Below are positions 1 to 64,000 of a DNA stretch of 64,000 bases, in pieces (the stretch's first letter is position 1; the number at the start of each line of letters is the position of its first letter). A program made the position numbers and the translations under genes. This stretch comes from Denitrovibrio sp. (GTDB lineage Bacteria; Chrysiogenota; Deferribacteres; Deferribacterales; Geovibrionaceae), in assembly GCA_002869185.1 (NCBI GenBank), contig PKTN01000001.1:186001-250000 (forward strand), written 5' to 3'. Under the pieces are notes generated by a model that was not told the DNA's origin, ran no database searches, and was given only the letters and a program-made list of their open reading frames with translations.

Positions 1-907
1 GTTCCATTTTGGTGACTTTACCTTTGATAATGTTTCTCGCACTAAGCCCCTCTGGCTTTTTGATAGAGATTGTCACGTCTTCTGAACGGAGGGTGACACG
101 AAGTTTTGTCCCAGTCTTGTATTGCCTAGTTGGTATCATCAGTTTGCCATCCACCAGAGATATTATCCCAGATGAATTATGCTGATCTACGGCTACAGCC
201 TTGAGCACAGAGACTCTTCCAGTGAGGCCAAGGTGTTCCATATTCGCAGGATTAGAGACTACTTCCTCAACACTCCCCGACTCGATACAACTACCGTTAG
301 ACATGAGGACGGCATTATCCCCCAGTGCTAAGAGCTCGTCCAGACTATGAGTGACGTATACAACAGGCATTTTGAATTTCTCGACCATTCTGCCAATGAA
401 AGGGATCAACTCTTGTTTTCGTGCTGAATCAAGAGCAGAGAGCGGTTCGTCCATGAGCAAGAAATCTGGCGAAGTGAGTAGTGCCCGCCCTATGGCTACA
501 CGCTGTTTCTCGCCGCCTGAAAGCTTGTGAGGTCGCCTCTCTAGCAAATCTTCAATACCTAAAAGCTCTATAATTTCTTGAAACATTTCGTTCTTTTGAC
601 CTTTGAAACCGTAACGCAGATTCGACTCGACTGACATGTGCGGAAAGAGTCTACCATCTTGAAAAATATAGCCTGCATTTCGTTTCTGTGTAGGGATATT
701 TATATTCTGATAACTATCAAACAAAAGTCTTTCGCCTACAGCAATTCTGCCGACATCAGGTTTTTGAAGCCCAGCTATCATGTTGATTATGCTTGTTTTG
801 CCTGAACCTGATTTACCAAAAAGAGCTGTCACCATACCTTTGTTACACACGAAAGAAGCATCAAGTCTAAAATTTGTATGTTCTTTAATAGCTCTAAATT
901 CAAGCAT
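1..907 (-). CDS. modC: Molybdate ABC transporter ATP-binding protein ModC (3' end cut by window edge)
   Basis: ATPase of the molybdate/tungstate importer, acting on the cytoplasmic face of ModB. Reading the minus strand from the ATG at 907 gives an open frame to the window edge (about 302 codons; the family is about 350). Seen: Walker A GKSGSGKT, Q-loop region FQDGRLFPH, signature LSGGEKQR, Walker B FLLMDEP, and H-loop context YVTHSLDE. The part past about residue 230 resembles the molybdate-binding MOP/TOBE domain typical of ModC and is truncated here. The start overlaps the modB stop by 8 bases (ATGCTTGA), so the two are translationally coupled. Last gene of modABC, controlled by the operators upstream of modA. 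Confidence 0.95.
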   Translation of the reverse strand, partial: MLEFRAIKEHTNFRLDASFVCNKGMVTALFGKSGSGKTSIINMIAGLQKPDVGRIAVGERLLFDSYQNINIPTQKRNAGYIFQDGRLFPHMSVESNLRYGFKGQKNEMFQEIIELLGIEDLLERRPHKLSGGEKQRVAIGRALLTSPDFLLMDEPLSALDSARKQELIPFIGRMVEKFKMPVVYVTHSLDELLALGDNAVLMSNGSCIESGSVEEVVSNPANMEHLGLTGRVSVLKAVAVDQHNSSGIISLVDGKLMIPTRQYKTGTKLRVTLRSEDVTISIKKPEGLSARNIIKGKVTKME

Positions 908-1601
908 TATCGCCCCTTAATCTAGCCCCTGCTTTGCGAGAGAAATACTCTGACCCAGCAATAGCGACTAGTGCTAAAGCGATAGATATCAAACATAGCC
1001 TAAATGCTGCTGACTCTGTACCTGGCGTTTGGGTAAGTGTATAAAGTGCAAGTGGTAGAGTACTTGTTTCACCTGGGATGTTCGATACGAAAGTGATAGT
1101 CGCTCCGAACTCTCCGAGACATCTTGCAAATGCAAGGACAGTTCCTGTTATTATCCCCGGTATGGATAGAGGTAGAGTTATAGTAAAAAAGACTCTGAAC
1201 CAGCTAGCGCCTAATGTCTTAGACGCCTCTTCAAGTCCTCTGTCGACAGCTTCGATAGAGAGACGCACACTCCTTACTAGCAAAGGGAATGACATAATAA
1301 CAGAAGCCAAGACTGCCCCTTTCCAAGAGAATGCAATACCAGAACCGAAGATGTCGATGAGGAATTTTCCAGCTGGTGCATTGTCGTTAAACGTGATTAA
1401 CAACACGTAACCTGTAACTACTGGCGGTATCACAAGCGGAATGTGAACCAAACCATCTATAAGCAGTTTGCCTGGGAAGTTTTTTCTGGCAAGAAGATAA
1501 GCTATAGCTATCCCCGGTATTAAACCAGATACCACTGCCCATATAGAAATCTTAAGGCTAAGGGAGAGCGCCTCTATTTCATAACTGCTTAGTCCAAACA
1601 T
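900..1601 (-). CDS. modB: Molybdate ABC transporter permease ModB
   Basis: Inner-membrane permease of the molybdate importer; 233 aa, normal length. About five hydrophobic segments are visible. The EAA loop that docks ModC lies near residues 124-150 (EEASKTLGAS ... LPLSIPGIITG). The second segment has the IPLVIPPVVTGY signature common to ModB/CysT-type permeases. The ATG (complement of 1599-1601) directly abuts the modA stop (1602-1604), so modA-modB-modC form one message. An alternative substrate (tungstate or sulfate) is possible, but the ModE-type operators upstream favour molybdate. Confidence 0.95.
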   Translation of the reverse strand: MFGLSSYEIEALSLSLKISIWAVVSGLIPGIAIAYLLARKNFPGKLLIDGLVHIPLVIPPVVTGYVLLITFNDNAPAGKFLIDIFGSGIAFSWKGAVLASVIMSFPLLVRSVRLSIEAVDRGLEEASKTLGASWFRVFFTITLPLSIPGIITGTVLAFARCLGEFGATITFVSNIPGETSTLPLALYTLTQTPGTESAAFRLCLISIALALVAIAGSEYFSRKAGARLRGDNA

Positions 1602-2354
1602 TTATTTGACCGCCGTAAATCCGTATTTTTCAAATATTGTTGCTGATTGCTCACTCTTTAAAAAGTGATAAAACTTTACTACAGAAGCTGTATCTTTACC
1701 AGTAACAATAGCTGATGGATACCTGATTGCTCCGTGAAGCTCTTCGTTGAACAGACCAATTACTTTTGCTTTGTTAGATAGTGCGGCATCACTAGAATAG
1801 ACAATACCAAATGGTACTGCGTTCCTTTCAACCATTGCGAGTGCGACCCTGACGGTCTGCATTCTAACTGCATTTTTAGATAACTCAGTCCATAGACCCA
1901 ATGACTCAAGAGTCTTAAGTGCATATTTGCCAGCAGGGGAGTGAGCAGGGTCAGCCAAAGCGATTCTGACACCATTAGAAAGGATCTTGGTTGCTGTTGC
2001 GTTATCAAGCTCTGTAGGCTTTATAGGTGATGTAACCGGTGCTATGAGTGCCAGCCTGTTAGAAAGGAGTGGCGATATTGTCTCAGCCTTAACTTTGTTT
2101 TTGTCCTTTAAGTAGGTCATCCATTTTTTGTTAGCTGATAAAAATATATCAGCAGGAGCACTATTGCTTATCTGTTTTGCAAGAGTTCCTGAAGATGCAA
2201 AAGATGCGACAACGTCCACGTCTGTGCTCTTTTTGTATTCTGAGATGATCTCATTAAGAGCATTTGTCGTAGAGGCAGCAGCATAAATTGTGATCTTTTC
2301 AGCATAAGATACTGTAGCAATGAACATTAAAAGCAGTATAAGTAGGTTTTTCAT
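1602..2354 (-). CDS. modA: Periplasmic molybdate-binding protein ModA
   Basis: Periplasmic receptor that captures molybdate or tungstate and delivers it to ModBC; 250 aa, standard length. Residues 1-18 form a signal peptide ending VSYA before EKITIYAAAST. The oxyanion-binding motif AAASTTNALNEI and the later SFASSGTLAKQI are the conserved serine-bearing loops of the family. The carboxyl half has SPAGKYALKTLESLG and the tyrosine context GIVYSSDA typical of ModA. A good ribosome binding site (AAGGAG) precedes the ATG at 2354. First gene of modABC. Confidence 0.95.
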   Translation of the reverse strand: MKNLLILLLMFIATVSYAEKITIYAAASTTNALNEIISEYKKSTDVDVVASFASSGTLAKQISNSAPADIFLSANKKWMTYLKDKNKVKAETISPLLSNRLALIAPVTSPIKPTELDNATATKILSNGVRIALADPAHSPAGKYALKTLESLGLWTELSKNAVRMQTVRVALAMVERNAVPFGIVYSSDAALSNKAKVIGLFNEELHGAIRYPSAIVTGKDTASVVKFYHFLKSEQSATIFEKYGFTAVK

Positions 2355-2369
2355 GGTATCTCCTTATTT

Positions 2370-2393
2370 CGTTATGTAAAAATATATATAACG
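2370..2393 (-). promoter_or_regulatory. ModE-type operator, promoter-proximal copy
   Basis: Inverted repeat. In the direction of modA it reads CGTTATAT, eight spacer bases, ACATAACG: the half-sites and spacing of the classical E. coli ModE operator. Outer arms CTTATTT (2363-2369) and AAATAAG (2394-2400) extend the symmetry up to the modA Shine-Dalgarno. It overlaps the predicted -10 (2383-2388), so a bound ModE would block transcription. The modE gene itself is not in the window. Confidence 0.85.
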
Positions 2394-2411
2394 AAATAAG
2401 GGAAAGGTCAA
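2383..2411 (-). promoter_or_regulatory. Predicted sigma-70 promoter of modABC
   Basis: On the minus strand TTGACC (2406-2411), a 17-bp spacer, then TATATA (2383-2388). The -35 sits between the two ModE-type operators and the -10 lies inside the proximal one, a typical repression geometry. Confidence 0.65.
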
Positions 2412-2412
2412 G

Positions 2413-2436
2413 CGTTATGTAAATAAAAATATAACG
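2413..2436 (-). promoter_or_regulatory. ModE-type operator, upstream copy
   Basis: Second inverted repeat with identical half-sites (CGTTATAT, N8, ACATAACG read toward modA), 43 bp from the first, about four helical turns, so the two sites face the same side of the DNA. Together they flank the -35 element. The region also lies upstream of the divergent gene at 2513, which could share the control. Confidence 0.82.
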
Positions 2437-2512
2437 GTATGGTTTTGAGTTTTCCTTGTGTATTTTACGAATCGAATATAACTTAAATAGATATAGAGAA
2501 GGTGGATATAAA

Positions 2513-2968
2513 ATGAAAAAAATAATAATTATCTTTTGTGCAATGTTGTTTATGGTAAATGTATCTAATGCAGAAATGAAAAAATATAAAAGTCAGACAG
2601 TGTATGTTCCCGCTTATTCACATATTTATGTAGGTCCGAGGGATACCCCTTTTGACTTAGCAATTACACTCAGCATAAGGAATACTAATGCAACTGAGTC
2701 TATGAGTGTTACTGTCGCAGATTATTACGATTCTAATGGGAAAGCAGTTAAAGGATTTATCGATCAGCCTGTAATTCTAAAACCATTCGCTACAATAAGA
2801 TATATCGTTTCAGAGTCTAACAAACAGGGTGGCTCTGGAGCAAATTTTCTTGTTAAATGGTATTCAGACAAAGAGATAAACGCTCCTGTTATAGAGACTG
2901 TGATGATAGGGACAAGATCTTCGCAGGGGATATCTTTTACATCTAGAGGGGTTGTGATCGGCGACTGA
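2513..2968 (+). CDS. Secreted DUF3124 family protein
   Basis: Small exported protein of unknown function; 151 aa from the ATG at 2513. This start has a strong Shine-Dalgarno (GAGAAGGTGG) and begins directly with a signal peptide (MKKIIIIFCAMLFMVNVSNA), so a longer in-frame version starting at 2456 is less likely. After cleavage the protein has VYVPAYSHIYVG, a beta-rich core with NTNATESMSVT and DYYDSNGK, and a conserved end GTRSSQGISFTSRG; these are DUF3124 hallmarks as I recall them. Family function is not known. It is divergent from modABC and may share that regulatory region, but nothing in the sequence ties it to molybdenum. Confidence 0.8.
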   Translation: MKKIIIIFCAMLFMVNVSNAEMKKYKSQTVYVPAYSHIYVGPRDTPFDLAITLSIRNTNATESMSVTVADYYDSNGKAVKGFIDQPVILKPFATIRYIVSESNKQGGSGANFLVKWYSDKEINAPVIETVMIGTRSSQGISFTSRGVVIGD

Positions 2969-2976
2969 TGGGTTAG

Positions 2977-3005
2977 TTGACACTTTAGCTATTTGATACT
3001 ACAAT
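2977..3005 (+). promoter_or_regulatory. Predicted sigma-70 promoter of the ATP-grasp/alpha-E/peptidase operon
   Basis: Consensus TTGACA at 2977-2982, a 17-bp spacer, and TACAAT at 3000-3005. It starts only 9 bp after the DUF3124 stop and gives a leader of about 85 nt before the ATG at 3097. Confidence 0.7.
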
Positions 3006-3096
3006 GAAAATTAGATGTAATTATTAGATTGGGGTAATTACATTTTAATTATTTTATACACTTATTTTACTTAATATAAATTCCATGGAGGAGTGT

Positions 3097-4548
3097 ATGC
3101 CATTTGGATGGTGCGAATATAACCCTAATCACTTTTATGACGAATTATTCTCCACTACAAACAAACCAAGAGAAGCTAGCCACGGGCTTTATGAATATCT
3201 AAAAACACTCGATTCTAAAGATATTTATCAAAGAAAGCTTACTGCCGAATCTGCTATCATAGAGCAAGGGATAACATTTACTATCTACAGTGATGGGCAA
3301 AACATAGACCGAGCATGGCCTTTTGATATAATCCCTCGTATTATAGATGGTAAAGAGTGGCGTAAAGCAGAAAAAGGTCTTTCTCAGAGACTAAAAGCTC
3401 TCAATATGTTCATAAACGATCTATATAACGGTCAAAATATCTTAAAAGATGGCATCGTTCCTGAAGATGTTATTTTAACTTCTAAAAACTTTCGTAAAGA
3501 GTGCATAGGTGTCACACCTTCACACGGTGCATGGGCTAATATCTGCGGAAGCGATATAGTTCGTGACGATTCAGGTGTTTTGTACGTTTTAGAAGATAAC
3601 CTGCGTGTTCCATCTGGTGTTTCATACATGCTTGAAAATCGTAAAATTACTAAAAAGGTATTTCCTGAACTTTTTAAAGATATAAACATTGCTCCAGTAG
3701 ATAATTATCCAGCGATGCTTTTTGATATGCTTACCTCTTTGGCTCCTGCAAGTGCTGGTGATGAGCCAGAGATAGTTCTTCTCTCCCCTGGTATATTTAA
3801 TTCCGCATATTTTGAGCATTCATACTTAGCTCAGCAGATGGGGATTGAGCTTGTTGAGGGAGCTGACCTTTTTGTAGATGATGATGATTATGTATATATG
3901 AAGACTATACGCGGACTTGACAGAGTTGATGTTATTTACCGTAGAATAGATGATGATTTCCTTGACCCAGAAGTTTTTCGTGAAGATTCAACCTTAGGCG
4001 TAAAAGGGCTCATGAGAGCTTGGAAGGCTGGGAAAGTAGCTATTGCAAATGCACCAGGAACAGGTGTTGCAGACGATAAGGTTGTTTATGCATATGTTCC
4101 TGAAATGATAAAATATTACCTAGGTGAAGAGCCTCTTATTCCTAATGTTCCTACATATCTTTGCAGAGAGAAGGTGGATATGGAGTACGTTATGGATAAT
4201 TTGGCAGATCTTGTTGTGAAACCTGCCAATGAATCTGGCGGCTACGGCATGCTGGTTGGACCACACTCCACCAAAGAAGAGGTAGAAGATTTTAGAAAAT
4301 TAATAATAGATAATCCCAGAAACTATATCGGGCAACCGACACTCTCCCTTTCTATTACTCCAACACTTACAGACGACGGTTTTAAAGGTCGTCACGTAGA
4401 CCTTAGACCATTTATCCTGCAAGGGGACGAAACCTTTGTGACCACTGGTGGACTTACTAGAGTTGCATTAGTGGAAGGATCTTTAGTGGTTAATTCGTCA
4501 CAAGGTGGCGGTAGTAAGGACACTTGGATTGTGAGCGAGGAGGTTTGA
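3097..4548 (+). CDS. Circularly permuted ATP-grasp protein (type 2)
   Basis: Predicted ATP-dependent carboxylate-amine or peptide ligase; 483 aa from the ATG at 3097, preceded by GGAGGAG. A further in-frame ATG at 3085 lies inside or before that site and has none of its own. Characteristic stretches are DGQNIDRAWPFDIIPRII, VLEDNLRVPSGVSYMLENR, the basic/acidic pair DRVDVIYRRIDDDFLDP and VVKPANESGGYGMLVGP, the last being the nucleotide-binding glycine loop. This is the DUF404/DUF407 type. The family is known to travel with alpha-E proteins (next gene) and a transglutaminase- or protease-like partner. The ligated substrate is unknown; comparative work has proposed a small peptide or peptide tag. 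First gene of a three-gene operon. Confidence 0.9.
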   Translation: MPFGWCEYNPNHFYDELFSTTNKPREASHGLYEYLKTLDSKDIYQRKLTAESAIIEQGITFTIYSDGQNIDRAWPFDIIPRIIDGKEWRKAEKGLSQRLKALNMFINDLYNGQNILKDGIVPEDVILTSKNFRKECIGVTPSHGAWANICGSDIVRDDSGVLYVLEDNLRVPSGVSYMLENRKITKKVFPELFKDINIAPVDNYPAMLFDMLTSLAPASAGDEPEIVLLSPGIFNSAYFEHSYLAQQMGIELVEGADLFVDDDDYVYMKTIRGLDRVDVIYRRIDDDFLDPEVFREDSTLGVKGLMRAWKAGKVAIANAPGTGVADDKVVYAYVPEMIKYYLGEEPLIPNVPTYLCREKVDMEYVMDNLADLVVKPANESGGYGMLVGPHSTKEEVEDFRKLIIDNPRNYIGQPTLSLSITPTLTDDGFKGRHVDLRPFILQGDETFVTTGGLTRVALVEGSLVVNSSQGGGSKDTWIVSEEV

Positions 4549-4549
4549 T

Positions 4550-5488
4550 ATGCTTTCAAGAATAGCTAACAGAGTCTATTGGCTGTCGAGATATATGGAG
4601 CGAACTGGGAATACTGCAAAGACGGTATACGCATACGCTTCACTTTTTCTTGATCTACCTGCCGGTACGGGGACAGGGTGGCATACACTTATAGAGATAA
4701 ACGACGCAGAGGAACTCTTTGCTGAGTTATATGATAAAAAGACCGAAGATAATATAATGAATTTCCTTATTTTTGATGAGAGAAATCCTGCGTCCATGTA
4801 TTCTTCGATATGCTTCGCTAGAGAGAACGCAAGGACAAGTAGGGATATTTTACCGAGTGAAGTCTGGGAGATTATTAATGGTCTTTATCTCACTGCTAAA
4901 GCAGAAAAATCAGAGAAAATTTCTAGAAGTAGAAGATATAGCTATTTAAACAGTGTTACTAACAATGTAATGCGTTTGGAGGGTATGTTTAATAGTGGGC
5001 TAAGCAGAAATAACACTTACAGTTTTATAGAACTTGGTCGAAATATTGAGAGAGCTGATACCACCACAAGGATTTTAGATGTTGGTTCGACACTTCTTGT
5101 CGAGGGTAAGACAGAATTTATGATTGGACATCAAGGGGTTATATGGATGAACCTGCTGAGGTCTATGAATGCATATCAGATGTATCGTCAAGAGGTTAAA
5201 AGGAAAGTTGTTGGTGAAGACGTGGTTAAATTTTTGTTATTTAACGATGAATTTCCTCGTTCAGTCGCCTTTTGTATAGATCAAATTATGAAGTTTTCGG
5301 CCAAACTACCTAATTCTGATAAGATAATCGAAATGTCTAATAGGATAAAGTTTGGTTTAGAGAGTTTCAGTACAGAGAATGTTACAGCGGAAAGGATAAT
5401 TAAGCACATGGATGAAATACAGAAATTATTAGCAGAGTTACACAATGGTATTGATGAAAGTTGGTTTAATACTAGTATAGATATATGA
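4550..5488 (+). CDS. Alpha-E domain protein (DUF403)
   Basis: 312 aa, mostly alpha-helical, the obligate companion of circularly permuted ATP-grasp proteins. The N-terminus MLSRIANRVYWLSRYMERTGNTA is the hallmark of the family, with its conserved arginine/glutamate helices (SFIELGRNIERADTTTRILD further on). It starts one base after the upstream stop, with GGAGG in place. No catalytic motif is visible; a structural or substrate-handling role in the ligase system is inferred from constant co-occurrence. The 3' end overlaps the next gene by four bases (ATGA), so all three genes are coupled. Confidence 0.9.
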   Translation: MLSRIANRVYWLSRYMERTGNTAKTVYAYASLFLDLPAGTGTGWHTLIEINDAEELFAELYDKKTEDNIMNFLIFDERNPASMYSSICFARENARTSRDILPSEVWEIINGLYLTAKAEKSEKISRSRRYSYLNSVTNNVMRLEGMFNSGLSRNNTYSFIELGRNIERADTTTRILDVGSTLLVEGKTEFMIGHQGVIWMNLLRSMNAYQMYRQEVKRKVVGEDVVKFLLFNDEFPRSVAFCIDQIMKFSAKLPNSDKIIEMSNRIKFGLESFSTENVTAERIIKHMDEIQKLLAELHNGIDESWFNTSIDI

Positions 5489-6543
5489 AAAGATATAGAT
5501 GCTCGTGTGGGGCAGAGCTTTTTTACGAAAATGACTCATGCTTAGGGTGTGGCAGAGATATCGGGTTTGATCCCGAGCTTCTTGCACTCTTCCCACTTGA
5601 TTACCTTCCTAATGAAGGCTTATTTAAACAGCGTGGACTTGACACAGGTATTATATATAAAGCTTGTGAACATGAAGGGCGTGAAAGTCTTGGGTGTAAC
5701 TGGCTTTTAAGGCAAGATGATGCGCAGAATCAATGTATCTCATGTCGACTCACCAGAACGATACCTATCCAAAATAGTGAAATGAACTTACGTCGTTGGA
5801 GGATACTTGAATCTTCTAAACGTAGGCTTGTTTATAATCTTTTAAATCACGGACTCACCTTTGATAGTAGGATAGATAATCCAGAGCATGGTCTTGTGTT
5901 CGATTTCTTAGAAGATATGCGTTCCAATCCAGATGTTGATGTAGAACAGATTTACACTGGGCACAAAGACGGAGTTATAACTATTAATGCCGCTGAGGCT
6001 GATCCAGAGTTTAGAGTGAGTGTTAGAGAGAGTATGAACGAGAGGTATCGTACTATCTTAGGTCACTTTAGACACGAAATAGGGCATTACTACTTTGATA
6101 AACTGGTTATGAAATCAGACTGGATAAAGTATTTTATTTATACTTTTGGTAATCCTGATGATGACTATAAATTTGCCCTTGAAAGGTATTACTCTAATGG
6201 TCCTAGATGGGACTGGGAGTATTATCACATAAGTGCGTATGCAAGTATGCATCCTCTTGAAGACTGGGCGGAGACTTGGGCACACTATCTTCATATGTGC
6301 GATACCTTAGAGACAGCCGTATCTTTTAATGCAAGTAATGTAGACCTCAGAAAGGATAATTTCGATACTATCTTGAGTAAATGGCAAAACCTTACAGTCC
6401 TTATGAATGCATTAAATAGAAGTGTAGGCAAGCCTGACGCATATCCTTTTGTTATCAAAAAGAATGTAATAGAAAAACTTAATTTTGTTCACAGGGTTGT
6501 GCTTGGGGCATCAATTAATAATACTACTTCTTATACTCTCTGA
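5485..6543 (+). CDS. Putative zinc metallopeptidase with zinc-ribbon N-terminus
   Basis: 352 aa. N-terminal cysteine pairs (C6/C8, C19/C22, then C61, C71, C84/C87) look like zinc ribbons. The catalytic motif HEIGH is at 197-201 within GHFRHEIGHYYF, with a downstream HPLEDWAETWAHYL (256-269) supplying a likely third ligand or glutamate. This matches the putative zinc-binding metallopeptidase family (Pfam Peptidase_Mx type). No signal peptide, so cytoplasmic. Coupled by a 4-base overlap to the alpha-E gene. In many genomes the ATP-grasp/alpha-E pair is followed by a transglutaminase-like protease, so this enzyme may play the hydrolase part here. The tail overlaps the convergent DMT gene by 13 bp. 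Confidence 0.85.
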   Translation: MKRYRCSCGAELFYENDSCLGCGRDIGFDPELLALFPLDYLPNEGLFKQRGLDTGIIYKACEHEGRESLGCNWLLRQDDAQNQCISCRLTRTIPIQNSEMNLRRWRILESSKRRLVYNLLNHGLTFDSRIDNPEHGLVFDFLEDMRSNPDVDVEQIYTGHKDGVITINAAEADPEFRVSVRESMNERYRTILGHFRHEIGHYYFDKLVMKSDWIKYFIYTFGNPDDDYKFALERYYSNGPRWDWEYYHISAYASMHPLEDWAETWAHYLHMCDTLETAVSFNASNVDLRKDNFDTILSKWQNLTVLMNALNRSVGKPDAYPFVIKKNVIEKLNFVHRVVLGASINNTTSYTL

Positions 6544-7430
6544 GCATTTTTCTTAGCATTCTTAAGGGCTGTTCCAGCCTCAGCTATCAATATTGCTGAG
6601 ATGATTAGTGCCGCCCCAAAATATTGTTTTTTATTCATAATCTCTGCTGCTATAAAAAAGCCAAAAAAAGCTGATGATATAGGCTCAAGAGTGAACATTA
6701 TAGACGCTTTTGTTGGGGTAGTATGCTTTTGCATTGCAGTCTGAAGGAAGAAGCAAAGTACCGTAGCAATAAGACCTGTGCCGAGGATAGAAAAGCCGAT
6801 ATATGGTTCGAGTACCTTTGAATAATCAGCAGTTTCAAACATTACAGAATATAATCCAGACAAAATACACACAATAATTATCTGTATAGCTGTTAAGAGC
6901 AATACATTGTGCTTTCTAGAATATCTATCTGTAGTCAGAATATGGACACCTATGAAGAAGGCATTAACGACAGCGAATAACTGTCCTAGAGATATGCTCG
7001 TGTCTGCTTGGTATGTAATTAGTATCATTCCTGTGGCAGAGAAAAAAACACCGATCCATGAGAAAACATGTGGGTAAATCTTAAGAAATACAGCTGATAG
7101 TATCGGTACGAAAAGGACGTATAATCCTGTTAGGAAACCAACTTCTGTTGCTGTCGAAAGTTTGAGGGCAATAGTTTGAAAAAGAAATACGATAAAGAGT
7201 ACCGTTCCTAGTATTGTTCCATCAGTAAGAAGTGTTTTATCAATCTTTTTATACAGCGGGGCTATTAATACTAACATCGCTATTGAGGCTACGAGGAAAC
7301 GTAAGAATAGAAACGTGATTGGCTCAAAAGAATCTAAGGTCTGTTTAATTATTATAAATGTACTCCCCCATATGAGAGAGATGGTTATGAGTGAGAAGTC
7401 TGCTAGATATTCCTGATGTTTCTTTGTCAA
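6531..7430 (-). CDS. EamA/DMT family transporter
   Basis: 299-aa inner-membrane protein with about ten hydrophobic helices in two homologous halves, the standard EamA layout. Family marks: ISLIWGSTFIIIKQTL near the N-terminus, LFLRFLVASIAML, and in the second half TKASIMFTLEPISSAFFGFFIAAE. The family exports metabolites such as amino acids or their precursors; the substrate cannot be told. The start is read as TTG (complement of 7428-7430) with AAGGGA upstream. Convergent with, and overlapping by 13 bp, the metallopeptidase gene, so no terminator lies between them. Confidence 0.88.
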   Translation of the reverse strand: MTKKHQEYLADFSLITISLIWGSTFIIIKQTLDSFEPITFLFLRFLVASIAMLVLIAPLYKKIDKTLLTDGTILGTVLFIVFLFQTIALKLSTATEVGFLTGLYVLFVPILSAVFLKIYPHVFSWIGVFFSATGMILITYQADTSISLGQLFAVVNAFFIGVHILTTDRYSRKHNVLLLTAIQIIIVCILSGLYSVMFETADYSKVLEPYIGFSILGTGLIATVLCFFLQTAMQKHTTPTKASIMFTLEPISSAFFGFFIAAEIMNKKQYFGAALIISAILIAEAGTALKNAKKNAQRV

Positions 7431-7482
7431 AATAGTTCCCTTGCTAATAATAAAGCTGATGTTGACTTTACTATAAAACTGG

Positions 7483-9468
7483 CTAGCTCTTCAAGTTGAA
7501 TTTATCGACAGATTGAAGTAGCTTTATTGCAAGCTGGTTGAGTGTTTCTGCATGCTCTTTGTTTGTAGATGCAATCTCAGCATTCTTTTTTGAGAAACCT
7601 GCAATCTGTGATGAATCCTCTGATATTTTTTTACTGGATTTATTTTGATTATTTATGGCTGTGGATATTGTATTAATGTTTTCGGCAGTTTCCATAACTC
7701 CATTTATTATCTCTGCAAGGCTTAGTTGAAGTTCTGTTGCTAACTGTTCTCCCTCTTTTGCAAGAGAAGCCCCTACATTCATTTCTTTGACTGATTTTGC
7801 AACATCCAGATTAATATCTTTTGTCATATTGGTTATCTCTGATGTGGCATTAACTGTACGTTCTGCGAGTTTTCTCACTTCGTCTGCAACAACCGCAAAG
7901 CCTCTTCCATGTTCGCCTGCTCTGGCTGCCTCTATGGCTGCGTTGAGAGCGAGAAGGTTAGTCTGGTCAGCAATGTCTGATATAACGCTTACAATCTCTA
8001 TAATCTGTTTAGAAGAGTTGCCTAGATTGTTAATAGTTTTAGAAGTATTGATTACTGTTTGAGATAGATCCCTTATCCCAGTTACAGTATTTTCGAGTAC
8101 TTTGTGTCCATCTTGAGCTGATGTTTTAATTAAATCTATCTCACTACTGATATCACATACGTTTGTTGATATTTCGCCAAATGATGTAAGTATCTCTTGG
8201 ATAGAGTTTTCAACATTTGAAGTCCTTTCAGATTGGGCACGTATAGCATCTGATAGCTGTATACTCGATTGGGTGAATTCTTCTGAATTCACTTTGACAT
8301 TAGAAGAAGCGTTTCTCACGTCAGTCATAGTAGAGCTTATGTCTGTTGTCATCTGGTTCATGTAACTGCCAATAGAGCCTATTTCATCCTTATGGATGAG
8401 TCTGCATTCTGCTGTCAGATCACCAGTTGAAACCTTTTCTATGAATTTTTCTAGTTTACCCATAGGGGTGGTTATTGTGCGTTTGAATAATAGATTTAGA
8501 AAGAATGTGGCTGTTATTATGGCTATAAGTCCAACTATGAAGGTCTTTTTAATGATATCTTGGTTGATGCTTCCGAGAAGCTCATTTGTGCTAGCCGAGC
8601 CAACAAGTATCGCATCTAGCGGCTCTATGTAAGCAAACCATGCGATCTTAGTTATACCTTCCCACTTGTACTTTAGAGATCCTTTGCGCTCGCTGATAAT
8701 CTTTTGGATAAAGTCATATTTGGATAAGCTTTTGTTTAATAACTCTTTATTTGGATGAGACAAGACAATCCCATTGGTATCTAATAGGTAGTAATAGCCT
8801 GTTTTTGCGATACTGTGAGTTTTTACAAAATATTCGAAGGCGTTTTTAGCATATTTAGTTATAAAATCAGCACTTGATGAGGCCTCTTTATTTGGTATCG
8901 CGACACATATAATTAGATTGTATTTCGTATTTAGCTTATATGCAATTTTTGCACTATCTCCCCTTTTTAAAGGGATGTTTATGATACCTTCTTTCTGTTT
9001 TACTATCTCTTTGAAGTACTTGTCTGACTCTTTTACGAATTTCTTCTTTGGTGATACAGAGATGAAGCCGTCAGGTTCTAGGGCGAATGCAAATCCAGTT
9101 TTACCTATACTCTTTTTATCTATGATGTTCATCACTCTAAACTGTATAGCCATCCCTGATTCACCACTTATTGTATATGCCGTGGAAACCCTGTCGGCAG
9201 TATCTTCTATTGCGGCAATCTCTTTAAAGAGTTGGTTATTAGTCTCTTGGTTAATAAAATCATTTAGCTCTTTAGATACCATGTCAAAGCTTGTTAGTTT
9301 ATCGTTGAGGGATTCAGCCTGAGTTATCAATAGTAGTTCTATCTGTTTTGTTAGATGTTTCTCTGAAGCATTTATAACAAATATAGCTGTAACTGACAGG
9401 CTAAGAATTGTAAAAAGGGTAAACAGGACAAGGGCCTTTGTTTTTATCCGCATATTTAAAATATTCAT
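7483..9468 (-). CDS. Methyl-accepting chemotaxis protein with periplasmic Cache domain(s)
   Basis: 661-aa chemoreceptor. An N-terminal membrane helix (about 9-31) is followed by a periplasmic sensor of about 280 residues. Two repeats resembling Cache modules are visible there: [19 protein letters not shown] and [19 protein letters not shown]. Then come a second membrane helix (about 310-328), a HAMP linker and a long signalling coiled coil. The highly conserved tip reads [20 protein letters not shown] followed by [21 protein letters not shown]. No CheR-tethering pentapeptide is seen at the C-terminus. No other che genes are in the window. The ligand is unknown; Cache domains usually bind small organic acids or amino acids. 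Confidence 0.93.
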
Positions 9469-9588
9469 ATATCACCACACATGTATTATTTTGATTTCAT
9501 ATTAACATAGTTAGCTGATGAATTAAGGATTAAGTTTATAGTTATCAAACATTTAAGAAGTGTATGACATGGCTCTTACATCTAGGAT

Positions 9589-9609
9589 GGGGTGACGGAA
9601 AGCCACCCC
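9589..9609 (-). terminator. GC-rich inverted repeat after pstB
   Basis: GGGGTG (9589-9594) and CACCCC (9604-9609) form a short stem just after the pstB stop. There is no clear U tract, so termination is only suggested. Confidence 0.35.
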
Positions 9610-9622
9610 TAAATGTTATATT

Positions 9623-10387
9623 TTAACCGAAGCGTCCTGTTATGTAGTCTTCAGTTTTCTTGACTGTTGGGTTAGTGAAGATTGTACTAGTGTCGCCAAC
9701 TTCTACAAGTTCACCCATGTAAAAGAATGCTGTATAATCTGAGACACGAGCGGCTTGTTGCATGTTGTGAGTAACAATAATAACAGTTAGCCTCTCTTTA
9801 AGTTCGTAAATGAGCTCTTCAATCTTTTGTGTTGCGATAGGGTCAAGGGCAGATGCTGGTTCGTCCATAAGTAAAACTTCAGGCTCCATAGCGAGAGCTC
9901 TTGCTATGCATAGTCTTTGTTGTTGACCACCAGAGAGAGCCGAAGCCTGCGACTTCAATCTATCTTTAACTTCATCAAAAAGACCAGCTTTGATAAGAGA
10001 GCTTTCAACTAGGTCATCCATCTCGCTACCTTTTGAAACAAGACCGTGAATCCTAGGTGCATATGCAATATTTTCGTAAATCGTTTTTGGGAAAGGGTTA
10101 GGCTTTTGAAAGACCATTCCGACCCTACGTCTAAGTTCTACAACGTCAAGCTTAGGATCGTGAATTTCCTGAGAATCGAGATATATTCCGCCTTCGACTT
10201 TGATATCTTTGATAAGGTCATTCATTCTATTGAAACATCTGAGGTAAGTAGATTTACCACAACCAGACGGCCCGATTAGAGCTGTAACATGCTTTTCAGG
10301 GAAGGTTAGGTTGATATCCTTCAATGCATGAAAATCTCCATAGTAAAAGTTAAGGGCTTCGGATTTCATCTTAATATTCTTTTCCAT
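9623..10387 (-). CDS. pstB: Phosphate ABC transporter ATP-binding protein PstB
   Basis: 254 aa, normal for PstB. Walker [10 protein letters not shown] (about 38-46) followed by [11 protein letters not shown], a PstB signature; Q-loop [14 protein letters not shown]; signature [14 protein letters not shown]; Walker B VLLMDEP and the D-loop SALDP. Powers phosphate import through PstC/PstA. Last gene of pstSCAB. phoU, often next in the operon, is not here: a chemoreceptor gene follows instead. Confidence 0.97.
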
Positions 10388-10421
10388 TATATAGCTACTC
10401 CATTAAAGGTGAAAATCATTA

Positions 10422-11585
10422 TTACCATTTGCGTTCGAACTTATTTCTTATCATTACTGCTGCGGCATTAAGCATAAGAAGGACTGAGAGTAGAACCATA
10501 ATACCAAGTGCTGTTCTCTCTGTGTATGCTCTAAGGGACGTTGCAGACCAAGTGTATATCTGAGCAGGCAAAACTGTTGCTGCGTCTGTGATGCCAGTTG
10601 GAGCCTCTGGAATATATGCAAGCATACCAACGATCAGAAGCGGCGCTGTCTCACCCATCGCCTGTGCTAGTCCAATGATTGACCCTGTAAGTATACCAGG
10701 GAGTGAGAGTGGAAGCACGTGATGCCAAACTACTTGCCAAGGTGATGCACCAACACCCTGAGCACCCTGACGAATATTGTCTGGTACAGAGCTAAGTGCG
10801 GTCCTTGTTGTGATAATTATAACAGGGAGAGTCATAAGTGCAAGTGTGAGACCACCAGCAAGAGCGGATGATCTTGGTACTCCAAAAATATTTATAAATA
10901 TCGCAAGCCCAAGAAGACCAAAGATGATCGAAGGTATAGCTGCGAGATTGTTGATATTTACTTCAATGGTTCTTGTGAACCAGTTATCAGGGGCGAATTC
11001 CTCAAGGTAGACGGCAGTCATTACACCTATTGGAACAGAGAACAACATAGTCAAAAACATTACATATATAGTACCAACCACAGCGGATAAGATACCTGCG
11101 ATCTCAGGAAGCTTTGAATCGCCATTATAAAAGAACCCAGTGTTGAGTGTCTTTTTGATTTTACCTTCTGCACGAAGCTTTTCAATTATAGCGATCTGTT
11201 TTGATTTTAACCTGTTCGGTTTTTCTTTCATATATTGATCGACTTCAGCGTTTGCCACAATCCATCTTGTTACAGTAGTTCCCATAAGCTCAGGGTTCGC
11301 CTTTACTTCCCTTGGTATAAGTCTTAAAAAACCTCTACTGAGAAGTCTTGAAAGCTCTCTTGGAACTGCTCTATATGTGTTTTTGAGTGTTGCATCGTTA
11401 TAAGTTACTTCAGTAAGAATCTCTGTCTGCTGTATGGCTGTGTAGCCAGTCTTGCTGATATTAGCAAGGAAGAAAACGAGAAAGGATGATGCAATGATAA
11501 TCGCAAAAATAGCAGAGAATTTAAACATGTTTTCTTGTCTGTATCTCTTTTTTATAATGCTTAGTCTTCTTGTTTCTTTATTCAT
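10422..11585 (-). CDS. pstA: Phosphate ABC transporter permease PstA
   Basis: 387-aa membrane permease. One N-terminal helix, then a hydrophilic periplasmic segment of roughly 110 residues, then the permease core. That core includes GVMTAVYLEEFAPDNWFTRTIEVNI and the EAA-type loop RQGAQGVGASPWQVVWHHVLPLSLPGILTG. PstA proteins are often about 290 aa; the extra length is the periplasmic insertion, which is known in many non-enteric bacteria. Lies between pstC (10-bp gap) and pstB (34-bp gap). Confidence 0.95.
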   Translation of the reverse strand: MNKETRRLSIIKKRYRQENMFKFSAIFAIIIASSFLVFFLANISKTGYTAIQQTEILTEVTYNDATLKNTYRAVPRELSRLLSRGFLRLIPREVKANPELMGTTVTRWIVANAEVDQYMKEKPNRLKSKQIAIIEKLRAEGKIKKTLNTGFFYNGDSKLPEIAGILSAVVGTIYVMFLTMLFSVPIGVMTAVYLEEFAPDNWFTRTIEVNINNLAAIPSIIFGLLGLAIFINIFGVPRSSALAGGLTLALMTLPVIIITTRTALSSVPDNIRQGAQGVGASPWQVVWHHVLPLSLPGILTGSIIGLAQAMGETAPLLIVGMLAYIPEAPTGITDAATVLPAQIYTWSATSLRAYTERTALGIMVLLSVLLMLNAAAVMIRNKFERKW

Positions 11586-11595
11586 CTTTTACACC

Positions 11596-12837
11596 TTAAT
11601 CGTACTGTTTGCGGAACTTTCTGATTACCACACTTGAAACTATATTCAGTATCAATGTCACCATGAGTAGGACAAATGCTAGCCCGAAGGCTGATAGAGT
11701 TTCAAGGCTGTCAAATGATTGGTCACCTGTTAGAGCATCAACAATACGCACAGTCACAGTTGTCATTCCTTCGAGTGGGTTCCATGTGAGGTTAGGGCGA
11801 AGACCTGCTGCCATAACAACGATCATTGTTTCACCTATTGCCCTTGATAGAGCAAGGAGAACTGCGGAGATTATACCTGGGAGTGCCGCAGGGATTATCA
11901 CATGCTTCATTGTTTCGGAGCGTGTCATGCCGAGTGCAAGTGAACCTTCACGAAGGTTTTGTGGTATTGCATTTATAACGTCATCTGAGAGTGACGACAC
12001 AAATGGGATAATCATAATACCCATTACAAGACCAGGAGATAATGCATTTGTATAGTCAGCTTCAAAGCCTAGCATCTCTGCTGTTTGTACAACGAGTGGG
12101 CTTACCGTGATAGCTGCGAAGAAACCGTAAACAACAGTTGGTATACCTGCGAGTATTTCAAGGATAGGCTTAGCTAAACCTCTCATTTTAGGTGTTGCAT
12201 ATTCGCTCATGAATATCGCAGAGAGTAAGCCAATAGGTACAGCAACAAAGAGTGCTATCAATGTAACCATGAATGTACCAGCAAATATAGGTACTGAACC
12301 AAACTCTGGTTTTGAAGCACTAGAACCATCTCTGCCTGCACCCTCTAAGAATGCTGTGTCTGGGCTCCATTTAGTTCCAGTTATAAAGTCGAAGAAGTTT
12401 ACGTGTGAGAAGAATTTCATAGATTCAAATAGAATCGAAATTACGATTCCAATTGTAGTTATTATTGAAACAAGTGATGCCGTCACTAGCATTACTTTGA
12501 TTGTATTTTCTATAAAGTTTCTAGCTTTGAGATCTGACCCGATATTCTTTAGTGAGAACCAAAGACCTCCAGCTGCTAGCACTAAGAGAGTAGAAATGTG
12601 CATGCTGTATGGAACAGCAAAAATTTTAGAAGAACCTAGTATCGTGAAAATGAACGAGATTACGAGTGATGGTACTGCCATCCATATAACAGTGTACCAG
12701 CCGTATTGTGCTGGTCTGGAGTGAAATCTTTCGCCGGATTCCAGTTCGCCTGTGCGGGCTTTCTTTCTACCTAGGTAGAACGCCATGTAGCATAAAGGTA
12801 AAACTCCGATGAAAAAATATAAGAGAACTTTTAGCAT
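11596..12837 (-). CDS. pstC: Phosphate ABC transporter permease PstC
   Basis: 413-aa membrane permease pairing with PstA. Core motifs are WSPDTAFLEGAGRDG, FGSVPIFAGTFMVTLIALFVAVPIGLLSAIFMSEYA and the coupling loop REGSLALGMTRSETMKHVIIPAALPGI. The protein is longer than the roughly 300-aa enteric PstC because of an N-terminal extension with extra membrane helices. The ATG at 12837 has GGAG six bases upstream. It follows pstS across a 67-bp gap holding a strong hairpin terminator, which should make pstCAB less abundant than pstS. Confidence 0.95.
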   Translation of the reverse strand: MLKVLLYFFIGVLPLCYMAFYLGRKKARTGELESGERFHSRPAQYGWYTVIWMAVPSLVISFIFTILGSSKIFAVPYSMHISTLLVLAAGGLWFSLKNIGSDLKARNFIENTIKVMLVTASLVSIITTIGIVISILFESMKFFSHVNFFDFITGTKWSPDTAFLEGAGRDGSSASKPEFGSVPIFAGTFMVTLIALFVAVPIGLLSAIFMSEYATPKMRGLAKPILEILAGIPTVVYGFFAAITVSPLVVQTAEMLGFEADYTNALSPGLVMGIMIIPFVSSLSDDVINAIPQNLREGSLALGMTRSETMKHVIIPAALPGIISAVLLALSRAIGETMIVVMAAGLRPNLTWNPLEGMTTVTVRIVDALTGDQSFDSLETLSAFGLAFVLLMVTLILNIVSSVVIRKFRKQYD

Positions 12838-12852
12838 TTAACACTCCGAGAT

Positions 12853-12885
12853 AAAAAAGCCGACCTGTATTGTTACAGGCCGACT
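12853..12885 (-). terminator. Intercistronic terminator/attenuator between pstS and pstC
   Basis: On the minus strand a 12-bp stem (12874-12885 with 12858-12869, two G-U pairs) closes a 4-nt loop and is followed by a run of six Ts broken by one A. Its place inside the operon suggests partial termination that keeps PstS in excess of the membrane subunits. Confidence 0.8.
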
Positions 12886-12904
12886 TATCATTAACTAATT
12901 TTGT

Positions 12905-13924
12905 TTACTTGTGCTCGAGATCAGCTTTAGTAAGTGGCTGACGTTTTGTCCATCTAGTTCTAACTGCTGTTCTGTCAGCATCTGGGAGTGGGATAAGACC
13001 GATATCTTTAAGAAGACCATTGGTACCTATCATCTGCTCACTGAGGAACATATCTACGTATTCTGCAAGACCAGGAACCTTTTTGAGGTGGTCAACTTTT
13101 ACGTAGAAGAAGAGTGATCTAGATACAGGGTATTTACCGCTTGAGATGTTAGCTGGTATAGGTTTAACACCGTCAACCATAGCGCCTTTGATTCTGTCTG
13201 AGTTCTCTTCAAGGAAAGAGTAACCGAAGATACCAAGAGCGTTTTTATCTTTAGCAAGTTTCTGTACGATGAGGTTATCATTTTCGCCAGCTGGTACGTA
13301 AATGCCGTCCTGACGGATTTTAGAGTATTTCTTTTTACCGTATCCTGCCAGTTTCTTAGAAGCTTTTTCCATTACAAGCTCTTCGAAAGCATCTCTTGTT
13401 CCAGACGATGTAGGAGGTCCGTAAACAAGGATTGGTTTAGCAGGGAGAGCTGGGTTGATTTCATTCCATCTTTTGTATGGGTTAGCTACAAGCTTGCCGT
13501 TAACAGGTACTTCTGCAGCAACTGCCAGAAGAAGATCTTTTCTTGTTAAGTTTAAGTCAGGGTTAGCTTTGTTGAAGGCAATAGCGATACCATCGTAACC
13601 GATTACGATTTCAACGATTTTTTTGTTGCCTATAGCCATGTTCTTGTCGAATTCTTTTGTCTTCATTCTTCTTGAAGAGTTTGTAATGTCAGGAGTGTTA
13701 AGGTCTGTTCCAGCTGCGAAGAGCTTGTGACCACCACCTGAACCTGTTGACTCGATTACTGGTGTAGGTTTGCCTGTTGTTGCGCCAAACTCTTCTGCTA
13801 CGTATGAAGCAAAAGGGTAGACAGTTGAAGATCCAACGATTCTGATCTGCTCTCTAGCCTGAGCTGTGAGAGTTCCAATAGCCATAACTGCTATTGCTAA
13901 TGCAAGTGTAAGAAACTTTTTCAT
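12905..13924 (-). CDS. pstS: Periplasmic phosphate-binding protein PstS
   Basis: Periplasmic phosphate receptor; 339 aa from the ATG at 13924. A longer frame opens upstream, but the start at 13924 has GGAGG and begins with a classical signal peptide (MKKFLTLALAIAVMAIGTLTAQA). Phosphate-binding loops are visible: IVGSSTVYPFA, ESTGSGGGHKLF and YGPPTSSGTRDAFEEL. First gene of pstSCAB. A Pho-box-like repeat lies 72-89 bp upstream of the start. Confidence 0.95.
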   Translation of the reverse strand: MKKFLTLALAIAVMAIGTLTAQAREQIRIVGSSTVYPFASYVAEEFGATTGKPTPVIESTGSGGGHKLFAAGTDLNTPDITNSSRRMKTKEFDKNMAIGNKKIVEIVIGYDGIAIAFNKANPDLNLTRKDLLLAVAAEVPVNGKLVANPYKRWNEINPALPAKPILVYGPPTSSGTRDAFEELVMEKASKKLAGYGKKKYSKIRQDGIYVPAGENDNLIVQKLAKDKNALGIFGYSFLEENSDRIKGAMVDGVKPIPANISSGKYPVSRSLFFYVKVDHLKKVPGLAEYVDMFLSEQMIGTNGLLKDIGLIPLPDADRTAVRTRWTKRQPLTKADLEHK

Positions 13925-13995
13925 TCGGTATGTCCTCCGTAAAAGGTTTATGTTTTTGTCCGTTAGAAAAGGTTTACTCCATTTTTGTAAAGTTC

Positions 13996-14013
13996 TTGTC
14001 AATTCGATGTCAT
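13996..14013. promoter_or_regulatory. Possible Pho box upstream of pstS
   Basis: TTGTCAA, four bases, ATGTCAT: two 7-bp direct repeats with an 11-bp period, as in PhoB boxes (CTGTCAT-N4-CTGTCAT). The repeat reads on the plus strand, opposite to pstS, which is unusual for a Pho box, so this is tentative. phoB/phoR are not in the window. Confidence 0.35.
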
Positions 14014-14175
14014 AGTTTAATAAAACCTGTAGATTTTTAATAAAAATGATTGTAAGCGGTTGTTAGTTTTTATTGTAACGTATTAGTAATAAAGTGATAT
14101 GTGATCATTGTTAAACATTTTGTTTTTCTTTTTTATATAAAGTTTTTTTGTGTCTAAAAAACTAAGGAGAATCAT

Positions 14176-15138
14176 ATGTTAGCAAAATTACAAGTCAGAA
14201 CAGAGGATGAAGCAACTATGCTCACAGTCACACCTGATGAGGCAGAACTACTTTACACATCGGACGAGAAGCAACTCTATATCGGAGACGGAACGACAGT
14301 TGGCGGGATACTAGTTACGGATACGCCTTTTATTAGAGAAGATATGACACTTAACGTGCCAGCGGATTATAGCGACATTAACGAAGCACTAGATTTCCTC
14401 TCGGCTTTTCGTATCTCAAATAACGCGACAGTAACAATCGACGTAGCGAATGGAACATACGTCTACACTGAAACAATACTCGTAAACCACCCTGATGCTG
14501 CGTTTATTAGGATTGTAGGCAATGAGACAACACCATCAAGCTGTGTCCTGTGGAACCCTATTGCGGAAGCTGTTGTGCAGGTAAAGGGAGTTAGCCTTGG
14601 ATATCTCTCGGGGTTTAAAATAGTAGGAGAAGATGATCAGGTTAACCACCCATATTCAGGAACTGTCAACAGAATGGGATTAGAAGTTGAGAGTAATGGT
14701 GGTTCTGAAGTTGGTTCACTAGAGGTCATTTATTGTTATAATGGGGTCAATGTTAAGCAAAATTCGTTTGCAAATATTGATGTACTTAAAGGGACTAATT
14801 GTTCTGTCTTTGCGGTATATGTTTCTAACTGCTCTAGTGTTAGAATGATAACAAGTTGCGATATACAAGATAATACATATGGGATCGCTGCAGGAACGAA
14901 TTCTTATCTTGTTGCTAATACAGCAGGAATGGTAATAAAAAACTCAACTCAGATAGGTGCGCATGCCAACTATAACAGTACAGTTGACGTATCTGGAGCT
15001 ACTATTACAGGTAATGGTGCTAGAGATATTAACGTTCAAAACAATAGTTTTATTGCGGCTCATGGTACGACTTTTAGTACATCTATGCCGGCGCCAAACG
15101 TCGCAGGTGCGGATAATACGCTGTTAATAACTGCTTAG
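14176..15138 (+). CDS. Phage tail-spike-like right-handed beta-helix protein (orphan)
   Basis: 320 aa, no signal peptide and no membrane segment. Residues about 1-50 (RTEDEATMLTVTPDEAELLYT ... LYIGDGTTVGGI) look like the small attachment module found at the N-terminus of phage tail fibres and tropism determinants. The rest has parallel-beta-helix character: many short Val/Ile/Asn/Gly strands such as VTIDVANGTYVYTETI, AAFIRIVGNETTPSSCV, and stacked turns rich in N, S and G. No catalytic residues can be assigned. A clear AAGGAG precedes the ATG and a strong hairpin follows the stop, so it is a stand-alone unit. No phage structural gene, integrase or lysis gene is nearby. Function unknown; a surface or particle-associated carbohydrate-binding protein is one guess. 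Confidence 0.7.
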   Translation: MLAKLQVRTEDEATMLTVTPDEAELLYTSDEKQLYIGDGTTVGGILVTDTPFIREDMTLNVPADYSDINEALDFLSAFRISNNATVTIDVANGTYVYTETILVNHPDAAFIRIVGNETTPSSCVLWNPIAEAVVQVKGVSLGYLSGFKIVGEDDQVNHPYSGTVNRMGLEVESNGGSEVGSLEVIYCYNGVNVKQNSFANIDVLKGTNCSVFAVYVSNCSSVRMITSCDIQDNTYGIAAGTNSYLVANTAGMVIKNSTQIGAHANYNSTVDVSGATITGNGARDINVQNNSFIAAHGTTFSTSMPAPNVAGADNTLLITA

Positions 15139-15144
15139 ATTATT

Positions 15145-15176
15145 AAAGTACTGGGGTTACACGCCTCAGTACTTTT
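15145..15176 (+). terminator. Rho-independent terminator after the beta-helix gene
   Basis: A 12-bp stem (15145-15156 with 15164-15175, one G-U pair) around a 7-nt loop, ending in TTTT. The stem begins and ends with A/T runs, so it may also act for the convergent radical SAM gene. Confidence 0.85.
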
Positions 15177-15179
15177 CTG

Positions 15180-16556
15180 CTATATATATGGGAGGAGTCC
15201 AGTCTCTATTTGCTCATGTCTAAGGATATCGGCAAGTGTGTCAATATTAAATGGGGTGCAATCAGAGAGATGTCTTATGAGGTCATTAGCGTTATCGTTA
15301 GAAATGCTGAAAGTGTTGAGCGCTTTAAAACGCTCTATAATGATTCTCTTACCACCTTTGAGATCCACAGTTATGAAAGGATTACGATAGCTGACTGATT
15401 GGAGCTGTATCGCAGAGAAATAACTGAGCTCCATTTCACAACCATCAATAACATCTATTGTGAGCATAGAAGGGTGGATACTTATCTGTTTTTTATCTCT
15501 ATTCAGTTCTACTAAATGTTTATTCTCATTCGAGATACCAGAAAAAATAGCAGATATCTTCTCTTCGTTACATTTGAGATTTATTAGCCTAACAAAGCCG
15601 TCCTGAGTCATATTCTCAAAAGGTTTTATCATATAGTTTCCGTTTCTTGTCCTGGAAGCTAGCCCTTGGTATCTACTTTTGTATGGATATGAACAGTAAT
15701 TGATAGCGAGTTTGATATTCTTCTCATAAACATAGTCAATAAGTTCGAGTGCTGTTAGCTCCGACTCAATCACGGTTATTTTGTCATTATGGATATATGT
15801 GTAGTCATGCTTCATGAGGCGATCAAAATTATATGGAGTTAGCCTTAGTTGATGAAGGTTGAGATGGTTTACACCCATGTGTGCGAGTTGCTTAATTATC
15901 TCTTTCATCTGATTCAACTCTTCTGGTACAGCTGGTATCTCTACTGTCACAACAGGGATTATCCCTACTGCAAGTTTAAGATTTTCAAGATCATAGTTTC
16001 TGGCACCTATATCAAAACGGATTTCGTTTAGACCAGCATCTCTAAGCTGAATCAATATCTCTTTAGTTATTAGGCTTCCGTTCGTATACATCCATATATA
16101 CATGTCTGGTGCACAGTTGTTTCTGACGGTTTTTATATAAGAAATAGTTAGCTCAGGCGTTAAAAGTGGTTCACCGCCACTTATGCTAACCCCTTTGAAG
16201 CTAAACTCGTTAACGTATTCAGCATACTCTTCTGGCGAGTTAAAAGTAACAGAGTTGGTAGTAGGAAGGCAGTCCTCGTCTTGTCTGGTAGGGCAGTAAA
16301 AACAGCTACAATTGCAGTGTCCATTTATGAAAAGGCATGACCATAAGCCTGCACCGCAAAGGCGGCAACCTTCGGAAAGGTTATTGCAGTCTGTTTTGGT
16401 GTCACCATAACCCCATAATGCTTTACCTTTTATTTGTTCTAGTAATGCGTTACGTTTAGATTCAAATGTGCTTGATTCATCATACGAAGGAAACTTGATT
16501 AGGGGATAATTGTCTCCATATTCTTTTTGATTCATCTCTGTAAAAGTGTTTTTCAA
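15180..16556 (-). CDS. Radical SAM protein with extra cysteine cluster
   Basis: 458 aa. The radical SAM cluster motif CNCSCFYC (CxxxCxxC form) is followed by VSISGGEPLLTPE, the SAM-binding GGE motif. Additional cysteines just before it (DCNNLSEGCRLCGAG) could bind a second cluster or zinc. After the TIM-barrel-like core come about 200 residues with no recognised domain. The substrate is not evident; the N-terminal layout is somewhat like enzymes annotated as pyruvate-formate-lyase-activating relatives. The start is TTG at 16556, supported by GGAG six bases upstream; an ATG at 16535 is an alternative. Probably co-transcribed with the BioD/DRTGG gene upstream (74-bp gap). Confidence 0.85.
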   Translation of the reverse strand: MKNTFTEMNQKEYGDNYPLIKFPSYDESSTFESKRNALLEQIKGKALWGYGDTKTDCNNLSEGCRLCGAGLWSCLFINGHCNCSCFYCPTRQDEDCLPTTNSVTFNSPEEYAEYVNEFSFKGVSISGGEPLLTPELTISYIKTVRNNCAPDMYIWMYTNGSLITKEILIQLRDAGLNEIRFDIGARNYDLENLKLAVGIIPVVTVEIPAVPEELNQMKEIIKQLAHMGVNHLNLHQLRLTPYNFDRLMKHDYTYIHNDKITVIESELTALELIDYVYEKNIKLAINYCSYPYKSRYQGLASRTRNGNYMIKPFENMTQDGFVRLINLKCNEEKISAIFSGISNENKHLVELNRDKKQISIHPSMLTIDVIDGCEMELSYFSAIQLQSVSYRNPFITVDLKGGKRIIIERFKALNTFSISNDNANDLIRHLSDCTPFNIDTLADILRHEQIETGLLPYI

Positions 16557-16630
16557 CTCATGCTCCGCATTCTACTTATTAAGGAAAGTTAGAATGAGGC
16601 ATTACTATAACTAAAGCAAGATATATAAAT

Positions 16631-17725
16631 CTAAAAGAGAGGATCTATCTTATTAAAAATTTTAGTTTTTTCCACAGTTGTTTGGATGAGGTTGATCTTT
16701 TCTTTATCCAAAGCTGTTATCTTTGATACGTCTTCTGTGAGGGTCAAGAATGCTCGTTTAGTTGTCTCAGTAGTCCTTATGTATGGTATGTCGCAGTTAT
16801 CAAGTATCTGTTGTGTTACCTTAGATAGTGGAGATATACCTGAGATGATAAGCCCTGCAATCTTATCACGGTATTCAGGAACATCATGATATAATGATGA
16901 TAGTGTCACTATGAGTTCGTCCCTAGAGCTAGTTACTAGAACAAGTGTTGAGACTTTTAGTAGGTCAACAACACGCTGAGATGATGCAGCACAGAGCTGT
17001 ATAGCATGGACAATCCTGTTAGAATCCTCCAAATTACCATTGATAGGTAGATTTAGTAGTTTTGAGATGTGGTTAAGTGTTGGGTTAGCAAGGATAGGTG
17101 AGTAGTTCAGCCCACCAAAAACTTTAAAGCTTTCATTTTTAAATGCTAGATCAAGATACTTGAGAGTATTTTCACGTTTTTCTTTTATTAGTTTGTTAGC
17201 AAGTATAAGCCTTACGTCAGCACCTTCGTTTTTATAAAGGGCTAGGTTCATGTGAACAGCGTCTATAACATTACCCACACCACCGCCAGAGATTATGAGT
17301 ACTGGTGCATCTATCATCTTAGCCACTCTAGCATTGCTTAAACCTAAAACTGACCCTACACCACTGTGACCTGCACCCTCTATAATGAGGAAATCGCATC
17401 TTTTTTCTAGTTCTGCGACAGCATTCTGTATTTTATCCTCTAGAGATTTTAGAGATATCTTACCGTCTAAAACCTCTCTTGTGGTCTCTTTGTGGAGGGT
17501 TATAGGAGACATGAAATCTAAATCATCTTCAAGGTCATAGACTTCTGCCATCAAGGCTGCGTCCATATCCATATATCTGCCCTTATATGTTGTCAGCTTT
17601 GGTCCGACAGGCTTTATAAATCCAACACGCTTATATCTCTTTTTAGCACAATACATGAGTGAAAGACTTGTTGTTGTTTTACCGCTGTTTTGACCTGTTG
17701 CTGCTACGAAGATTTTTTTACACAT
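16631..17725 (-). CDS. BioD-like P-loop plus DRTGG domain protein (phosphotransacetylase N-terminal type)
   Basis: 364 aa. The N-terminal half is a dethiobiotin-synthetase/CobQ-like P-loop domain: KKIFVAATGQNSGKTTTSLSL (Walker A variant, residues 3-19), then VGFIKPVGP and DFLIIEGAGHSGVGSVLGLSNA. The C-terminal half (about 215-335) looks like the DRTGG domain found between the P-loop and catalytic parts of long phosphotransacetylases, but the Pta catalytic domain is absent. Such stand-alone proteins are common and usually annotated as phosphotransacetylase-family; their role is unknown, perhaps nucleotide sensing. ATG at 17725 with AAGGG upstream. Confidence 0.8.
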   Translation of the reverse strand: MCKKIFVAATGQNSGKTTTSLSLMYCAKKRYKRVGFIKPVGPKLTTYKGRYMDMDAALMAEVYDLEDDLDFMSPITLHKETTREVLDGKISLKSLEDKIQNAVAELEKRCDFLIIEGAGHSGVGSVLGLSNARVAKMIDAPVLIISGGGVGNVIDAVHMNLALYKNEGADVRLILANKLIKEKRENTLKYLDLAFKNESFKVFGGLNYSPILANPTLNHISKLLNLPINGNLEDSNRIVHAIQLCAASSQRVVDLLKVSTLVLVTSSRDELIVTLSSLYHDVPEYRDKIAGLIISGISPLSKVTQQILDNCDIPYIRTTETTKRAFLTLTEDVSKITALDKEKINLIQTTVEKTKIFNKIDPLF

Positions 17726-17830
17726 GTTTTAACCCTTAGTTTAAAGATTTAATAGAGATATCACTTATATCTATATATGATAGTTGGATTATGAATAATG
17801 GCAATAATTATCTAGTTCCAAAAGTGAGTT

Positions 17831-18601
17831 TTATACAGATTTAACACCTACATATACAACAATAGGCACGGTGTAGATTATACTTTTACCCTTTCTACGT
17901 GCGTTAATGTCTAGGTTGTTAGTGCCTATGTCGTTGGTCACCATTTCACGTAACTTTTGTTCATCTACATCTTTAGGAAAGGATGCTTTTAATTGTGCCT
18001 CAAGCTCTATATCTACCCCATAGGCAGTTTTAATACACTTCTCTAGCTTAGGAGTTTGAAAGAGTTGATCAAATTCTGTTGTAGATAGTGCATGTACGTG
18101 TGATGGGTCACGCATTATCTCAAGAGTGTCGTAAGCATTTGATTTATTTGGATTGATACCAACATCAGCTACTAATACTCTTCCGCCTGGCTTACAAACT
18201 CGTATCATCTCATCTAAGGCACTATCTGGTTGTATAAAATGGTGAAAACTGTAGCGAGTGATGACAAGCGAAAATGTGTTGTCGTCATATGGAAGAGGTG
18301 TGGCGTTACCAATGTCCCAAGTTATATTGTTGAGTGCTGTCTCTTGCTGTCTTTGCTTTGCTTGTTCTATCATGGCAGGAGTTAAGTCAATACCTGTGAT
18401 ATGTGAACATTTATTTGCAAATTCACAAGTGACCATACCTGGTCCACATGCTACATCTAAAACAGTATCCGACGCAGAAAGTTTTGAGAACTCAATCAAT
18501 AACTCCATTGAGTCTAAATGCCCTGACACCTTCGTGAATGGTATTGCTTGTTTTGTGAATTGATCGATTATCTCAGAGTCATGATTATTTTTGTTTGTCA
18601 T
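17831..18601 (-). CDS. Class I SAM-dependent methyltransferase
   Basis: 256 aa, UbiE/Methyltransf_11 type. Motif I VLDVACGPGMVTCEFA, the acidic end of strand 2 ITGIDLTPAMIEQA, motif II NNITWDIGNATPLPYDDNTFSLVITRYSFHHF (post-motif I plus the aromatic FHHF), and motif III PGGRVLVADVG are all present. The substrate is unknown; a small molecule is likely. Divergent from an AraC-type regulator, with a short shared intergenic region, so the regulator may control it. ATG at 18601 with GGAG upstream at long spacing. Confidence 0.88.
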   Translation of the reverse strand: MTNKNNHDSEIIDQFTKQAIPFTKVSGHLDSMELLIEFSKLSASDTVLDVACGPGMVTCEFANKCSHITGIDLTPAMIEQAKQRQQETALNNITWDIGNATPLPYDDNTFSLVITRYSFHHFIQPDSALDEMIRVCKPGGRVLVADVGINPNKSNAYDTLEIMRDPSHVHALSTTEFDQLFQTPKLEKCIKTAYGVDIELEAQLKASFPKDVDEQKLREMVTNDIGTNNLDINARRKGKSIIYTVPIVVYVGVKSV

Positions 18602-18669
18602 TATAGTATCTCCATGTTTTTTGTATGATTGAAATATATATTGTTTATGCCTGTCTGACTTGCTATATT

Positions 18670-19479
18670 ATGTCAATGAGTATCGAGAAAATGACAAAGC
18701 TACCCCCTGTTGAGGTTGGCTATATCAAAAATCCAAAATTACCTATTATTACATTTTTGTTGGATGTGAGTAATGCAGGTTGTGCTGCGTCACACGCACA
18801 TCCACGTGGACAGCTGATCTATGCTAGTAAAGGGACTATGAGGGTTATATGTGATGGTGAGAGGTGGATTGTACCAGACTCTCAGGCAGTATGGGTACCT
18901 TCATATATTGAGCATGAAGTTTACTTTCCTGGTGAGGTTACTCTGAGTAATCTATTTGTCGATTCTTCTTTCATGAGTGGGTTACCGGATAAATGTACAG
19001 TTATTCAGGTGTCAGCACTTCTGCGTGAGCTAATTTTGAAATTATCTCTAACGACTGATTATGATGAGGATAGTGAGACTTATAGATTAGTATTGGTGAT
19101 ACTGGATGAACTAAAACAGGCTAAGGTTACTGACATATATTTGCCTATGGCGACAGATGAAAGGGTTATGCGTGTTATCGAGGCTTTGATGTCAGACCCT
19201 AGTGATAAACGTGGGCTGGCGGAATGGGGAATTGTTGCAGGTGCTAGCTCTAGAACCCTTTCACGTTTGTTTGTTAGTGAGACAGGTTTTACATTCGGAG
19301 ATTGGCGAAAACGTCTTGTGCTTCAAGAGGCTATAGATAGGCTTGGAAGTGGGGTGGATGTTACTACCGTATCTATAGATTTAGGATATCAGAGTATGAG
19401 TGCATTCATTCAGATGTTTCGTAGCGCATTAGGTGTTTCTCCGGGGAAATATGTTAATAATAGTATTAGTAATAGGTAG
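18670..19479 (+). CDS. AraC-family transcriptional regulator with cupin N-terminus
   Basis: 269 aa from the ATG at 18670. The open frame reaches an ATG at 18625, but none of these starts has a convincing Shine-Dalgarno, and the conserved cupin begins soon after 18670. The cupin part shows ASHAHPRGQLIYASKGTMRV and AVWVPSYIEHEVYFPG. Two helix-turn-helix motifs fill the C-terminus: GLAEWGIVAGASSRTLSRLFVSETG and VTTVSIDLGYQSMSAFIQMFR, ending in the family-typical GVSPGKYV. This is the short cupin/AraC class. It probably regulates itself and the divergent methyltransferase; the effector is unknown. Confidence 0.88.
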   Translation: MSMSIEKMTKLPPVEVGYIKNPKLPIITFLLDVSNAGCAASHAHPRGQLIYASKGTMRVICDGERWIVPDSQAVWVPSYIEHEVYFPGEVTLSNLFVDSSFMSGLPDKCTVIQVSALLRELILKLSLTTDYDEDSETYRLVLVILDELKQAKVTDIYLPMATDERVMRVIEALMSDPSDKRGLAEWGIVAGASSRTLSRLFVSETGFTFGDWRKRLVLQEAIDRLGSGVDVTTVSIDLGYQSMSAFIQMFRSALGVSPGKYVNNSISNR

Positions 19480-19483
19480 ATTA

Positions 19484-19518
19484 AAAAAAGACTGGAGCTT
19501 TTAACGACCCCAGCCTTT
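19484..19518. terminator. Bidirectional terminator between the AraC gene and ald
   Basis: An A-rich run, then AAAGACTGG paired with CCAGCCTTT (one mismatch), with A and T tracts on either side. It fits termination of the AraC-type gene from the left and of ald from the right. Confidence 0.6.
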
Positions 19519-19525
19519 AGTATTT

Positions 19526-20638
19526 TTAGATTAGTGAGTTAATATCTGTGTATTCGAGTCCGAATGCCTCAGCTACACCTTTATAAGTTATTTTGCCATT
19601 GATGATGTTAGCACCCTTAGCTATCTCTACGTTATCTTGCATAGCTTTTTTCCATCCTTTGTTTGCTATGTCGAGAGCGTAAGGGAGTGTAGCGTTAGTT
19701 AGTGCCATTGTGGATGTTTTAGCAACTGCACCCGGCATATTTGCCACACAGTAGTGAACTATTCCGTCAACTTCATAAGTAGGCTCTGTATGTGTTGTTG
19801 GTTTTGATGTTTCGAAGCAACCTCCTTGGTCGATAGCAACGTCAACGAGCACTGTTCCCGGTTGCATAAGTTTAAGCATGTCTCTTGTGATCAGCTTAGG
19901 AGCCTTAGCACCAGGAAGGAGAACAGCACCTATAACAACATTAGCTTCTGCGATGAGCTTTCTCACAGTTGCTGGGCTGGACATAAGAGGGATACAGTTC
20001 TTAGGCATAACATCAGCTAGGTATCTGAGTCTATCTAGGTTCATATCGAGTATATAGACCTTTGCACCGAGACCACATGCCATCTTTGCAGCGTTCATTC
20101 CTACTACACCGCCACCAAGTACAACGACTGTACCAGGCTCTACACCGGGAACGCCACCCAAGAGTACTCCGTGGCCACCAAAAGCCATTTCAAGATATTT
20201 CGCCCCTTCTTGTGCAGCCATTCTGCCTGCGACTTCACTCATAGGTGTGAGGAGTGGGAGAGAACCGTCAGCTTTTTGGATTGTTTCGTATGCGATGCAG
20301 ATAGAGTCACTGTCGATGAGACCGTGTGTTTGCTGTTCATCAGCTGCAAGGTGAAGGTATGTGAAAACGATCTGATCCTTTCTGATCATGCCGTATTCTG
20401 ATGGTTGTGGTTCCTTGACGTGCATTACCATATCTGCGTTAGCAAAGACGTATGCAGCTTCTTCTGCTATCTTAGCACCTACTTCGAGGTACATTTCATT
20501 TGTGAACCCACTATTTTTACCTGCATCTGTCTCGACAATAACCTCATGACCGTTTGCTATGAGTACTTCGACACCAGCAGGGGTCATACAGACCCTGTTT
20601 TCAGCTTTTTTTATCTCTTTGAGTATTCCTACTTTCAT
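19526..20638 (-). CDS. ald: Alanine dehydrogenase
   Basis: NAD-dependent reversible conversion of L-alanine to pyruvate and ammonia; 370 aa, the usual length. N-terminus MKVGILKEIKKAENRVCMTPAGVE with the substrate-site arginine region; VMHVKEPQPSEY carries the conserved lysine; the Rossmann loop is VVVLGGGVVGMNAAKMA; further marks are LVDVAIDQGGCFETSKPTTH and VHYCVANMPGAVAKTST. All signs of a functional enzyme. Monocistronic, with a consensus sigma-54 promoter and three upstream palindromes. The neighbouring gene upstream encodes an ACT-domain sigma-54 activator that is the obvious candidate regulator. Confidence 0.97.
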   Translation of the reverse strand: MKVGILKEIKKAENRVCMTPAGVEVLIANGHEVIVETDAGKNSGFTNEMYLEVGAKIAEEAAYVFANADMVMHVKEPQPSEYGMIRKDQIVFTYLHLAADEQQTHGLIDSDSICIAYETIQKADGSLPLLTPMSEVAGRMAAQEGAKYLEMAFGGHGVLLGGVPGVEPGTVVVLGGGVVGMNAAKMACGLGAKVYILDMNLDRLRYLADVMPKNCIPLMSSPATVRKLIAEANVVIGAVLLPGAKAPKLITRDMLKLMQPGTVLVDVAIDQGGCFETSKPTTHTEPTYEVDGIVHYCVANMPGAVAKTSTMALTNATLPYALDIANKGWKKAMQDNVEIAKGANIINGKITYKGVAEAFGLEYTDINSLI

Positions 20639-20676
20639 ATTAATAACCTCTGGATCCTTTATTTGTGTCTTAGTAA

Positions 20677-20692
20677 AGCAAGGTGTATGCCA
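20677..20692 (-). promoter_or_regulatory. Sigma-54 promoter of ald
   Basis: On the minus strand TGGCAT-ACACC-TTGCT, an exact fit to TGGCAYRN4TTGCW with GG at -24 and GC at -12. The start of transcription would fall near 20666, giving a leader of about 28 nt before the ald ATG. Confidence 0.88.
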
Positions 20693-20772
20693 GTAATTTC
20701 AGGTACTATGACTAATATAGTACATGAAAATGCTTATTCTACAGTTATTTTACAGCTTTTTTAGTTAGTACT

Positions 20773-20788
20773 GGTAATCAATATTACC
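20773..20788. promoter_or_regulatory. Upstream activator palindrome 1
   Basis: GGTAATCAATATTACC: perfect 6-bp arms around four bases, about 107-122 bp upstream of the predicted ald transcription start, in the usual range for a sigma-54 enhancer. Confidence 0.7.
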
Positions 20789-20836
20789 AATTTTCGTATA
20801 TGGTTTCAATATTAATGGATGTTTTATACATAGAGT

Positions 20837-20852
20837 GGTAGATATAGTTACC
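20837..20852. promoter_or_regulatory. Upstream activator palindrome 2
   Basis: GGTAGATATAGTTACC: the same 16-bp frame (GGTA, eight bases, TACC shifted as GTTACC), 64 bp centre to centre from palindrome 1, about six helical turns. Confidence 0.6.
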
Positions 20853-20855
20853 GGT

Positions 20856-20871
20856 GGTAAGTAAGATTACC
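20856..20871. promoter_or_regulatory. Upstream activator palindrome 3
   Basis: GGTAAGTAAGATTACC: the same 16-bp frame as the other two, 19 bp centre to centre from palindrome 2. It ends 12 bp beyond the stop codon of the regulator gene. Confidence 0.65.
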
Positions 20872-20883
20872 GATCTTGCCGGT

Positions 20884-22095
20884 TTAAAGTGAGTATTTTT
20901 TTATTTTATTTAATAGTGCAACATGAGAAATGCCAAGTGATTTTGCTGTCTGCCTGATGCTTGGGTGAGCTTCTAATGAATTTTTGATGATATTTTTTTC
21001 TAACTCTGCAATAGTCGTTTTCAATGGTTGGTTTTTGTGGGTTGATATATCTTTGGTATCTGAGAAGACTATATCCTGTTCATTTATAATATCAGAATCA
21101 GTCAGGATTGAAGCACGTTCGATAACATTCTTAAGCTCTCGTACATTCCCTTTCCATTTATGATTTATAAGTTTTTTTACTGCTTCTTTGCTGAGAATTT
21201 GCATCCCTTCGTGTCGCCCAGTGTTTAGGTTAGAGAGAAAATATTCAGCAAGCAAATTTATGTCTTCGTTACGATTATTAAGAGGTGGGATACTTATCTG
21301 TAGTACATTAATCCTAAAATATAAATCTTCACGAAACTGTTTGTCAGCAACCATTGCTTCGATATCTTTGTTTGTTGCAGAAATTATTCTGACGTCTAGA
21401 GGTAGCTCTTTGACACCACCCAATCTTCTAACTTTTTTGTCTTGAAGTACTCGTAGTAGCTTCGCCTGCATACCGAGTGGCATGTCTGCAATTTCATCTA
21501 GAAAAATAGTCCCTTTCTTGGCAACTTCAAATAAGCCTGGTTTACCTTTCTTTTCGGCACCTGTGAATGCTCCAGCTTCATAGCCAAAAAGCTCGGTTTC
21601 AAGTAAATTCTCTGGCATGGCTGCACAGTTGACAGGTATAAAGAGACCCGATCTATTACTTTCGCTATGTATCGCTTTTGCAAATACTTCTTTGCCTGTT
21701 CCGCTTTCGCCTCTAAGTGATATCATCGAATCAGAAACAGCGAATTTTCGTGCAAGCTTAATCACTTCGTTTATCGCTTTACTTTCTCCTATGATGCTTT
21801 CAAAACCTTCGAGAATTTCGATTTCTGCTGATGACTTAGATGATTTGACTATCTTGGTCTCTATTACGTTAGGAATTTCTTTAAGTATATTAAAAAGATC
21901 AGTTATTGAGCCTATATCCTTATTATGGTTAAGCTCTATATATAAAGATGAAAATGAGGGGGCTCTATGCATCTCCATTGAGAGGATGTTATACCCTCCT
22001 GATGCAAGTGCGGTAGATATATCTGCTATGAAACCAACCCTGTCATTAAATCTTATCTGTATGGTAACAGATCTAAAATTATCTGTATTTTTCAA
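20884..22095 (-). CDS. ACT-domain sigma-54 activator, TyrR-like
   Basis: 403-aa enhancer-binding protein. Residues about 8-82 form an ACT domain (VTIQIRFNDRVGFIADISTALA), a known amino-acid sensor. A AAA+ domain follows with Walker A GESGTGKE (129-136), the sigma-54 contact loop GAFTGA (175-180), Walker B TIFLDEI (196-202) and GNVRELKN. The C-terminus is a Fis/TyrR-type helix-turn-helix (SIRQTAKSLGISHVALLNKIKKY). No PAS domain. E. coli TyrR has the same order but lost GAFTGA; here it is intact, so sigma-54 activation is expected. The start is TTG at 22095: an in-frame stop lies two codons upstream, so no longer form exists. Overlaps the rhodanese gene by 17 bp. Likely activator of ald, in response to an amino acid. 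Confidence 0.88.
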   Translation of the reverse strand: MKNTDNFRSVTIQIRFNDRVGFIADISTALASGGYNILSMEMHRAPSFSSLYIELNHNKDIGSITDLFNILKEIPNVIETKIVKSSKSSAEIEILEGFESIIGESKAINEVIKLARKFAVSDSMISLRGESGTGKEVFAKAIHSESNRSGLFIPVNCAAMPENLLETELFGYEAGAFTGAEKKGKPGLFEVAKKGTIFLDEIADMPLGMQAKLLRVLQDKKVRRLGGVKELPLDVRIISATNKDIEAMVADKQFREDLYFRINVLQISIPPLNNRNEDINLLAEYFLSNLNTGRHEGMQILSKEAVKKLINHKWKGNVRELKNVIERASILTDSDIINEQDIVFSDTKDISTHKNQPLKTTIAELEKNIIKNSLEAHPSIRQTAKSLGISHVALLNKIKKYSL

Positions 22096-22495
22096 ATTTT
22101 ATACCGTTCTTTGCAGCTTGTTTAACACCACCGAGGAGGTTTATTACTCTAGGGTAGCCAGATTCTTTAAGGAATTTTGAAACGACTGTTGTCCTGTTTC
22201 CTGATCTGCAAATGATTGCAAAAGCTTCATCTTTTTGAACTATTCTACTTAGTTTGTTAAGAAAATCAGTCGCATTGTAGTTCCCTTTTTCATCAAAAAA
22301 GGTGAGAGTCTTGGATCCTTTTATTATTCCTGTTTGCTGCCATTCTGGTTTTGTTCTGATATCAATTATTGTGATTCCTGTTTTGTAAAGAGCTGTTGTA
22401 AGTTGTTGGTCTTTTCCGTTGCCTGAAGACATAAATGCAAAGCTAAGTGATGTTAAAATAAATATGGTAACTATTGTGATTGAAATTTTCTTCAT
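22079..22495 (-). CDS. Exported rhodanese-like protein
   Basis: 138 aa with an N-terminal signal peptide or anchor (residues 1-22), so the domain sits in the periplasm or on the membrane. Rhodanese signs: ITIIDIRTKPEWQQTGIIKGSKTL, the active-site loop CRSGNRT (96-102) with catalytic Cys96, and NLLGGVKQA near the end. Single-domain rhodaneses move sulfane sulfur; the partner is unknown. AGGAGAG precedes the ATG. The 3' end overlaps the start of the ACT-type regulator, so the two are coupled, although a functional link is not obvious. Confidence 0.85.
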   Translation of the reverse strand: MKKISITIVTIFILTSLSFAFMSSGNGKDQQLTTALYKTGITIIDIRTKPEWQQTGIIKGSKTLTFFDEKGNYNATDFLNKLSRIVQKDEAFAIICRSGNRTTVVSKFLKESGYPRVINLLGGVKQAAKNGIKFEKYR

Positions 22496-22611
22496 AATTC
22501 TCTCCTATTTTAAAATAACACCAAAAAAGTGTAATATCTTTTGTTGTTGATTTATATTTATATGATATCTTTAATAATAGAAAGAATTAATTATATTTGC
22601 GAGGTATTTCC

Positions 22612-23883
22612 TTGTTGAAAAAACTGGATTTTTTGCGCAATGCCAAAGTTAGAGTTTTGGTTATTGACGATACTCAAAAGAATTTAGAGGTTGTTGGACA
22701 ACTTCTGACTGATAACGACTACAATGTGACAGTGGCCAATAACGGTGAAAGAGGGATAGCTATCGCAAGGAAGCTTGTCCCTGACATTATACTACTAGAT
22801 GTAATGATGCCTGAATTGAATGGCTATGAAGTCTGTAAACGATTAAAGCAAGATAGTGTAACTGAGAGTATCCCTGTGATATTTCTGACTGCCAAAACAG
22901 ATCAGGAAGACCTTGTGGAAGGTTTTTCAGCGGGTGCTGTTGACTACATTACTAAGCCATTTGTAAAAGATGAGCTGCTTGCAAGGGTTGGTACTCACTC
23001 GGAACTTTCTATTAAGCGTGCTCAAGAACATATGCTTTCAAACATAGTAGATAAGTACGTGCTGGAAATTATTATAGATATTGAAGGTACTATAAAGTTT
23101 GCGAGCGCTGCATTCCTAGAGCTGACAGGATATGTCGAAGAAGACTTAGTTAATAAAAGTTTTAAGGAGTTGAAGCACCCGGATAGTTTTCGGTCAGAGC
23201 TTTCAGATATCCTTGATTCAGTTCATAATAATTTTATTTACTATAAAGAGATTAAGATAAAGGCTAAGAATGATAAGCTTTGCGTACTTAAACTTTTTGT
23301 CGAGCCTGTTAGTTGCATTAGCGGTCTTATAACTGGTGCTCAGTGTTTTATGGTAGATGTCACTAGTAAAAAAGAGCTAGAGCATCTTTCTATTACTGAC
23401 AAGCTAACAGACCTTAATAACAGACAGAAGCTTGACGAAGTTCTAAATTATGAGATCAACCAAACCACAAGGTATGGATCACGGTTCTCTGTGATACTCC
23501 TTGATATTGATGATTTTAAACGTGTAAACGATACAAAAGGGCATCTTGTTGGTGATGAAGTACTAGTACAGCTTGCCAAAATACTAAAATTAAGTGTCAG
23601 AGATAGTGATACTGTCGGTAGGTGGGGCGGAGAGGAGTTTCTTGTTATTTTGCCAAAAGCTGATGAAGATGAAGCAGCTATAGTTGCTGGAAAACTTAAA
23701 AGCAGTATAGCAAATGAAGATTTTAAAATAGGTGAGCAGATTACTGCGAGTATTGGCGTAGCAAGCACTTCTAAAGAGATGAGCCTTATATCACTCCTTG
23801 GTTATGCAGATAAAGCGCTTTATAAAGCGAAGAGACATGGCAAAAATAGAGTAGTCAAAGCGACAGAACTTAAGGGTGAATGA
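22612..23883 (+). CDS. Response regulator with PAS and diguanylate cyclase (GGEEF) domains
   Basis: About 423 aa from TTG at 22612, preceded by GAGG seven bases upstream; a TTG five codons earlier (22597) lacks this. Numbering from 22597: receiver domain about 17-130 with phospho-acceptor D68 (IILLDVMMPE) and the K120-P pair; PAS-like domain about 150-260 (IKFASAAFLELTGYVEEDL); GGDEF domain about 262-425 with the active motif GGEEF (344-348) and an intact product-inhibition site RDSD (335-338). It should make cyclic di-GMP when phosphorylated. The stop overlaps the next start (ATGA), so it is coupled to a binding protein and a hybrid kinase that probably drives it. Confidence 0.92.
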   Translation: MLKKLDFLRNAKVRVLVIDDTQKNLEVVGQLLTDNDYNVTVANNGERGIAIARKLVPDIILLDVMMPELNGYEVCKRLKQDSVTESIPVIFLTAKTDQEDLVEGFSAGAVDYITKPFVKDELLARVGTHSELSIKRAQEHMLSNIVDKYVLEIIIDIEGTIKFASAAFLELTGYVEEDLVNKSFKELKHPDSFRSELSDILDSVHNNFIYYKEIKIKAKNDKLCVLKLFVEPVSCISGLITGAQCFMVDVTSKKELEHLSITDKLTDLNNRQKLDEVLNYEINQTTRYGSRFSVILLDIDDFKRVNDTKGHLVGDEVLVQLAKILKLSVRDSDTVGRWGGEEFLVILPKADEDEAAIVAGKLKSSIANEDFKIGEQITASIGVASTSKEMSLISLLGYADKALYKAKRHGKNRVVKATELKGE

Positions 23884-24728
23884 TGAAAAAATTTATTATG
23901 ACATTAATAGTTTTAGTTATGCTCCAGACTGCTTATGCTGAACATGCGACACATAATCAACTTACTCTAGGCTTCATGCCTTATCTTGCATCTCAAAAAT
24001 TATTAAAAAAATACCAACCACTTGCAGATTATCTGTCAAAGGAATTACATGCAGAAGTAGTTATTTCTGTTGCTAAAGATTATAAATCTCATCTTGAGCA
24101 AACAGGGCGTGATGAACTTGATATAAGTTTCTTGGGTGGAAGCCCATATGTTGTTATTACTGAAAAGTATGGACCAAAACCATTATTAGTCAGGTATGAG
24201 TTTAATAATATACCACATTTCCGCTCAGTATTTTTCACAAGAAATAATAGTAAAATTAATTCTATAAGCGACCTCAAAGGTAAGAAAGTCGTTTTCGGTA
24301 GTAAAAAATCAACCCTGAGTACGCAGGTTCCATATTTTATGCTTATGCAGGCTGGGTTAACTTCAGATGATCTATCCCTAAGCCACCTTAATAACCATGA
24401 AAACGTGATAATTAGCACACTGCTTGGAGAATATGATGCAGGAGCTTCTTCTGAAGAAGTCTTCAAAGAGAGTGAAAGTAAGGGTTTGAGAGCTATCGCT
24501 TATTCACCATATCTTTCTACACACGTCTTTGTTACTAGCTCAAAAATGGATAAAAAACTACAGACTAAAATCAAAAATGCACTCTTGAAGTTAAACAAAG
24601 AACCGCAAGGTCTAAATGTATTAAAGTCTATTGGACCTTCACTGACAGGTTTTGTAAATGTTAATGATTCTGATTATAACCTTTTGAGAGGTATCTTAGA
24701 AAAAGTTCTTCCTGAATTAGAGAAATAA
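23880..24728 (+). CDS. PhnD-like periplasmic substrate-binding protein
   Basis: 282 aa. Signal peptide about 1-20 ([20 protein letters not shown]). The mature part matches the phosphate/phosphonate-binding PhnD family: [53 protein letters not shown], and [31 protein letters not shown]. No ABC permease or ATPase is next to it; instead it lies between a diguanylate cyclase and a hybrid kinase in one operon. The likely role is therefore ligand sensing for the kinase rather than transport. The ligand is unknown; the PhnD label does not prove phosphonate. Confidence 0.85.
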
Positions 24729-24732
24729 TCCA

Positions 24733-27096
24733 ATGGTTAAATTTATAAATCAGCGTGGTAAGCTATTACTTATTTTTGTTATCTCGCTTTCTGTACTTAT
24801 GGGTGTTATCGGTTATTTGATGATCGAGAACCAAAAAAAAATTCTTAGTCATGAAGAGACAAAACAGGCGAGCCTTGAAATTGTCTTAATTTCTGAGTTT
24901 ATCCAAGATTCTCTTATTAGACATGATTATGCAGAAATACGCGAATTTTTGGATAATTGGGGTAAAACTCGATCAAATGTTATCAAGCTGAATGCGTCAT
25001 TTGAAAGTGGTTATGAGCTTCTGAATTATGAATCTACAAATTTTTCGCCTAACGTTGGTTATACTCTTACTAGAGAAATTCAATTTGGAGAGAATAGTCT
25101 TAAACTGGAAATAGTTAGAAGTGCTTCTTTTGTCGATAATGTTATTGAAAAAGTTATTAATGAGCTCTTGGGTGAATCGTTTTTAATAATTGTTGTGATA
25201 GGTCTTGGCTTTTGGTTTATTCTTACTAAATACTCTATTACTCCTATGGAAAAAAAACTATTAAGAAGTACTGAAGCGCTTGTCGCTAGTGAGCAGATGT
25301 ATCGAAGTGTTACATCAAACATACCAAATGGTGCTGTCTTTATTGTTAATAGAGATTTGGAATTCATTTTTGCCGAAGGGAAAGGTCTTTCGGATTTAGG
25401 TCTAAATTCTGATGATCTAATATTTAAAAGTGTAAATGAGGTTATTGAAGGTGAAGCTTATAAAAAAGTTAGCAAGCTTATAAATGAAGCTTTTATAGGA
25501 ACCGAAATAGATACGGATGATATTATATTTAATGGTAAAAATCTTTGGGTACACGCTATCCACTTGCCATCAGCCCAAGGTGAGGGTGGTAAAGTTCTAG
25601 TTATGATTCAAAATATTACAGAACGTAATACTATGCTCAAAGAGTTAGTGTCTGCTAGAGAGCTGGCAGAGTCTGCAAATAGGGCAAAGTCTGAGTTCTT
25701 GGCTAATATGTCACATGAGATCAGAACCCCAATGAATGCCATTTTGGGCTACACAGAGCTACTTAGAACTGAGCGTGATTCAAGATTGACTCAAGATTAT
25801 CTAAAGGGGATATCTTCGGCAGGCAAGGGGCTTCTTGCAATTATTAACGATATTTTAGATCTTTCAAAAATCGAAGCTGGTAAGTTATCTATGGTTTTCG
25901 AGCCTTTATCTATTAAGGGTATAATGGATGATACTGTCTCTATATTCCAAGTATCAGCTGATGCAAAAGGATTGTCTTTAAACGTTGATATTCCTGATAC
26001 AGTTCCTGAATTCATATTCCTCGATGAAAATAGGTTACAACAAATTCTAGTAAATCTGATAGGTAATGCTATCAAATTCACTTCAGAAGGGTACGTGAGT
26101 GTTAAGGTTGAGCATGAAGAATTAGACAATCAGCTAGTAAATATTAGAATTGATATATCTGATACAGGAGTTGGTATTGAAAAAGATCAACTCAATAATG
26201 TATTCGAGTCTTTCACTCAACAAGAGAGACAGAGTACTAGAAAATTTGGTGTAACAGGACTTGGACTTACTATTACAAAGAGCCTAGTGGAAATGATGGG
26301 TGGACGTATTAGCATATCAAGTAAGGTTAATGAAGGCTCTGTATTTACTGTCACTTTTAACAATTTAAAAATAGCTCAAGCTGTTCATTCTAATAAGTAT
26401 AAATTTAGTTTGCCTGATATTGATTTTGAACCTGCAACAATACTTGTTGTGGATGATGTAGAGTCGAATAGGAATGTTATAAGAAACTTTATGAAGACAT
26501 ACTCTGTGACCGTTATTGAGGCGGAGAATGGTGTGGAAGGAGTAGAGTTAGCACAGAAAATTAGACCTGATATCATACTTATGGATATACAGATGCCTGT
26601 TATGGATGGTTATGAAGCCTGTATTAAGATTAAAAAGGTTGAGCATCTTAAGCTAATCCCAATAGTTGCTGTGACTGCATCTGTTTATGGTGAAAGTGAT
26701 AAAATCAAGAATATGATGGATGGGTATGTTACTAAACCTTTCTCAAAATATGAGCTTGTGATGCAACTTGCCGAGTTTTTACCACATAATATACAAGAGT
26801 CCTCTAATGATGATGATAACGGAATTCTAGAAGTCTATGATGTTGCTAATCTTTCTGAGGCTGAGAAACTCTTGATTAGAGAGAAGTTTGGAGAGGAGTT
26901 AACTGAAGTTTTATCATTAATGATTCTCGAGGATGTTGTCTCATTTGCTGAAAAACTTATTTCTTTTTCTGAGACTAATAACATAATTATTGCTTCTAGA
27001 TATGGTTATGAGCTTAAGGGATTAGCAAGTAGTTTTAAAATTGAAGAGATAGAAAGCTCACTACAAAATTTTAACGAAATTATATTTAATAATTAA
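24733..27096 (+). CDS. Hybrid sensor histidine kinase with His-less Hpt-like C-terminus
   Basis: 787 aa. Membrane helix about 10-31, periplasmic segment about 32-147, second helix about 148-166, PAS domain about 185-298. HisKA has His328 in [16 protein letters not shown]; the ATPase domain shows the N box ([10 protein letters not shown]), DTGVGIE and GLGLTI. A receiver domain about 569-682 has D618 ([13 protein letters not shown]). The last 80 residues resemble an Hpt bundle: the motif [11 protein letters not shown] (759-769) matches AHxLKGxAxxFG, but the phospho-accepting His is replaced by Tyr759. So phosphotransfer beyond D618 would need another Hpt, or the tail has another role. Third gene of the operon, 4 bp after the binding protein. 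Confidence 0.92.
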
Positions 27097-27159
27097 CTTT
27101 ATTAAAAAGAAAATCTGCATTATAATACGACATAAGTTATCTTATTAAGGAGTTTTAAC

Positions 27160-27660
27160 ATGGAAAGAAAAGGCGCAGTTACTATGAAAGGCAACCCTAT
27201 GACACTTGTTGGTTATGAAGTTAAAGTTGGAGAGAAGGCTCCTGAGTTTACAGTACTCGACCAAACACTTCAGCCGGTTAAGCTGTCTGACTATGCTGGT
27301 AAAACAGTAGTTATCAGTGTTACGCCATCACTTGATACACCAGTATGTGATTTTCAGATTAGAAAGTTTAATTCAGAAGTAGCGAACAAAGACAATGTTG
27401 TTGTTCTTAATATTAGCATGGACCTTCCATTTGCTATAAAAAGATTTTGCTCAGTTGCAGAGATAGCTGATGCTGTTGCTCTCAGTGACCACAGAGACGC
27501 ATCATTCGGTGAGGCTTTTGGTATGACTATTAAAGAACTTAGACTTCTTGCTAGAGGGGTTTTTGTTGTTGATGCTGCAGGTATACTTACATATGCAGAG
27601 GTTGTTCCTGAGGCTACAGATGCACCAGATTACGATAAGCTTGTAGCTTTTCTTGGCTAA
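27160..27660 (+). CDS. tpx: Thiol peroxidase (Tpx)
   Basis: 166-aa atypical two-cysteine peroxiredoxin that reduces hydrogen and organic peroxides with thioredoxin. Peroxidatic Cys63 lies in SVTPSLDTPVCDFQIRKFN, resolving Cys97 in KRFCSVAE; both are as in E. coli Tpx. The arginine of the active site is also present (LLARGVFVVD). AAGGAG lies 8 bases before the ATG. A TATAAT at 27121-27126 is a plausible -10, but its -35 is poor. Stand-alone gene with its own terminator. Confidence 0.95.
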   Translation: MERKGAVTMKGNPMTLVGYEVKVGEKAPEFTVLDQTLQPVKLSDYAGKTVVISVTPSLDTPVCDFQIRKFNSEVANKDNVVVLNISMDLPFAIKRFCSVAEIADAVALSDHRDASFGEAFGMTIKELRLLARGVFVVDAAGILTYAEVVPEATDAPDYDKLVAFLG

Positions 27661-27697
27661 TAAATAAAATAAACTATTTTATAAATAGAAATATAAG

Positions 27698-27723
27698 AGG
27701 GGGCTTAATTGCCCCCTTTTTTT
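27698..27723. terminator. Strong terminator between tpx and the BASS-family gene
   Basis: AGGGGGC (27698-27704), loop TTAATT, GCCCCCT (27711-27717), then a run of seven Ts. It terminates tpx; the minus strand has only short T runs after the stem, so action in that direction is weaker. Confidence 0.92.
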
Positions 27724-28735
27724 ATGCGTGAAAATTAGCGTTCATTGTTTGTATTTCTTCTTTCTCTTTGAAAATCTTTGGGACAATCTTAATATACCAT
27801 GCGGCTGATTGTATCTGTATTACGTATGCCAGTGAGATAAGAAGAGCTATTGTAGAACCTTCTTTTCCGAATGCTGTCATGGCAATGGCCAGAGCTATCG
27901 AAAGGTCTCTCATTACCACTCCAAATACCATAGCAATCGCATCTTCACGAGAGAAGAGCAGTTTTCCAATGATAGTGAGCATTACATAAGAGAGCGTATA
28001 AAATATCGCAAGTGGAATAAGTATTGTAAGTATGTCTGTTGGATTCGCTAAGATATTCTTAGCTTTGAGTGACATAGCAACGAAGGCAATCATTGTCACA
28101 CCTAATGCAGAAAAGGGTGCAAATTTTGGTTTGTAAACTTCTGACCAAGCTTTATCTCCGTGTTTTTTGCGTATAGTTTGTTGTGTTGCAAGTCCTGCTA
28201 ATAGCGGAACAAAAACAAAAAGGCAAATTTGCTTAAACATATGAATCATATCAACGTCTACGTTTGCTCCCATAAAGACCTTTGTGTATACAGGAGCCGC
28301 AAAAGCACCTATCAAAAGTCCAAATACAAGCATCTTAGTCGCAGCTTCTTTGTTTCCTTTCGCAAAACCTGTCCATGAGATTGTCATTCCTGATGCTGGT
28401 AATACACCAATAAGGAAAAGACCAACAGCCCAAAGACCGTATTTTGGGTCAACACCATGAAAAAAACTTTTTCCAATAGCATAGACTACAGCAGGAACAA
28501 GAATAAAGTTTATAAGCTGTGTTGTTATTTGTAGTTTTAAATCTCTACCTTTAAAGATAGATTTTACATTTAATGTGGTCATCATAGGGTAGACCATAAG
28601 GAATGTAATTGGGATTATGAGTTGCTTAAGTGGTTTGGCATCAAAGATAAAACCGCCACCTATTAGACCAAGGACCATTGATATTGGTATAGCCCAAACT
28701 AAGTTCTTCTGTAATATAGATAGATACTTAACCAT
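27722..28735 (-). CDS. Bile acid:sodium symporter / ACR3-superfamily membrane transporter
   Basis: 337 aa with about ten hydrophobic helices. Motifs fit the BASS/ACR3 superfamily: IPITFLMVYPMMTTLNVKSI, GLFLIGVLPASGMTISWTGFAKGN and the second-half GVVMRDLSIALAIAMTAFG. Members of this branch are often annotated as arsenite efflux (ACR3) or organic anion/sodium symport proteins. The ACR3 cysteine in helix 4 (usually in a PC motif) is not seen: the text reads LPASG, so arsenite export is doubtful. No arsR or arsC is adjacent. Substrate unknown. Confidence 0.75.
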   Translation of the reverse strand: MVKYLSILQKNLVWAIPISMVLGLIGGGFIFDAKPLKQLIIPITFLMVYPMMTTLNVKSIFKGRDLKLQITTQLINFILVPAVVYAIGKSFFHGVDPKYGLWAVGLFLIGVLPASGMTISWTGFAKGNKEAATKMLVFGLLIGAFAAPVYTKVFMGANVDVDMIHMFKQICLFVFVPLLAGLATQQTIRKKHGDKAWSEVYKPKFAPFSALGVTMIAFVAMSLKAKNILANPTDILTILIPLAIFYTLSYVMLTIIGKLLFSREDAIAMVFGVVMRDLSIALAIAMTAFGKEGSTIALLISLAYVIQIQSAAWYIKIVPKIFKEKEEIQTMNANFHA

Positions 28736-28890
28736 TATTTACACCTTTTAATTATAAACGTATGTTCGTTATTGTTTTTTGACTTTAATATTCAAATTTC
28801 GATATGTCAAGATATATATTGGTCATATGCCTATAATAAATTTAGGTAAGAAAGTAAACTGTTAATTACAGTTATTAATAAATTGAAAAG

Positions 28891-29271
28891 TTAAGATTTT
28901 GTGTTAAGAAGGTTTGTAATAATAGCGTTAAGTTTTTTCATCTCTTCAAAGAAGTTACATTCACAAGCTATGTCACTTTCGAGGCAGTTCCAGCTCTTTT
29001 TAACTTCTTCCATGAAATCTTGGGTTTCTTGCGTAGGGTTATCACCATATTTAATGATATGTAGAAAGAATTTTGTCGGAGTCATCCATGTTTGAGACCA
29101 TTTCCATGAGCCGTCATTAAAACTGTCGATAAACGTTTTCATCCTACAGTTGTTATTACGAAAATCTGAGCATTCGTATGATTTACAAATACCTTGAAGA
29201 AGTAATTCAATAGATTCATCATTGATTTCGATATTAGAATTTTCAGTCACTGGAATTAGTTTCTTATTCAT
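28891..29271 (-). CDS. Hypothetical cysteine-rich protein
   Basis: 126 aa from the ATG at 29271, which has AAAGAGTG upstream; the open frame extends to 29340 but without a ribosome site. Not recognised. It carries about seven cysteines in two groups (ICKSYECSDFRNNNC and WNCLESDIACEC), suggesting metal or cluster binding, and a tryptophan-rich stretch GSWKWSQTWMTPTKFFLH between. No signal peptide or membrane helix. It stands alone between the BASS-family and MTA phosphorylase genes. Confidence 0.6.
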   Translation of the reverse strand: MNKKLIPVTENSNIEINDESIELLLQGICKSYECSDFRNNNCRMKTFIDSFNDGSWKWSQTWMTPTKFFLHIIKYGDNPTQETQDFMEEVKKSWNCLESDIACECNFFEEMKKLNAIITNLLNTKS

Positions 29272-29441
29272 ATTCACTCTTTGTCTAGCGTATGCTAGTT
29301 GTATATTTCTTATCTTATAAACAATATATACATCTGTCAATGAAATGGAATAGTTATGTATGAGATTTTGTAAAAAAGTGGTATCAAAAAAAAATATATG
29401 ATAATATTCACGTTGATAATTGATTGTAATTGGAGGCTCTT

Positions 29442-30206
29442 ATGATAAAGATCGGAATAATTGGCGGTTCAGGGCTAGATAACCCTGATATTTTAAAAAA
29501 TCCAAGATTTGTAGAAGTGACTACACCATATGGAGCCCCTTCTTCTGGGCTTACATGTGGCTCTATAGAAGGTGTGGAAGTTGCTATCCTCGCAAGACAT
29601 GGTAAAGACCATTCAATATATCCAAGTGCTGTTAACTCACGTGCAAATATCACAGCCCTAAAAGAATATGGCTGTACACACATACTCGCTGCAACTGCTG
29701 TTGGCTCACTCAGAGAAGAGATTGAGCCAGGGCACTTAGTATTTCCGTCACAATTTATAGATTTCACAAGGAAGAGGGAAGTTACCTTCTTTGATAAGGG
29801 CGAAGTTGTTCATACACCTATGGCTGAGCCATTCTGCCCTAACCTTAGAGCTCTGTTTGCAGAGACGGCAAAAGGCTTAGGTTATGACTACCACGAAAAT
29901 AAGACTGTTATCACAATCGAAGGACCTAGATTCTCAACTCAGGCTGAGAGCCATATGTTTAGAGGTTTTGGTGCAGATATTATCAATATGAGTACCGTTC
30001 CAGAGGTTAATCTTGCTCGTGAGGCAAAACTTCATTACGCATCTGTCGCTATGTCAACCGATTACGACTGCTGGCGTGAAGAGGAAGAACCAGTCACTTG
30101 GGAGATGATCCTTAATACCATGAAGAATAACGCTGATAAAGTTATAAATCTTTTCACAACAGTAATACCAAAAGTCGCTGAACAGAGCGACGTTTGCAAG
30201 ATATAA
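29442..30206 (+). CDS. mtnP: S-methyl-5'-thioadenosine phosphorylase
   Basis: 254 aa; phosphorolyses methylthioadenosine to adenine and 5-methylthioribose-1-phosphate. Start at ATG 29442, five bases after GGAGG. Family marks: IGIIGGSGLDNP (phosphate site), ILARHGKDHSIYPSAVNSRANI, the substrate-binding INMSTVPEVNLAREA and the STDYDCW motif, which separates MTA phosphorylases from purine nucleoside phosphorylases (Asp pair for adenine). The adenine made is the substrate of Apt, the next gene, 10 bp away. Confidence 0.92.
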   Translation: MIKIGIIGGSGLDNPDILKNPRFVEVTTPYGAPSSGLTCGSIEGVEVAILARHGKDHSIYPSAVNSRANITALKEYGCTHILAATAVGSLREEIEPGHLVFPSQFIDFTRKREVTFFDKGEVVHTPMAEPFCPNLRALFAETAKGLGYDYHENKTVITIEGPRFSTQAESHMFRGFGADIINMSTVPEVNLAREAKLHYASVAMSTDYDCWREEEEPVTWEMILNTMKNNADKVINLFTTVIPKVAEQSDVCKI

Positions 30207-30216
30207 GGAGATATTT

Positions 30217-30750
30217 ATGCCAATTAAAGGACGTATTAGAACGATTCCGGATTACCCTAAGAAAGGGATCATGTTCAGAGATATCACTACACTGCTCCAA
30301 GACCCAGTAGGTTATCAGCTTGTTATTGATGCATTCACTAATAAGTATAAAGATGGCGGACTAGATTTCGACATTATCGCAGGTATAGAGGCTCGTGGCT
30401 TTATTATGGGTGGTGCGTTGGCATACACGCTAGGGAAGGGATTCGTTCCTATCAGAAAACCAGGGAAGCTTCCAGGCGAAACTGTAGGTCAGGAATATAC
30501 ATTAGAGTATGGTGTTGATAGCCTTGAAATGCATATAGATGCATTCGAAAAAGGTAAGAGAGTACTTATCGTTGATGATCTGCTCGCTACAGGAGGAACA
30601 GCTGCTGCTGCCGCTAAATTAGTGGAAAAGCTCGGCGGTGTTGTTGCTGAGATGGCTTTCATCGTTAATCTTCCAGACATCGGCGGAGAGCAAAAACTCC
30701 TCGACTTAGGTTATAGCCTTAACTGTCTCACTGAGTTCGAAGGGGATTAA
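30217..30750 (+). CDS. apt: Adenine phosphoribosyltransferase
   Basis: 177 aa, typical length. Converts adenine and PRPP to AMP. N-terminal IRTIPDYPKKGIMFRDITTLL and EARGFIMGGALAYTLGKGFVPIRKPGKLPGET are Apt signatures; the PRPP-binding motif is VLIVDDLLATGGTAAAA. AAGGAG precedes the ATG. Second gene of an adenine-salvage pair with the MTA phosphorylase; a strong terminator follows. Confidence 0.97.
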   Translation: MPIKGRIRTIPDYPKKGIMFRDITTLLQDPVGYQLVIDAFTNKYKDGGLDFDIIAGIEARGFIMGGALAYTLGKGFVPIRKPGKLPGETVGQEYTLEYGVDSLEMHIDAFEKGKRVLIVDDLLATGGTAAAAAKLVEKLGGVVAEMAFIVNLPDIGGEQKLLDLGYSLNCLTEFEGD

Positions 30751-30774
30751 TTTTAGTCAAATATATAATCTATC

Positions 30775-30808
30775 AAGCCTGTGGTTAACGCTTCAGGCTT
30801 TTTTTTTG
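30775..30808 (+). terminator. Terminator after apt
   Basis: AAGCCTG (30775-30781) pairs with CAGGCTT (30794-30800), followed by a long T run. Confidence 0.9.
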
Positions 30809-30896
30809 AATGGAATATATCCAAATAAAAATACATGTTGCTTATTTTAGTAGATAAGTGGATTAGTATAGCTGATTTATTTATAGAGGTGCTTGA

Positions 30897-31463
30897 ATGA
30901 CTTTTGAGTTTGATCTGTTTGCTACATTATTGCTTCCGCTATTAATTATGATAGCTAAGATTGTTGAAGTGACAATGGGAACCTTGAGAATCATGTTTAT
31001 CTCTAAGGGGATAAGGATTGCCGCTGTATGTGTTGGTTTTTTCGAAGTTTTAATATGGATAGCCGCTATAGGGCAAGTTATGCAGAATTTATCCAATGTT
31101 ACAAATTATTTTGCTTATGCTATAGGTTTCTCTATAGGTAACTATACAGGTATGGTTTTAGAGCAGAAATTGTCTATAGGCTATATTCTCGTTCGTATCA
31201 TCACCAAACATGACGCTACTGATCTGGTTGAGTCAATGCGTACACAAGGGTATCAAGTGACTGATACGGATGCTACGGGTAACCTTGGTCATGTAAAAGT
31301 TATATTCACAGTTGTACGCAGAAAGAAACTCGATAAAGTAGTACAGATAATAAAAAAGTTTAACCCAAAAGCGTTTTATACAATAGAAGATATGCGGTTT
31401 GTTAGCGAAGATGCTCTGCCTAATAATATTGCAAGTAAGACTTTTTTCTCCAAGAGGAAGTAA
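30897..31463 (+). CDS. UPF0316/DUF2179 membrane protein
   Basis: 188 aa. Three N-terminal membrane helices (about 8-28, 38-60, 65-85) resemble the DUF5698 region, with TLRIMFISKGIRIAAVCVGFFEV. A cytoplasmic DUF2179 domain follows (ILVRIITKHDATDLVESMRTQGYQVTDTDATG ... VKVIFTVVRRKKLDKV, broken here). The architecture is that of the UPF0316 family. Function unknown; DUF2179 domains are thought to bind small ligands. GAGGTG precedes the ATG. Stand-alone. Confidence 0.85.
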   Translation: MTFEFDLFATLLLPLLIMIAKIVEVTMGTLRIMFISKGIRIAAVCVGFFEVLIWIAAIGQVMQNLSNVTNYFAYAIGFSIGNYTGMVLEQKLSIGYILVRIITKHDATDLVESMRTQGYQVTDTDATGNLGHVKVIFTVVRRKKLDKVVQIIKKFNPKAFYTIEDMRFVSEDALPNNIASKTFFSKRK

Positions 31464-31486
31464 ACTGAAGATTTGAGAGTTTGGCT

Positions 31487-31513
31487 GAGATTGCTTCTAT
31501 TTGTTCTCAATAG
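31487..31513. repeat. Possible degenerate copy of a dispersed GAGATTGCTTC-type repeat
   Basis: GAGATTGCTTC followed by a weaker match to the rest of a widespread intergenic bacterial repeat (GAGATTGCTTCGCTTCGCTCGCAATGAC type). The second half matches at only about half its positions, so this is tentative. The remaining sequence from 31464 to 31586 has nothing else I can assign. Confidence 0.3.
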
Positions 31514-31586
31514 TAAAAGGTTGGGTTCGACCAACGGGAGAATGTCATCTGTAATGTGTTTTGGCTACTCGAGGTATAAAATAAAA

Positions 31587-31660
31587 CGGGCGATGCGAGA
31601 ATCGAACTCACGACACCAGGCTTCGGAGGCCTGTGCTCTATCCAACTGAGCTAATCGCCC
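31587..31660 (-). tRNA. tRNA-Arg (anticodon CCG)
   Basis: A full cloverleaf reads on the minus strand from 31660: acceptor GGGCGAT/ATCGCCC, D arm GCTCAGTTGGATAGAGC, anticodon arm CAGGC-CTCCGAA-GCCTG with anticodon CCG (decodes CGG), 5-base variable loop, T arm with TTCGATT. 74 nt, discriminator G, no encoded CCA. A T-rich stretch follows the 3' end. Confidence 0.95.
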
Positions 31661-31792
31661 TCATATATATTATAAACCCTTCTGCCTCATCTTAATAAGG
31701 CGAGCGAAAGCATACGTATCCCTGAATATCTTACCTTCAACTCCTATGCCGAGTAATATGATGCAAAAAGAGTGAAAGTATATTGTATTAAC

Positions 31793-32362
31793 TTATAACA
31801 AGCCTGAAGGTGCTATCTTCAGCTTCACTGTAGAGAAGTCTTCGTGGAGTTGCAAGTTAATAACCTCAAACCCTTTCTTCTCATAATGTGCCCTTACATC
31901 ATAATTAAACTCTATAGGTATACCAGAGATGACAAGCTGTCCGTCTGACTTTAAGGAATCCTTTATAAAGCCTGATATGTCTACGAGTATGTCAAAGTAT
32001 ATATTAGCGAATATAATGTCGAATTGAGCTTTTATGCAGTCCTGTAGACCACATATGATGTGATTGTTAGTAATATCATTTAGTTCGTTGCAGTTAATGG
32101 CAGTTTTACAAGCGTTATAGAATAGGTAATATCCGTAAACATCTTTTGCTCCAAGTAGGCTTGCACAAATTCCTAGTATTCCTGTTCCACAGCCAATATC
32201 CAGCACTGTTTTATTTTCGAGTTGCATAGATTCAAGGTGTTTAATACATGCCTGTGTGGTCTCGTGCTCACCACTGCCGAAGGCTCCTTGATATATCTTT
32301 GCCGTTTTGCCATTACATAATGGTATATAGTGTATTTTTCGTTCTTGCATAGTCGTTTCCAT
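31793..32362 (-). CDS. Small PrmA-like methyltransferase, N-terminal domain absent
   Basis: 189 aa from ATG 32362; the open frame runs up to 32506 but that part is a hydrophobic stretch overlapping the asd promoter. The core resembles ribosomal protein L11 methyltransferase: YQGAFGSGEHETTQACIKHLE (PrmA FGTGxHxTT motif), VLDIGCGTGILGICASLLGA (motif I) and IIFANIYFDILVDI (catalytic-loop region). The PrmA N-terminal L11-binding domain is missing (PrmA is about 290 aa). At the end of strand 2 the SAM-ribose acidic residue expected in VxGxDxDP is not present: the text reads VYGYYLFYNA. So either a divergent methyltransferase or a decayed one. A shifted short frame within this region was not found. 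Confidence 0.65.
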   Translation of the reverse strand: METTMQERKIHYIPLCNGKTAKIYQGAFGSGEHETTQACIKHLESMQLENKTVLDIGCGTGILGICASLLGAKDVYGYYLFYNACKTAINCNELNDITNNHIICGLQDCIKAQFDIIFANIYFDILVDISGFIKDSLKSDGQLVISGIPIEFNYDVRAHYEKKGFEVINLQLHEDFSTVKLKIAPSGLL

Positions 32363-32446
32363 GAAGAGAGTTACCATAAAAATGATCAGAGGTGCAAGAA
32401 AGTATTTCAAAACTGCGTAATAATTGCTCCAATACACTATTAATAC

Positions 32447-32475
32447 TTGACATAATGAACCAATGAGCATATTTG
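32447..32475 (+). promoter_or_regulatory. Possible promoter of asd
   Basis: TTGACA at 32447-32452, then 17 bp and TATTTG at 32470-32475. The -35 is perfect, the -10 poor. Confidence 0.4.
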
Positions 32476-32507
32476 TTTTAGTCACAACTTTATATACGAG
32501 GTGCAAT

Positions 32508-33527
32508 GTGTCAGAATTTCAAAAGAAAGCTGCTTATAATGTAGCACTAGTAGGCGCGACAGGCGCAGTAGGTGAAACATTCCTTAACATCCTTGCGGAG
32601 AGAAATTTCCCAATAGCAGAGCTTAAGCTTCTCGCTTCTAAACGCTCAGCAGGTAAAGAACTCACGTATGATGGCAAGACGTATAAAGTTGAAGAGTTGA
32701 CGCACGACAGTTTTGAGGGTGTAGATATTGCACTTTTCAGTGCTGGTGGCGGAAGAAGCCTTGAGTATGCTCCATCAGCTGTTAAAGCTGGTGCGATAGT
32801 TATCGATAACTCATCCGCTTTCCGTATGGATCCGACTGTTCCGCTTGTTGTCCCAGAGGTTAACCCTGAGGACGCATTTAAGCATAACGGAATCATCGCT
32901 AACCCTAACTGTACAACAATCATCATGCTTGTGGCTCTTAAGCCTCTGTATGATTACTCAAAAATTAAGAACGTAGTTGTTTCATCGTATCAGTCAACAT
33001 CAGGTGCAGGTGCACTTGCTATGGAAGAACTGGAAAATCAGGCGAGACAATGGGTAAATGGTGAAAAACTTGTAGTAGATAAGTTCGCTCATCAGATACT
33101 TTTCAACGTTATCCCTCATGTGGATTCTTTCACTGATAATGGATATACAAAAGAAGAGATGAAGATGTTTAATGAGACTCAGAAGATGCTACATGATACA
33201 GATATCAAAGTTAGTGCAACCTGTGTTCGTGTTCCGACACTCTCAGCGCACTCAGAATCTGTTACTATTGAAACTGTTGATCCTATAAGTCCAGATAAAG
33301 CACGTGAGCTTTTTGCTGCGGCTCCAGGGCTTGAAGTTATTGATGATACAGCAAATGCAAAATACCCTATGCCATTAGAAGTAGCTGGTGGAGACACTTG
33401 CTATGTAGGTAGAGTTAGAACAGATATCGCTCGTGATAACTCTCTTACTTTCTGGGTTGTAGGCGATCAACTTAGAAAAGGAGCTGCAACTAACGCTGTG
33501 CAAATTGCAGAACTGTTTGTTAAGTAA
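32508..33527 (+). CDS. asd: Aspartate-semialdehyde dehydrogenase
   Basis: 339 aa; makes aspartate semialdehyde for lysine, diaminopimelate, threonine and methionine synthesis. The start is GTG at 32508 with GAGG six bases upstream; an in-frame ATG at 32463 lacks a ribosome site and would add 15 residues unlike the family. NADP loop VALVGATGAVGETFL, catalytic Cys135 in NPNCTTIIM, SSYQSTSGAGALAMEEL and RVPTLSAHSESV are all conserved. Stand-alone with strong terminator. Confidence 0.96.
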   Translation: MSEFQKKAAYNVALVGATGAVGETFLNILAERNFPIAELKLLASKRSAGKELTYDGKTYKVEELTHDSFEGVDIALFSAGGGRSLEYAPSAVKAGAIVIDNSSAFRMDPTVPLVVPEVNPEDAFKHNGIIANPNCTTIIMLVALKPLYDYSKIKNVVVSSYQSTSGAGALAMEELENQARQWVNGEKLVVDKFAHQILFNVIPHVDSFTDNGYTKEEMKMFNETQKMLHDTDIKVSATCVRVPTLSAHSESVTIETVDPISPDKARELFAAAPGLEVIDDTANAKYPMPLEVAGGDTCYVGRVRTDIARDNSLTFWVVGDQLRKGAATNAVQIAELFVK

Positions 33528-33553
33528 AAACCTTAGTTAACTTATTATACACA

Positions 33554-33590
33554 AATACCCTCATCTATTTTTAGGCGAGGGTATTTTTTT
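33554..33590 (+). terminator. Terminator after asd
   Basis: AATACCCTC (33554-33562) pairs with GAGGGTATT (33577-33585) and a long T run follows. The 33591-33817 stretch upstream of the HU gene is AT-rich; a TATAAT is present in it but I could not find a convincing -35. Confidence 0.88.
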
Positions 33591-33817
33591 TATTATATTT
33601 TAATATATAAGAATCGTTATATATAAGAAATGTTTATCTCTTGTGAAATTATAGAACATATGTTTGTTATAATTGTTATAAAGGTAACAGAAATCGTTAG
33701 TTTTAGATTTCAATATTAATAATTGATAGACTTTTTTTGCTTGAAAGTCATTATTTGCTTGATTTTATGGGATTCCACGTGTATATAATTTTAACTTCTT
33801 GACGTTAGGAGGTTGTA

Positions 33818-34090
33818 GTGAACAAGAAAGAGCTAATCGAAAAGATCGCCGATATGGCTGGTCTCAAAAAATCAGATGCTGAAAAAGCACTCAAAGCTTT
33901 CGAAGATGCCACAGTTGAGGCACTTAAAGCTAGCGACAAGGTAACACTTGTTGGTTTTGGTACATTTTCCGTATCAGAACGCAAAGAACGCAAAGGTAGA
34001 AACCCTCAGACAGGCGCTGAGATGACTATACCTGCGAAGAAAGTGCCTAAATTCACACCTGGCAAGCTTTTCAAAGATTCCATCGACTAA
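33818..34090 (+). CDS. HU-family DNA-binding protein
   Basis: 90 aa, the normal HU length. GTG start at 33818 with AGGAGG upstream. MNKKELIEKIADMAGLKKSDAEKALKAFEDA forms the helical half (read in two pieces), and GFGTFSVSERKERKGRNPQTG the DNA-binding beta arm with the RNPQTG tip. It is a nucleoid-associated protein that bends DNA. Stand-alone, with a following terminator. Confidence 0.96.
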   Translation: MNKKELIEKIADMAGLKKSDAEKALKAFEDATVEALKASDKVTLVGFGTFSVSERKERKGRNPQTGAEMTIPAKKVPKFTPGKLFKDSID

Positions 34091-34117
34091 GAAGAATATT
34101 TGGAAATGTATTTCTTT

Positions 34118-34148
34118 AAAAAGGCTCTCAGCAATGGGAGCCTTTTTT
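34118..34148 (+). terminator. Terminator after the HU gene
   Basis: AAAAAGGCTC (34118-34127) pairs with GAGCCTTTTT (34138-34147) and a T run continues. Confidence 0.88.
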
Positions 34149-34182
34149 ATTGCCGATTTTTCATAGCATGCTATATTGAAGT

Positions 34183-35583
34183 ATGAGATATAAATTATTT
34201 GTTCTATTGCTACTTTTGCAATTTTCTGTGGTATCAATTTCATTTGCAGGTCCTTTAGTAGCCGAAGGTTTCGGTGACTACGACGAAGAGGCTCGTGCAA
34301 ATGCAATTTCTGAATTATCATTCATGATATTTGCTGATGTGAAATCAACCCTAACAACAAATGTATCTGATGACCCTAATGCCCCTAAGCAAATCGTGTC
34401 TAAGCAAACAGATGTTACTAGTGCACTACCTATCTATGGTGCAGAGTTTAAAGTAGAGCAGGTGGGTAATGTTTTTAATGCAAGAGTTACTCTTTCACCT
34501 GAAATATCTATCCCTTTGTATAAATCTGAGATAGACAAAGCTGTAAATACTATAAATGGTACTTATAAAGTGTTAATCAAAGAAGAGTCCTCCTCTACTA
34601 AATATAATTATGTGATGTCTGCTCTGACAAATTTCGAAAATCTACAAAAGCTAAAGGCAGTCCTATCTGCACTTGGTGGTGATTATAAAAAGTATCCAAA
34701 TGTCACAATTGACCAATTAAATATTCTAAAGCGTGATTTAACATATCAATCAGACAGTATGAAACACGTTGCTGATCTTTTTGCTTCTGAGCTCAAAAGT
34801 GAAAATGTATATGTTTATTACCCAATGTATAATGGCTCGGATGAGGTTACGCCTTTTGCTTCTGTATTTAGAGAGATGATCTCCTCTAGTTTAAAGTCTG
34901 TTGAGTCTATACATTCTGCGGACTTCTTTATAGAGACTTTGTACAATGTGTCAGACTCTGGGTTGTACCTCTCTGCCACGTTAACCGATAAAACTGGTAA
35001 GTCCATAGCTAAGAGCGTTAAAATGCTTAAAACAGACGCTTATAAAGGACTAGATGTTGAACCAAAATCTATTTCATTTGAAAAATTGCTTAAACTTGGT
35101 CTCTCAAAGTCTTCTGATTTTACCACTAGAATATCAACATCTAATGGTAAGAAAGCTATGCTTTACAAATCAGCAGACGCAGTAGAGATATTTGTGAAAC
35201 TAAATAAACCTGGATATTTTTTTATAGTTGGTCATGTTGATAAAGATGGTCAGAGATTTTCTTATTTAGTTGATTTTTACAATGCCAAAGGAAATAGGAA
35301 ATTTATAAGATTTATAGACGCTGATGAAATAAATAAGTGGTTAAGTATAGGCGAATTTGACATAGTACCTCCTTTTGGTTTAGAGACATTCCAGATGATT
35401 GCATCTTTGAAGGATCCTATTGGACTTATCCCGGCTAATGTTTTTGATGCGAATACCGAATTATATATAGTTAGCAATGATATCAAAAAAGCTGTCGTGC
35501 AAACTAGAGCACTAAAAAAGCGACAAGAAAATGTTAATGTAATTGCTGAAGATATACTTATTTTTTCGACTATTGAAAAGTAG
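34183..35583 (+). CDS. Exported DUF4384-like protein
   Basis: 466 aa with a signal peptide (1-22, ending SISFAG). The N-terminal region (LVAEGFGDYDEEARANAISELSFMI) is like the LPP20/FlgT-N module of envelope proteins. Residues about 320-440 resemble DUF4384: VEIFVKLNKPGYFFIVGHVDKDG, then EFDIVPPFGLETFQMIAS. That pattern is common in secreted proteins linked to envelope or signalling systems. No catalytic motif. It lies 62 bp ahead of an ExeA-like ATPase with SH3 and a lipoprotein with SH3 in the same direction, which suggests a common envelope function. Moderate certainty on the domain call. Confidence 0.7.
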   Translation: MRYKLFVLLLLLQFSVVSISFAGPLVAEGFGDYDEEARANAISELSFMIFADVKSTLTTNVSDDPNAPKQIVSKQTDVTSALPIYGAEFKVEQVGNVFNARVTLSPEISIPLYKSEIDKAVNTINGTYKVLIKEESSSTKYNYVMSALTNFENLQKLKAVLSALGGDYKKYPNVTIDQLNILKRDLTYQSDSMKHVADLFASELKSENVYVYYPMYNGSDEVTPFASVFREMISSSLKSVESIHSADFFIETLYNVSDSGLYLSATLTDKTGKSIAKSVKMLKTDAYKGLDVEPKSISFEKLLKLGLSKSSDFTTRISTSNGKKAMLYKSADAVEIFVKLNKPGYFFIVGHVDKDGQRFSYLVDFYNAKGNRKFIRFIDADEINKWLSIGEFDIVPPFGLETFQMIASLKDPIGLIPANVFDANTELYIVSNDIKKAVVQTRALKKRQENVNVIAEDILIFSTIEK

Positions 35584-35645
35584 ACATTTATTATTATTTA
35601 ATTTATCATGTACCTAAATTGTTGAGATAGAAGGAATTGAACAAT

Positions 35646-37076
35646 ATGAGCAGAGATATCTTCGGGTTTAAAGACGAACCATTCAGTGCTTACCCCGATA
35701 ACAAATACTTTTTTTCTTCCATATTGCATGACAAGGCTATAACTCTGCTGGAGTATGGTCTAAATAGCCGTAAAGGCTTTATGTTGCTCACAGGGCTTAA
35801 AGGGACAGGGAAAACTATGACCTGTAATATCCTTAAAGATTCTGTAAAAGAGTGTAATGTCTCTGTGCTCAATTACGAAAGTACATCTCCTGACAAACTT
35901 ATGAAATCTATCTGTGAAGGCTTTGGACTTGATTTTAAAGAGACAGATAGGAAAGAGCTTTTTGGGCTCATTATGGAATATTTTGTCGAACAATATAAAG
36001 AAGGTCGCAATAATCTTATTGTCGTTGATAATGCAGAATCTATCTCTGATGAAAACTTAGAAATGCTTAGTGAATTCATGGAAATTGAGATTGAAAAGTG
36101 TAAACTAGTACAGGTAATACTATCTGGTTGTCCTGAGCTTCATGATAGACTAAGAAATGTTGGTAATGATCTAGGACCTAAGTTTACCTTTACTGTTGAG
36201 CTTGCTCCTTTAAACCTTCAAGACACTATCGACTATGTAGAACACAGAATAAAAACTGCTATTGGTGATGATGAGCATTTCCTATTTAAAAAGAATTCTT
36301 GCATCGAAATATATAACTATTCCAAGGGTGTTCCATCTGAGATTAACAGAATCGCTCATAAAGCTTTAGCCATTGCAAAAGAGAAGAAGAAGGCGAAGGT
36401 TACTCCTAGGCATATCAAGATGTCAGCTGCTAGGCTTTATGGTGTTAAGAGTACTCGTAAAGGCTTGAATAAGCCAGTTGCGGTTTTAGTACTATTTGGT
36501 TTGCTTGCTGGCGGAATCTATCAATACAAAGATAAGTTACTTTCAGTTGCCACTGATATAAATATAAAAGGTATGGTTGTTCAGAACGCAGAACCAGAAA
36601 CAAAGACTGAGCCTGTTGTTGTACCAGAACCTATAGTGGAGAATACTCCAGAACCAGTTTCAGAGCCAGAAACTACAGTTGAAGCTCCTATTGAAGAGCC
36701 TCGCATTACTGAAGAGACTGTTGAAGTAAAGCCTGAAACTATTACTGAGGAAAAACCAGAACCTGACTTAACCACAAAACCTGTTGAAGTTGTGGCACCA
36801 GAGCCTGAGCCCGAACCAGTTGTTGAAGAGGTTGTCCCAGAACCAGTAGTTGTTATTTACCATGGTTGCACTGTTGCTCAGAGTGGGCTTAAAGTTCGCT
36901 TAGGTCAATCAGTAGAGTCAGAACTTATTGGTACTGTTCCTTACATGGCTTATATTGAACTTCTAGAGAAGACTAATGATGGGCTATGGTGGAAGACAAG
37001 GTTCGAAGGTAAAATAGGCTATATGTATGCAAAATATATTAGAGTTGTTGATAGTCCAGACGCGTGTAAACAATAA
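35646..37076 (+). CDS. ExeA-like AAA ATPase with periplasmic SH3 domain
   Basis: 476 aa from ATG 35646 (a TTG three codons before, at 35637, is possible; numbering below starts there). Cytoplasmic ATPase about 1-275: MSRDIFGFKDEPFSAYPDNKYFF is the ExeA/GspA start, Walker A GLKGTGKT (53-60), Walker B LIVVDNAE (127-134). Membrane helix about 280-297. A Pro/Glu/Val-rich periplasmic linker (about 318-405) follows, then an SH3 domain (about 408-473: GLKVRLGQSVESELIGTVP, WWKTRFEGKIGYMYAKYI). ExeA proteins normally end in a peptidoglycan-binding domain; bacterial SH3 can do the same job. Likely role: opening the wall for an envelope machine such as a secretin or pilus. No secretin gene is in the window. 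Confidence 0.85.
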   Translation: MSRDIFGFKDEPFSAYPDNKYFFSSILHDKAITLLEYGLNSRKGFMLLTGLKGTGKTMTCNILKDSVKECNVSVLNYESTSPDKLMKSICEGFGLDFKETDRKELFGLIMEYFVEQYKEGRNNLIVVDNAESISDENLEMLSEFMEIEIEKCKLVQVILSGCPELHDRLRNVGNDLGPKFTFTVELAPLNLQDTIDYVEHRIKTAIGDDEHFLFKKNSCIEIYNYSKGVPSEINRIAHKALAIAKEKKKAKVTPRHIKMSAARLYGVKSTRKGLNKPVAVLVLFGLLAGGIYQYKDKLLSVATDINIKGMVVQNAEPETKTEPVVVPEPIVENTPEPVSEPETTVEAPIEEPRITEETVEVKPETITEEKPEPDLTTKPVEVVAPEPEPEPVVEEVVPEPVVVIYHGCTVAQSGLKVRLGQSVESELIGTVPYMAYIELLEKTNDGLWWKTRFEGKIGYMYAKYIRVVDSPDACKQ

Positions 37077-37136
37077 ATCGTCTTGCAATTTCTCTCGTAT
37101 CTCTTAAATTTCTATAAGTATTAATCGAGGTTTTTA

Positions 37137-37829
37137 ATGTTGAGATTTACTGTGTTAATGTTACTCATTATGACCACTGTTTCTTGTGCCGGAAGGGACA
37201 GGATGGTAAAATATGAAAATGATATAGAAGAGATTCGCAAAGAGGTTCGCACTATTCGTATCATGACTGATGAGATGAAAACTCAGCTAACTGGTATGAA
37301 GAGTTCCCTCGTTGCGGTTGATTCAAGTGTTCAAAAGCAGACCGAGGATATCCAACATCAAAGAGAGTATCACGAAAAGCTCAAAGGGATAGTTGGCAGT
37401 ATTAAAGATGCGGTTGTGAAATTGGAATCAGAGAATATTCCTGCAAAAAAACAAGAACTATCAGATATTAGAAACGAAAATTCAGATGATACAACACCAT
37501 CTTCAGGCTTTATTGTAAAGACTGAACAAGATGGTATGGTCACTAAAGTATATACAGAAAAACTACCTTCAATAGCTCCTTTAACACCTGTTAAGAAGGA
37601 TTTTAAAGTTAGTGAAGAGAGTAAATCTGGTTTCGGTTATGCTGTAAAAGATGGTGTCATACTTTGGCAATCTCCGACAAAAAATTCAGATGTACTTGAA
37701 ATCTTAGTTAGCTGGCAACAATTGAGCCTCTTAGGTAAGATTGATAATGATAGTATAAGATGGTGGAAGGTTAAGACTAAGGATTACACAGGTTATGTTA
37801 ATTCCAAATTTGTGATAATCTCGGACTAA
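37137..37829 (+). CDS. Coiled-coil lipoprotein with SH3 domain
   Basis: 230 aa. Lipoprotein signal with lipobox TVSC (cysteine 17). Residues about 20-115 are heptad-like coiled coil (EIRKEVRTIRIMTDEMKTQL and on), then a Ser/Thr/Pro-rich linker, and a C-terminal SH3 (about 170-228: AVKDGVILWQSPTKNSDVLEIL, RWWKVKTKDYTGYVNSKFV). The end resembles the SH3 of the preceding ATPase (WWK-x-G-Y). Both proteins therefore place an SH3 in the periplasm, one anchored in the inner and one probably in the outer membrane. No function recognised; partner of the ExeA-like protein by context. Confidence 0.75.
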   Translation: MLRFTVLMLLIMTTVSCAGRDRMVKYENDIEEIRKEVRTIRIMTDEMKTQLTGMKSSLVAVDSSVQKQTEDIQHQREYHEKLKGIVGSIKDAVVKLESENIPAKKQELSDIRNENSDDTTPSSGFIVKTEQDGMVTKVYTEKLPSIAPLTPVKKDFKVSEESKSGFGYAVKDGVILWQSPTKNSDVLEILVSWQQLSLLGKIDNDSIRWWKVKTKDYTGYVNSKFVIISD

Positions 37830-37832
37830 CTT

Positions 37833-38771
37833 ATGATTAAAGATATTTTTACAAAATCGTCAAATCTAGAAAGACTCAGTGCAGGTGATATCAGCACTAT
37901 TGTGACTGCTAATCTTGAAGAAGTTTTAAACTATTCTGAACAACTAAAACAACAACATAAAGGTGATAAACCTAAGACATGTGCAATAATAAACGCAAGA
38001 AGTGGTCTATGTAGTGAAGATTGTTCATTCTGTGCTCAATCATCTCATTTCGATACAGGTGCTCCAGTTTATAACTTTATAGATATGGCAAAGATCGACG
38101 CAGCTGCTAAAGATTTGGCGGCTAAGGGTGTCGAACGTTTCAGTATAGTCACCAGCGGAATAGGGCCTAATGATGAAGAATTCGAGAAGATAAAAGAGGC
38201 TATGGGTGTTATCAAATCCTACGGTCTTATACCTGATGCTTCTGTGGGCTGTATGAGCTATGAGCGTCTCTTGGAGCTTAAAGCGGCAGGTATGAACGCA
38301 TACCATCATAATCTTGAAGTGGCTAGAAGCTTCTTTCCTAATATATGCACAACCCATGACTATGAGCGAGATGTTGAGACTGTACGTGATGCAGTGAAGG
38401 CAGGGCTCTATGTTTGCTGTGGTGGTATATTTGGGCTTGGCGAGAGTTGGGCTCAGAGAGCTGAATTAGCATTTACATTATACGATCTTGGCGTCCAGTC
38501 AGTACCTATAAATTTTCTAAATCCTATTGCAGGAACACCTATGGACAGTCGTGTAGTGCTTGATGAAGAGGAGGCTCTTCGTATAGTAGCTCTGTATCGG
38601 TTTATAATGCCTGACAGAGATATTAGAGTCTGTGGTGGGAGAAGTATAGTCTTTAAGGGGAACAGTGCTTCTAAGGTACTTGGAGCTGGTGCAAATGGTA
38701 TTATGGTCGGTGACTACCTTACGGTGAAAGGGGTGGATATGGACGATGATATGAAGAATCTAAAAGTCTAG
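37833..38771 (+). CDS. bioB: Biotin synthase
   Basis: 312-aa radical SAM enzyme that inserts sulfur into dethiobiotin. Radical SAM cysteines C60, C64, C67 in CSEDCSFCAQS; second-cluster ligands lie in the central VGCMSYERLLELKAAGMNAYHHNLE and CCGGIFGLGES; the arginine ligand region is present in RDIRVCGGRSIVF. Starts 3 bp after the lipoprotein gene. No other bio genes here; the BioD-like P-loop protein at 16631 is not a true BioD. The stop shares CTAG with the convergent thioesterase stop. Confidence 0.95.
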   Translation: MIKDIFTKSSNLERLSAGDISTIVTANLEEVLNYSEQLKQQHKGDKPKTCAIINARSGLCSEDCSFCAQSSHFDTGAPVYNFIDMAKIDAAAKDLAAKGVERFSIVTSGIGPNDEEFEKIKEAMGVIKSYGLIPDASVGCMSYERLLELKAAGMNAYHHNLEVARSFFPNICTTHDYERDVETVRDAVKAGLYVCCGGIFGLGESWAQRAELAFTLYDLGVQSVPINFLNPIAGTPMDSRVVLDEEEALRIVALYRFIMPDRDIRVCGGRSIVFKGNSASKVLGAGANGIMVGDYLTVKGVDMDDDMKNLKV

Positions 38772-39136
38772 CGATTAATCCTTTCAGGTAGAGAGATTGA
38801 ATTCCCACTCTTGTCAATGTTTACAAAAGTTATCTTAGATGAAAAGACTTCAACCTCATTTGTTGCTCTTGGTTCGTCACAAAAGACATGCACGTCATAA
38901 GTTACAGATTTATCGCCTATCTTTTCTGCTTCTATTACAAATCTAAGAATAGAACCATTCACAACCCTATGTTTGAATACGATATTGTCTATGCCTATAG
39001 TGACTAATGTCGCACCTGGATATTCTCTAGAACCTGCCATCCATGCGAACTCATCGAGCCATTTGAGCATCTCTCCACCGAATAGGTAACCGTGAAAATT
39101 AAGATGCTCAGGGCGTACATTAACGTAATTTTCCAT
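38768..39136 (-). CDS. Acyl-CoA thioesterase (hotdog fold, YciA-type)
   Basis: 122 aa. Hotdog-fold motifs: PEHLNFHGYLFGGEMLKWLDEFAWMAG (N/H-G and the Asp on the central helix) and DNIVFKHRVVNGSILRF. This matches the small acyl-CoA thioesterase family. It is the last gene of the heat-shock operon: its ATG overlaps the stop of the sigma factor gene by one base (TAATG). The connection to heat shock may be by position only. Confidence 0.88.
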   Translation of the reverse strand: MENYVNVRPEHLNFHGYLFGGEMLKWLDEFAWMAGSREYPGATLVTIGIDNIVFKHRVVNGSILRFVIEAEKIGDKSVTYDVHVFCDEPRATNEVEVFSSKITFVNIDKSGNSISLPERINR

Positions 39137-40038
39137 TAGTTTAAGAAATCCTGAAGCTTGTTCTTCATTGCTTTTTTGCGAAGTTTTGCAAGTGCTCTTG
39201 TCTCAAGCTGACGGACACGCTCACGGCTAATTTCCATAAGGTCTCCAATCTCTTCAAGAGTTTTCGGTGCAGAGTCATCCAGACCAAAACGCCACTCGAT
39301 AATTTGTGATTCTCTCTCGTCAAGCTCTTCGACTATATCATCAAGAGCCGTTTTGAGAGTTTTGGCAATGATCTCTTCTTCGATATTTTGAGAGTCAGAC
39401 TCTAACAGGTCAATAAACGATCTGTCTTCCCCGTCTTTTATAGGTGCTTCAAGTGAAAGATAATTTCTGGATACACGAAGTACATTTTCAATATCTTCTT
39501 CATCCATTTCAAGATGCTCAGCGAGCTCTCTTGCAGTAGGTTCTCTATTGAGAGATTTATTTAATTTCTCTTTAGCGCCATTGATCTTGTACAGGATGCC
39601 AGCTTGTTTAATAGGTAGCTTGACTGTACCAGACTGCTCAGCGAGAGCCTGAATGATAGATTGTCTTATCCACCAAACAGCATAAGAGATGAATTTAACG
39701 TCTTTTGTATGGTCGAATCTTTTCGCCGCCTCAACAAGACCTAGATTTCCTTGGTTGATAAGGTCAGCAATAGGCAGACCAGTATTGCGATATCTATTAG
39801 CTATGGAAACAACAAACTTTAAGTTACAGAGTATGAGGTGCTCAATTGCACTCTCATCACCAGCTTGTATCCTCTCTCCAATCGCATATTCCTGTGGTTT
39901 AGTCATAGGTTTATATGCAGAGATAGAGTTCAAGTAGTGCTTGAGCGAAGTTTCACTGACAGGCGCAGGTAAGCCAGGCTTTTTCTCACTCTCTTTCTCA
40001 GGTTGTTTTTTCTCTAAGGTCTCTTCACTGTTTTTCAT
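39136..40038 (-). CDS. Group 2-like sigma-70 family factor in the heat-shock operon
   Basis: 300 aa. Region 1.2: ETSLKHYLNSISAYKPMTKPQE. Region 2: NLKFVVSIANRYRNTGLPIADLINQGN and FISYAVWWIRQSIIQALAEQS (2.4 like RpoD, not RpoH). Regions 3 and 4 end with TLEEIGDLMEISRERVRQLETRALAKLR. It is far shorter than a primary RpoD (about 600 aa), so it is an alternative or general-stress type (RpoS-like group 2). It follows clpB by 45 bp in the same direction, within the HspR-controlled operon, suggesting heat induction. No RpoH box is seen. Confidence 0.85.
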   Translation of the reverse strand: MKNSEETLEKKQPEKESEKKPGLPAPVSETSLKHYLNSISAYKPMTKPQEYAIGERIQAGDESAIEHLILCNLKFVVSIANRYRNTGLPIADLINQGNLGLVEAAKRFDHTKDVKFISYAVWWIRQSIIQALAEQSGTVKLPIKQAGILYKINGAKEKLNKSLNREPTARELAEHLEMDEEDIENVLRVSRNYLSLEAPIKDGEDRSFIDLLESDSQNIEEEIIAKTLKTALDDIVEELDERESQIIEWRFGLDDSAPKTLEEIGDLMEISRERVRQLETRALAKLRKKAMKNKLQDFLN

Positions 40039-40083
40039 TTATCCACCATTAGGGAAGTATAGCACAAAGGTTCAACAATTGCT

Positions 40084-42693
40084 CTAAAGCTTACAAAAAT
40101 TTACATGCATCTTATTATCCAGATAGTCTATTTCGCATTTGTCTCCAGCTTTGAGATCACCTTTGATAATTTTCTCAGCGACGAAATTTTCTACCATTTT
40201 TCTAATGATACGTTTCATAGGTCTCGCACCATATGCAGCATCAAATCCTGCCTTAACTATCTCATTTATGACATTTTTAGTCCAGTTAAGTTCTATGTTA
40301 TTTTCAAGAACTCTCTTTTTAAATCCAGTCATAAGTATCTCAGCTATTTCGGCTATATGAGATTCGTTAAGAGGGTGAAAAACTATAATGTCATCAATCC
40401 TATTTAGAAATTCTGGTCTAAAATACGATGATAGCTTCGTCGTTGCGATCTTTTGGATATTATCGTATTTTTGCTGCCAGTCACCACTATCAGCAAAGGC
40501 GTTATGTATGTCTTCACTGGCGATGTTAGAGGTCATAATTATGACGCAATTTTTAAAGCTGACTGTGCGTCCTTTTGAGTCAGTCAGGCGACCGTCATCA
40601 AGAAGCTGTAGCAAAACATTAAAAACGTCAGGGTGAGCCTTCTCAATCTCATCCATAAGGATGACAGAATATGGGCGTCTACGTACCGCCTCAGTAAGTT
40701 GCCCACCTTCATCATATCCTACATATCCAGGAGGTGCTCCAATAAGCCTAGCAACTGAGTGTTTTTCCATGTACTCACTCATGTCGATGCGAACCATAGA
40801 CTCTTCAGAGTCAAAGAGGAATTCAGCTAAAGCTTTTCCTAGTTCAGTTTTACCAACACCTGTAGGTCCGAGAAATATGAAAGACCCTGTAGGTTTGTCT
40901 TGGTCGTTTAGTCCTGCTCTGCTACGTCTAACGGCTTCGCTGACAGCCTTTATGGCATTATCTTGACCTATGACGCGTTTATGGAGATAGTCCTCCATAC
41001 GGATCAGTTTATCTACCTCTTCTTCGAGAAGCTTGTTCACTGGGATGCCGGTCCATTTACTAATGACAGTGGCAATGTCCTCTTCGTCAACTTCTTCTTT
41101 TAGAATACGTTTAGTTTGAGTAAGTTCGTTTAGTTTTGCATTTGCAGATTCAAGGCTAGTCTCTAGCTCAACCAGTTTGCCATATTTTAGCTCTGATGCT
41201 TTTGTGAGATCACCATTACGTTCGGCTGATGCCATCTCATATTTTGCCTCTTCTATCTGCTCTTTTATATATGTAGCATTTTGTATAACATCTTTTTCAT
41301 TTTGCCAAGCGACACGCATTGTAGAAGCCTGTGCTTTGAGGTTCGCAAGTTCTTCATCTAGTTTTTCGAGGCGCTGCTTGCTTGCTGCATCCTTCTCTTT
41401 TTTGAGTGCTTGTTTGTCTATCTCAAGATGCACGACACGTCTTTCAAGTTCGTCCAGCTCAGTAGGCAGGCTGTCGATCTCCATGCGTATCTTAGCTGTC
41501 GCCTCATCTATAAGGTCGATAGCCTTGTCAGGCATAAATCTGTCGCTGATATACTTGTTTGCCATGTGGGCAGCGGCAACTATAGCATTGTCTGTGATTC
41601 GTACACCGTGATGTACTTCGTAGCGTTCTTTGAGTCCTCTAAGGATAGAGACAGTGTCCTCAACGCTAGGTTCCTTAACCATCACAGGCTGGAATCTACG
41701 CTCGAGTGCTGAGTCCTTTTCAACGTATAATCTATATTCATCAAGAGTTGTGGCACCTATACAGTGAAGCTCGCCCCTTGCCAGAGCAGGTTTTAATAGG
41801 TTTGCTGCATCCATGGCACCGTCAGTCTTTCCAGCGCCAACGAGTGTGTGCATCTCATCTATGAAAAGAATGATCTCGCCTTCACGCTCTTTGATAGCTG
41901 TAAGGAGAGCTTTAAGTCTATCTTCGAACTCACCACGGAATTTTGTACCTGCGATGAGTGAACCCATGTCGAGTGCGGCGACAGTACAGTTTTTGAGTGT
42001 CTCTGGGACGTCACCGTTAACAATCCTCTGATCCAAACCTTCTGCTATGGCTGTTTTACCAACGCCCGGTTCTCCTATAAGGACAGGGTTGTTCTTTGTA
42101 CGTCTTGAAAGTACGTGGACTACACGTCTGATCTCTTCGTCACGACCTATAACTGGGTCAAGCTTGCCAGACCTTGCTGACTCGGTGAGGTTGATAGTGT
42201 ATTTATCCAGAACATTCATCTTATCTTCAGGGTTTTGGTCTGTAACTCTGCTAGAACCACGAACTGATTCGTACGCTTTTAACAATGTATTTAGATTATA
42301 TCCACTTGAGGATAGGGCGATGCGCAGGTTTGAACTGGCATTTTCGCCAAGCCCAAGAAGGATATGCTCTGTCGAAACATACTCGTCACCGAACTGCTTG
42401 ATAGTTTCGAATGCGTAATCGATAACTTTCTTAGCCTCTTGACCTATATATAGCTGTACACTCCCTTCAACCTTAGGGAACTTATCTAAAAGTTTCTCAG
42501 TGTCAGTACGGAGCTGGTTCACATTAACTCCTGCTTTTTGCAGTAGTGGAGAGACCATTCCTTCCTCTTGGTATATGAGTGATAACAACAAATGCTCTGG
42601 CATAAGTTGCTGGTGATTATTTTTTTCTGCTAGTTCAAGAGCTGATTGCACAGCCTCCTGAGCTTTTATAGTCATTTTATTAAAATTGAACAT
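40084..42693 (-). CDS. clpB: Disaggregase ClpB
   Basis: 869 aa, full length. Clp N domain about 1-140. NBD1 has Walker A GEPGVGKT and Walker [11 protein letters not shown]. The middle coiled coil (about 400-530) distinguishes ClpB from ClpA/C. NBD2 has [17 protein letters not shown] and [16 protein letters not shown]. No ClpP-binding IGF loop is evident, as expected for a disaggregase. ATG at 42693 with AGGTG upstream. Works with DnaK and DnaJ; dnaJ lies in the same operon. Confidence 0.97.
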
Positions 42694-42714
42694 TTTACAC
42701 CTATAATATTATTG

Positions 42715-42742
42715 TGTCATTGTGAGCGAAGTAAAGAATCTC
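42715..42742. repeat. Copy of a widespread intergenic bacterial repeat
   Basis: TGTCATTGTGAGCGAAGTAA followed by AGAATCTC, in the 96-bp gap between hspR and clpB. It strongly resembles a dispersed short repeat (TGTCATTGCGAGCGAAGCGAAGCAATCTC type) that I recall from intergenic regions of many phyla. A second, weak match is at 31487. No transposase is nearby. Confidence 0.55.
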
Positions 42743-42789
42743 TAAACTCAGCTCCAAGGTATTATTTATGGTGACTAAAGTTTAGAAAG

Positions 42790-43164
42790 CTACTCTTCTC
42801 GATTGATCTTTACTCTGATGGTCGTAGTACCACCAGCTGGTGCAAGCCCTTCTTGAGCTTTTTGTATATGATGCGCGTTCTGTTTGATAAACTCTGTCAG
42901 GTGTTCGTTATGCGCATGTAGCTCATCGATTTGGTTACGCATATTTAATATCACTTCAACCCCTGCAAGATTCACACCCATGTCTTTTGTTAGGGTGAGG
43001 ATAAACTTCAGGGTTTCAAGGTCCTCTTCTGAATAGAGCCTTATATTCCCTTGTGTTCTTTGCGGGTTGACTAAGCCTAGCCTCTCATACTGTCTAAGTG
43101 TCTGTGGATGTAAATCTAGCATCTCTGACACTATACTTATTATATAAACTGGCTTATTTTTCAT
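42790..43164 (-). CDS. hspR: MerR-type heat-shock repressor HspR
   Basis: 124 aa. N-terminal MerR helix-turn-helix: YIISIVSEMLDLHPQTLRQYERLGLVNPQRTQGNIRLYSEED, written as one family motif of about residues 8-49, matches HspR. A helical part with GVNLAGVEVILNMRNQI follows. HspR represses the dnaK/clpB regulon by binding HAIR elements together with DnaK; such an element lies at the operon promoter (44770-44790). The gene lies 3 bp after dnaJ. Confidence 0.93.
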   Translation of the reverse strand: MKNKPVYIISIVSEMLDLHPQTLRQYERLGLVNPQRTQGNIRLYSEEDLETLKFILTLTKDMGVNLAGVEVILNMRNQIDELHAHNEHLTEFIKQNAHHIQKAQEGLAPAGGTTTIRVKINREE

Positions 43165-43167
43165 GGT

Positions 43168-44268
43168 TTAAAGCCTCGCTTTTTCTATAAGTTTTTCTCT
43201 TTCTCCAGTCGTATATTTCTTTTGTATTTCACTAAGAGTCTTACGGTCATCCTCTTGAGTAATGGCTGGTATAGATATCTTGATAACAACGTAAAGGTCG
43301 CCATCATGTGATTTGCCAAGACCTGGTACGCCTTTTCCTTTAACTCGGAATTTTTGCCCAGGTTGGGTTCCAGCAGGAATATTCATGCTGATAGTTCCGA
43401 ATGGGGTAGGGACGATGATCTTCTCACCAAGAGCTGCCTCGAACATATCCATGTCAACATCAACGAATACATTGTTTCCTTGACGTTTGAATACTTCATG
43501 CTCCTGTACGTTAGTGATTATGTATAAATCACCTTGAGGACCGCCGTTTTTGCCAGCGTTACCTTTATTAGGTACACGTATCTTTGAGTCGTTAGATACA
43601 CCCTTAGGTATCTTGACTTTTATCTTCTCTTGTTTGTTTGAGTATCCTGAACCTCTGCAAGTATTGCAAACATTCTGGAGTGTTTCGCCTGTCCCTTTAC
43701 AAACGGAGCATGGAGCCATACCTATCATTCCACGTTGGTTGCTCATAGTTTGACCTGAACCACCACATGCAGAACATGTTGACCTGTCGCCACCTTTACC
43801 ACCGCATGGTTTACAGCTCTCTGTGTGGTTTATAGCTAGCTCGTACTCATTCCCCATGATCGTATCTTTGAAAGGTACTTGAACAGTGTAGTGGATGTCT
43901 TCACCTTTGCGTGGTGCGTGTGAACGTCTTCCTCTACCGCCTCCTCCACCAAAAAGATCTCCGAAGATATCGCCAAAACCACCGCCAAAGTGATTTCTAA
44001 TATCGTCAAAGTTCGCTCCAGAGAAGTCATGTCCGTGTCCGCCATTCTTAAAAGCATCGTGACCGAGACTATCATATTGCTGCTTCTTTTCAGTGTCGCT
44101 AAGGACGCTATACGCTTCAGATACTTCTTTAAATTTGGCCTCAGCTGTATCGTCTCCAGAGTTTACGTCTGGGTGGTATTTTCTAGCGAGTTTCCTGTAA
44201 GCTTTTTTAATCTCTTCAGCTGAAGCCCCTTTAGAGAGCTCCAGAATTTCATAATAATCTCTTGCCAT
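43168..44268 (-). CDS. dnaJ: Chaperone DnaJ
   Basis: 366 aa, type I DnaJ. J domain with HPD (YRKLARKYHPDVNSGDD), then a Gly/Phe-rich stretch, then four CxxCxGxG zinc repeats (CKPCGGKG, CSACGGSG, CSVCKGTG, CNTCRGSG), then the two C-terminal beta domains. All parts are present, so it is a functional co-chaperone. It precedes hspR by 3 bp. dnaK and grpE are not in the window. Confidence 0.95.
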   Translation of the reverse strand: MARDYYEILELSKGASAEEIKKAYRKLARKYHPDVNSGDDTAEAKFKEVSEAYSVLSDTEKKQQYDSLGHDAFKNGGHGHDFSGANFDDIRNHFGGGFGDIFGDLFGGGGGRGRRSHAPRKGEDIHYTVQVPFKDTIMGNEYELAINHTESCKPCGGKGGDRSTCSACGGSGQTMSNQRGMIGMAPCSVCKGTGETLQNVCNTCRGSGYSNKQEKIKVKIPKGVSNDSKIRVPNKGNAGKNGGPQGDLYIITNVQEHEVFKRQGNNVFVDVDMDMFEAALGEKIIVPTPFGTISMNIPAGTQPGQKFRVKGKGVPGLGKSHDGDLYVVIKISIPAITQEDDRKTLSEIQKKYTTGEREKLIEKARL

Positions 44269-44287
44269 CGATATATGTCCTTAAATT

Positions 44288-44725
44288 TTATTCTGTTTCT
44301 ACTTTAATAACTCTCGACTGAACCTCAGTCTTCTTCTTCAGACTGACTGTGAGAAGTCCGTCTTTAAGGTTTGCCTTAACAGAGCCAATGTCTACAGTGG
44401 TAGGGATAGAGAATGAGCGATTAAATTTTCCGTATGAACGCTCAAGCCTATAGAAGTTATCTTTTTCACCTTCGACAGGGTATTTCTTTTCTCCCTTGAG
44501 AGTTAATACACCATCAGAAACCTGAATGTCCATATCTTCTTCTTTCATCCCTGGAAGTTCTGACATGAGAACAATCTCTTCCGCTGTTTCGAAAATGTCT
44601 ACCGGAGGTAGCCAGTCGCCATATCCGCCTTGTGCTGTCTTGCTTAAGGTTTCGTCAAAGATTTTGTTCATCCTGTCGTGCATAGTCATTAGATCCTTAA
44701 TTGGGTCCCATCTTACAATAGCCAT
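44288..44725 (-). CDS. Small heat-shock protein (Hsp20/alpha-crystallin)
   Basis: 145 aa. MAIVRWDPIKDLMTMHDRMN start, then the alpha-crystallin domain with IVLMSELPGMKEEDMDIQV, YRLERSYGKFNRSFSIP and the GLLTVSLKK motif followed by a short tail. ATP-independent holdase. AAGGAGGA precedes the ATG. First gene of the heat-shock operon, directly behind the HAIR/promoter region; gap to dnaJ 19 bp. Confidence 0.95.
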   Translation of the reverse strand: MAIVRWDPIKDLMTMHDRMNKIFDETLSKTAQGGYGDWLPPVDIFETAEEIVLMSELPGMKEEDMDIQVSDGVLTLKGEKKYPVEGEKDNFYRLERSYGKFNRSFSIPTTVDIGSVKANLKDGLLTVSLKKKTEVQSRVIKVETE

Positions 44726-44760
44726 AGTGTCCTCCTTTTATGATTGTTGATTACGAAGCT

Positions 44761-44789
44761 AATATATAACTTGAGTCAGTTCATGTCAA
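44761..44789 (-). promoter_or_regulatory. Sigma-70 promoter of the heat-shock operon
   Basis: On the minus strand TTGACA (44784-44789), 17 bp, then TATATT (44761-44766). The -35 hexamer lies within the HAIR element, so HspR binding would occlude it. Confidence 0.8.
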
Positions 44790-44790
44790 G
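44770..44790. promoter_or_regulatory. HAIR element (HspR operator)
   Basis: CTTGAGT, seven bases, TGTCAAG. The HAIR consensus is CTTGAGT-N7-ACTCAAG: the left half is perfect, the right half matches 5 of 7. It sits on the -35 and spacer of the operon promoter. Confidence 0.82.
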
Positions 44791-44885
44791 TATGTTGATG
44801 CAAAAAAATAATATTAAGTAATAACGAACTATATAAATATATATTGTGTCTTGATTATAAGTTAATGAGAGGGTATTTTTTCTTA

Positions 44886-45707
44886 ATGCGATCCTATTAT
44901 ATTTTTATCGCCTTTTTACTGTTTTCTATTTTGCTTCACCTCGTGGTTGTTAATGAGATCGACCTTACACCAGAGTTTAAAAAGAAGCCTGACCCTATAT
45001 CTGTGTCTGTTGTGCCTAAAGATAAACCGCAACCACAAGCTGAGTCTAAGCAAGAGACAAAGCGACCAAACAAAACAATAGAAGACACTCCTATTAATGA
45101 AGAGTTAGAGACAGATGTAGACCAGATGGAACATGTTCCAGAAGTGGGGAGTGAGAAGGAAGATAAAAAGGCGAAAGCTGATAAACAGGGAGAGCAACAG
45201 AGAAAAGCTGAGAAAGAGACCCAAGTTGATACATTAGCAAATGACAAGTCTGATATTGAAGTGCCAAAAATCGCACCTGATAAAGAATTCTCTAAAGAGC
45301 AAATAGATGGTGTACTTAACCCTGATGATATAATTGAAAAATATGCCAAAGAGGGCGGAAAAGTTACGGGTGAAGACTCTGTCTCTATGCAGTATGTAAA
45401 GCTTAAATATCAATCATACTTTTATAAGTTTTCCAGAAGATTGTATCATGTTTGGTTGTACCCTCGTGATGCTGCCATGCGTGGCGAACACGGTACAGTA
45501 AGGATAGCCTTTGTTATTTCACGTACAGGTATGATCTCTGGTATAAACGTTATTAGATCGAGCGGTTACCCTGACCTTGACAGAGAGGCTGTGCTAGCTC
45601 TCAAAAAGACAGCTGGTGTTCCTCTGCCACAATCCTACAAGCTTAATTTTCTAAGAGTCGATGCATATTTTCAATACGTTCTCGGTGGCGGTTTTAACGT
45701 TTATTAA
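44886..45707 (+). CDS. TonB-family protein
   Basis: 273 aa from ATG 44886; earlier in-frame starts at 44844 (TTG) and 44865 exist, none with a strong ribosome site. N-terminal membrane helix (about 1-21), long charged periplasmic linker rich in K/E/P, and a C-terminal TonB domain (MRGEHGTVRIAFVISRTGMISGINVIRSSGYPDLDREAVLAL, about residues 195-236) typical of the family. It transmits proton-motive-force energy to outer-membrane receptors. ExbB/ExbD are not adjacent. Stop shared with the convergent gene (TTAA). Confidence 0.85.
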   Translation: MRSYYIFIAFLLFSILLHLVVVNEIDLTPEFKKKPDPISVSVVPKDKPQPQAESKQETKRPNKTIEDTPINEELETDVDQMEHVPEVGSEKEDKKAKADKQGEQQRKAEKETQVDTLANDKSDIEVPKIAPDKEFSKEQIDGVLNPDDIIEKYAKEGGKVTGEDSVSMQYVKLKYQSYFYKFSRRLYHVWLYPRDAAMRGEHGTVRIAFVISRTGMISGINVIRSSGYPDLDREAVLALKKTAGVPLPQSYKLNFLRVDAYFQYVLGGGFNVY

Positions 45708-46054
45708 GCCTCGTCAGCATGTGCGTATGACATTATTATGTCGATAATAATAAGTATCACTGATAATAAGTTAGCAACAGCAGCACCTACAGCAAGCCCT
45801 GTAACGAGGGATGATGTAGAGCCTGAGAAGTATAATATAGCTGCAGGTATAAGATGCAGGTCTGATATAAAAGCTGTAGCCAAAAGCTCTGCGGCTAAGA
45901 ATTTCTTAATATTAAATTTAAGTACAGTTGCGATAAGGTTAACGCCAAGGGCTATCACAAGCTGGTATGGATCATTGCTGACCAGAAAACCTATATTACT
46001 TGTAAGAGCTAGAAAAATAAATAGGTCGGACCAGACCTTTCCCCATTGAATCAT
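45704..46054 (-). CDS. Small membrane protein, DUF6394-like
   Basis: 116 aa with three or four hydrophobic helices. The pattern MIQWGKVWSDLFIFLALTSNIGFL ... VNLIATVLKF (two pieces) and LLATAFISDLHLIPAAILY fits, from memory, DUF6394 membrane proteins that often sit beside TrkA-type genes. Function unknown. Coupled to the upstream channel gene by a 4-base ATGA overlap with AAGGAGG inside it; a partner or regulator role for that channel is an inference. Confidence 0.6.
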   Translation of the reverse strand: MIQWGKVWSDLFIFLALTSNIGFLVSNDPYQLVIALGVNLIATVLKFNIKKFLAAELLATAFISDLHLIPAAILYFSGSTSSLVTGLAVGAAVANLLSVILIIIDIIMSYAHADEA

Positions 46055-47169
46055 ATTTTGCCTCCTTGGGCATAAGCCAGAACTTTTTCCAGTTGTTTTG
46101 GTGTGCCTAGCACTATTATTGAGCTACCCTCTGTTAGCATAGTATTCCACTCTGGTAGAGTGTTGATATCACCTTTGCTATTCACAGTCGCTATTATGTT
46201 TGTCCCAGTCTTGTTTTTGAATCCAGAATCTGCAATTGTCTTACCTGCTAGTTCTGATGTTGCGGCTATCGTTACTTCTACTATGTCAACACTACTCTTT
46301 TCTCCATAGGCAACAAGGTCAAGAAAGCCACTCATGGCTGGAGATGGTGGGTGAAGGACATAAGAGGTTATACGTCGTCCAGTTGTAACAGCAGGTACGA
46401 TAACCTCATTAGCACCGAGTAGTTTCATCTTTTCCATATCCATCTCTGTTGTGCTAGTAGAGAAGATGTAATACTTTTCTATGTCAGGCATTATGAGACG
46501 AGCTGTAACGATAACTGTAATATCTAGAGTGTCGTCGTCAAAAGTTGTTATAAGTCCTTTAGAATCCTCTATGAACAATCCAAGAAGCACATCACGGCGT
46601 TGAGGCTGAGCTATAGCGTAGTAGCTTATTCCAAAATCTATAATTTCTTGTCTTTTGCTCTCTTCTGGGTCAATGAGGATGAAGGGGATTTGCCTTTTGA
46701 TGAAACTTCTCATTATCTCTTTTGACGTTTCATTGAAACCGCAAATTATATAGTGATCGTGTATACGTTCCATTTTACTATACATCCTCCAATGTTTAAA
46801 TTTGTTCTTTATGTCACCTTGTAAAACTACCTGAACAGCAGCTGCGAGACCATAAAAATATACGAGCGGGAATGCGACCATAAGGAAGACAGATGAGACA
46901 AGCCTGTTTACTGTCATGTTGTCCGTATAGCCTTCTGTATAGCCGATAGTTGTAAAGGTGATTATTGTATGAAAAAAATAGTCAGTGACACTTTTGCCGT
47001 CAGTCTTGCCGTTTACAATCATCATTGTGAGTACGTAGATGGTTGTGAAAAAGATGACTGTCATTAAAGGGAGCCTAAGGTCGCTGAGGACATTATAAAG
47101 CTGTACTTCGTACATTGATTTGAAACTGACTGGCTTTACGTTTCCGTAATGTCTCTCTTTTTTATTCAA
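46051..47169 (-). CDS. Potassium-channel-like protein with TrkA (RCK) domains
   Basis: 372 aa. N-terminal ion-channel module: helix about 33-53, pore loop with TTIGYTEGY (about 92-100) and a second helix about 113-140. The selectivity filter region reads TFTTIGYTEG rather than TxGYGD, so selectivity is uncertain. A TrkA-N domain (HYIICGFNETSKEIMRSFIKRQIPFILID) follows, then TrkA-C. TTG start at 47169, GGAG eight bases upstream. Probably a ligand-gated potassium channel or related transporter. Confidence 0.85.
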   Translation of the reverse strand: MNKKERHYGNVKPVSFKSMYEVQLYNVLSDLRLPLMTVIFFTTIYVLTMMIVNGKTDGKSVTDYFFHTIITFTTIGYTEGYTDNMTVNRLVSSVFLMVAFPLVYFYGLAAAVQVVLQGDIKNKFKHWRMYSKMERIHDHYIICGFNETSKEIMRSFIKRQIPFILIDPEESKRQEIIDFGISYYAIAQPQRRDVLLGLFIEDSKGLITTFDDDTLDITVIVTARLIMPDIEKYYIFSTSTTEMDMEKMKLLGANEVIVPAVTTGRRITSYVLHPPSPAMSGFLDLVAYGEKSSVDIVEVTIAATSELAGKTIADSGFKNKTGTNIIATVNSKGDINTLPEWNTMLTEGSSIIVLGTPKQLEKVLAYAQGGKI

Positions 47170-47340
47170 CTAAGCTTCTCCGACAAGTTGTACATTTCTT
47201 TTATGATACCACATGTTTATAAATCGAGACTATAAATATATCAAGTTTATGTAAAAGGATCACAACATATGAACTCTTCCTTGACAATTAGTTAGAGAGG
47301 ATACTAAATTAGTAGTAGCTTATTCATACGGGAGGACATC

Positions 47341-48744
47341 ATGACACCTCGCAAAGTTAAAAACTTCATAATTGACACAAACGTAATTCTTTACTCTCCT
47401 AATTGTATTGAAACCTTTGACAATAACAATATCGTCTTGCCAGCTGTAGTGCTGGAAGAGGTAGATTCTTTTAAAAAGAACGTAGACCTGAACGGTTATA
47501 ACGCTAGATCTTTCATTCGAATCGTTGAACAATATCGCGAAGAGAAGGGTGACCTTTTGAAAGGGGTAAAGCTTGAGTCAGGTGGACAGTTCTCTGTCAG
47601 ATTTCAGGATGAGCAGACTAAAAGCAAAATACCTTCTGGGTTTGACAATGGAAAGAATGATAATGTTATCCTTGCTATTGCATTGCAGGTTAAAGAGGAA
47701 TCCAAGCGAGAGACTATTATTGTCTCTAAGGATGTAAATCTCCGCATAAAAGCGAATGCTATGGGGCTTGATGCTGAGGACTATTATCACGAGAAGAGTA
47801 CATCACTTATCGATCAGCACGATGATACACTATTCGTCCCTGATGATTACATAGACACACTTTACCACGAGAAGGAACTCCCTTGCCCAACGGGCGTATA
47901 TAGACAAGATGAAGGTGAGTTTGCACCTAGGGTGAACGAGTATTTTATCCTCAAGGGGCAGGAAAACCCTCAGAAGAGTGCATTGGCTAGATATATTGGT
48001 AATGGGACAGATGAGGACGGTGCTTTTAGACTGTTGCATCAGAATGAACCAGTATTAGGCATAACCCCTGCTAACAGGAAACAGATATACCTTATGGACT
48101 CTCTACTTGATCCAGATATAGATGTTGTTTTTGCTATAGGTATAGCAGGGACAGGTAAAACATTGCTGGCGCTTTGTGGTGGTCTCCACTCTGTTCTTAA
48201 CGATAGCTATAAGAGGCTTGTGGTTACTAGGTCGCCTATCCCTATGGGGAGAGATATAGGATACCTTCCAGGGACAATGTCAGAGAAGATGGATCCATGG
48301 CTTAAACCAGTGTATGACAATATGGAATTTATCGTTCATATGATGGACAAAGGGAAGATTGATACTAAAGACGAGTTCTTTTCTAAATCTCAGATGCATG
48401 ATGCTACTATAGATTATCTAAAGTCATCAAAAATGCTTGAGATAGAGGCTTTGACATATATTCGAGGTCGTACCCTTATGGATACTTATCTCGTGATTGA
48501 TGAGGCTCAAAATCTCACTCCACATGAAATGAAAACAATTATCACAAGAGCAGGGATAAACTCTAAGCTTGTGTTCACTGGTGACATGAAGCAGATAGAT
48601 AATCCATACTTAAATGAGAGGGATAATGGGCTTGTGAATGCCTCTGAGAAGTTTACTTATGCTCGTTTCAAACATGCTTCAACTATTTATCTTGATAAAG
48701 GTGAGAGAAGCAGACTGGCTTCTGTTGCGGCAGAAATCCTTTAA
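47341..48744 (+). CDS. PhoH family ATPase with N-terminal PIN domain
   Basis: 467 aa, ribonuclease/ATPase fusion of the YlaK type. The PIN domain (about 8-140) has the metal-binding Asp in FIIDTNVILYS and later EEVDSF, DNVILAIAL and the VSKDVNLRIKAN motif. The PhoH P-loop part has GIAGTGKTLLAL (Walker A), VTRSPIPMGRDIGYLPG, the Walker B DEAQNLTPHEMKT and the sensor motif VFTGDMKQID. Probably acts on RNA. GGAGG precedes the ATG. Monocistronic; TTGACA at 47281 may be a -35. Confidence 0.93.
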   Translation: MTPRKVKNFIIDTNVILYSPNCIETFDNNNIVLPAVVLEEVDSFKKNVDLNGYNARSFIRIVEQYREEKGDLLKGVKLESGGQFSVRFQDEQTKSKIPSGFDNGKNDNVILAIALQVKEESKRETIIVSKDVNLRIKANAMGLDAEDYYHEKSTSLIDQHDDTLFVPDDYIDTLYHEKELPCPTGVYRQDEGEFAPRVNEYFILKGQENPQKSALARYIGNGTDEDGAFRLLHQNEPVLGITPANRKQIYLMDSLLDPDIDVVFAIGIAGTGKTLLALCGGLHSVLNDSYKRLVVTRSPIPMGRDIGYLPGTMSEKMDPWLKPVYDNMEFIVHMMDKGKIDTKDEFFSKSQMHDATIDYLKSSKMLEIEALTYIRGRTLMDTYLVIDEAQNLTPHEMKTIITRAGINSKLVFTGDMKQIDNPYLNERDNGLVNASEKFTYARFKHASTIYLDKGERSRLASVAAEIL

Positions 48745-48793
48745 GTATTATTTGTTTATGTGGTAACAGTTCGTCTGAATGTGAATTGTATTG

Positions 48794-48823
48794 TTGCAAA
48801 ATCGTAGAAATATAGAGTATAGT
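48794..48823 (+). promoter_or_regulatory. Predicted promoter of the chemoreceptor/STAS pair
   Basis: TTGCAA (48794-48799), 18 bp, TATAGT (48818-48823), ending 20 bp before the ATG at 48844. Not a sigma-28 type site. Confidence 0.5.
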
Positions 48824-48843
48824 ATTTGCTGATGGAGGTTCCG

Positions 48844-50796
48844 ATGTTCTTCAGAAGTAAAACTATATCCAATAAGTTTCTTGTGCCTATGTTTGTGATA
48901 ACTTTTATCACAGTCATTGTTATTATTACTTACTCAGTAACTGTTATTAGTAAAATTAAAACAAATGTTTTCCAGAAAGAGACCCTTTCTTTGACGACTT
49001 ATCTTGATGAGTCTATTTCATCAAATCTAAAAATGTGTTTAACAAATGCACTGACTCTTTCACAAAATACTGCCCTTATTGATGCATTAGTGCTGGAGGA
49101 TCGTGAGTCAGCCTTGGATATCATATCCAAAGTGGCAGATTCTCTCAGTGATGCATTTGATAATGATTTTAAAATACATATACATGATGGCGATGTAAAA
49201 AGTTTCCTAAGAGGTTGGAATCCTACAAAGAATGGTGATGACCTTAGCGGATTTAGAAATACAATCCTTGAAGTAAAAAAGACAAAACAGCCTGTTGATG
49301 CTTTTGAGCTTGGTAGAGCAGGTCTTACTCTCAGGGGGATAGTGCCACTGATGCAGATGGAGGAGTACTATGTTGGCTCACTCGAAGTTATGCTTAGTGG
49401 TGACGTCCTTGTTGATGATGCTGATATAGGTATTGGAGCCTTTATGTTTGTCGGGGTTAATAAAGAGCTTAGTAAGGCTAAAGAGACTACTCCTGTGGCA
49501 AACTACCTTGTGACAAAGAGTGATATTGTAAATCAAGACTTCTTAAACGAAGTTGCATCAATGCCAAACGATACTCTAATAGAAAAAAAACCATATTTTG
49601 AAACACAAAATTACTTTGTAACTAAATATCCTGTAAAAGATTTTAGCGGAAAAAGCATCGGTATGATCTTTATAGGTAAAGATATTGCTGTTGTTAATAA
49701 TGAGATTACCTCGGCGAAGAAACTTGCAACAATACAAGTTATTATGACTCTTGGAAGTCTTTTACTTATTATTGTTGTTATGGTTATTCTGCTTAGGGTT
49801 GTTATAAGCTCTAAACTTAGAACGCTCATAGACACTACACACGATCTAGCAGAAGGTGACGGTGACCTTACTAAAAGACTAGAGTTTAATACTGGAGATG
49901 AGTTTCAATCCGCCGCAGAGAATATGAATAGATTTATTGAGAAAGTACAAGAGACAGTGCACAGTTCTCTCGACGGTATGCATGAGACAGTAAGTGCTAG
50001 TGAACAACTTTCTGCTACTTCTGCAACCCTTTCTCAAAATATACAAACCCAAACAGAAAAGGTTGAAGAGAGTAGTATGCTTGTTAATGAGGTTGCTGAA
50101 AATCTTGATAAGACTGAAGAGCTTGCTATTACTACGACTGAGGTTCTTGAAAAAGGTAGAGATAGCCTTCAAGAACTCGTCGGTTCGATGAATGTTGTCG
50201 TTGATAAGATTGTTGCAGATAGTGACGCTCAGTTGGATATGGCGGTTAATATGCAAGAACTCAATGAGCAGGCAAAGGCTATTCAAGATGTACTTAGCAT
50301 CATATCTGATATCGCTGACCAGACAAATCTATTAGCTCTGAATGCTTCTATAGAGGCTGCTAGAGCTGGTGAGCATGGTCGAGGATTTGCTGTTGTTGCT
50401 GATGAGGTTAGAAAACTTGCTGAAAGGACTCAGACGTCCCTCGCAGATATTAGTAAAAGCACAAATCAGATTGTGGGTAGTATAGGCAAAGCATCTGTTG
50501 CAATTACAAATGTATCAGAGAGTATGAGAGAAGCATCAGAACAGTCCAAATCTCTGGTGACACTAGCTGATGATACAAGTAATAATCTAGATGAGACAGT
50601 AGCTGTTTCATCTGAAATGGTTAAAATGAGTACTTATATCGCTACTAAAACAAAGAATATGATTGCTGCAATGGATGAGATAACTAATCTCTCTATGGAG
50701 AATAAACATGCAGGTGAAAGTGTTGAGCAGGTTTCAAGCTCACTCGCTGAGAAGTCTAGCATTGTTTCTAATCAACTGAAGAAATTCAAAGTATAG
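48844..50796 (+). CDS. Methyl-accepting chemotaxis protein
   Basis: 650 aa from ATG 48844 (GGAGG upstream; the frame opens at 48826). N-terminal helix about 12-33, periplasmic sensor of about 270 residues with a single-Cache-like look ([20 protein letters not shown] and later [16 protein letters not shown], read with a break), second helix about 300-325, HAMP, and signalling domain. The tip [20 protein letters not shown] is conserved. Its C-terminus has no CheR-binding pentapeptide. Paired with a small STAS-like protein that starts 7 bp after the stop. Confidence 0.92.
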
Positions 50797-50806
50797 GGGA
50801 GTAATG

Positions 50807-51103
50807 ATGGAATTAAAAATTGTTGATGCAAATACTATCGAGATACTTGGAAATATAAAATCTCTTGATGATTATAATGATATAAAGATTTCTACTCAGA
50901 AATTGATCAAAGACGGTTGTATCCATATGACAATAGATATTAAAGAATCTTTGTCTATGGTATCTTCTGTGATTGGGTATCTGATAAAGATGATTAATAT
51001 GGATAAAGTGGATCTTCATATTAATGTGTGGGATAGCAGGCTGTATAACCTGTTAGATCAATTGAACTTGGTCCACACATTTAATGTTTCAATTAAAAAA
51101 TAA
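50807..51103 (+). CDS. STAS-like domain protein
   Basis: 98 aa from the second ATG (50807); AGGGGAG lies just upstream. The pattern VDANTIEILGNIKSLDDYNDIK ... IDIKESLSMVSSVIGYLI with the SS-x-x-G motif is like the anti-sigma antagonist/STAS fold, whose serine is phosphorylated. It is a minimal domain without other modules. Co-transcribed with the chemoreceptor, so it may modify receptor output or be part of a partner-switch; no anti-sigma kinase is in the window. Confidence 0.7.
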   Translation: MELKIVDANTIEILGNIKSLDDYNDIKISTQKLIKDGCIHMTIDIKESLSMVSSVIGYLIKMINMDKVDLHINVWDSRLYNLLDQLNLVHTFNVSIKK

Positions 51104-51110
51104 TCACTTC

Positions 51111-51134
51111 AAAGGGGCTACAATGCCCCTTTTT
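51111..51134 (+). terminator. Terminator after the STAS gene
   Basis: AAAGGGGC (51111-51118), loop TACAAT, GCCCCTTTTT (51125-51134). Confidence 0.9.
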
Positions 51135-51201
51135 CTATTTTCAATATTCAGTTTTTTAGAGTATAAGTGTCAATAAATAAAAATCCCATAGGTATATATA
51201 A

Positions 51202-53034
51202 ATGATTAGCGTAGAAAATTTGTCAAAGGCATATGGTCCAAGAGTTCTGCTTGACGATATAAGCTTCCGAGTAAATAAAGGTGAGAGAGTTGGTTTGATA
51301 GGTCGTAACGGACACGGTAAAACAACCTTAATGCGTATCCTTACTGGTGAAGAAGAACAGGACGATGGTAAGCTTAATATCCCTAAAAACTATATAATTG
51401 GTTACCTGAAACAACAGCTAGATTTTACGATGGAGACTGCTGTAGAAGAGGCTTCTTTGGGTCTAAGAGAAGATGAAAGAGACCAAACATGGAAGGCTGA
51501 AAAGATACTTACAGGTCTTGGGTTCTCCGAAGTAGACTTATATAAAAAACCTACAGAGTTTTCTGGTGGTTATCAGGTAAGGCTTAACCTTGTAAAATTA
51601 CTCCTTTCTGAGCCAGACCTTCTTATGCTCGATGAACCGACCAACTACCTTGATATTACTTCTATTCGCTGGCTTGAGTCTTTTCTGCTTAAGTGGAAGG
51701 GTGAGCTTATATTGATCACTCACGACAGATCATTTATGGATAAGGTTGTCACTCATACACTTGGCATACATAGGCAAAAAGTTAAAAAAATCCTTGGTGA
51801 TACAGACAAATTCTATGAGCAGGTAGCTACTGAGGAAGAGGTTTACGAAAAGACTAGGCAAAACGAAGATCAGAAGCGTAAAGAGATGGAGCAGTTTGTT
51901 ACACGTTTTAAATCTAAAGCGAGCCTCGCTAGTAGAGCTCAGTCAAGAGTGAAAGCTCTCGAGAAAATGGGCAAGATGGACAAACTGGAAGATATAGAAG
52001 ACCTTACGTTTAAGTTTAATTACGAGATGATAAGGTCTAAAGAGCTGCTCACAGCGAAAAATATAACTTTTGGTTATGATAAAGAGAATCCACTTTTTAA
52101 AGATTTTAGCATCACAATAGGTGTTAATGACAAGATATGCATCATAGGTAAGAATGGAAAGGGTAAGACTACCCTCCTTAAAAACCTATGCGGGATATTG
52201 AAGCCTGACAGTGGTGAGATTGTTAACCACCCAAATCTGAAAAAAGGTATCTATGAGCAGACAAATGTTGTCAGCCTCGGTATGAACAATACAATAGAGC
52301 AAGAGCTTATGAATGTTGACTATGATGTTGATAAACAGAAGGCGCGGAATGTTGCTGGTACTATGATGTTCTCTGGTGATGATGCTCTTAAGAAGATTAC
52401 AGTCCTTTCAGGTGGAGAGAAGAGTAGGGTTATGCTTGCTAAAACTATACTTAAACCATCAAATGTTATCTTTTTGGATGAGCCATCCAACCACCTTGAT
52501 ATGCAATCTTGTGACTCACTAAATGAAGCAATTTTTCAGTTTAAAGGCAGCATTGTTATGGTTACTCACAACGAAATGTTCCTTAGGTCTTTCGCTAAGA
52601 GGTTGATAATATTCCGCAATGGTGGACTTGAAGTTTTCGAGGGAACTTATGACGAATTCCTTAAGAAAGTGGGCTGGGGTGATGACGAAGAGACTGTTGT
52701 TGCTGCACCTACAAACTCAATGAACAGAAAAGAGCTTAGGAAACTTCGTGCTGAGATTAACACTGTAAAAAATAAAGTAATTAAACCCCTAGAAGATAAA
52801 GTAAAAAAGCTTGAAAAAGCTATAGAAGAGACCGAAGTTATAATAGATAGCCTGAACGAAAAGCTTATTACTGCATCTAATGAAGGTGATGCAGATGCTA
52901 TCGCCAATTGCTCTAAAGAGCTTGGAGAGGCGAAGGCACTCTCAGAAAAAAGCTTGGAAGAGTTAATGGAGCTTACTGAGGAGCTTGAAGTAAAGACTGC
53001 CGAATATGAGGAAAAACTTAAGAAACTCGATTAA
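51202..53034 (+). CDS. ABC-F family ATPase
   Basis: 610 aa with two ABC domains in tandem and no membrane part: translation-factor type. Domain 1: GRNGHGKTTLMRIL, FSGGYQVRLNLVKLL, LLMLDEPTNYLD. A charged linker (about 210-270) is the P-site tRNA motif region. Domain 2: GKNGKGKTTLLKNL, LSGGEKSRVMLAK, VIFLDEPSNHLD. The C-terminal coiled coil (about 540-608) is like Uup/YheS. These proteins act on the ribosome. Confidence 0.93.
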   Translation: MISVENLSKAYGPRVLLDDISFRVNKGERVGLIGRNGHGKTTLMRILTGEEEQDDGKLNIPKNYIIGYLKQQLDFTMETAVEEASLGLREDERDQTWKAEKILTGLGFSEVDLYKKPTEFSGGYQVRLNLVKLLLSEPDLLMLDEPTNYLDITSIRWLESFLLKWKGELILITHDRSFMDKVVTHTLGIHRQKVKKILGDTDKFYEQVATEEEVYEKTRQNEDQKRKEMEQFVTRFKSKASLASRAQSRVKALEKMGKMDKLEDIEDLTFKFNYEMIRSKELLTAKNITFGYDKENPLFKDFSITIGVNDKICIIGKNGKGKTTLLKNLCGILKPDSGEIVNHPNLKKGIYEQTNVVSLGMNNTIEQELMNVDYDVDKQKARNVAGTMMFSGDDALKKITVLSGGEKSRVMLAKTILKPSNVIFLDEPSNHLDMQSCDSLNEAIFQFKGSIVMVTHNEMFLRSFAKRLIIFRNGGLEVFEGTYDEFLKKVGWGDDEETVVAAPTNSMNRKELRKLRAEINTVKNKVIKPLEDKVKKLEKAIEETEVIIDSLNEKLITASNEGDADAIANCSKELGEAKALSEKSLEELMELTEELEVKTAEYEEKLKKLD

Positions 53035-53056
53035 AATATATTCTAAGGGGGCTAAA

Positions 53057-53332
53057 ATGTCAGAACTTAAGGATCTCTTTTACTTAGGACTCGGAACCGC
53101 TATGATTGCTAAAGAGAAATTTGAAGAGGAAGCTAAAGACCTAATTGAAAAAGGGAAAGTATCTAAAGAAGATCAAGATGCTTTTGTAGAAAAGGCAAAA
53201 GCCAGAGCGAAAGATGAAGAGAAAGAGTTTCAGGTAAAATTCAAATCTGTAGTTAAAGACGTTATCTCCGAAATGGGGCTTGCGACAAAAGAAGATATTG
53301 ATGAGCTTAAGGAACTTTTGAAGAATAAATAG
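53057..53332 (+). CDS. Phasin-like coiled-coil protein
   Basis: 91 aa from ATG 53057 with GGGGG upstream; the frame opens earlier inside the previous gene. A highly charged helix follows a short hydrophobic start (FYLGLGTAMIAKEKFEEEAKDL). Proteins of this look are annotated as poly(hydroxyalkanoate) granule-associated or phasin family and often precede UbiB-type kinases, as here: the next GTG start overlaps this stop by one base (TAGTG). The phasin label does not prove PHA storage; no PHA synthase is here. Confidence 0.75.
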   Translation: MSELKDLFYLGLGTAMIAKEKFEEEAKDLIEKGKVSKEDQDAFVEKAKARAKDEEKEFQVKFKSVVKDVISEMGLATKEDIDELKELLKNK

Positions 53333-54891
53333 TGTTTAACCACATAAGACGATACTACAATCCAGTCAGGGTTTATGCCGTATTTAGGGTTCTCTTGACT
53401 GTTTTTCTTATAATAAGGCAAAAGAATAGTTTTCTGTTCATCAAACCACTTGCTCCTAAAGTGTTGATGAAAAGGATTAATAGTCTAGGTGCGAGCTTCA
53501 TTAAGCTTGCTCAAGTTCTTGCCACTAGAGCTGATTTTTTCACAGATGAATATCTTGTTTACCTCCGTCAGTTACACGACGAGATTCCACCTATGTCTCA
53601 AAAGCATTTTGATATAGTTTACGATAGAGCATTCAAGGATAAGGGCTGTTTCTCGGATTTTGAACCTGAACCTCTCGCAAGTGCATCTATAGGTCAAGTA
53701 CATAAAGCCATTCTTAAGGATGGTCGAAAGGTTGCTGTAAAACTACGCAGATACGACATCGAAAATATAATCCGCGCTGACATCAATATACTCAATGTTT
53801 TCAACAGGTTCTTTAGACCTTTCTTCTCAGAAAACACAAAAAACTCATTAGATGCAGTCATTAGCGAGTTTTCTAAAATGATAATCAAAGAGGTAGACCT
53901 ATCTATTGAGCTTAATAACATGCGTAAATTTGCGGAGACGTACAGCAATGCTGGTGTTGGTTTCCCTGAAGGTTATCCCGAATGTTCAAGCTCTGATGCA
54001 CTAGTTATGTCCTTTGTGCATGGATACAGGTTTGACGATAAAGAGAACCTGAAAAAGCTTAATATAAGTTTCGAAGATATTATGGAGAAGCTAGTTCTTT
54101 TCTATGTAGACCAACTTTTTATAAAGGGATATTTTCATGCTGACCCACACCCTGGGAACCTTTTTGTGACAGAAGAGGGTGAGCTTATACTGCTTGATTT
54201 TGGTATGGTTCAGAAGATCCCTTCAAAGACAAGGCATGCGATCATACAGCTTGTTAAATCTGCCCACGAGAGAGACTTTGAGCTATATATAAAGTGTGCC
54301 AAAAGATTAGGGATTATATCTCAGGACGCCTCAGATTTCGATATGCAATACCTTGCAGAGCGTATTTTTGATATATTTGACAATGAGCACATAGATGCTA
54401 AAAGTATGCAGACGTTAGCCTTTGAGTTGCTCGATTCACTTAAGTCAGTACCTTATAAGATGCCACAAGAGGCTATCTATATCATGCGTGTAAGCTCGAT
54501 TATAGAAGGGCTGGGTACTAACTATATAGATAATTTTAACGGCATTAAAGATATACTACCTATTCTTAAGGATAAGTTACCAGAGGCACTCGGTTTTGAT
54601 GATGGTCTGTTTGAAACAGCTAAAAGAGAGACTATTGAATTGCCACTCACTCTCAAGAAAATTAAGAAGATCATTGATGATGTTTCAGATTTTAGCCTTG
54701 AGGTAAAGCTTTCACCTGATGATATCGAAAGTCTCAAGCTCGCCCTTATCCGTTTTATGCGTCCATTCATGATGGGGGTTTTACTTATCGTTACCGCATT
54801 TTTTATCCAACGTTCTGGGGTTCAATATTCTAGCCAGATTTCAATCGTTTTATATCTACTAGGTCTTCTTCGTATTATATTCACTCTTTAA
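53332..54891 (+). CDS. ABC1/AarF/UbiB atypical kinase
   Basis: 519 aa. KxGQ-like motif region: SLGASFIKLAQVLATRADFF (here KLAQ instead of KxGQ), Ala-rich loop PLASASIGQVHKA, invariant Lys in VAVKLRR, catalytic HADPHPGNL and metal-binding LLDFGMVQ. Two hydrophobic helices at the C-terminus (about 480-515). Family members support ubiquinone/menaquinone or lipid metabolism. GTG start overlapping the upstream stop. The stop shares TTAA with the convergent gene. Confidence 0.9.
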   Translation: MFNHIRRYYNPVRVYAVFRVLLTVFLIIRQKNSFLFIKPLAPKVLMKRINSLGASFIKLAQVLATRADFFTDEYLVYLRQLHDEIPPMSQKHFDIVYDRAFKDKGCFSDFEPEPLASASIGQVHKAILKDGRKVAVKLRRYDIENIIRADINILNVFNRFFRPFFSENTKNSLDAVISEFSKMIIKEVDLSIELNNMRKFAETYSNAGVGFPEGYPECSSSDALVMSFVHGYRFDDKENLKKLNISFEDIMEKLVLFYVDQLFIKGYFHADPHPGNLFVTEEGELILLDFGMVQKIPSKTRHAIIQLVKSAHERDFELYIKCAKRLGIISQDASDFDMQYLAERIFDIFDNEHIDAKSMQTLAFELLDSLKSVPYKMPQEAIYIMRVSSIIEGLGTNYIDNFNGIKDILPILKDKLPEALGFDDGLFETAKRETIELPLTLKKIKKIIDDVSDFSLEVKLSPDDIESLKLALIRFMRPFMMGVLLIVTAFFIQRSGVQYSSQISIVLYLLGLLRIIFTL

Positions 54892-55475
54892 GAAGCGGCT
54901 TTTTCGTTTTGTTTTATAGACACTATATAACCGTATCCTACGAAGCATAGTGAAGCTACCTGCTGTAAAGCTAGAAGTGGCTTTCCTTGTAAATATAACA
55001 AAACCATCATACAAAAATTCATTACCATAAAGCAAAGCCAGCCTTTATTGTTTTCTTTGGCAAATAAATAGCTTCCAATAAGGAAACCAGCCATAGCCAC
55101 TATTTCTAAGACTTGCCTTATTGATGTTATCCCACCAAAATCTATTAGACTGTATGTTATTCCTAAAATAAGAAAAATATATACACACGCTTTAGCGAGT
55201 AAATTTAGCGTTTTATTTGGTTGTTTGTTGTTAAAATAAATAGTTGATAAGCCTAAAAACATAGATGGGAGTCCACCTGTTTCAATAGATGCCGCTATCC
55301 AGTTATGGTGTCCAGTTAATATGATAACCCAACCAGGTACTCCTAGAATATAAACTATCCATCCCCATATCTTTAGAGAGCGTTTTGTTTTAGGAGGTCT
55401 GCCTTCTGCCAAAGCAAAGAAAATTTTATTTAATAGATAAAATCCTGCTGCCCATATTTGAATCAATACGTCCAT
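54888..55475 (-). CDS. PnuC-like polytopic membrane protein (tentative)
   Basis: 195 aa with six or seven hydrophobic helices. The pattern ENNKGWLCFMVMNFCMMVLLY and ALQQVASLCFVGYGYI is like the C-terminal half of PnuC nicotinamide-riboside transporters, but I do not see enough to assign a substrate. No thiamine- or NAD-related gene is adjacent. It starts 20 bp past the terminator of the pyruvate oxidoreductase gene and is convergent with the UbiB kinase (stop overlap TTAA). Confidence 0.5.
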   Translation of the reverse strand: MDVLIQIWAAGFYLLNKIFFALAEGRPPKTKRSLKIWGWIVYILGVPGWVIILTGHHNWIAASIETGGLPSMFLGLSTIYFNNKQPNKTLNLLAKACVYIFLILGITYSLIDFGGITSIRQVLEIVAMAGFLIGSYLFAKENNKGWLCFMVMNFCMMVLLYLQGKPLLALQQVASLCFVGYGYIVSIKQNEKAAS

Positions 55476-55494
55476 TTAACCCTCTTTAAAACAC

Positions 55495-55526
55495 AAAAAA
55501 GGGGTGCCTTCTTGGACACCCCTTTT
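55495..55526 (-). terminator. Terminator after the pyruvate:ferredoxin oxidoreductase gene
   Basis: On the minus strand AAAAGGGGTG pairs with CACCCCTTTTTT (stem 55517-55526 with 55497-55506), closed by a short inner stem and ending in six Ts. Confidence 0.88.
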
Positions 55527-55552
55527 ATTATTAAGCCTAAGAGAGGCTTTTT

Positions 55553-58500
55553 TTAGTCTTCGATTGAACAGTCTACTTTTGCAAGTTCGCTGTAAAGTTT
55601 AACACGCTGACCAGCTCTTTTCTGAGCGAAGTCTGCAAGTTCAGCAGCTTTTTCAGGGAACATCTTTGTAACAACGCGGAATCTGTTCTCTGTAGCCATG
55701 AACTCTTTAATAGACATAGTAGGAGCTTTACTGTCGATAGTAAGTGGATTCTTACCTTCTTCACGAAGAGCAGGGTTGAATCTGTAGAGCGGCCAGTAGC
55801 CAGACTGTACAGCTTTCTTCTGCGCATCAACACCAGATGTCATATCTATACCATGTGCGATACAGTGTGAGTATGCGATGATGAGTGAAGGACCATCGTG
55901 AGCTTCAGCTTCAACAAAAGCCTTTATAACCTGAGCTGGGTTAGCAAGAGAAACTTTAGCCACATAGATGTGTCCGTAAGTCATTGCTATCATACCTAGG
56001 TCTTTCTTCTCTGCTTCTTTACCAGATGTAGCGAATTTAGCCTGAGCACCGATAGGTGTAGCTTTAGAAGCCTGACCACCAGTGTTAGAGTAAACTTCTG
56101 TATCAAGTACAAGAACGTTGAAGTTTTCTGTAGATGCGAGTACGTGGTCAAGACCGCCGTAACCGATATCGTAAGCCCATCCGTCTCCACCGAGAATCCA
56201 TACAGATTTCTCTACAAGGTAATCAGATAGTGATAAAAGGTCTTTCGCTTCTTCAGTACCAATCTTCTCAAGAGCAGCATTAAGCTCAGCTATACGAGCA
56301 CGCTGTGCTTCTATTTCAGTCTGAGTCTTCTGTGATGCAGAACAGATGTCTGCAACAAGTTTATCATCAAGTGATGAAGCAAGTTTTCCAAGAAGACTAG
56401 TAGCCTGTACTTTGAATTGGTTAACAGTAAGTCTGAAACCAAAACCGAATTCAGCGTTTTCTTCAAAGAGTGAGTTAGACCAAGCAGGTCCACGTCCGTC
56501 AGCTCTAGTACAGTAAGGAGTCGTAGGTAGGTTACCACCATAGATTGATGAACAACCTGTTGCGTTAGATATGAGTGCTCTATCTCCGAAGAGTGTAGCA
56601 AGAAGCCTAACGTATGGTGTCTCACCACAACCAGCACAAGCTCCAGAGAACTCGAACATGTGTGGGGAAAGCTGTGAGCCTTTAAGGCTAGCTTTGTTGT
56701 ATTTTTCAATTGGAAGCTCAGGAAGAGTGAGGAAGAAATCGAAGTTAGCAACTTCTTCATCTCTGTGCTCTGGCTGTGGCTTCATGTTGATAGCTTTTAA
56801 GCCAGGATCAGTTTTACTCTTAGCAGGACAGTTATGAACACAAGCGCCACAACCGGTACAGTCTTCAGGAGCAACCTGAACTGTGAATTTCATACCTGCG
56901 AAGTCTTTGCCTTTAGCGTCCATTGAGTTAAATGTTGCAGGAGCACCTTTAAGGTCAGACTCTTCGTATACCATAGTTCTGATAGCAGCGTGAGGACATA
57001 CGAATGAACATATACCACACTGGATGCAGAGCTCTGTTTCCCAGATTGGGATGTTTACAGCAATATTTCTCTTTTCAAACTTAGCTGTTGAAAGTGGGAA
57101 AGTACCATCATCAGGGAGCTGAGAAACTTTTACGTCGTCTCCTCTCATAGCAACAAGCTGGCTTGTTGTTTCCTTAACGAAGTCTGTAGCCTTAGGGTCA
57201 GTGAGGCAGTTACCAACGAGTGGGAAGAGGATCTCTTCTTTAGAGACAGCCTGTCCTTCGCCTGGGTAGTTAACAGCATGAAGCTCAGTAGCACCAGCAT
57301 CAGCAGCGTCGTTATTCATTTTAACTACTGCTTCACCGTAACGTCCGTAAGACTTCTTGTTAGCTCCTTTAATAGAAGCAAGAGCATCTTCAAATGGGAT
57401 GATCTCAGAGATTTTAAAGAATGCAGTCTGGAGAACAACATTGTATCTCTGACCAAGACCAAGGTTGTCAGCGATATCAACAGCGTTGATTGTGTATACT
57501 TTCGCTTGCTTAGCAACTATTTGTTTCTGAACGATCTCTGGAATATGTGACCAGATTTCATCAGCAGAGAATTGACTGTTAATAAGGAATGTTCCACCAG
57601 GGTTGAGGAACTTAAGCATTTCGTATTTCTCAAGGAAAGAGAAGTTATGGCATGCAACAAAGTCAGCCTTTTGAACAAGGTATGAAGACTTAATGTCTTT
57701 ATGACCGAATCTAAGGTGAGATGTTGTCATTGAACCAGCTTTCTTTGAGTCGTATACGAAGTAGGCTTGGATTGTATTGTCTGTAAGATCACCAATGATC
57801 TTAGCTGTGTTTTTATTAGCACCAACTGTACCGTCAGAACCAAGTCCGAAGAACATAGCGTTGTAAACACCATCTTGAGGTGTGAGCCAGTTAGCATCGT
57901 ATTTAAGTGAGAGGTTAGTAACGTCATCTTCGATACCAACTGTGAAACCGTTAATTGGCTTCTCAGCATCGAGGTTATCGAAAACAGCTTTAACGTGAGC
58001 AGGTGTGAATTCTTTTGATCCAAGTCCGTAACGACCGCCAACGATAGTTGGGTAGCCTTTGAAGCTGAACATTTTATTCTGCATAGCTTCGCCAATAGCT
58101 GTACGAACATCGAGATACATTGGCTCACCAATTGAACCAGGCTCTTTTGTTCTGTCGAGAACAGCAATCTTTTGAACTGTAGAAGGGAGAGCATCAATAA
58201 ATGCCTGAAGTGGGAAAGGTCTGTAAAGTCTTATTATAGCTATACCGACTTTTTCGCCACAAGCGTTCATGTATTCAACAGCTTCTTCGGCAACATCTGC
58301 ACCAGAACCCATGATAACAAGAACTTTATCAGCATCAGGAGCACCAACATAATCAACAAGTTTGTAAGCACGACCTGTGAGGTCAGCAAACTTGTCCATC
58401 TGTTTTTGCATGATAGCTGGGAAGTTTTGATAGTATTTGTTAGCAGTCTCTTTAGCCTGAAAGAAAACGTCAGGGTTTTGAGATGTACCTTTGATAGTCG

Positions 58501-59140
58501 GGTGGTCAGGGCAGAGAGCTCTTTCTCTGTGATTTCTAACGAGTTGACCATCAATCATATGTGCCATTTCTTCTTTTGTCAGTTCTATTGTTGAGCGAAG
58601 CTCGTGAGAAGTTCTGAAACCGTCAAAGAAATGAAGAACAGGGATACGGCTTTCAAGTGCAGCAGCTTGTGATACAAGTGCGAAGTCCATAGTCTCCTGT
58701 GGGTTGTTAGCAGCAAGCATAGCCCAGCCAGTTTGGCGGCATGCCATAACGTCGGAGTGATCACCGAAAATAGAGAGTGCATGAGTAGCAAGTGCACGAG
58801 CACTAACGTGGAAAACTGTTGGTGTAAGCTCTCCTGCTATCTTATACATGTTAGGGATCATAAGTAGTAGACCCTGAGAAGCGGTGAAAGTAGTAGTGAG
58901 TGCACCAGCTGAAAGAGCGCCGTGTACAGCACCAGAAGCACCACCCTCTGATTGAAGCTCAACAACTCTTGGAGAATCTCCCCAAATGTTAGTTTCTCCC
59001 ATGGCTGTTTTTTCATCTGAAATCTCACCCATAACTGAAGAAGGTGTAATCGGGTAAATTGCGATTACTTCGTTGGTTGCATGAGCAACGTGGGCAGCGG
59101 CGGTGTTACCGTCGATAATTACTTTTTTCTTTTGAGACAT
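55553..59140 (-). CDS. nifJ: Pyruvate:ferredoxin (flavodoxin) oxidoreductase, single chain
   Basis: 1195 aa; oxidises pyruvate plus CoA to acetyl-CoA and CO2, reducing ferredoxin. Domains in order: alpha part (VIAIYPITPSSVMGE), gamma part, delta part with two 4Fe-4S motifs (CIQCGICSFVCPHAAI and CTGCGACVHNCPAKS), then the thiamine-diphosphate part (GACAGCGETPYVRLL, WILGGDGWAYDIGYGGLDHV, VYSNTGGQASKATPIGA). Full length for the fused form. AAGGAG precedes the ATG. Monocistronic. Central to anaerobic carbon flow; alanine dehydrogenase in this window also yields pyruvate. Confidence 0.97.
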   Translation of the reverse strand: MSQKKKVIIDGNTAAAHVAHATNEVIAIYPITPSSVMGEISDEKTAMGETNIWGDSPRVVELQSEGGASGAVHGALSAGALTTTFTASQGLLLMIPNMYKIAGELTPTVFHVSARALATHALSIFGDHSDVMACRQTGWAMLAANNPQETMDFALVSQAAALESRIPVLHFFDGFRTSHELRSTIELTKEEMAHMIDGQLVRNHRERALCPDHPTIKGTSQNPDVFFQAKETANKYYQNFPAIMQKQMDKFADLTGRAYKLVDYVGAPDADKVLVIMGSGADVAEEAVEYMNACGEKVGIAIIRLYRPFPLQAFIDALPSTVQKIAVLDRTKEPGSIGEPMYLDVRTAIGEAMQNKMFSFKGYPTIVGGRYGLGSKEFTPAHVKAVFDNLDAEKPINGFTVGIEDDVTNLSLKYDANWLTPQDGVYNAMFFGLGSDGTVGANKNTAKIIGDLTDNTIQAYFVYDSKKAGSMTTSHLRFGHKDIKSSYLVQKADFVACHNFSFLEKYEMLKFLNPGGTFLINSQFSADEIWSHIPEIVQKQIVAKQAKVYTINAVDIADNLGLGQRYNVVLQTAFFKISEIIPFEDALASIKGANKKSYGRYGEAVVKMNNDAADAGATELHAVNYPGEGQAVSKEEILFPLVGNCLTDPKATDFVKETTSQLVAMRGDDVKVSQLPDDGTFPLSTAKFEKRNIAVNIPIWETELCIQCGICSFVCPHAAIRTMVYEESDLKGAPATFNSMDAKGKDFAGMKFTVQVAPEDCTGCGACVHNCPAKSKTDPGLKAINMKPQPEHRDEEVANFDFFLTLPELPIEKYNKASLKGSQLSPHMFEFSGACAGCGETPYVRLLATLFGDRALISNATGCSSIYGGNLPTTPYCTRADGRGPAWSNSLFEENAEFGFGFRLTVNQFKVQATSLLGKLASSLDDKLVADICSASQKTQTEIEAQRARIAELNAALEKIGTEEAKDLLSLSDYLVEKSVWILGGDGWAYDIGYGGLDHVLASTENFNVLVLDTEVYSNTGGQASKATPIGAQAKFATSGKEAEKKDLGMIAMTYGHIYVAKVSLANPAQVIKAFVEAEAHDGPSLIIAYSHCIAHGIDMTSGVDAQKKAVQSGYWPLYRFNPALREEGKNPLTIDSKAPTMSIKEFMATENRFRVVTKMFPEKAAELADFAQKRAGQRVKLYSELAKVDCSIED

Positions 59141-59295
59141 ACCATCACTCCTTTTTAGATGATTAAAAAAATATGTTTTAAGCTTTTTTAGTGTAATTCT
59201 GAGTTAAGTTTGATCAGCACTATACATTTTTTCAATATTGCAGTCAACTAGATTTCTTGTTCCATTCGACTCCAAGATGGGATATACTCTTTGTT

Positions 59296-60072
59296 ATGAA
59301 GCAAATAATACAAAAACTTGGCTCTTCAGCCATCGAAACTGCATTATTTTATTTTGGGTATTTTAGTTTCACTCTTAATTTTTTAAAAGGGTGTTTTAAT
59401 AGCCATCTTTTAAACCCTTCGGTTAAGCTCGTTTTTGTGCGTCAAATATACTTTACAGGCGTTCAAATAATACCTATGTTTTCAGTGATATCAATAGTCT
59501 TGGGACTCGCTCTAGTTGGTGGTTTAACAAGTTTCCTTGTCCAATTTGGTGCTCAGGATAGAGTCGGAGAAGTGCTTGTTTTGATAACAATAAAACACCT
59601 TGCTCCTCTGGTGACAGCTATACTTTTAACCCTTCGCTCTTCAAGTGCTGTAACAGCTGAAATCGCACTTATGAAAATGAACAGAGAGATCAACACTCTT
59701 AAGTCACTTTCAATCAACCCCTTTGTTTACTTGTACATACCTCGTATTTTATCTGGAATAGTATGTATGGGGGCTCTTGCGACTATCTTTGTTTACATTT
59801 CTATAATAGGTGGATATTTGATTTTGAGTTTTAATTTGAATATATCATTCGATTTTCTAATACAGACTATTTTTGACGCATTTAATTTTAGGATCGTATT
59901 GGTTTTTCTAATAAAGGTCATCCTTCTTGGTTATTTTACAATGTCTATACCTATCTATAGTGCCCTCCAAGTGGACAATGCAGTCACTGAAATACCTATA
60001 GCACTTCTTAAGGGTATGCTTAGACTCTTTTATGCGATAATATTGGTCACATTAATAGGTGAGTTAATATGA
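59296..60072 (+). CDS. MlaE-family lipid ABC transporter permease
   Basis: 258 aa from ATG 59296; the frame opens with a TTG at 59257 but the family start fits 59296. Membrane protein with about five helices. Marks: GVQIIPMFSVISIVLGLALVG, LVTAILLTLRSSSAVTAEIALMKMNREI (MlaE cytoplasmic coupling region) and the C-terminal hydrophobic block. First gene of a four-gene operon (permease, pseudo-ATPase, MCE protein, lipoprotein); the stop overlaps the next start. It would move phospholipids between the membranes. Confidence 0.9.
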   Translation: MKQIIQKLGSSAIETALFYFGYFSFTLNFLKGCFNSHLLNPSVKLVFVRQIYFTGVQIIPMFSVISIVLGLALVGGLTSFLVQFGAQDRVGEVLVLITIKHLAPLVTAILLTLRSSSAVTAEIALMKMNREINTLKSLSINPFVYLYIPRILSGIVCMGALATIFVYISIIGGYLILSFNLNISFDFLIQTIFDAFNFRIVLVFLIKVILLGYFTMSIPIYSALQVDNAVTEIPIALLKGMLRLFYAIILVTLIGELI

Positions 60073-60587
60073 TTAACAACTACTTAATCTATTATCCTAA
60101 GTCATCTTTACGTGATGAGTGGGAGAACGTCCTTATGGGTTACGCAAATAGAACAAAAATAGGAATTGTTTCAAAAATGGTCCCTATTATTGGAAATCTA
60201 TCAGTTGCGGAGAATATCCTTGTCGCTGCTTACTATCACCATAAGGTCTCTTACAAGGAAGGAATGAAGCTAGTAATCTCTGATCTTAAGAAATTTGGAA
60301 TGGAACATCATGTCAACTCTAGAAGTAATCAGCTTAACGATTTTGAGACATTTATAGTAAAATACTTACAAGTAAAATACCTTTGTCCTGAATGGATAGT
60401 ATTTATAAGCCCTAGGCGGATGTATGTTGCAGACTATGAAGATAAATTTCACGAATTTTTACGTTGTGAAGACATTGCAAAATCGGTTATCATTGAACAC
60501 GAGTCAAATAGAGAGCTTTTCAGTGATATGAAAGAATATACAGAAAAGGATTTTAACAGATGGGCGACCCAAGATTTAAAAATTTAG
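60069..60587 (+). CDS. Degenerate MlaF-position protein lacking ATPase motifs
   Basis: 172 aa, in the position where MlaF (ATPase, about 265 aa) is expected. A remnant ABC look remains: the text after the Q-loop, IGNLSVAENILVAAYYHHKVS (43-63 region), matches the MlaF SVxENV part, followed by helices like the helical subdomain and PEWIVFISPRR (107-117) in the Walker B position. But there is no Walker A (GxxGxGKS), no LSGG signature and no DE pair in Walker B. It cannot be a normal ATPase. The N-terminal third is too short for a P-loop domain. Overlaps the permease by 4 bp and the MCE gene by 28 bp, both in frame for coupling. Confidence 0.7.
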   Translation: MINNYLIYYPKSSLRDEWENVLMGYANRTKIGIVSKMVPIIGNLSVAENILVAAYYHHKVSYKEGMKLVISDLKKFGMEHHVNSRSNQLNDFETFIVKYLQVKYLCPEWIVFISPRRMYVADYEDKFHEFLRCEDIAKSVIIEHESNRELFSDMKEYTEKDFNRWATQDLKI

Positions 60588-61567
60588 AATTAAAAGTAGG
60601 CTTTTTTATCCTTATATCTATCGCAATGATTTTTGTGATGATGGTAGGGTTTCTTGTTACACAGGACGTTTTCACTAAAAAGGTGAAAGTCGTCTTTATC
60701 GCGAAGTCCGGACAAGGACTTTCTAAGAGCATGCCTGTTATGTATTCAGGTTTCCAGATTGGGCGTGTCCATAAGATAGAGCTTAGGGATGACGGTCGTG
60801 TTGAACTGCGTGCTAACATTCCGGAAAGATATGACAAATGGATAAAATCTGATTCAGAAGTCAAAATTCAAGCTCAGGGTGTTATTGGTGCGACTGCACT
60901 TGTATTTGATGGTGGCACTCCTGAGAACCCTCCAATTCAAAATGGTCAAACATATACTCTTAAAAGAGAGAGAGGCATCGCTGATATTATGCTTAAGGTC
61001 GAACCTATGATAAATGACGTTAAACATATATTAGAAAACGTTGACAAAGTCTCTACTTCTATATCAGAAAAAAGAGCTAAAATCGAAAATATGCTAGATG
61101 GCGTTGGTGCTGTTGGTAGTGACCTTAAGAACAAAGAAGGTTCTGTTGGATATCTTGTTCGTTCTGACTACCTTAAGGATGAAGTGGCGAAGATCGTTAA
61201 TAAGATTAAAACCATTGAAGATAACGTACAAAAGATAACTAAAGCTGTTAATGCTAGAGTTGATGAGACAAAGCCAGTGATAAAAAGCTTTGATAAAGGG
61301 TTGGTTGCTATAAAAGAAGGTTATGAGAAGATCGGAAATCTGGCAAAAGACCTTAATAAGACTGTTGATAAACTGCAACCTACAATAACTAATACTAACA
61401 AGATCACTACAGATATATCTGAAACCACGACAGACCTAGCAGATATTAGAAAACAGACAGATGAAATTTTAAACACTACAAACCGAATTTTACTGAACCT
61501 AGAAGAGAAGTGGCCTTTTGATGCTGATACAGGCATAAATGTAGATGAGAAGGTGAAGTTGCCATGA
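60560..61567 (+). CDS. MCE/MlaD-family lipid-binding protein
   Basis: 335 aa. N-terminal membrane helix about 11-34, then an MCE domain (about 38-120): KVKVVFIAKSGQGLSKSMPV, VMYSGFQIGRVHKIEL, VKIQAQGVIGATALVFDGG. A long helical C-terminal part (about 135-320) follows, as in MCE proteins that form tubes or rings. Periplasmic, inner-membrane anchored. The start lies 28 bp inside the previous gene; an AAAGGA is 9 bases upstream. Ends overlapping the lipoprotein gene start (ATGA). Confidence 0.92.
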   Translation: MGDPRFKNLELKVGFFILISIAMIFVMMVGFLVTQDVFTKKVKVVFIAKSGQGLSKSMPVMYSGFQIGRVHKIELRDDGRVELRANIPERYDKWIKSDSEVKIQAQGVIGATALVFDGGTPENPPIQNGQTYTLKRERGIADIMLKVEPMINDVKHILENVDKVSTSISEKRAKIENMLDGVGAVGSDLKNKEGSVGYLVRSDYLKDEVAKIVNKIKTIEDNVQKITKAVNARVDETKPVIKSFDKGLVAIKEGYEKIGNLAKDLNKTVDKLQPTITNTNKITTDISETTTDLADIRKQTDEILNTTNRILLNLEEKWPFDADTGINVDEKVKLP

Positions 61568-62238
61568 GAAAAATATTAATACTAATATGTGTAATTGCTC
61601 TGGTTATGTCTTGTGGAAGCAAACCACAGAAATCACCTAACTTTCTATTTGGTAGTAAATTATATAGTAATTTTGTTAATTATTATTTGAAGGGTGAGCC
61701 AAGGCTTGCAGAGATGGCTTTCGCTTCGGCTGAGAACCAATTCCTTAGAATGGATGCAATGTGTAATCTTTCACGTATATATATAGGTAGATTTGTCCTA
61801 GATGAAGGTGGCGAAGAAGAGAGTGGCCTATCTAAGGCTCGTGCTTATGCAACTTTAGGAGAATGTCAGTCAGAAATCGAAGCAATTAAGTATCTTTCCG
61901 ATGAAAATTATGATAAAAAACTTTTACCAGATCCTTACGCTCAAATTGCTGGTGCTGATAAAAAAACACTAGTGGAGTTGACAGACGATAAAAAGATGGC
62001 TAATTATACTAAGACACGACTCCTTAGAAATGTAGCTATTGGGTATCTTGTAAGCAATCCTACAAAATCTGAGGAGCTTGCAAACAAGGCTTTGGTTATT
62101 GATAGATTTAATGGGTGGTCTCTTAACATACTAAGAGATCTCATAATTATTAAAACTTCAAGAGAGAAAATAGGGAAAAATAACGAAGATATAAATAAAA
62201 GAATAAAGCTAATTAAGGCGTCGTTGAACAAAAAATAG
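61564..62238 (+). CDS. Lipoprotein of the Mla-like operon
   Basis: 224 aa with lipobox LVMSC (cysteine 17). The mature part is helical with TPR-like patterns (KGEPRLAEMAFASAENQFLRM, SEELANKALVIDRFNGWSLN). It is not a known MlaA/MlaC homologue from what can be seen. Coupled by ATGA overlap to the MCE gene, so it is likely an outer- or inner-membrane-anchored part of the same lipid system. Function unknown. Confidence 0.7.
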   Translation: MRKILILICVIALVMSCGSKPQKSPNFLFGSKLYSNFVNYYLKGEPRLAEMAFASAENQFLRMDAMCNLSRIYIGRFVLDEGGEEESGLSKARAYATLGECQSEIEAIKYLSDENYDKKLLPDPYAQIAGADKKTLVELTDDKKMANYTKTRLLRNVAIGYLVSNPTKSEELANKALVIDRFNGWSLNILRDLIIIKTSREKIGKNNEDINKRIKLIKASLNKK

Positions 62239-62244
62239 ACAGTT

Positions 62245-62265
62245 AATGATTAATAAATAATCATT
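62245..62265. promoter_or_regulatory. Perfect inverted repeat upstream of the glnB sigma-54 promoter
   Basis: AATGATTA, five bases, TAATCATT, lying about 50 bp upstream of the -24 element and just after the lipoprotein stop. Either an activator site for the sigma-54 promoter or a weak AT-rich terminator hairpin of the upstream operon (followed by TT only). Confidence 0.5.
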
Positions 62266-62314
62266 TTGGCTCGGTCTGTATCTCTATAACCCTTAAAATA
62301 GAGACTTTTATGTT

Positions 62315-62700
<386 letters not shown>

Positions 62701-62735
62701 TATTTAAAAATACATAGGTGATTCTAGGAGGCAAT

Positions 62736-64000
62736 ATGACACCGAAAGATGCAATTAAATTTATCGAGGAAAAAGGAGCTAAGCTCGTTGACCTTAGATT
62801 TTCAGACTTTTTAGGACAGTGGCAGCACACTACAGTACCTGCTCACGAGATTTCAGAGGACATCTTTGAAGATGGACTTGGTTTTGATGGTTCTTCTATC
62901 AGAGGATGGCAAGCAATCAACAACTCTGACATGATTATGCTCCCTGATGCAGCGACAATCAAAATGGATCCTTATACAGAGGTTCCTACAGCATACATGA
63001 TCTGTAACATCTTTGACCCTATTAGCAAAGAGCGTTACACAAAAGATCCTAGAAACATAGCTACTAAAGCTATCAAATACCTTCAGTCTACAGGTCTTGC
63101 TGATACAGCATACTTTGGACCAGAAGCTGAATTCTTCGTATTCGATAACGTTCAATACGATACTACAAAGAACTCTTCTTACTACTTCGTAGATACAGAA
63201 GAGGGTAACTGGAACACTGGCGCTGAAGGCAAAAACCTCGGTTACAAAATCAGACCAAAAGAGGGATACTTCCCAGTTCCACCACTCGACTCACTCTTCA
63301 ACCTTCGTAACGAAATGGTTATGACTATGGAAGAGCAAGGTCTTTACATCGAGAACTCACACCACGAAGTTGCTTCAGGCGGACAGTGTGAAATCGATAT
63401 GAGATTTAGCGATATGATCAGCATGTCAGATGACCTTCAGACATTCAAATACATCGTTAAAAACACAGCTAAGAAATATAACCAATCAGCTACATTCCTT
63501 CCAAAGCCACTTTTCGAAGATAACGGCTCTGGTATGCACGTACACCAATCACTCTGGAAAGATGGTACTCCACTTTTCGCTGGTGACGAGTACGCAGGTC
63601 TTAGTGAGATGGCTCTTTACTACATCGGTGGTATCATCAAGCACGCTCACACTATCGCTGCTTTCACAAACCCTACAACAAACTCTTACAAGAGACTTGT
63701 TCCTGGTTTTGAGGCTCCTGTTTCTCTTGCATACTCATCTAGAAACAGATCAGCATCACTTAGAATCCCAATGTACTCTCCATCACCAAAGGCGAAGAGA
63801 GTAGAAGTTAGATTCCCAGACCCAATGGCTAACCCATACATGGCTTTCACAGTTATGCTTATGGCTGGTCTTGACGGAATCCAGAACAAAATCGATCCAG
63901 GTGAGCCAATGGACAAGAACCTTTACGATCTTGATCCTATTGAGCTTTCAGCTATCCCACAGATGCCTTCTTCACTTGAGCAGGCTATCGATGCACTTGA
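62736..64000 (+). CDS. glnA: Glutamine synthetase type I (cut by window end)
   Basis: About 421 of an expected 470 residues are present. ATG 62736 with AGGAGG upstream. [11 protein letters not shown] (latch region), [11 protein letters not shown] with the metal-site Glu, [22 protein letters not shown] (ATP/glutamate site), and [17 protein letters not shown] are conserved. The adenylylation tyrosine motif is present as KNLYDLDP. Makes glutamine from glutamate and ammonia; the partner of the PII protein just upstream. Confidence 0.97.

Follow-up and report, generated by a model that had tools for sequence, protein, structure and literature searches.

A predicted P-loop-less NBD remnant in the MlaF slot of an MlaE-MCE-lipoprotein operon of Denitrovibrio and its relatives

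We detected, at positions 59296-62238 of a 64,000-nucleotide stretch of Denitrovibrio sp. DNA (contig PKTN01000001.1; the whole stretch is called the window here), an MlaE-type MCE transport operon with a pseudo-NBD, the product of its second gene, here named P2. P2 is under purifying selection and strictly linked to one MlaE clade, its docking positions are conserved, and the contact made through the Walker A helix has been lost on both partners. From sequence comparison and structure models, we suggest that the MlaE, MCE, and lipoprotein subunits probably form a conduit to which P2 is attached as a motorless "docking NBD", and we infer that this conduit is ATP-independent. The open-licence literature yielded no account of an MlaE system whose MlaF is motif-less, in agreement with the original prediction made for this DNA.

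The four genes are on the forward strand in the order MlaE - P2 - MCE - lipoprotein, and the ORF calls gave overlaps of 4, 28 and 4 bp, with the same coordinates as in the original prediction. The divergent MlaE-family permease (59296-60072, 258 aa) matched the Pfam family PF02405 with 157.8 bits (curated cut-off 22.5) and was aligned to MlaE of E. coli, P. aeruginosa, and A. baumannii with an ungapped coupling helix (TM2-TM3), located inside AEIALMKMNREINTLKSLSINP. P2 (60069-60587, 172 aa) is followed by the MlaD-type MCE protein (60560-61567, 335 aa; PF02470 at residues 41-116, 47.1 bits, cut-off 25.1; NCBIfam TIGR00996, 9e-18), which consists of a TM helix, a single MCE domain, a long coiled coil, and a conserved C-terminal xLP; the C-terminus reads KLP, ELP, or KIP in most relatives. 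The last gene (61564-62238) encodes a 224-aa lipoprotein with the lipobox LVMSC and an invariant Cys17. Its AlphaFold model is all helices (pLDDT 90.7), and it is tentatively described as TPR-like, the Foldseek search having returned only weak TPR-like matches, none at E<=0.001. The glnB (P-II) and glnA genes are located 3' of the operon (window positions 62326-63998), and the same neighbours were observed in other Deferribacterota (L035, L041-L044).

P2 matched no Pfam family. The NCBIfam ABC-ATPase profiles gave weak matches, all of them on the Q-loop/helical region (P2 residues 27-91) and beginning at approximately position 80 of the profiles; a remnant of the MlaF helical region had been recognised in the original prediction. 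Modelling of P2 alone with AlphaFold (14 sequences) gave a compact ABC NBD fold (pLDDT 90.9, pTM 0.87), whose best PDB matches in Foldseek are ABC NBDs, among them A. baumannii MlaF (6z5u_K; TMq 0.72, 2.7 A, 16% identity) and MceG (8fed_H; TMq 0.72). The P2 family profile searched against PDB sequences also detected ABC NBDs (best 2.5e-12), mainly from just before the Q-loop to the Walker B strand, and P2 members outside Deferribacterota matched ABC families up to approximately 1e-9, in the post-Walker-A part only. Since the agreement with ABC NBDs is in sequence as well as in fold, P2 is by these comparisons a homologous NBD-derived protein, beyond mere resemblance, with a predicted loss of the ATP site. 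Walker A (GxxGxGK[ST]), LSGG, and the Walker B DEP were found in none of the 55 distinct P2 members. In several members outside Deferribacterota, IDRPF replaces DEP and the Walker B Asp is kept, so weak nucleotide binding is possible there. The "DEA" of the L070 P2 was rejected as a Walker B, being placed in a helix away from it.

The missing motifs bear on an asymmetric arrangement, in which P2 would pair with one canonical MlaF and the resulting NBD heterodimer would have one ATP site at most. Degenerate sites are well documented in ABC exporters (PMC7544095), but P2 could complete neither composite site because both Walker A and the signature motif are missing, and MlaE should homodimerise, since the operon has a single MlaE gene; we consider such a pair very improbable.

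The P2 gene was examined for a frameshift or assembly error hiding a normal P-loop upstream of 60069, and none was found: the upstream DNA encodes MlaE in another frame, and the 4-bp ATGA junction of MlaE and P2 is identical in all Deferribacterota loci examined. A decaying P2, kept solely by translational coupling to the MCE gene, would be in line with the premature stop found in one MAG, Denitrovibrio sp. BM701 (G001; L005 1501-2016 / L035 6001-6516), where an in-frame TAG at P2 codon 143 of 172 reflects either a genuinely shortened gene or a misassembly. Decay is scarcely credible against the pairwise dN/dS of 0.03-0.11, similar to that of the neighbour genes, the conservation of block P39-H57 across phyla, and the confident compact fold of the model. 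P2 is steadily conserved across relatives under purifying selection, as anticipated by the earlier argument against a pseudogene.

P2 (family length 142-178 aa) was detected in 38 of the 51 sampled genomes (G000-G050) of the window's phylum, Deferribacterota, with contig scan matches in Denitrovibrio, Seleniivibrio, Calditerrivibrio, and other Deferribacterota. Short P-loop-less relatives are also present in MAGs labelled Helicobacter cetorum (one), "Deltaproteobacteria" (several), and "Pseudomonadota" (one), the phyla outside Deferribacterota being assigned by MAG labels and that of the Helicobacter-labelled MAG being taken as Campylobacterota. In the Campylobacterota sample, 13 of 298 genomes (approximately 4%) scored at least 61 bits, a threshold above the ordinary ABC ATPases (at most 52 bits), and 12 of these 13 proved to have the operon; among 247 genomes sampled from the phylum of one "Deltaproteobacteria" MAG, 7 contain P2. 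The original prediction was right about an MlaF-derived motif-less protein, underrated its spread to several phyla, and missed the co-adapted MlaE clade described below.

The order MlaE - P2 - MCE - lipoprotein with overlapping genes was observed in nearly all loci. One exception is a further P2-bearing family, f103 (two genomes; L113, L114), in which the genes next to MlaE and P2 on the downstream side include no clear MCE gene. The other is L046 (6067-8050), where P2 and MCE are separated by two unrelated genes, one for an AAA-type ATPase and one HNH-like, which look like a mobile or defence insertion. The L050 match was discarded as an ordinary sugar-type ABC ATPase. Outside Deferribacterota (L045, L046, L048, L049, L059-L072, L074, L075), P2 apparently starts at a conserved rare ATT, a few bases past a GAGGTG Shine-Dalgarno, and its overlap with mlaE is 37 bp in L045 and L071 and 22 bp in the others; L063, L065, and L066 have no in-frame ATG, GTG, or TTG ahead of the conserved P2 block. 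AUU start codons are best known from infC and pcnB.

The divergent MlaE was found adjacent to P2 in 35 of 35 tested P2-bearing Deferribacterota genomes and in none of the 11 Deferribacterota genomes that have no P2. In each of the tested P2-bearing genomes, the divergent MlaE is immediately upstream of P2 and a second, canonical MlaE is encoded at another locus. A branch with 100/100 support separates the P2-associated MlaEs from the others in a tree flagged for rooting and long branches, and the window MlaE falls in the P2-associated clade (100/100). Alternatively, P2 might be a regulator or decoy that binds canonical MlaE or MlaF and tunes the ATP-driven system, without being a subunit of its neighbour. 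The retained MlaE-docking surface would suit such a role, to which we give a very small chance, as P2 always accompanies the divergent MlaE, none of the 11 genomes with just the canonical MlaE encodes it, and its overlaps with both neighbour genes are fixed.

An intact MlaF adjoins MlaE in 20 of 20 canonical comparison operons and in the window genome's own canonical operon. Nine genomes were found to have one MlaF ortholog each (365-554 bits; next ABC protein at most 156 bits), and wherever the canonical operon was inspected, the MlaF gene was located in it. The separate orphan MlaF offered as one alternative in the original prediction was therefore not found in these 9 genomes, and it is disfavoured because the only MlaF is in the canonical operon and the P2-linked MlaE has lost the pairing acid. 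The other alternative offered, that the system works without a full MlaF, is the one that we favour and infer here.

The MlaE coupling helix of E. coli MlaFEDB contacts MlaF through the residue pairs (MlaE-MlaF) R142-E112, S131-R157, Q128-L96, E127-R52, and M135-Y108 (PMC7784689). Alignment mapping placed the equivalents of MlaF L96, Y108, E112, and R157 at P2 positions 40, 52, 56, and 101, giving P2 equivalents for 4 of the 5 MlaF residues that contact the coupling helix. The numbering is that of what we take to be the E. coli MlaF sequence, transferred via the P. aeruginosa alignment, with agreement around the Q-loop. The first three positions lie in the most conserved P2 block (residues 39-57, PIIGNLSVAENILVAAYYH, positions 60183-60239), which has the lowest column entropy in the family; this block is the Q-loop/helical-subdomain region and corresponds to the surface of MlaF that docks on MlaE. 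The entropy at positions 40, 52, and 56 is 0.89, 0.64, and 0.85 (approximately 2-3 for most of P2), and position 101 is R or Q in most members (entropy 1.47). For the fifth residue, R52 on the Walker A helix, no equivalent could be recognised in P2. MlaF residue 52 is K or R in 23 of 23 full-length MlaFs examined, and MlaE position 127 (E. coli numbering) is E or D in 23 of 23 canonical MlaEs, including that of the f27 system with a full-length NBD. The same position is acidic in 0 of 55 P2-linked MlaEs (mostly R; the window MlaE is also non-acidic), a loss that may be one inherited event because these 55 MlaEs are related, and it is the pattern expected had P2 replaced MlaF on the divergent MlaE. 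Judged from these positions, P2 probably docks on the MlaE coupling helix.

The canonical MlaF of the same genomes could act in trans on the divergent MlaE, in which case the MlaF of the second operon would power both MlaE systems, much as one MceG does for several mycobacterial Mce systems, and P2 would act as an adaptor or stabiliser or help in assembly. MlaF is intact in all canonical operons inspected, and a paper on mycobacteria (PMC9947336) describes the separately encoded ATPase MceG as serving Mce1 and Mce4. We regard a shared MlaF as unlikely, because the coupling-helix acid is gone in 55/55 P2-linked MlaEs although MlaF still has its basic partner, and because the surface kept by P2 is the groove that MlaF would need.

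The P2 operon was compared with known systems. With MlaFEDB of E. coli and the long-MlaD MlaEFD of Veillonella parvula (PMC10665443) it shares MlaE, an NBD-fold subunit in the MlaF slot, MCE, the tight gene order, and the conserved coupling-helix docking positions. Unlike these systems, it has an NBD devoid of Walker A, signature, and Walker B, an MlaE that has lost the coupling-helix acid, and its own TPR-like lipoprotein, and neither MlaA nor MlaC was found in the window genome. Because MlaA and MlaC are missing, the two MCE systems of this genome are both probably bridge-type, as in Veillonella. PqiABC and LetAB of E. coli are, like the P2 operon, MCE conduits that have no ATPase motifs, and Pqi also has an outer-membrane lipoprotein; their inner-membrane protein, however, is PqiA or LetA in place of MlaE (PF02405), and no NBD-like subunit has been described for them, whereas the P2 operon has P2 and a predicted all-helical lipoprotein. 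PqiA and LetA have been described as having no ATPase domain (PMC12436622), and Pqi/Let transport may be passive or driven via an unidentified ATPase or the proton motive force (PMC10897342). On our best reading, the P2 system would functionally resemble Pqi and Let. The Brucella Mpc system (Mla-Pqi chimera) likewise has four genes, encoding MlaE-like, MlaF-like, long MlaD-like, and fourth subunits, but its MlaF-like subunit, MpcF, has been reported to be a well-conserved ABC ATPase (PMC12436622). Mycobacterial Mce1 with MceG also combines the MlaE-like YrbE with MCE proteins, and the P2 model matches MceG (TM 0.72); MceG differs in being an intact, separately encoded ATPase.

Two full-length NBDs suggest, by their sequences, a possible route of NBD reduction. 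Family f27 (L112 2854-3582, L082; G762, G067) has an MlaE-MlaF-MCE-lipoprotein operon with a full-length MlaF-like NBD, in which Walker A is intact and Walker B reads WDNP (catalytic Glu to Asn). G603 (L077 3711-6134) has an NBD-MCE-lipoprotein cluster, in which the Walker A of the full-length NBD is destroyed, and no MlaE gene adjoins the cluster. The f27 MlaE groups among the canonical MlaEs in the MlaE tree, and f27 as the direct ancestor of the P2 systems is therefore unsupported.

We propose the following arrangement, in which the docking itself, the oligomeric state, the independence from ATP, and the lipid cargo and its direction are all hypothetical. The transenvelope lipid conduit would consist of dimeric MlaE in the inner membrane, a hexamer of the MCE protein with its coiled coils forming a needle, and the lipoprotein at the outer membrane. 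P2 has lost the ATP site and retained the surface with which MlaF grips the MlaE coupling helix, and it most likely stays attached at all times to the MlaE with which it co-evolved, capping its cytoplasmic face in a structural or gating role. Lipids would then move without ATP hydrolysis by this complex, down a gradient or by another energy source. It appears rather likely that this MlaE clade of ABC type gave up ATP, with the NBD reduced to an ATP-free docking/gating subunit and the permease co-adapted, and, as part of this abandonment of ATP and with similar likelihood, that the system is a lipid conduit of ABC ancestry which is no longer an ABC pump. One ATP-driven and one motorless MCE system would thus be present per cell, echoing Mla versus Pqi/Let in E. 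coli.

The need of MCE lipid transporters for ATP, the reason for it, and the direction of lipid movement are unsettled in the field. In the P2 case, evolution would have taken the motor off an MlaE transporter and left the gripping part, while the cell also has an intact paralog driven by ATP. Studied side by side in a single organism, the two systems would allow direct tests of what ATP does and of which way lipids are transported, and would reveal the roles of an NBD besides ATP hydrolysis.
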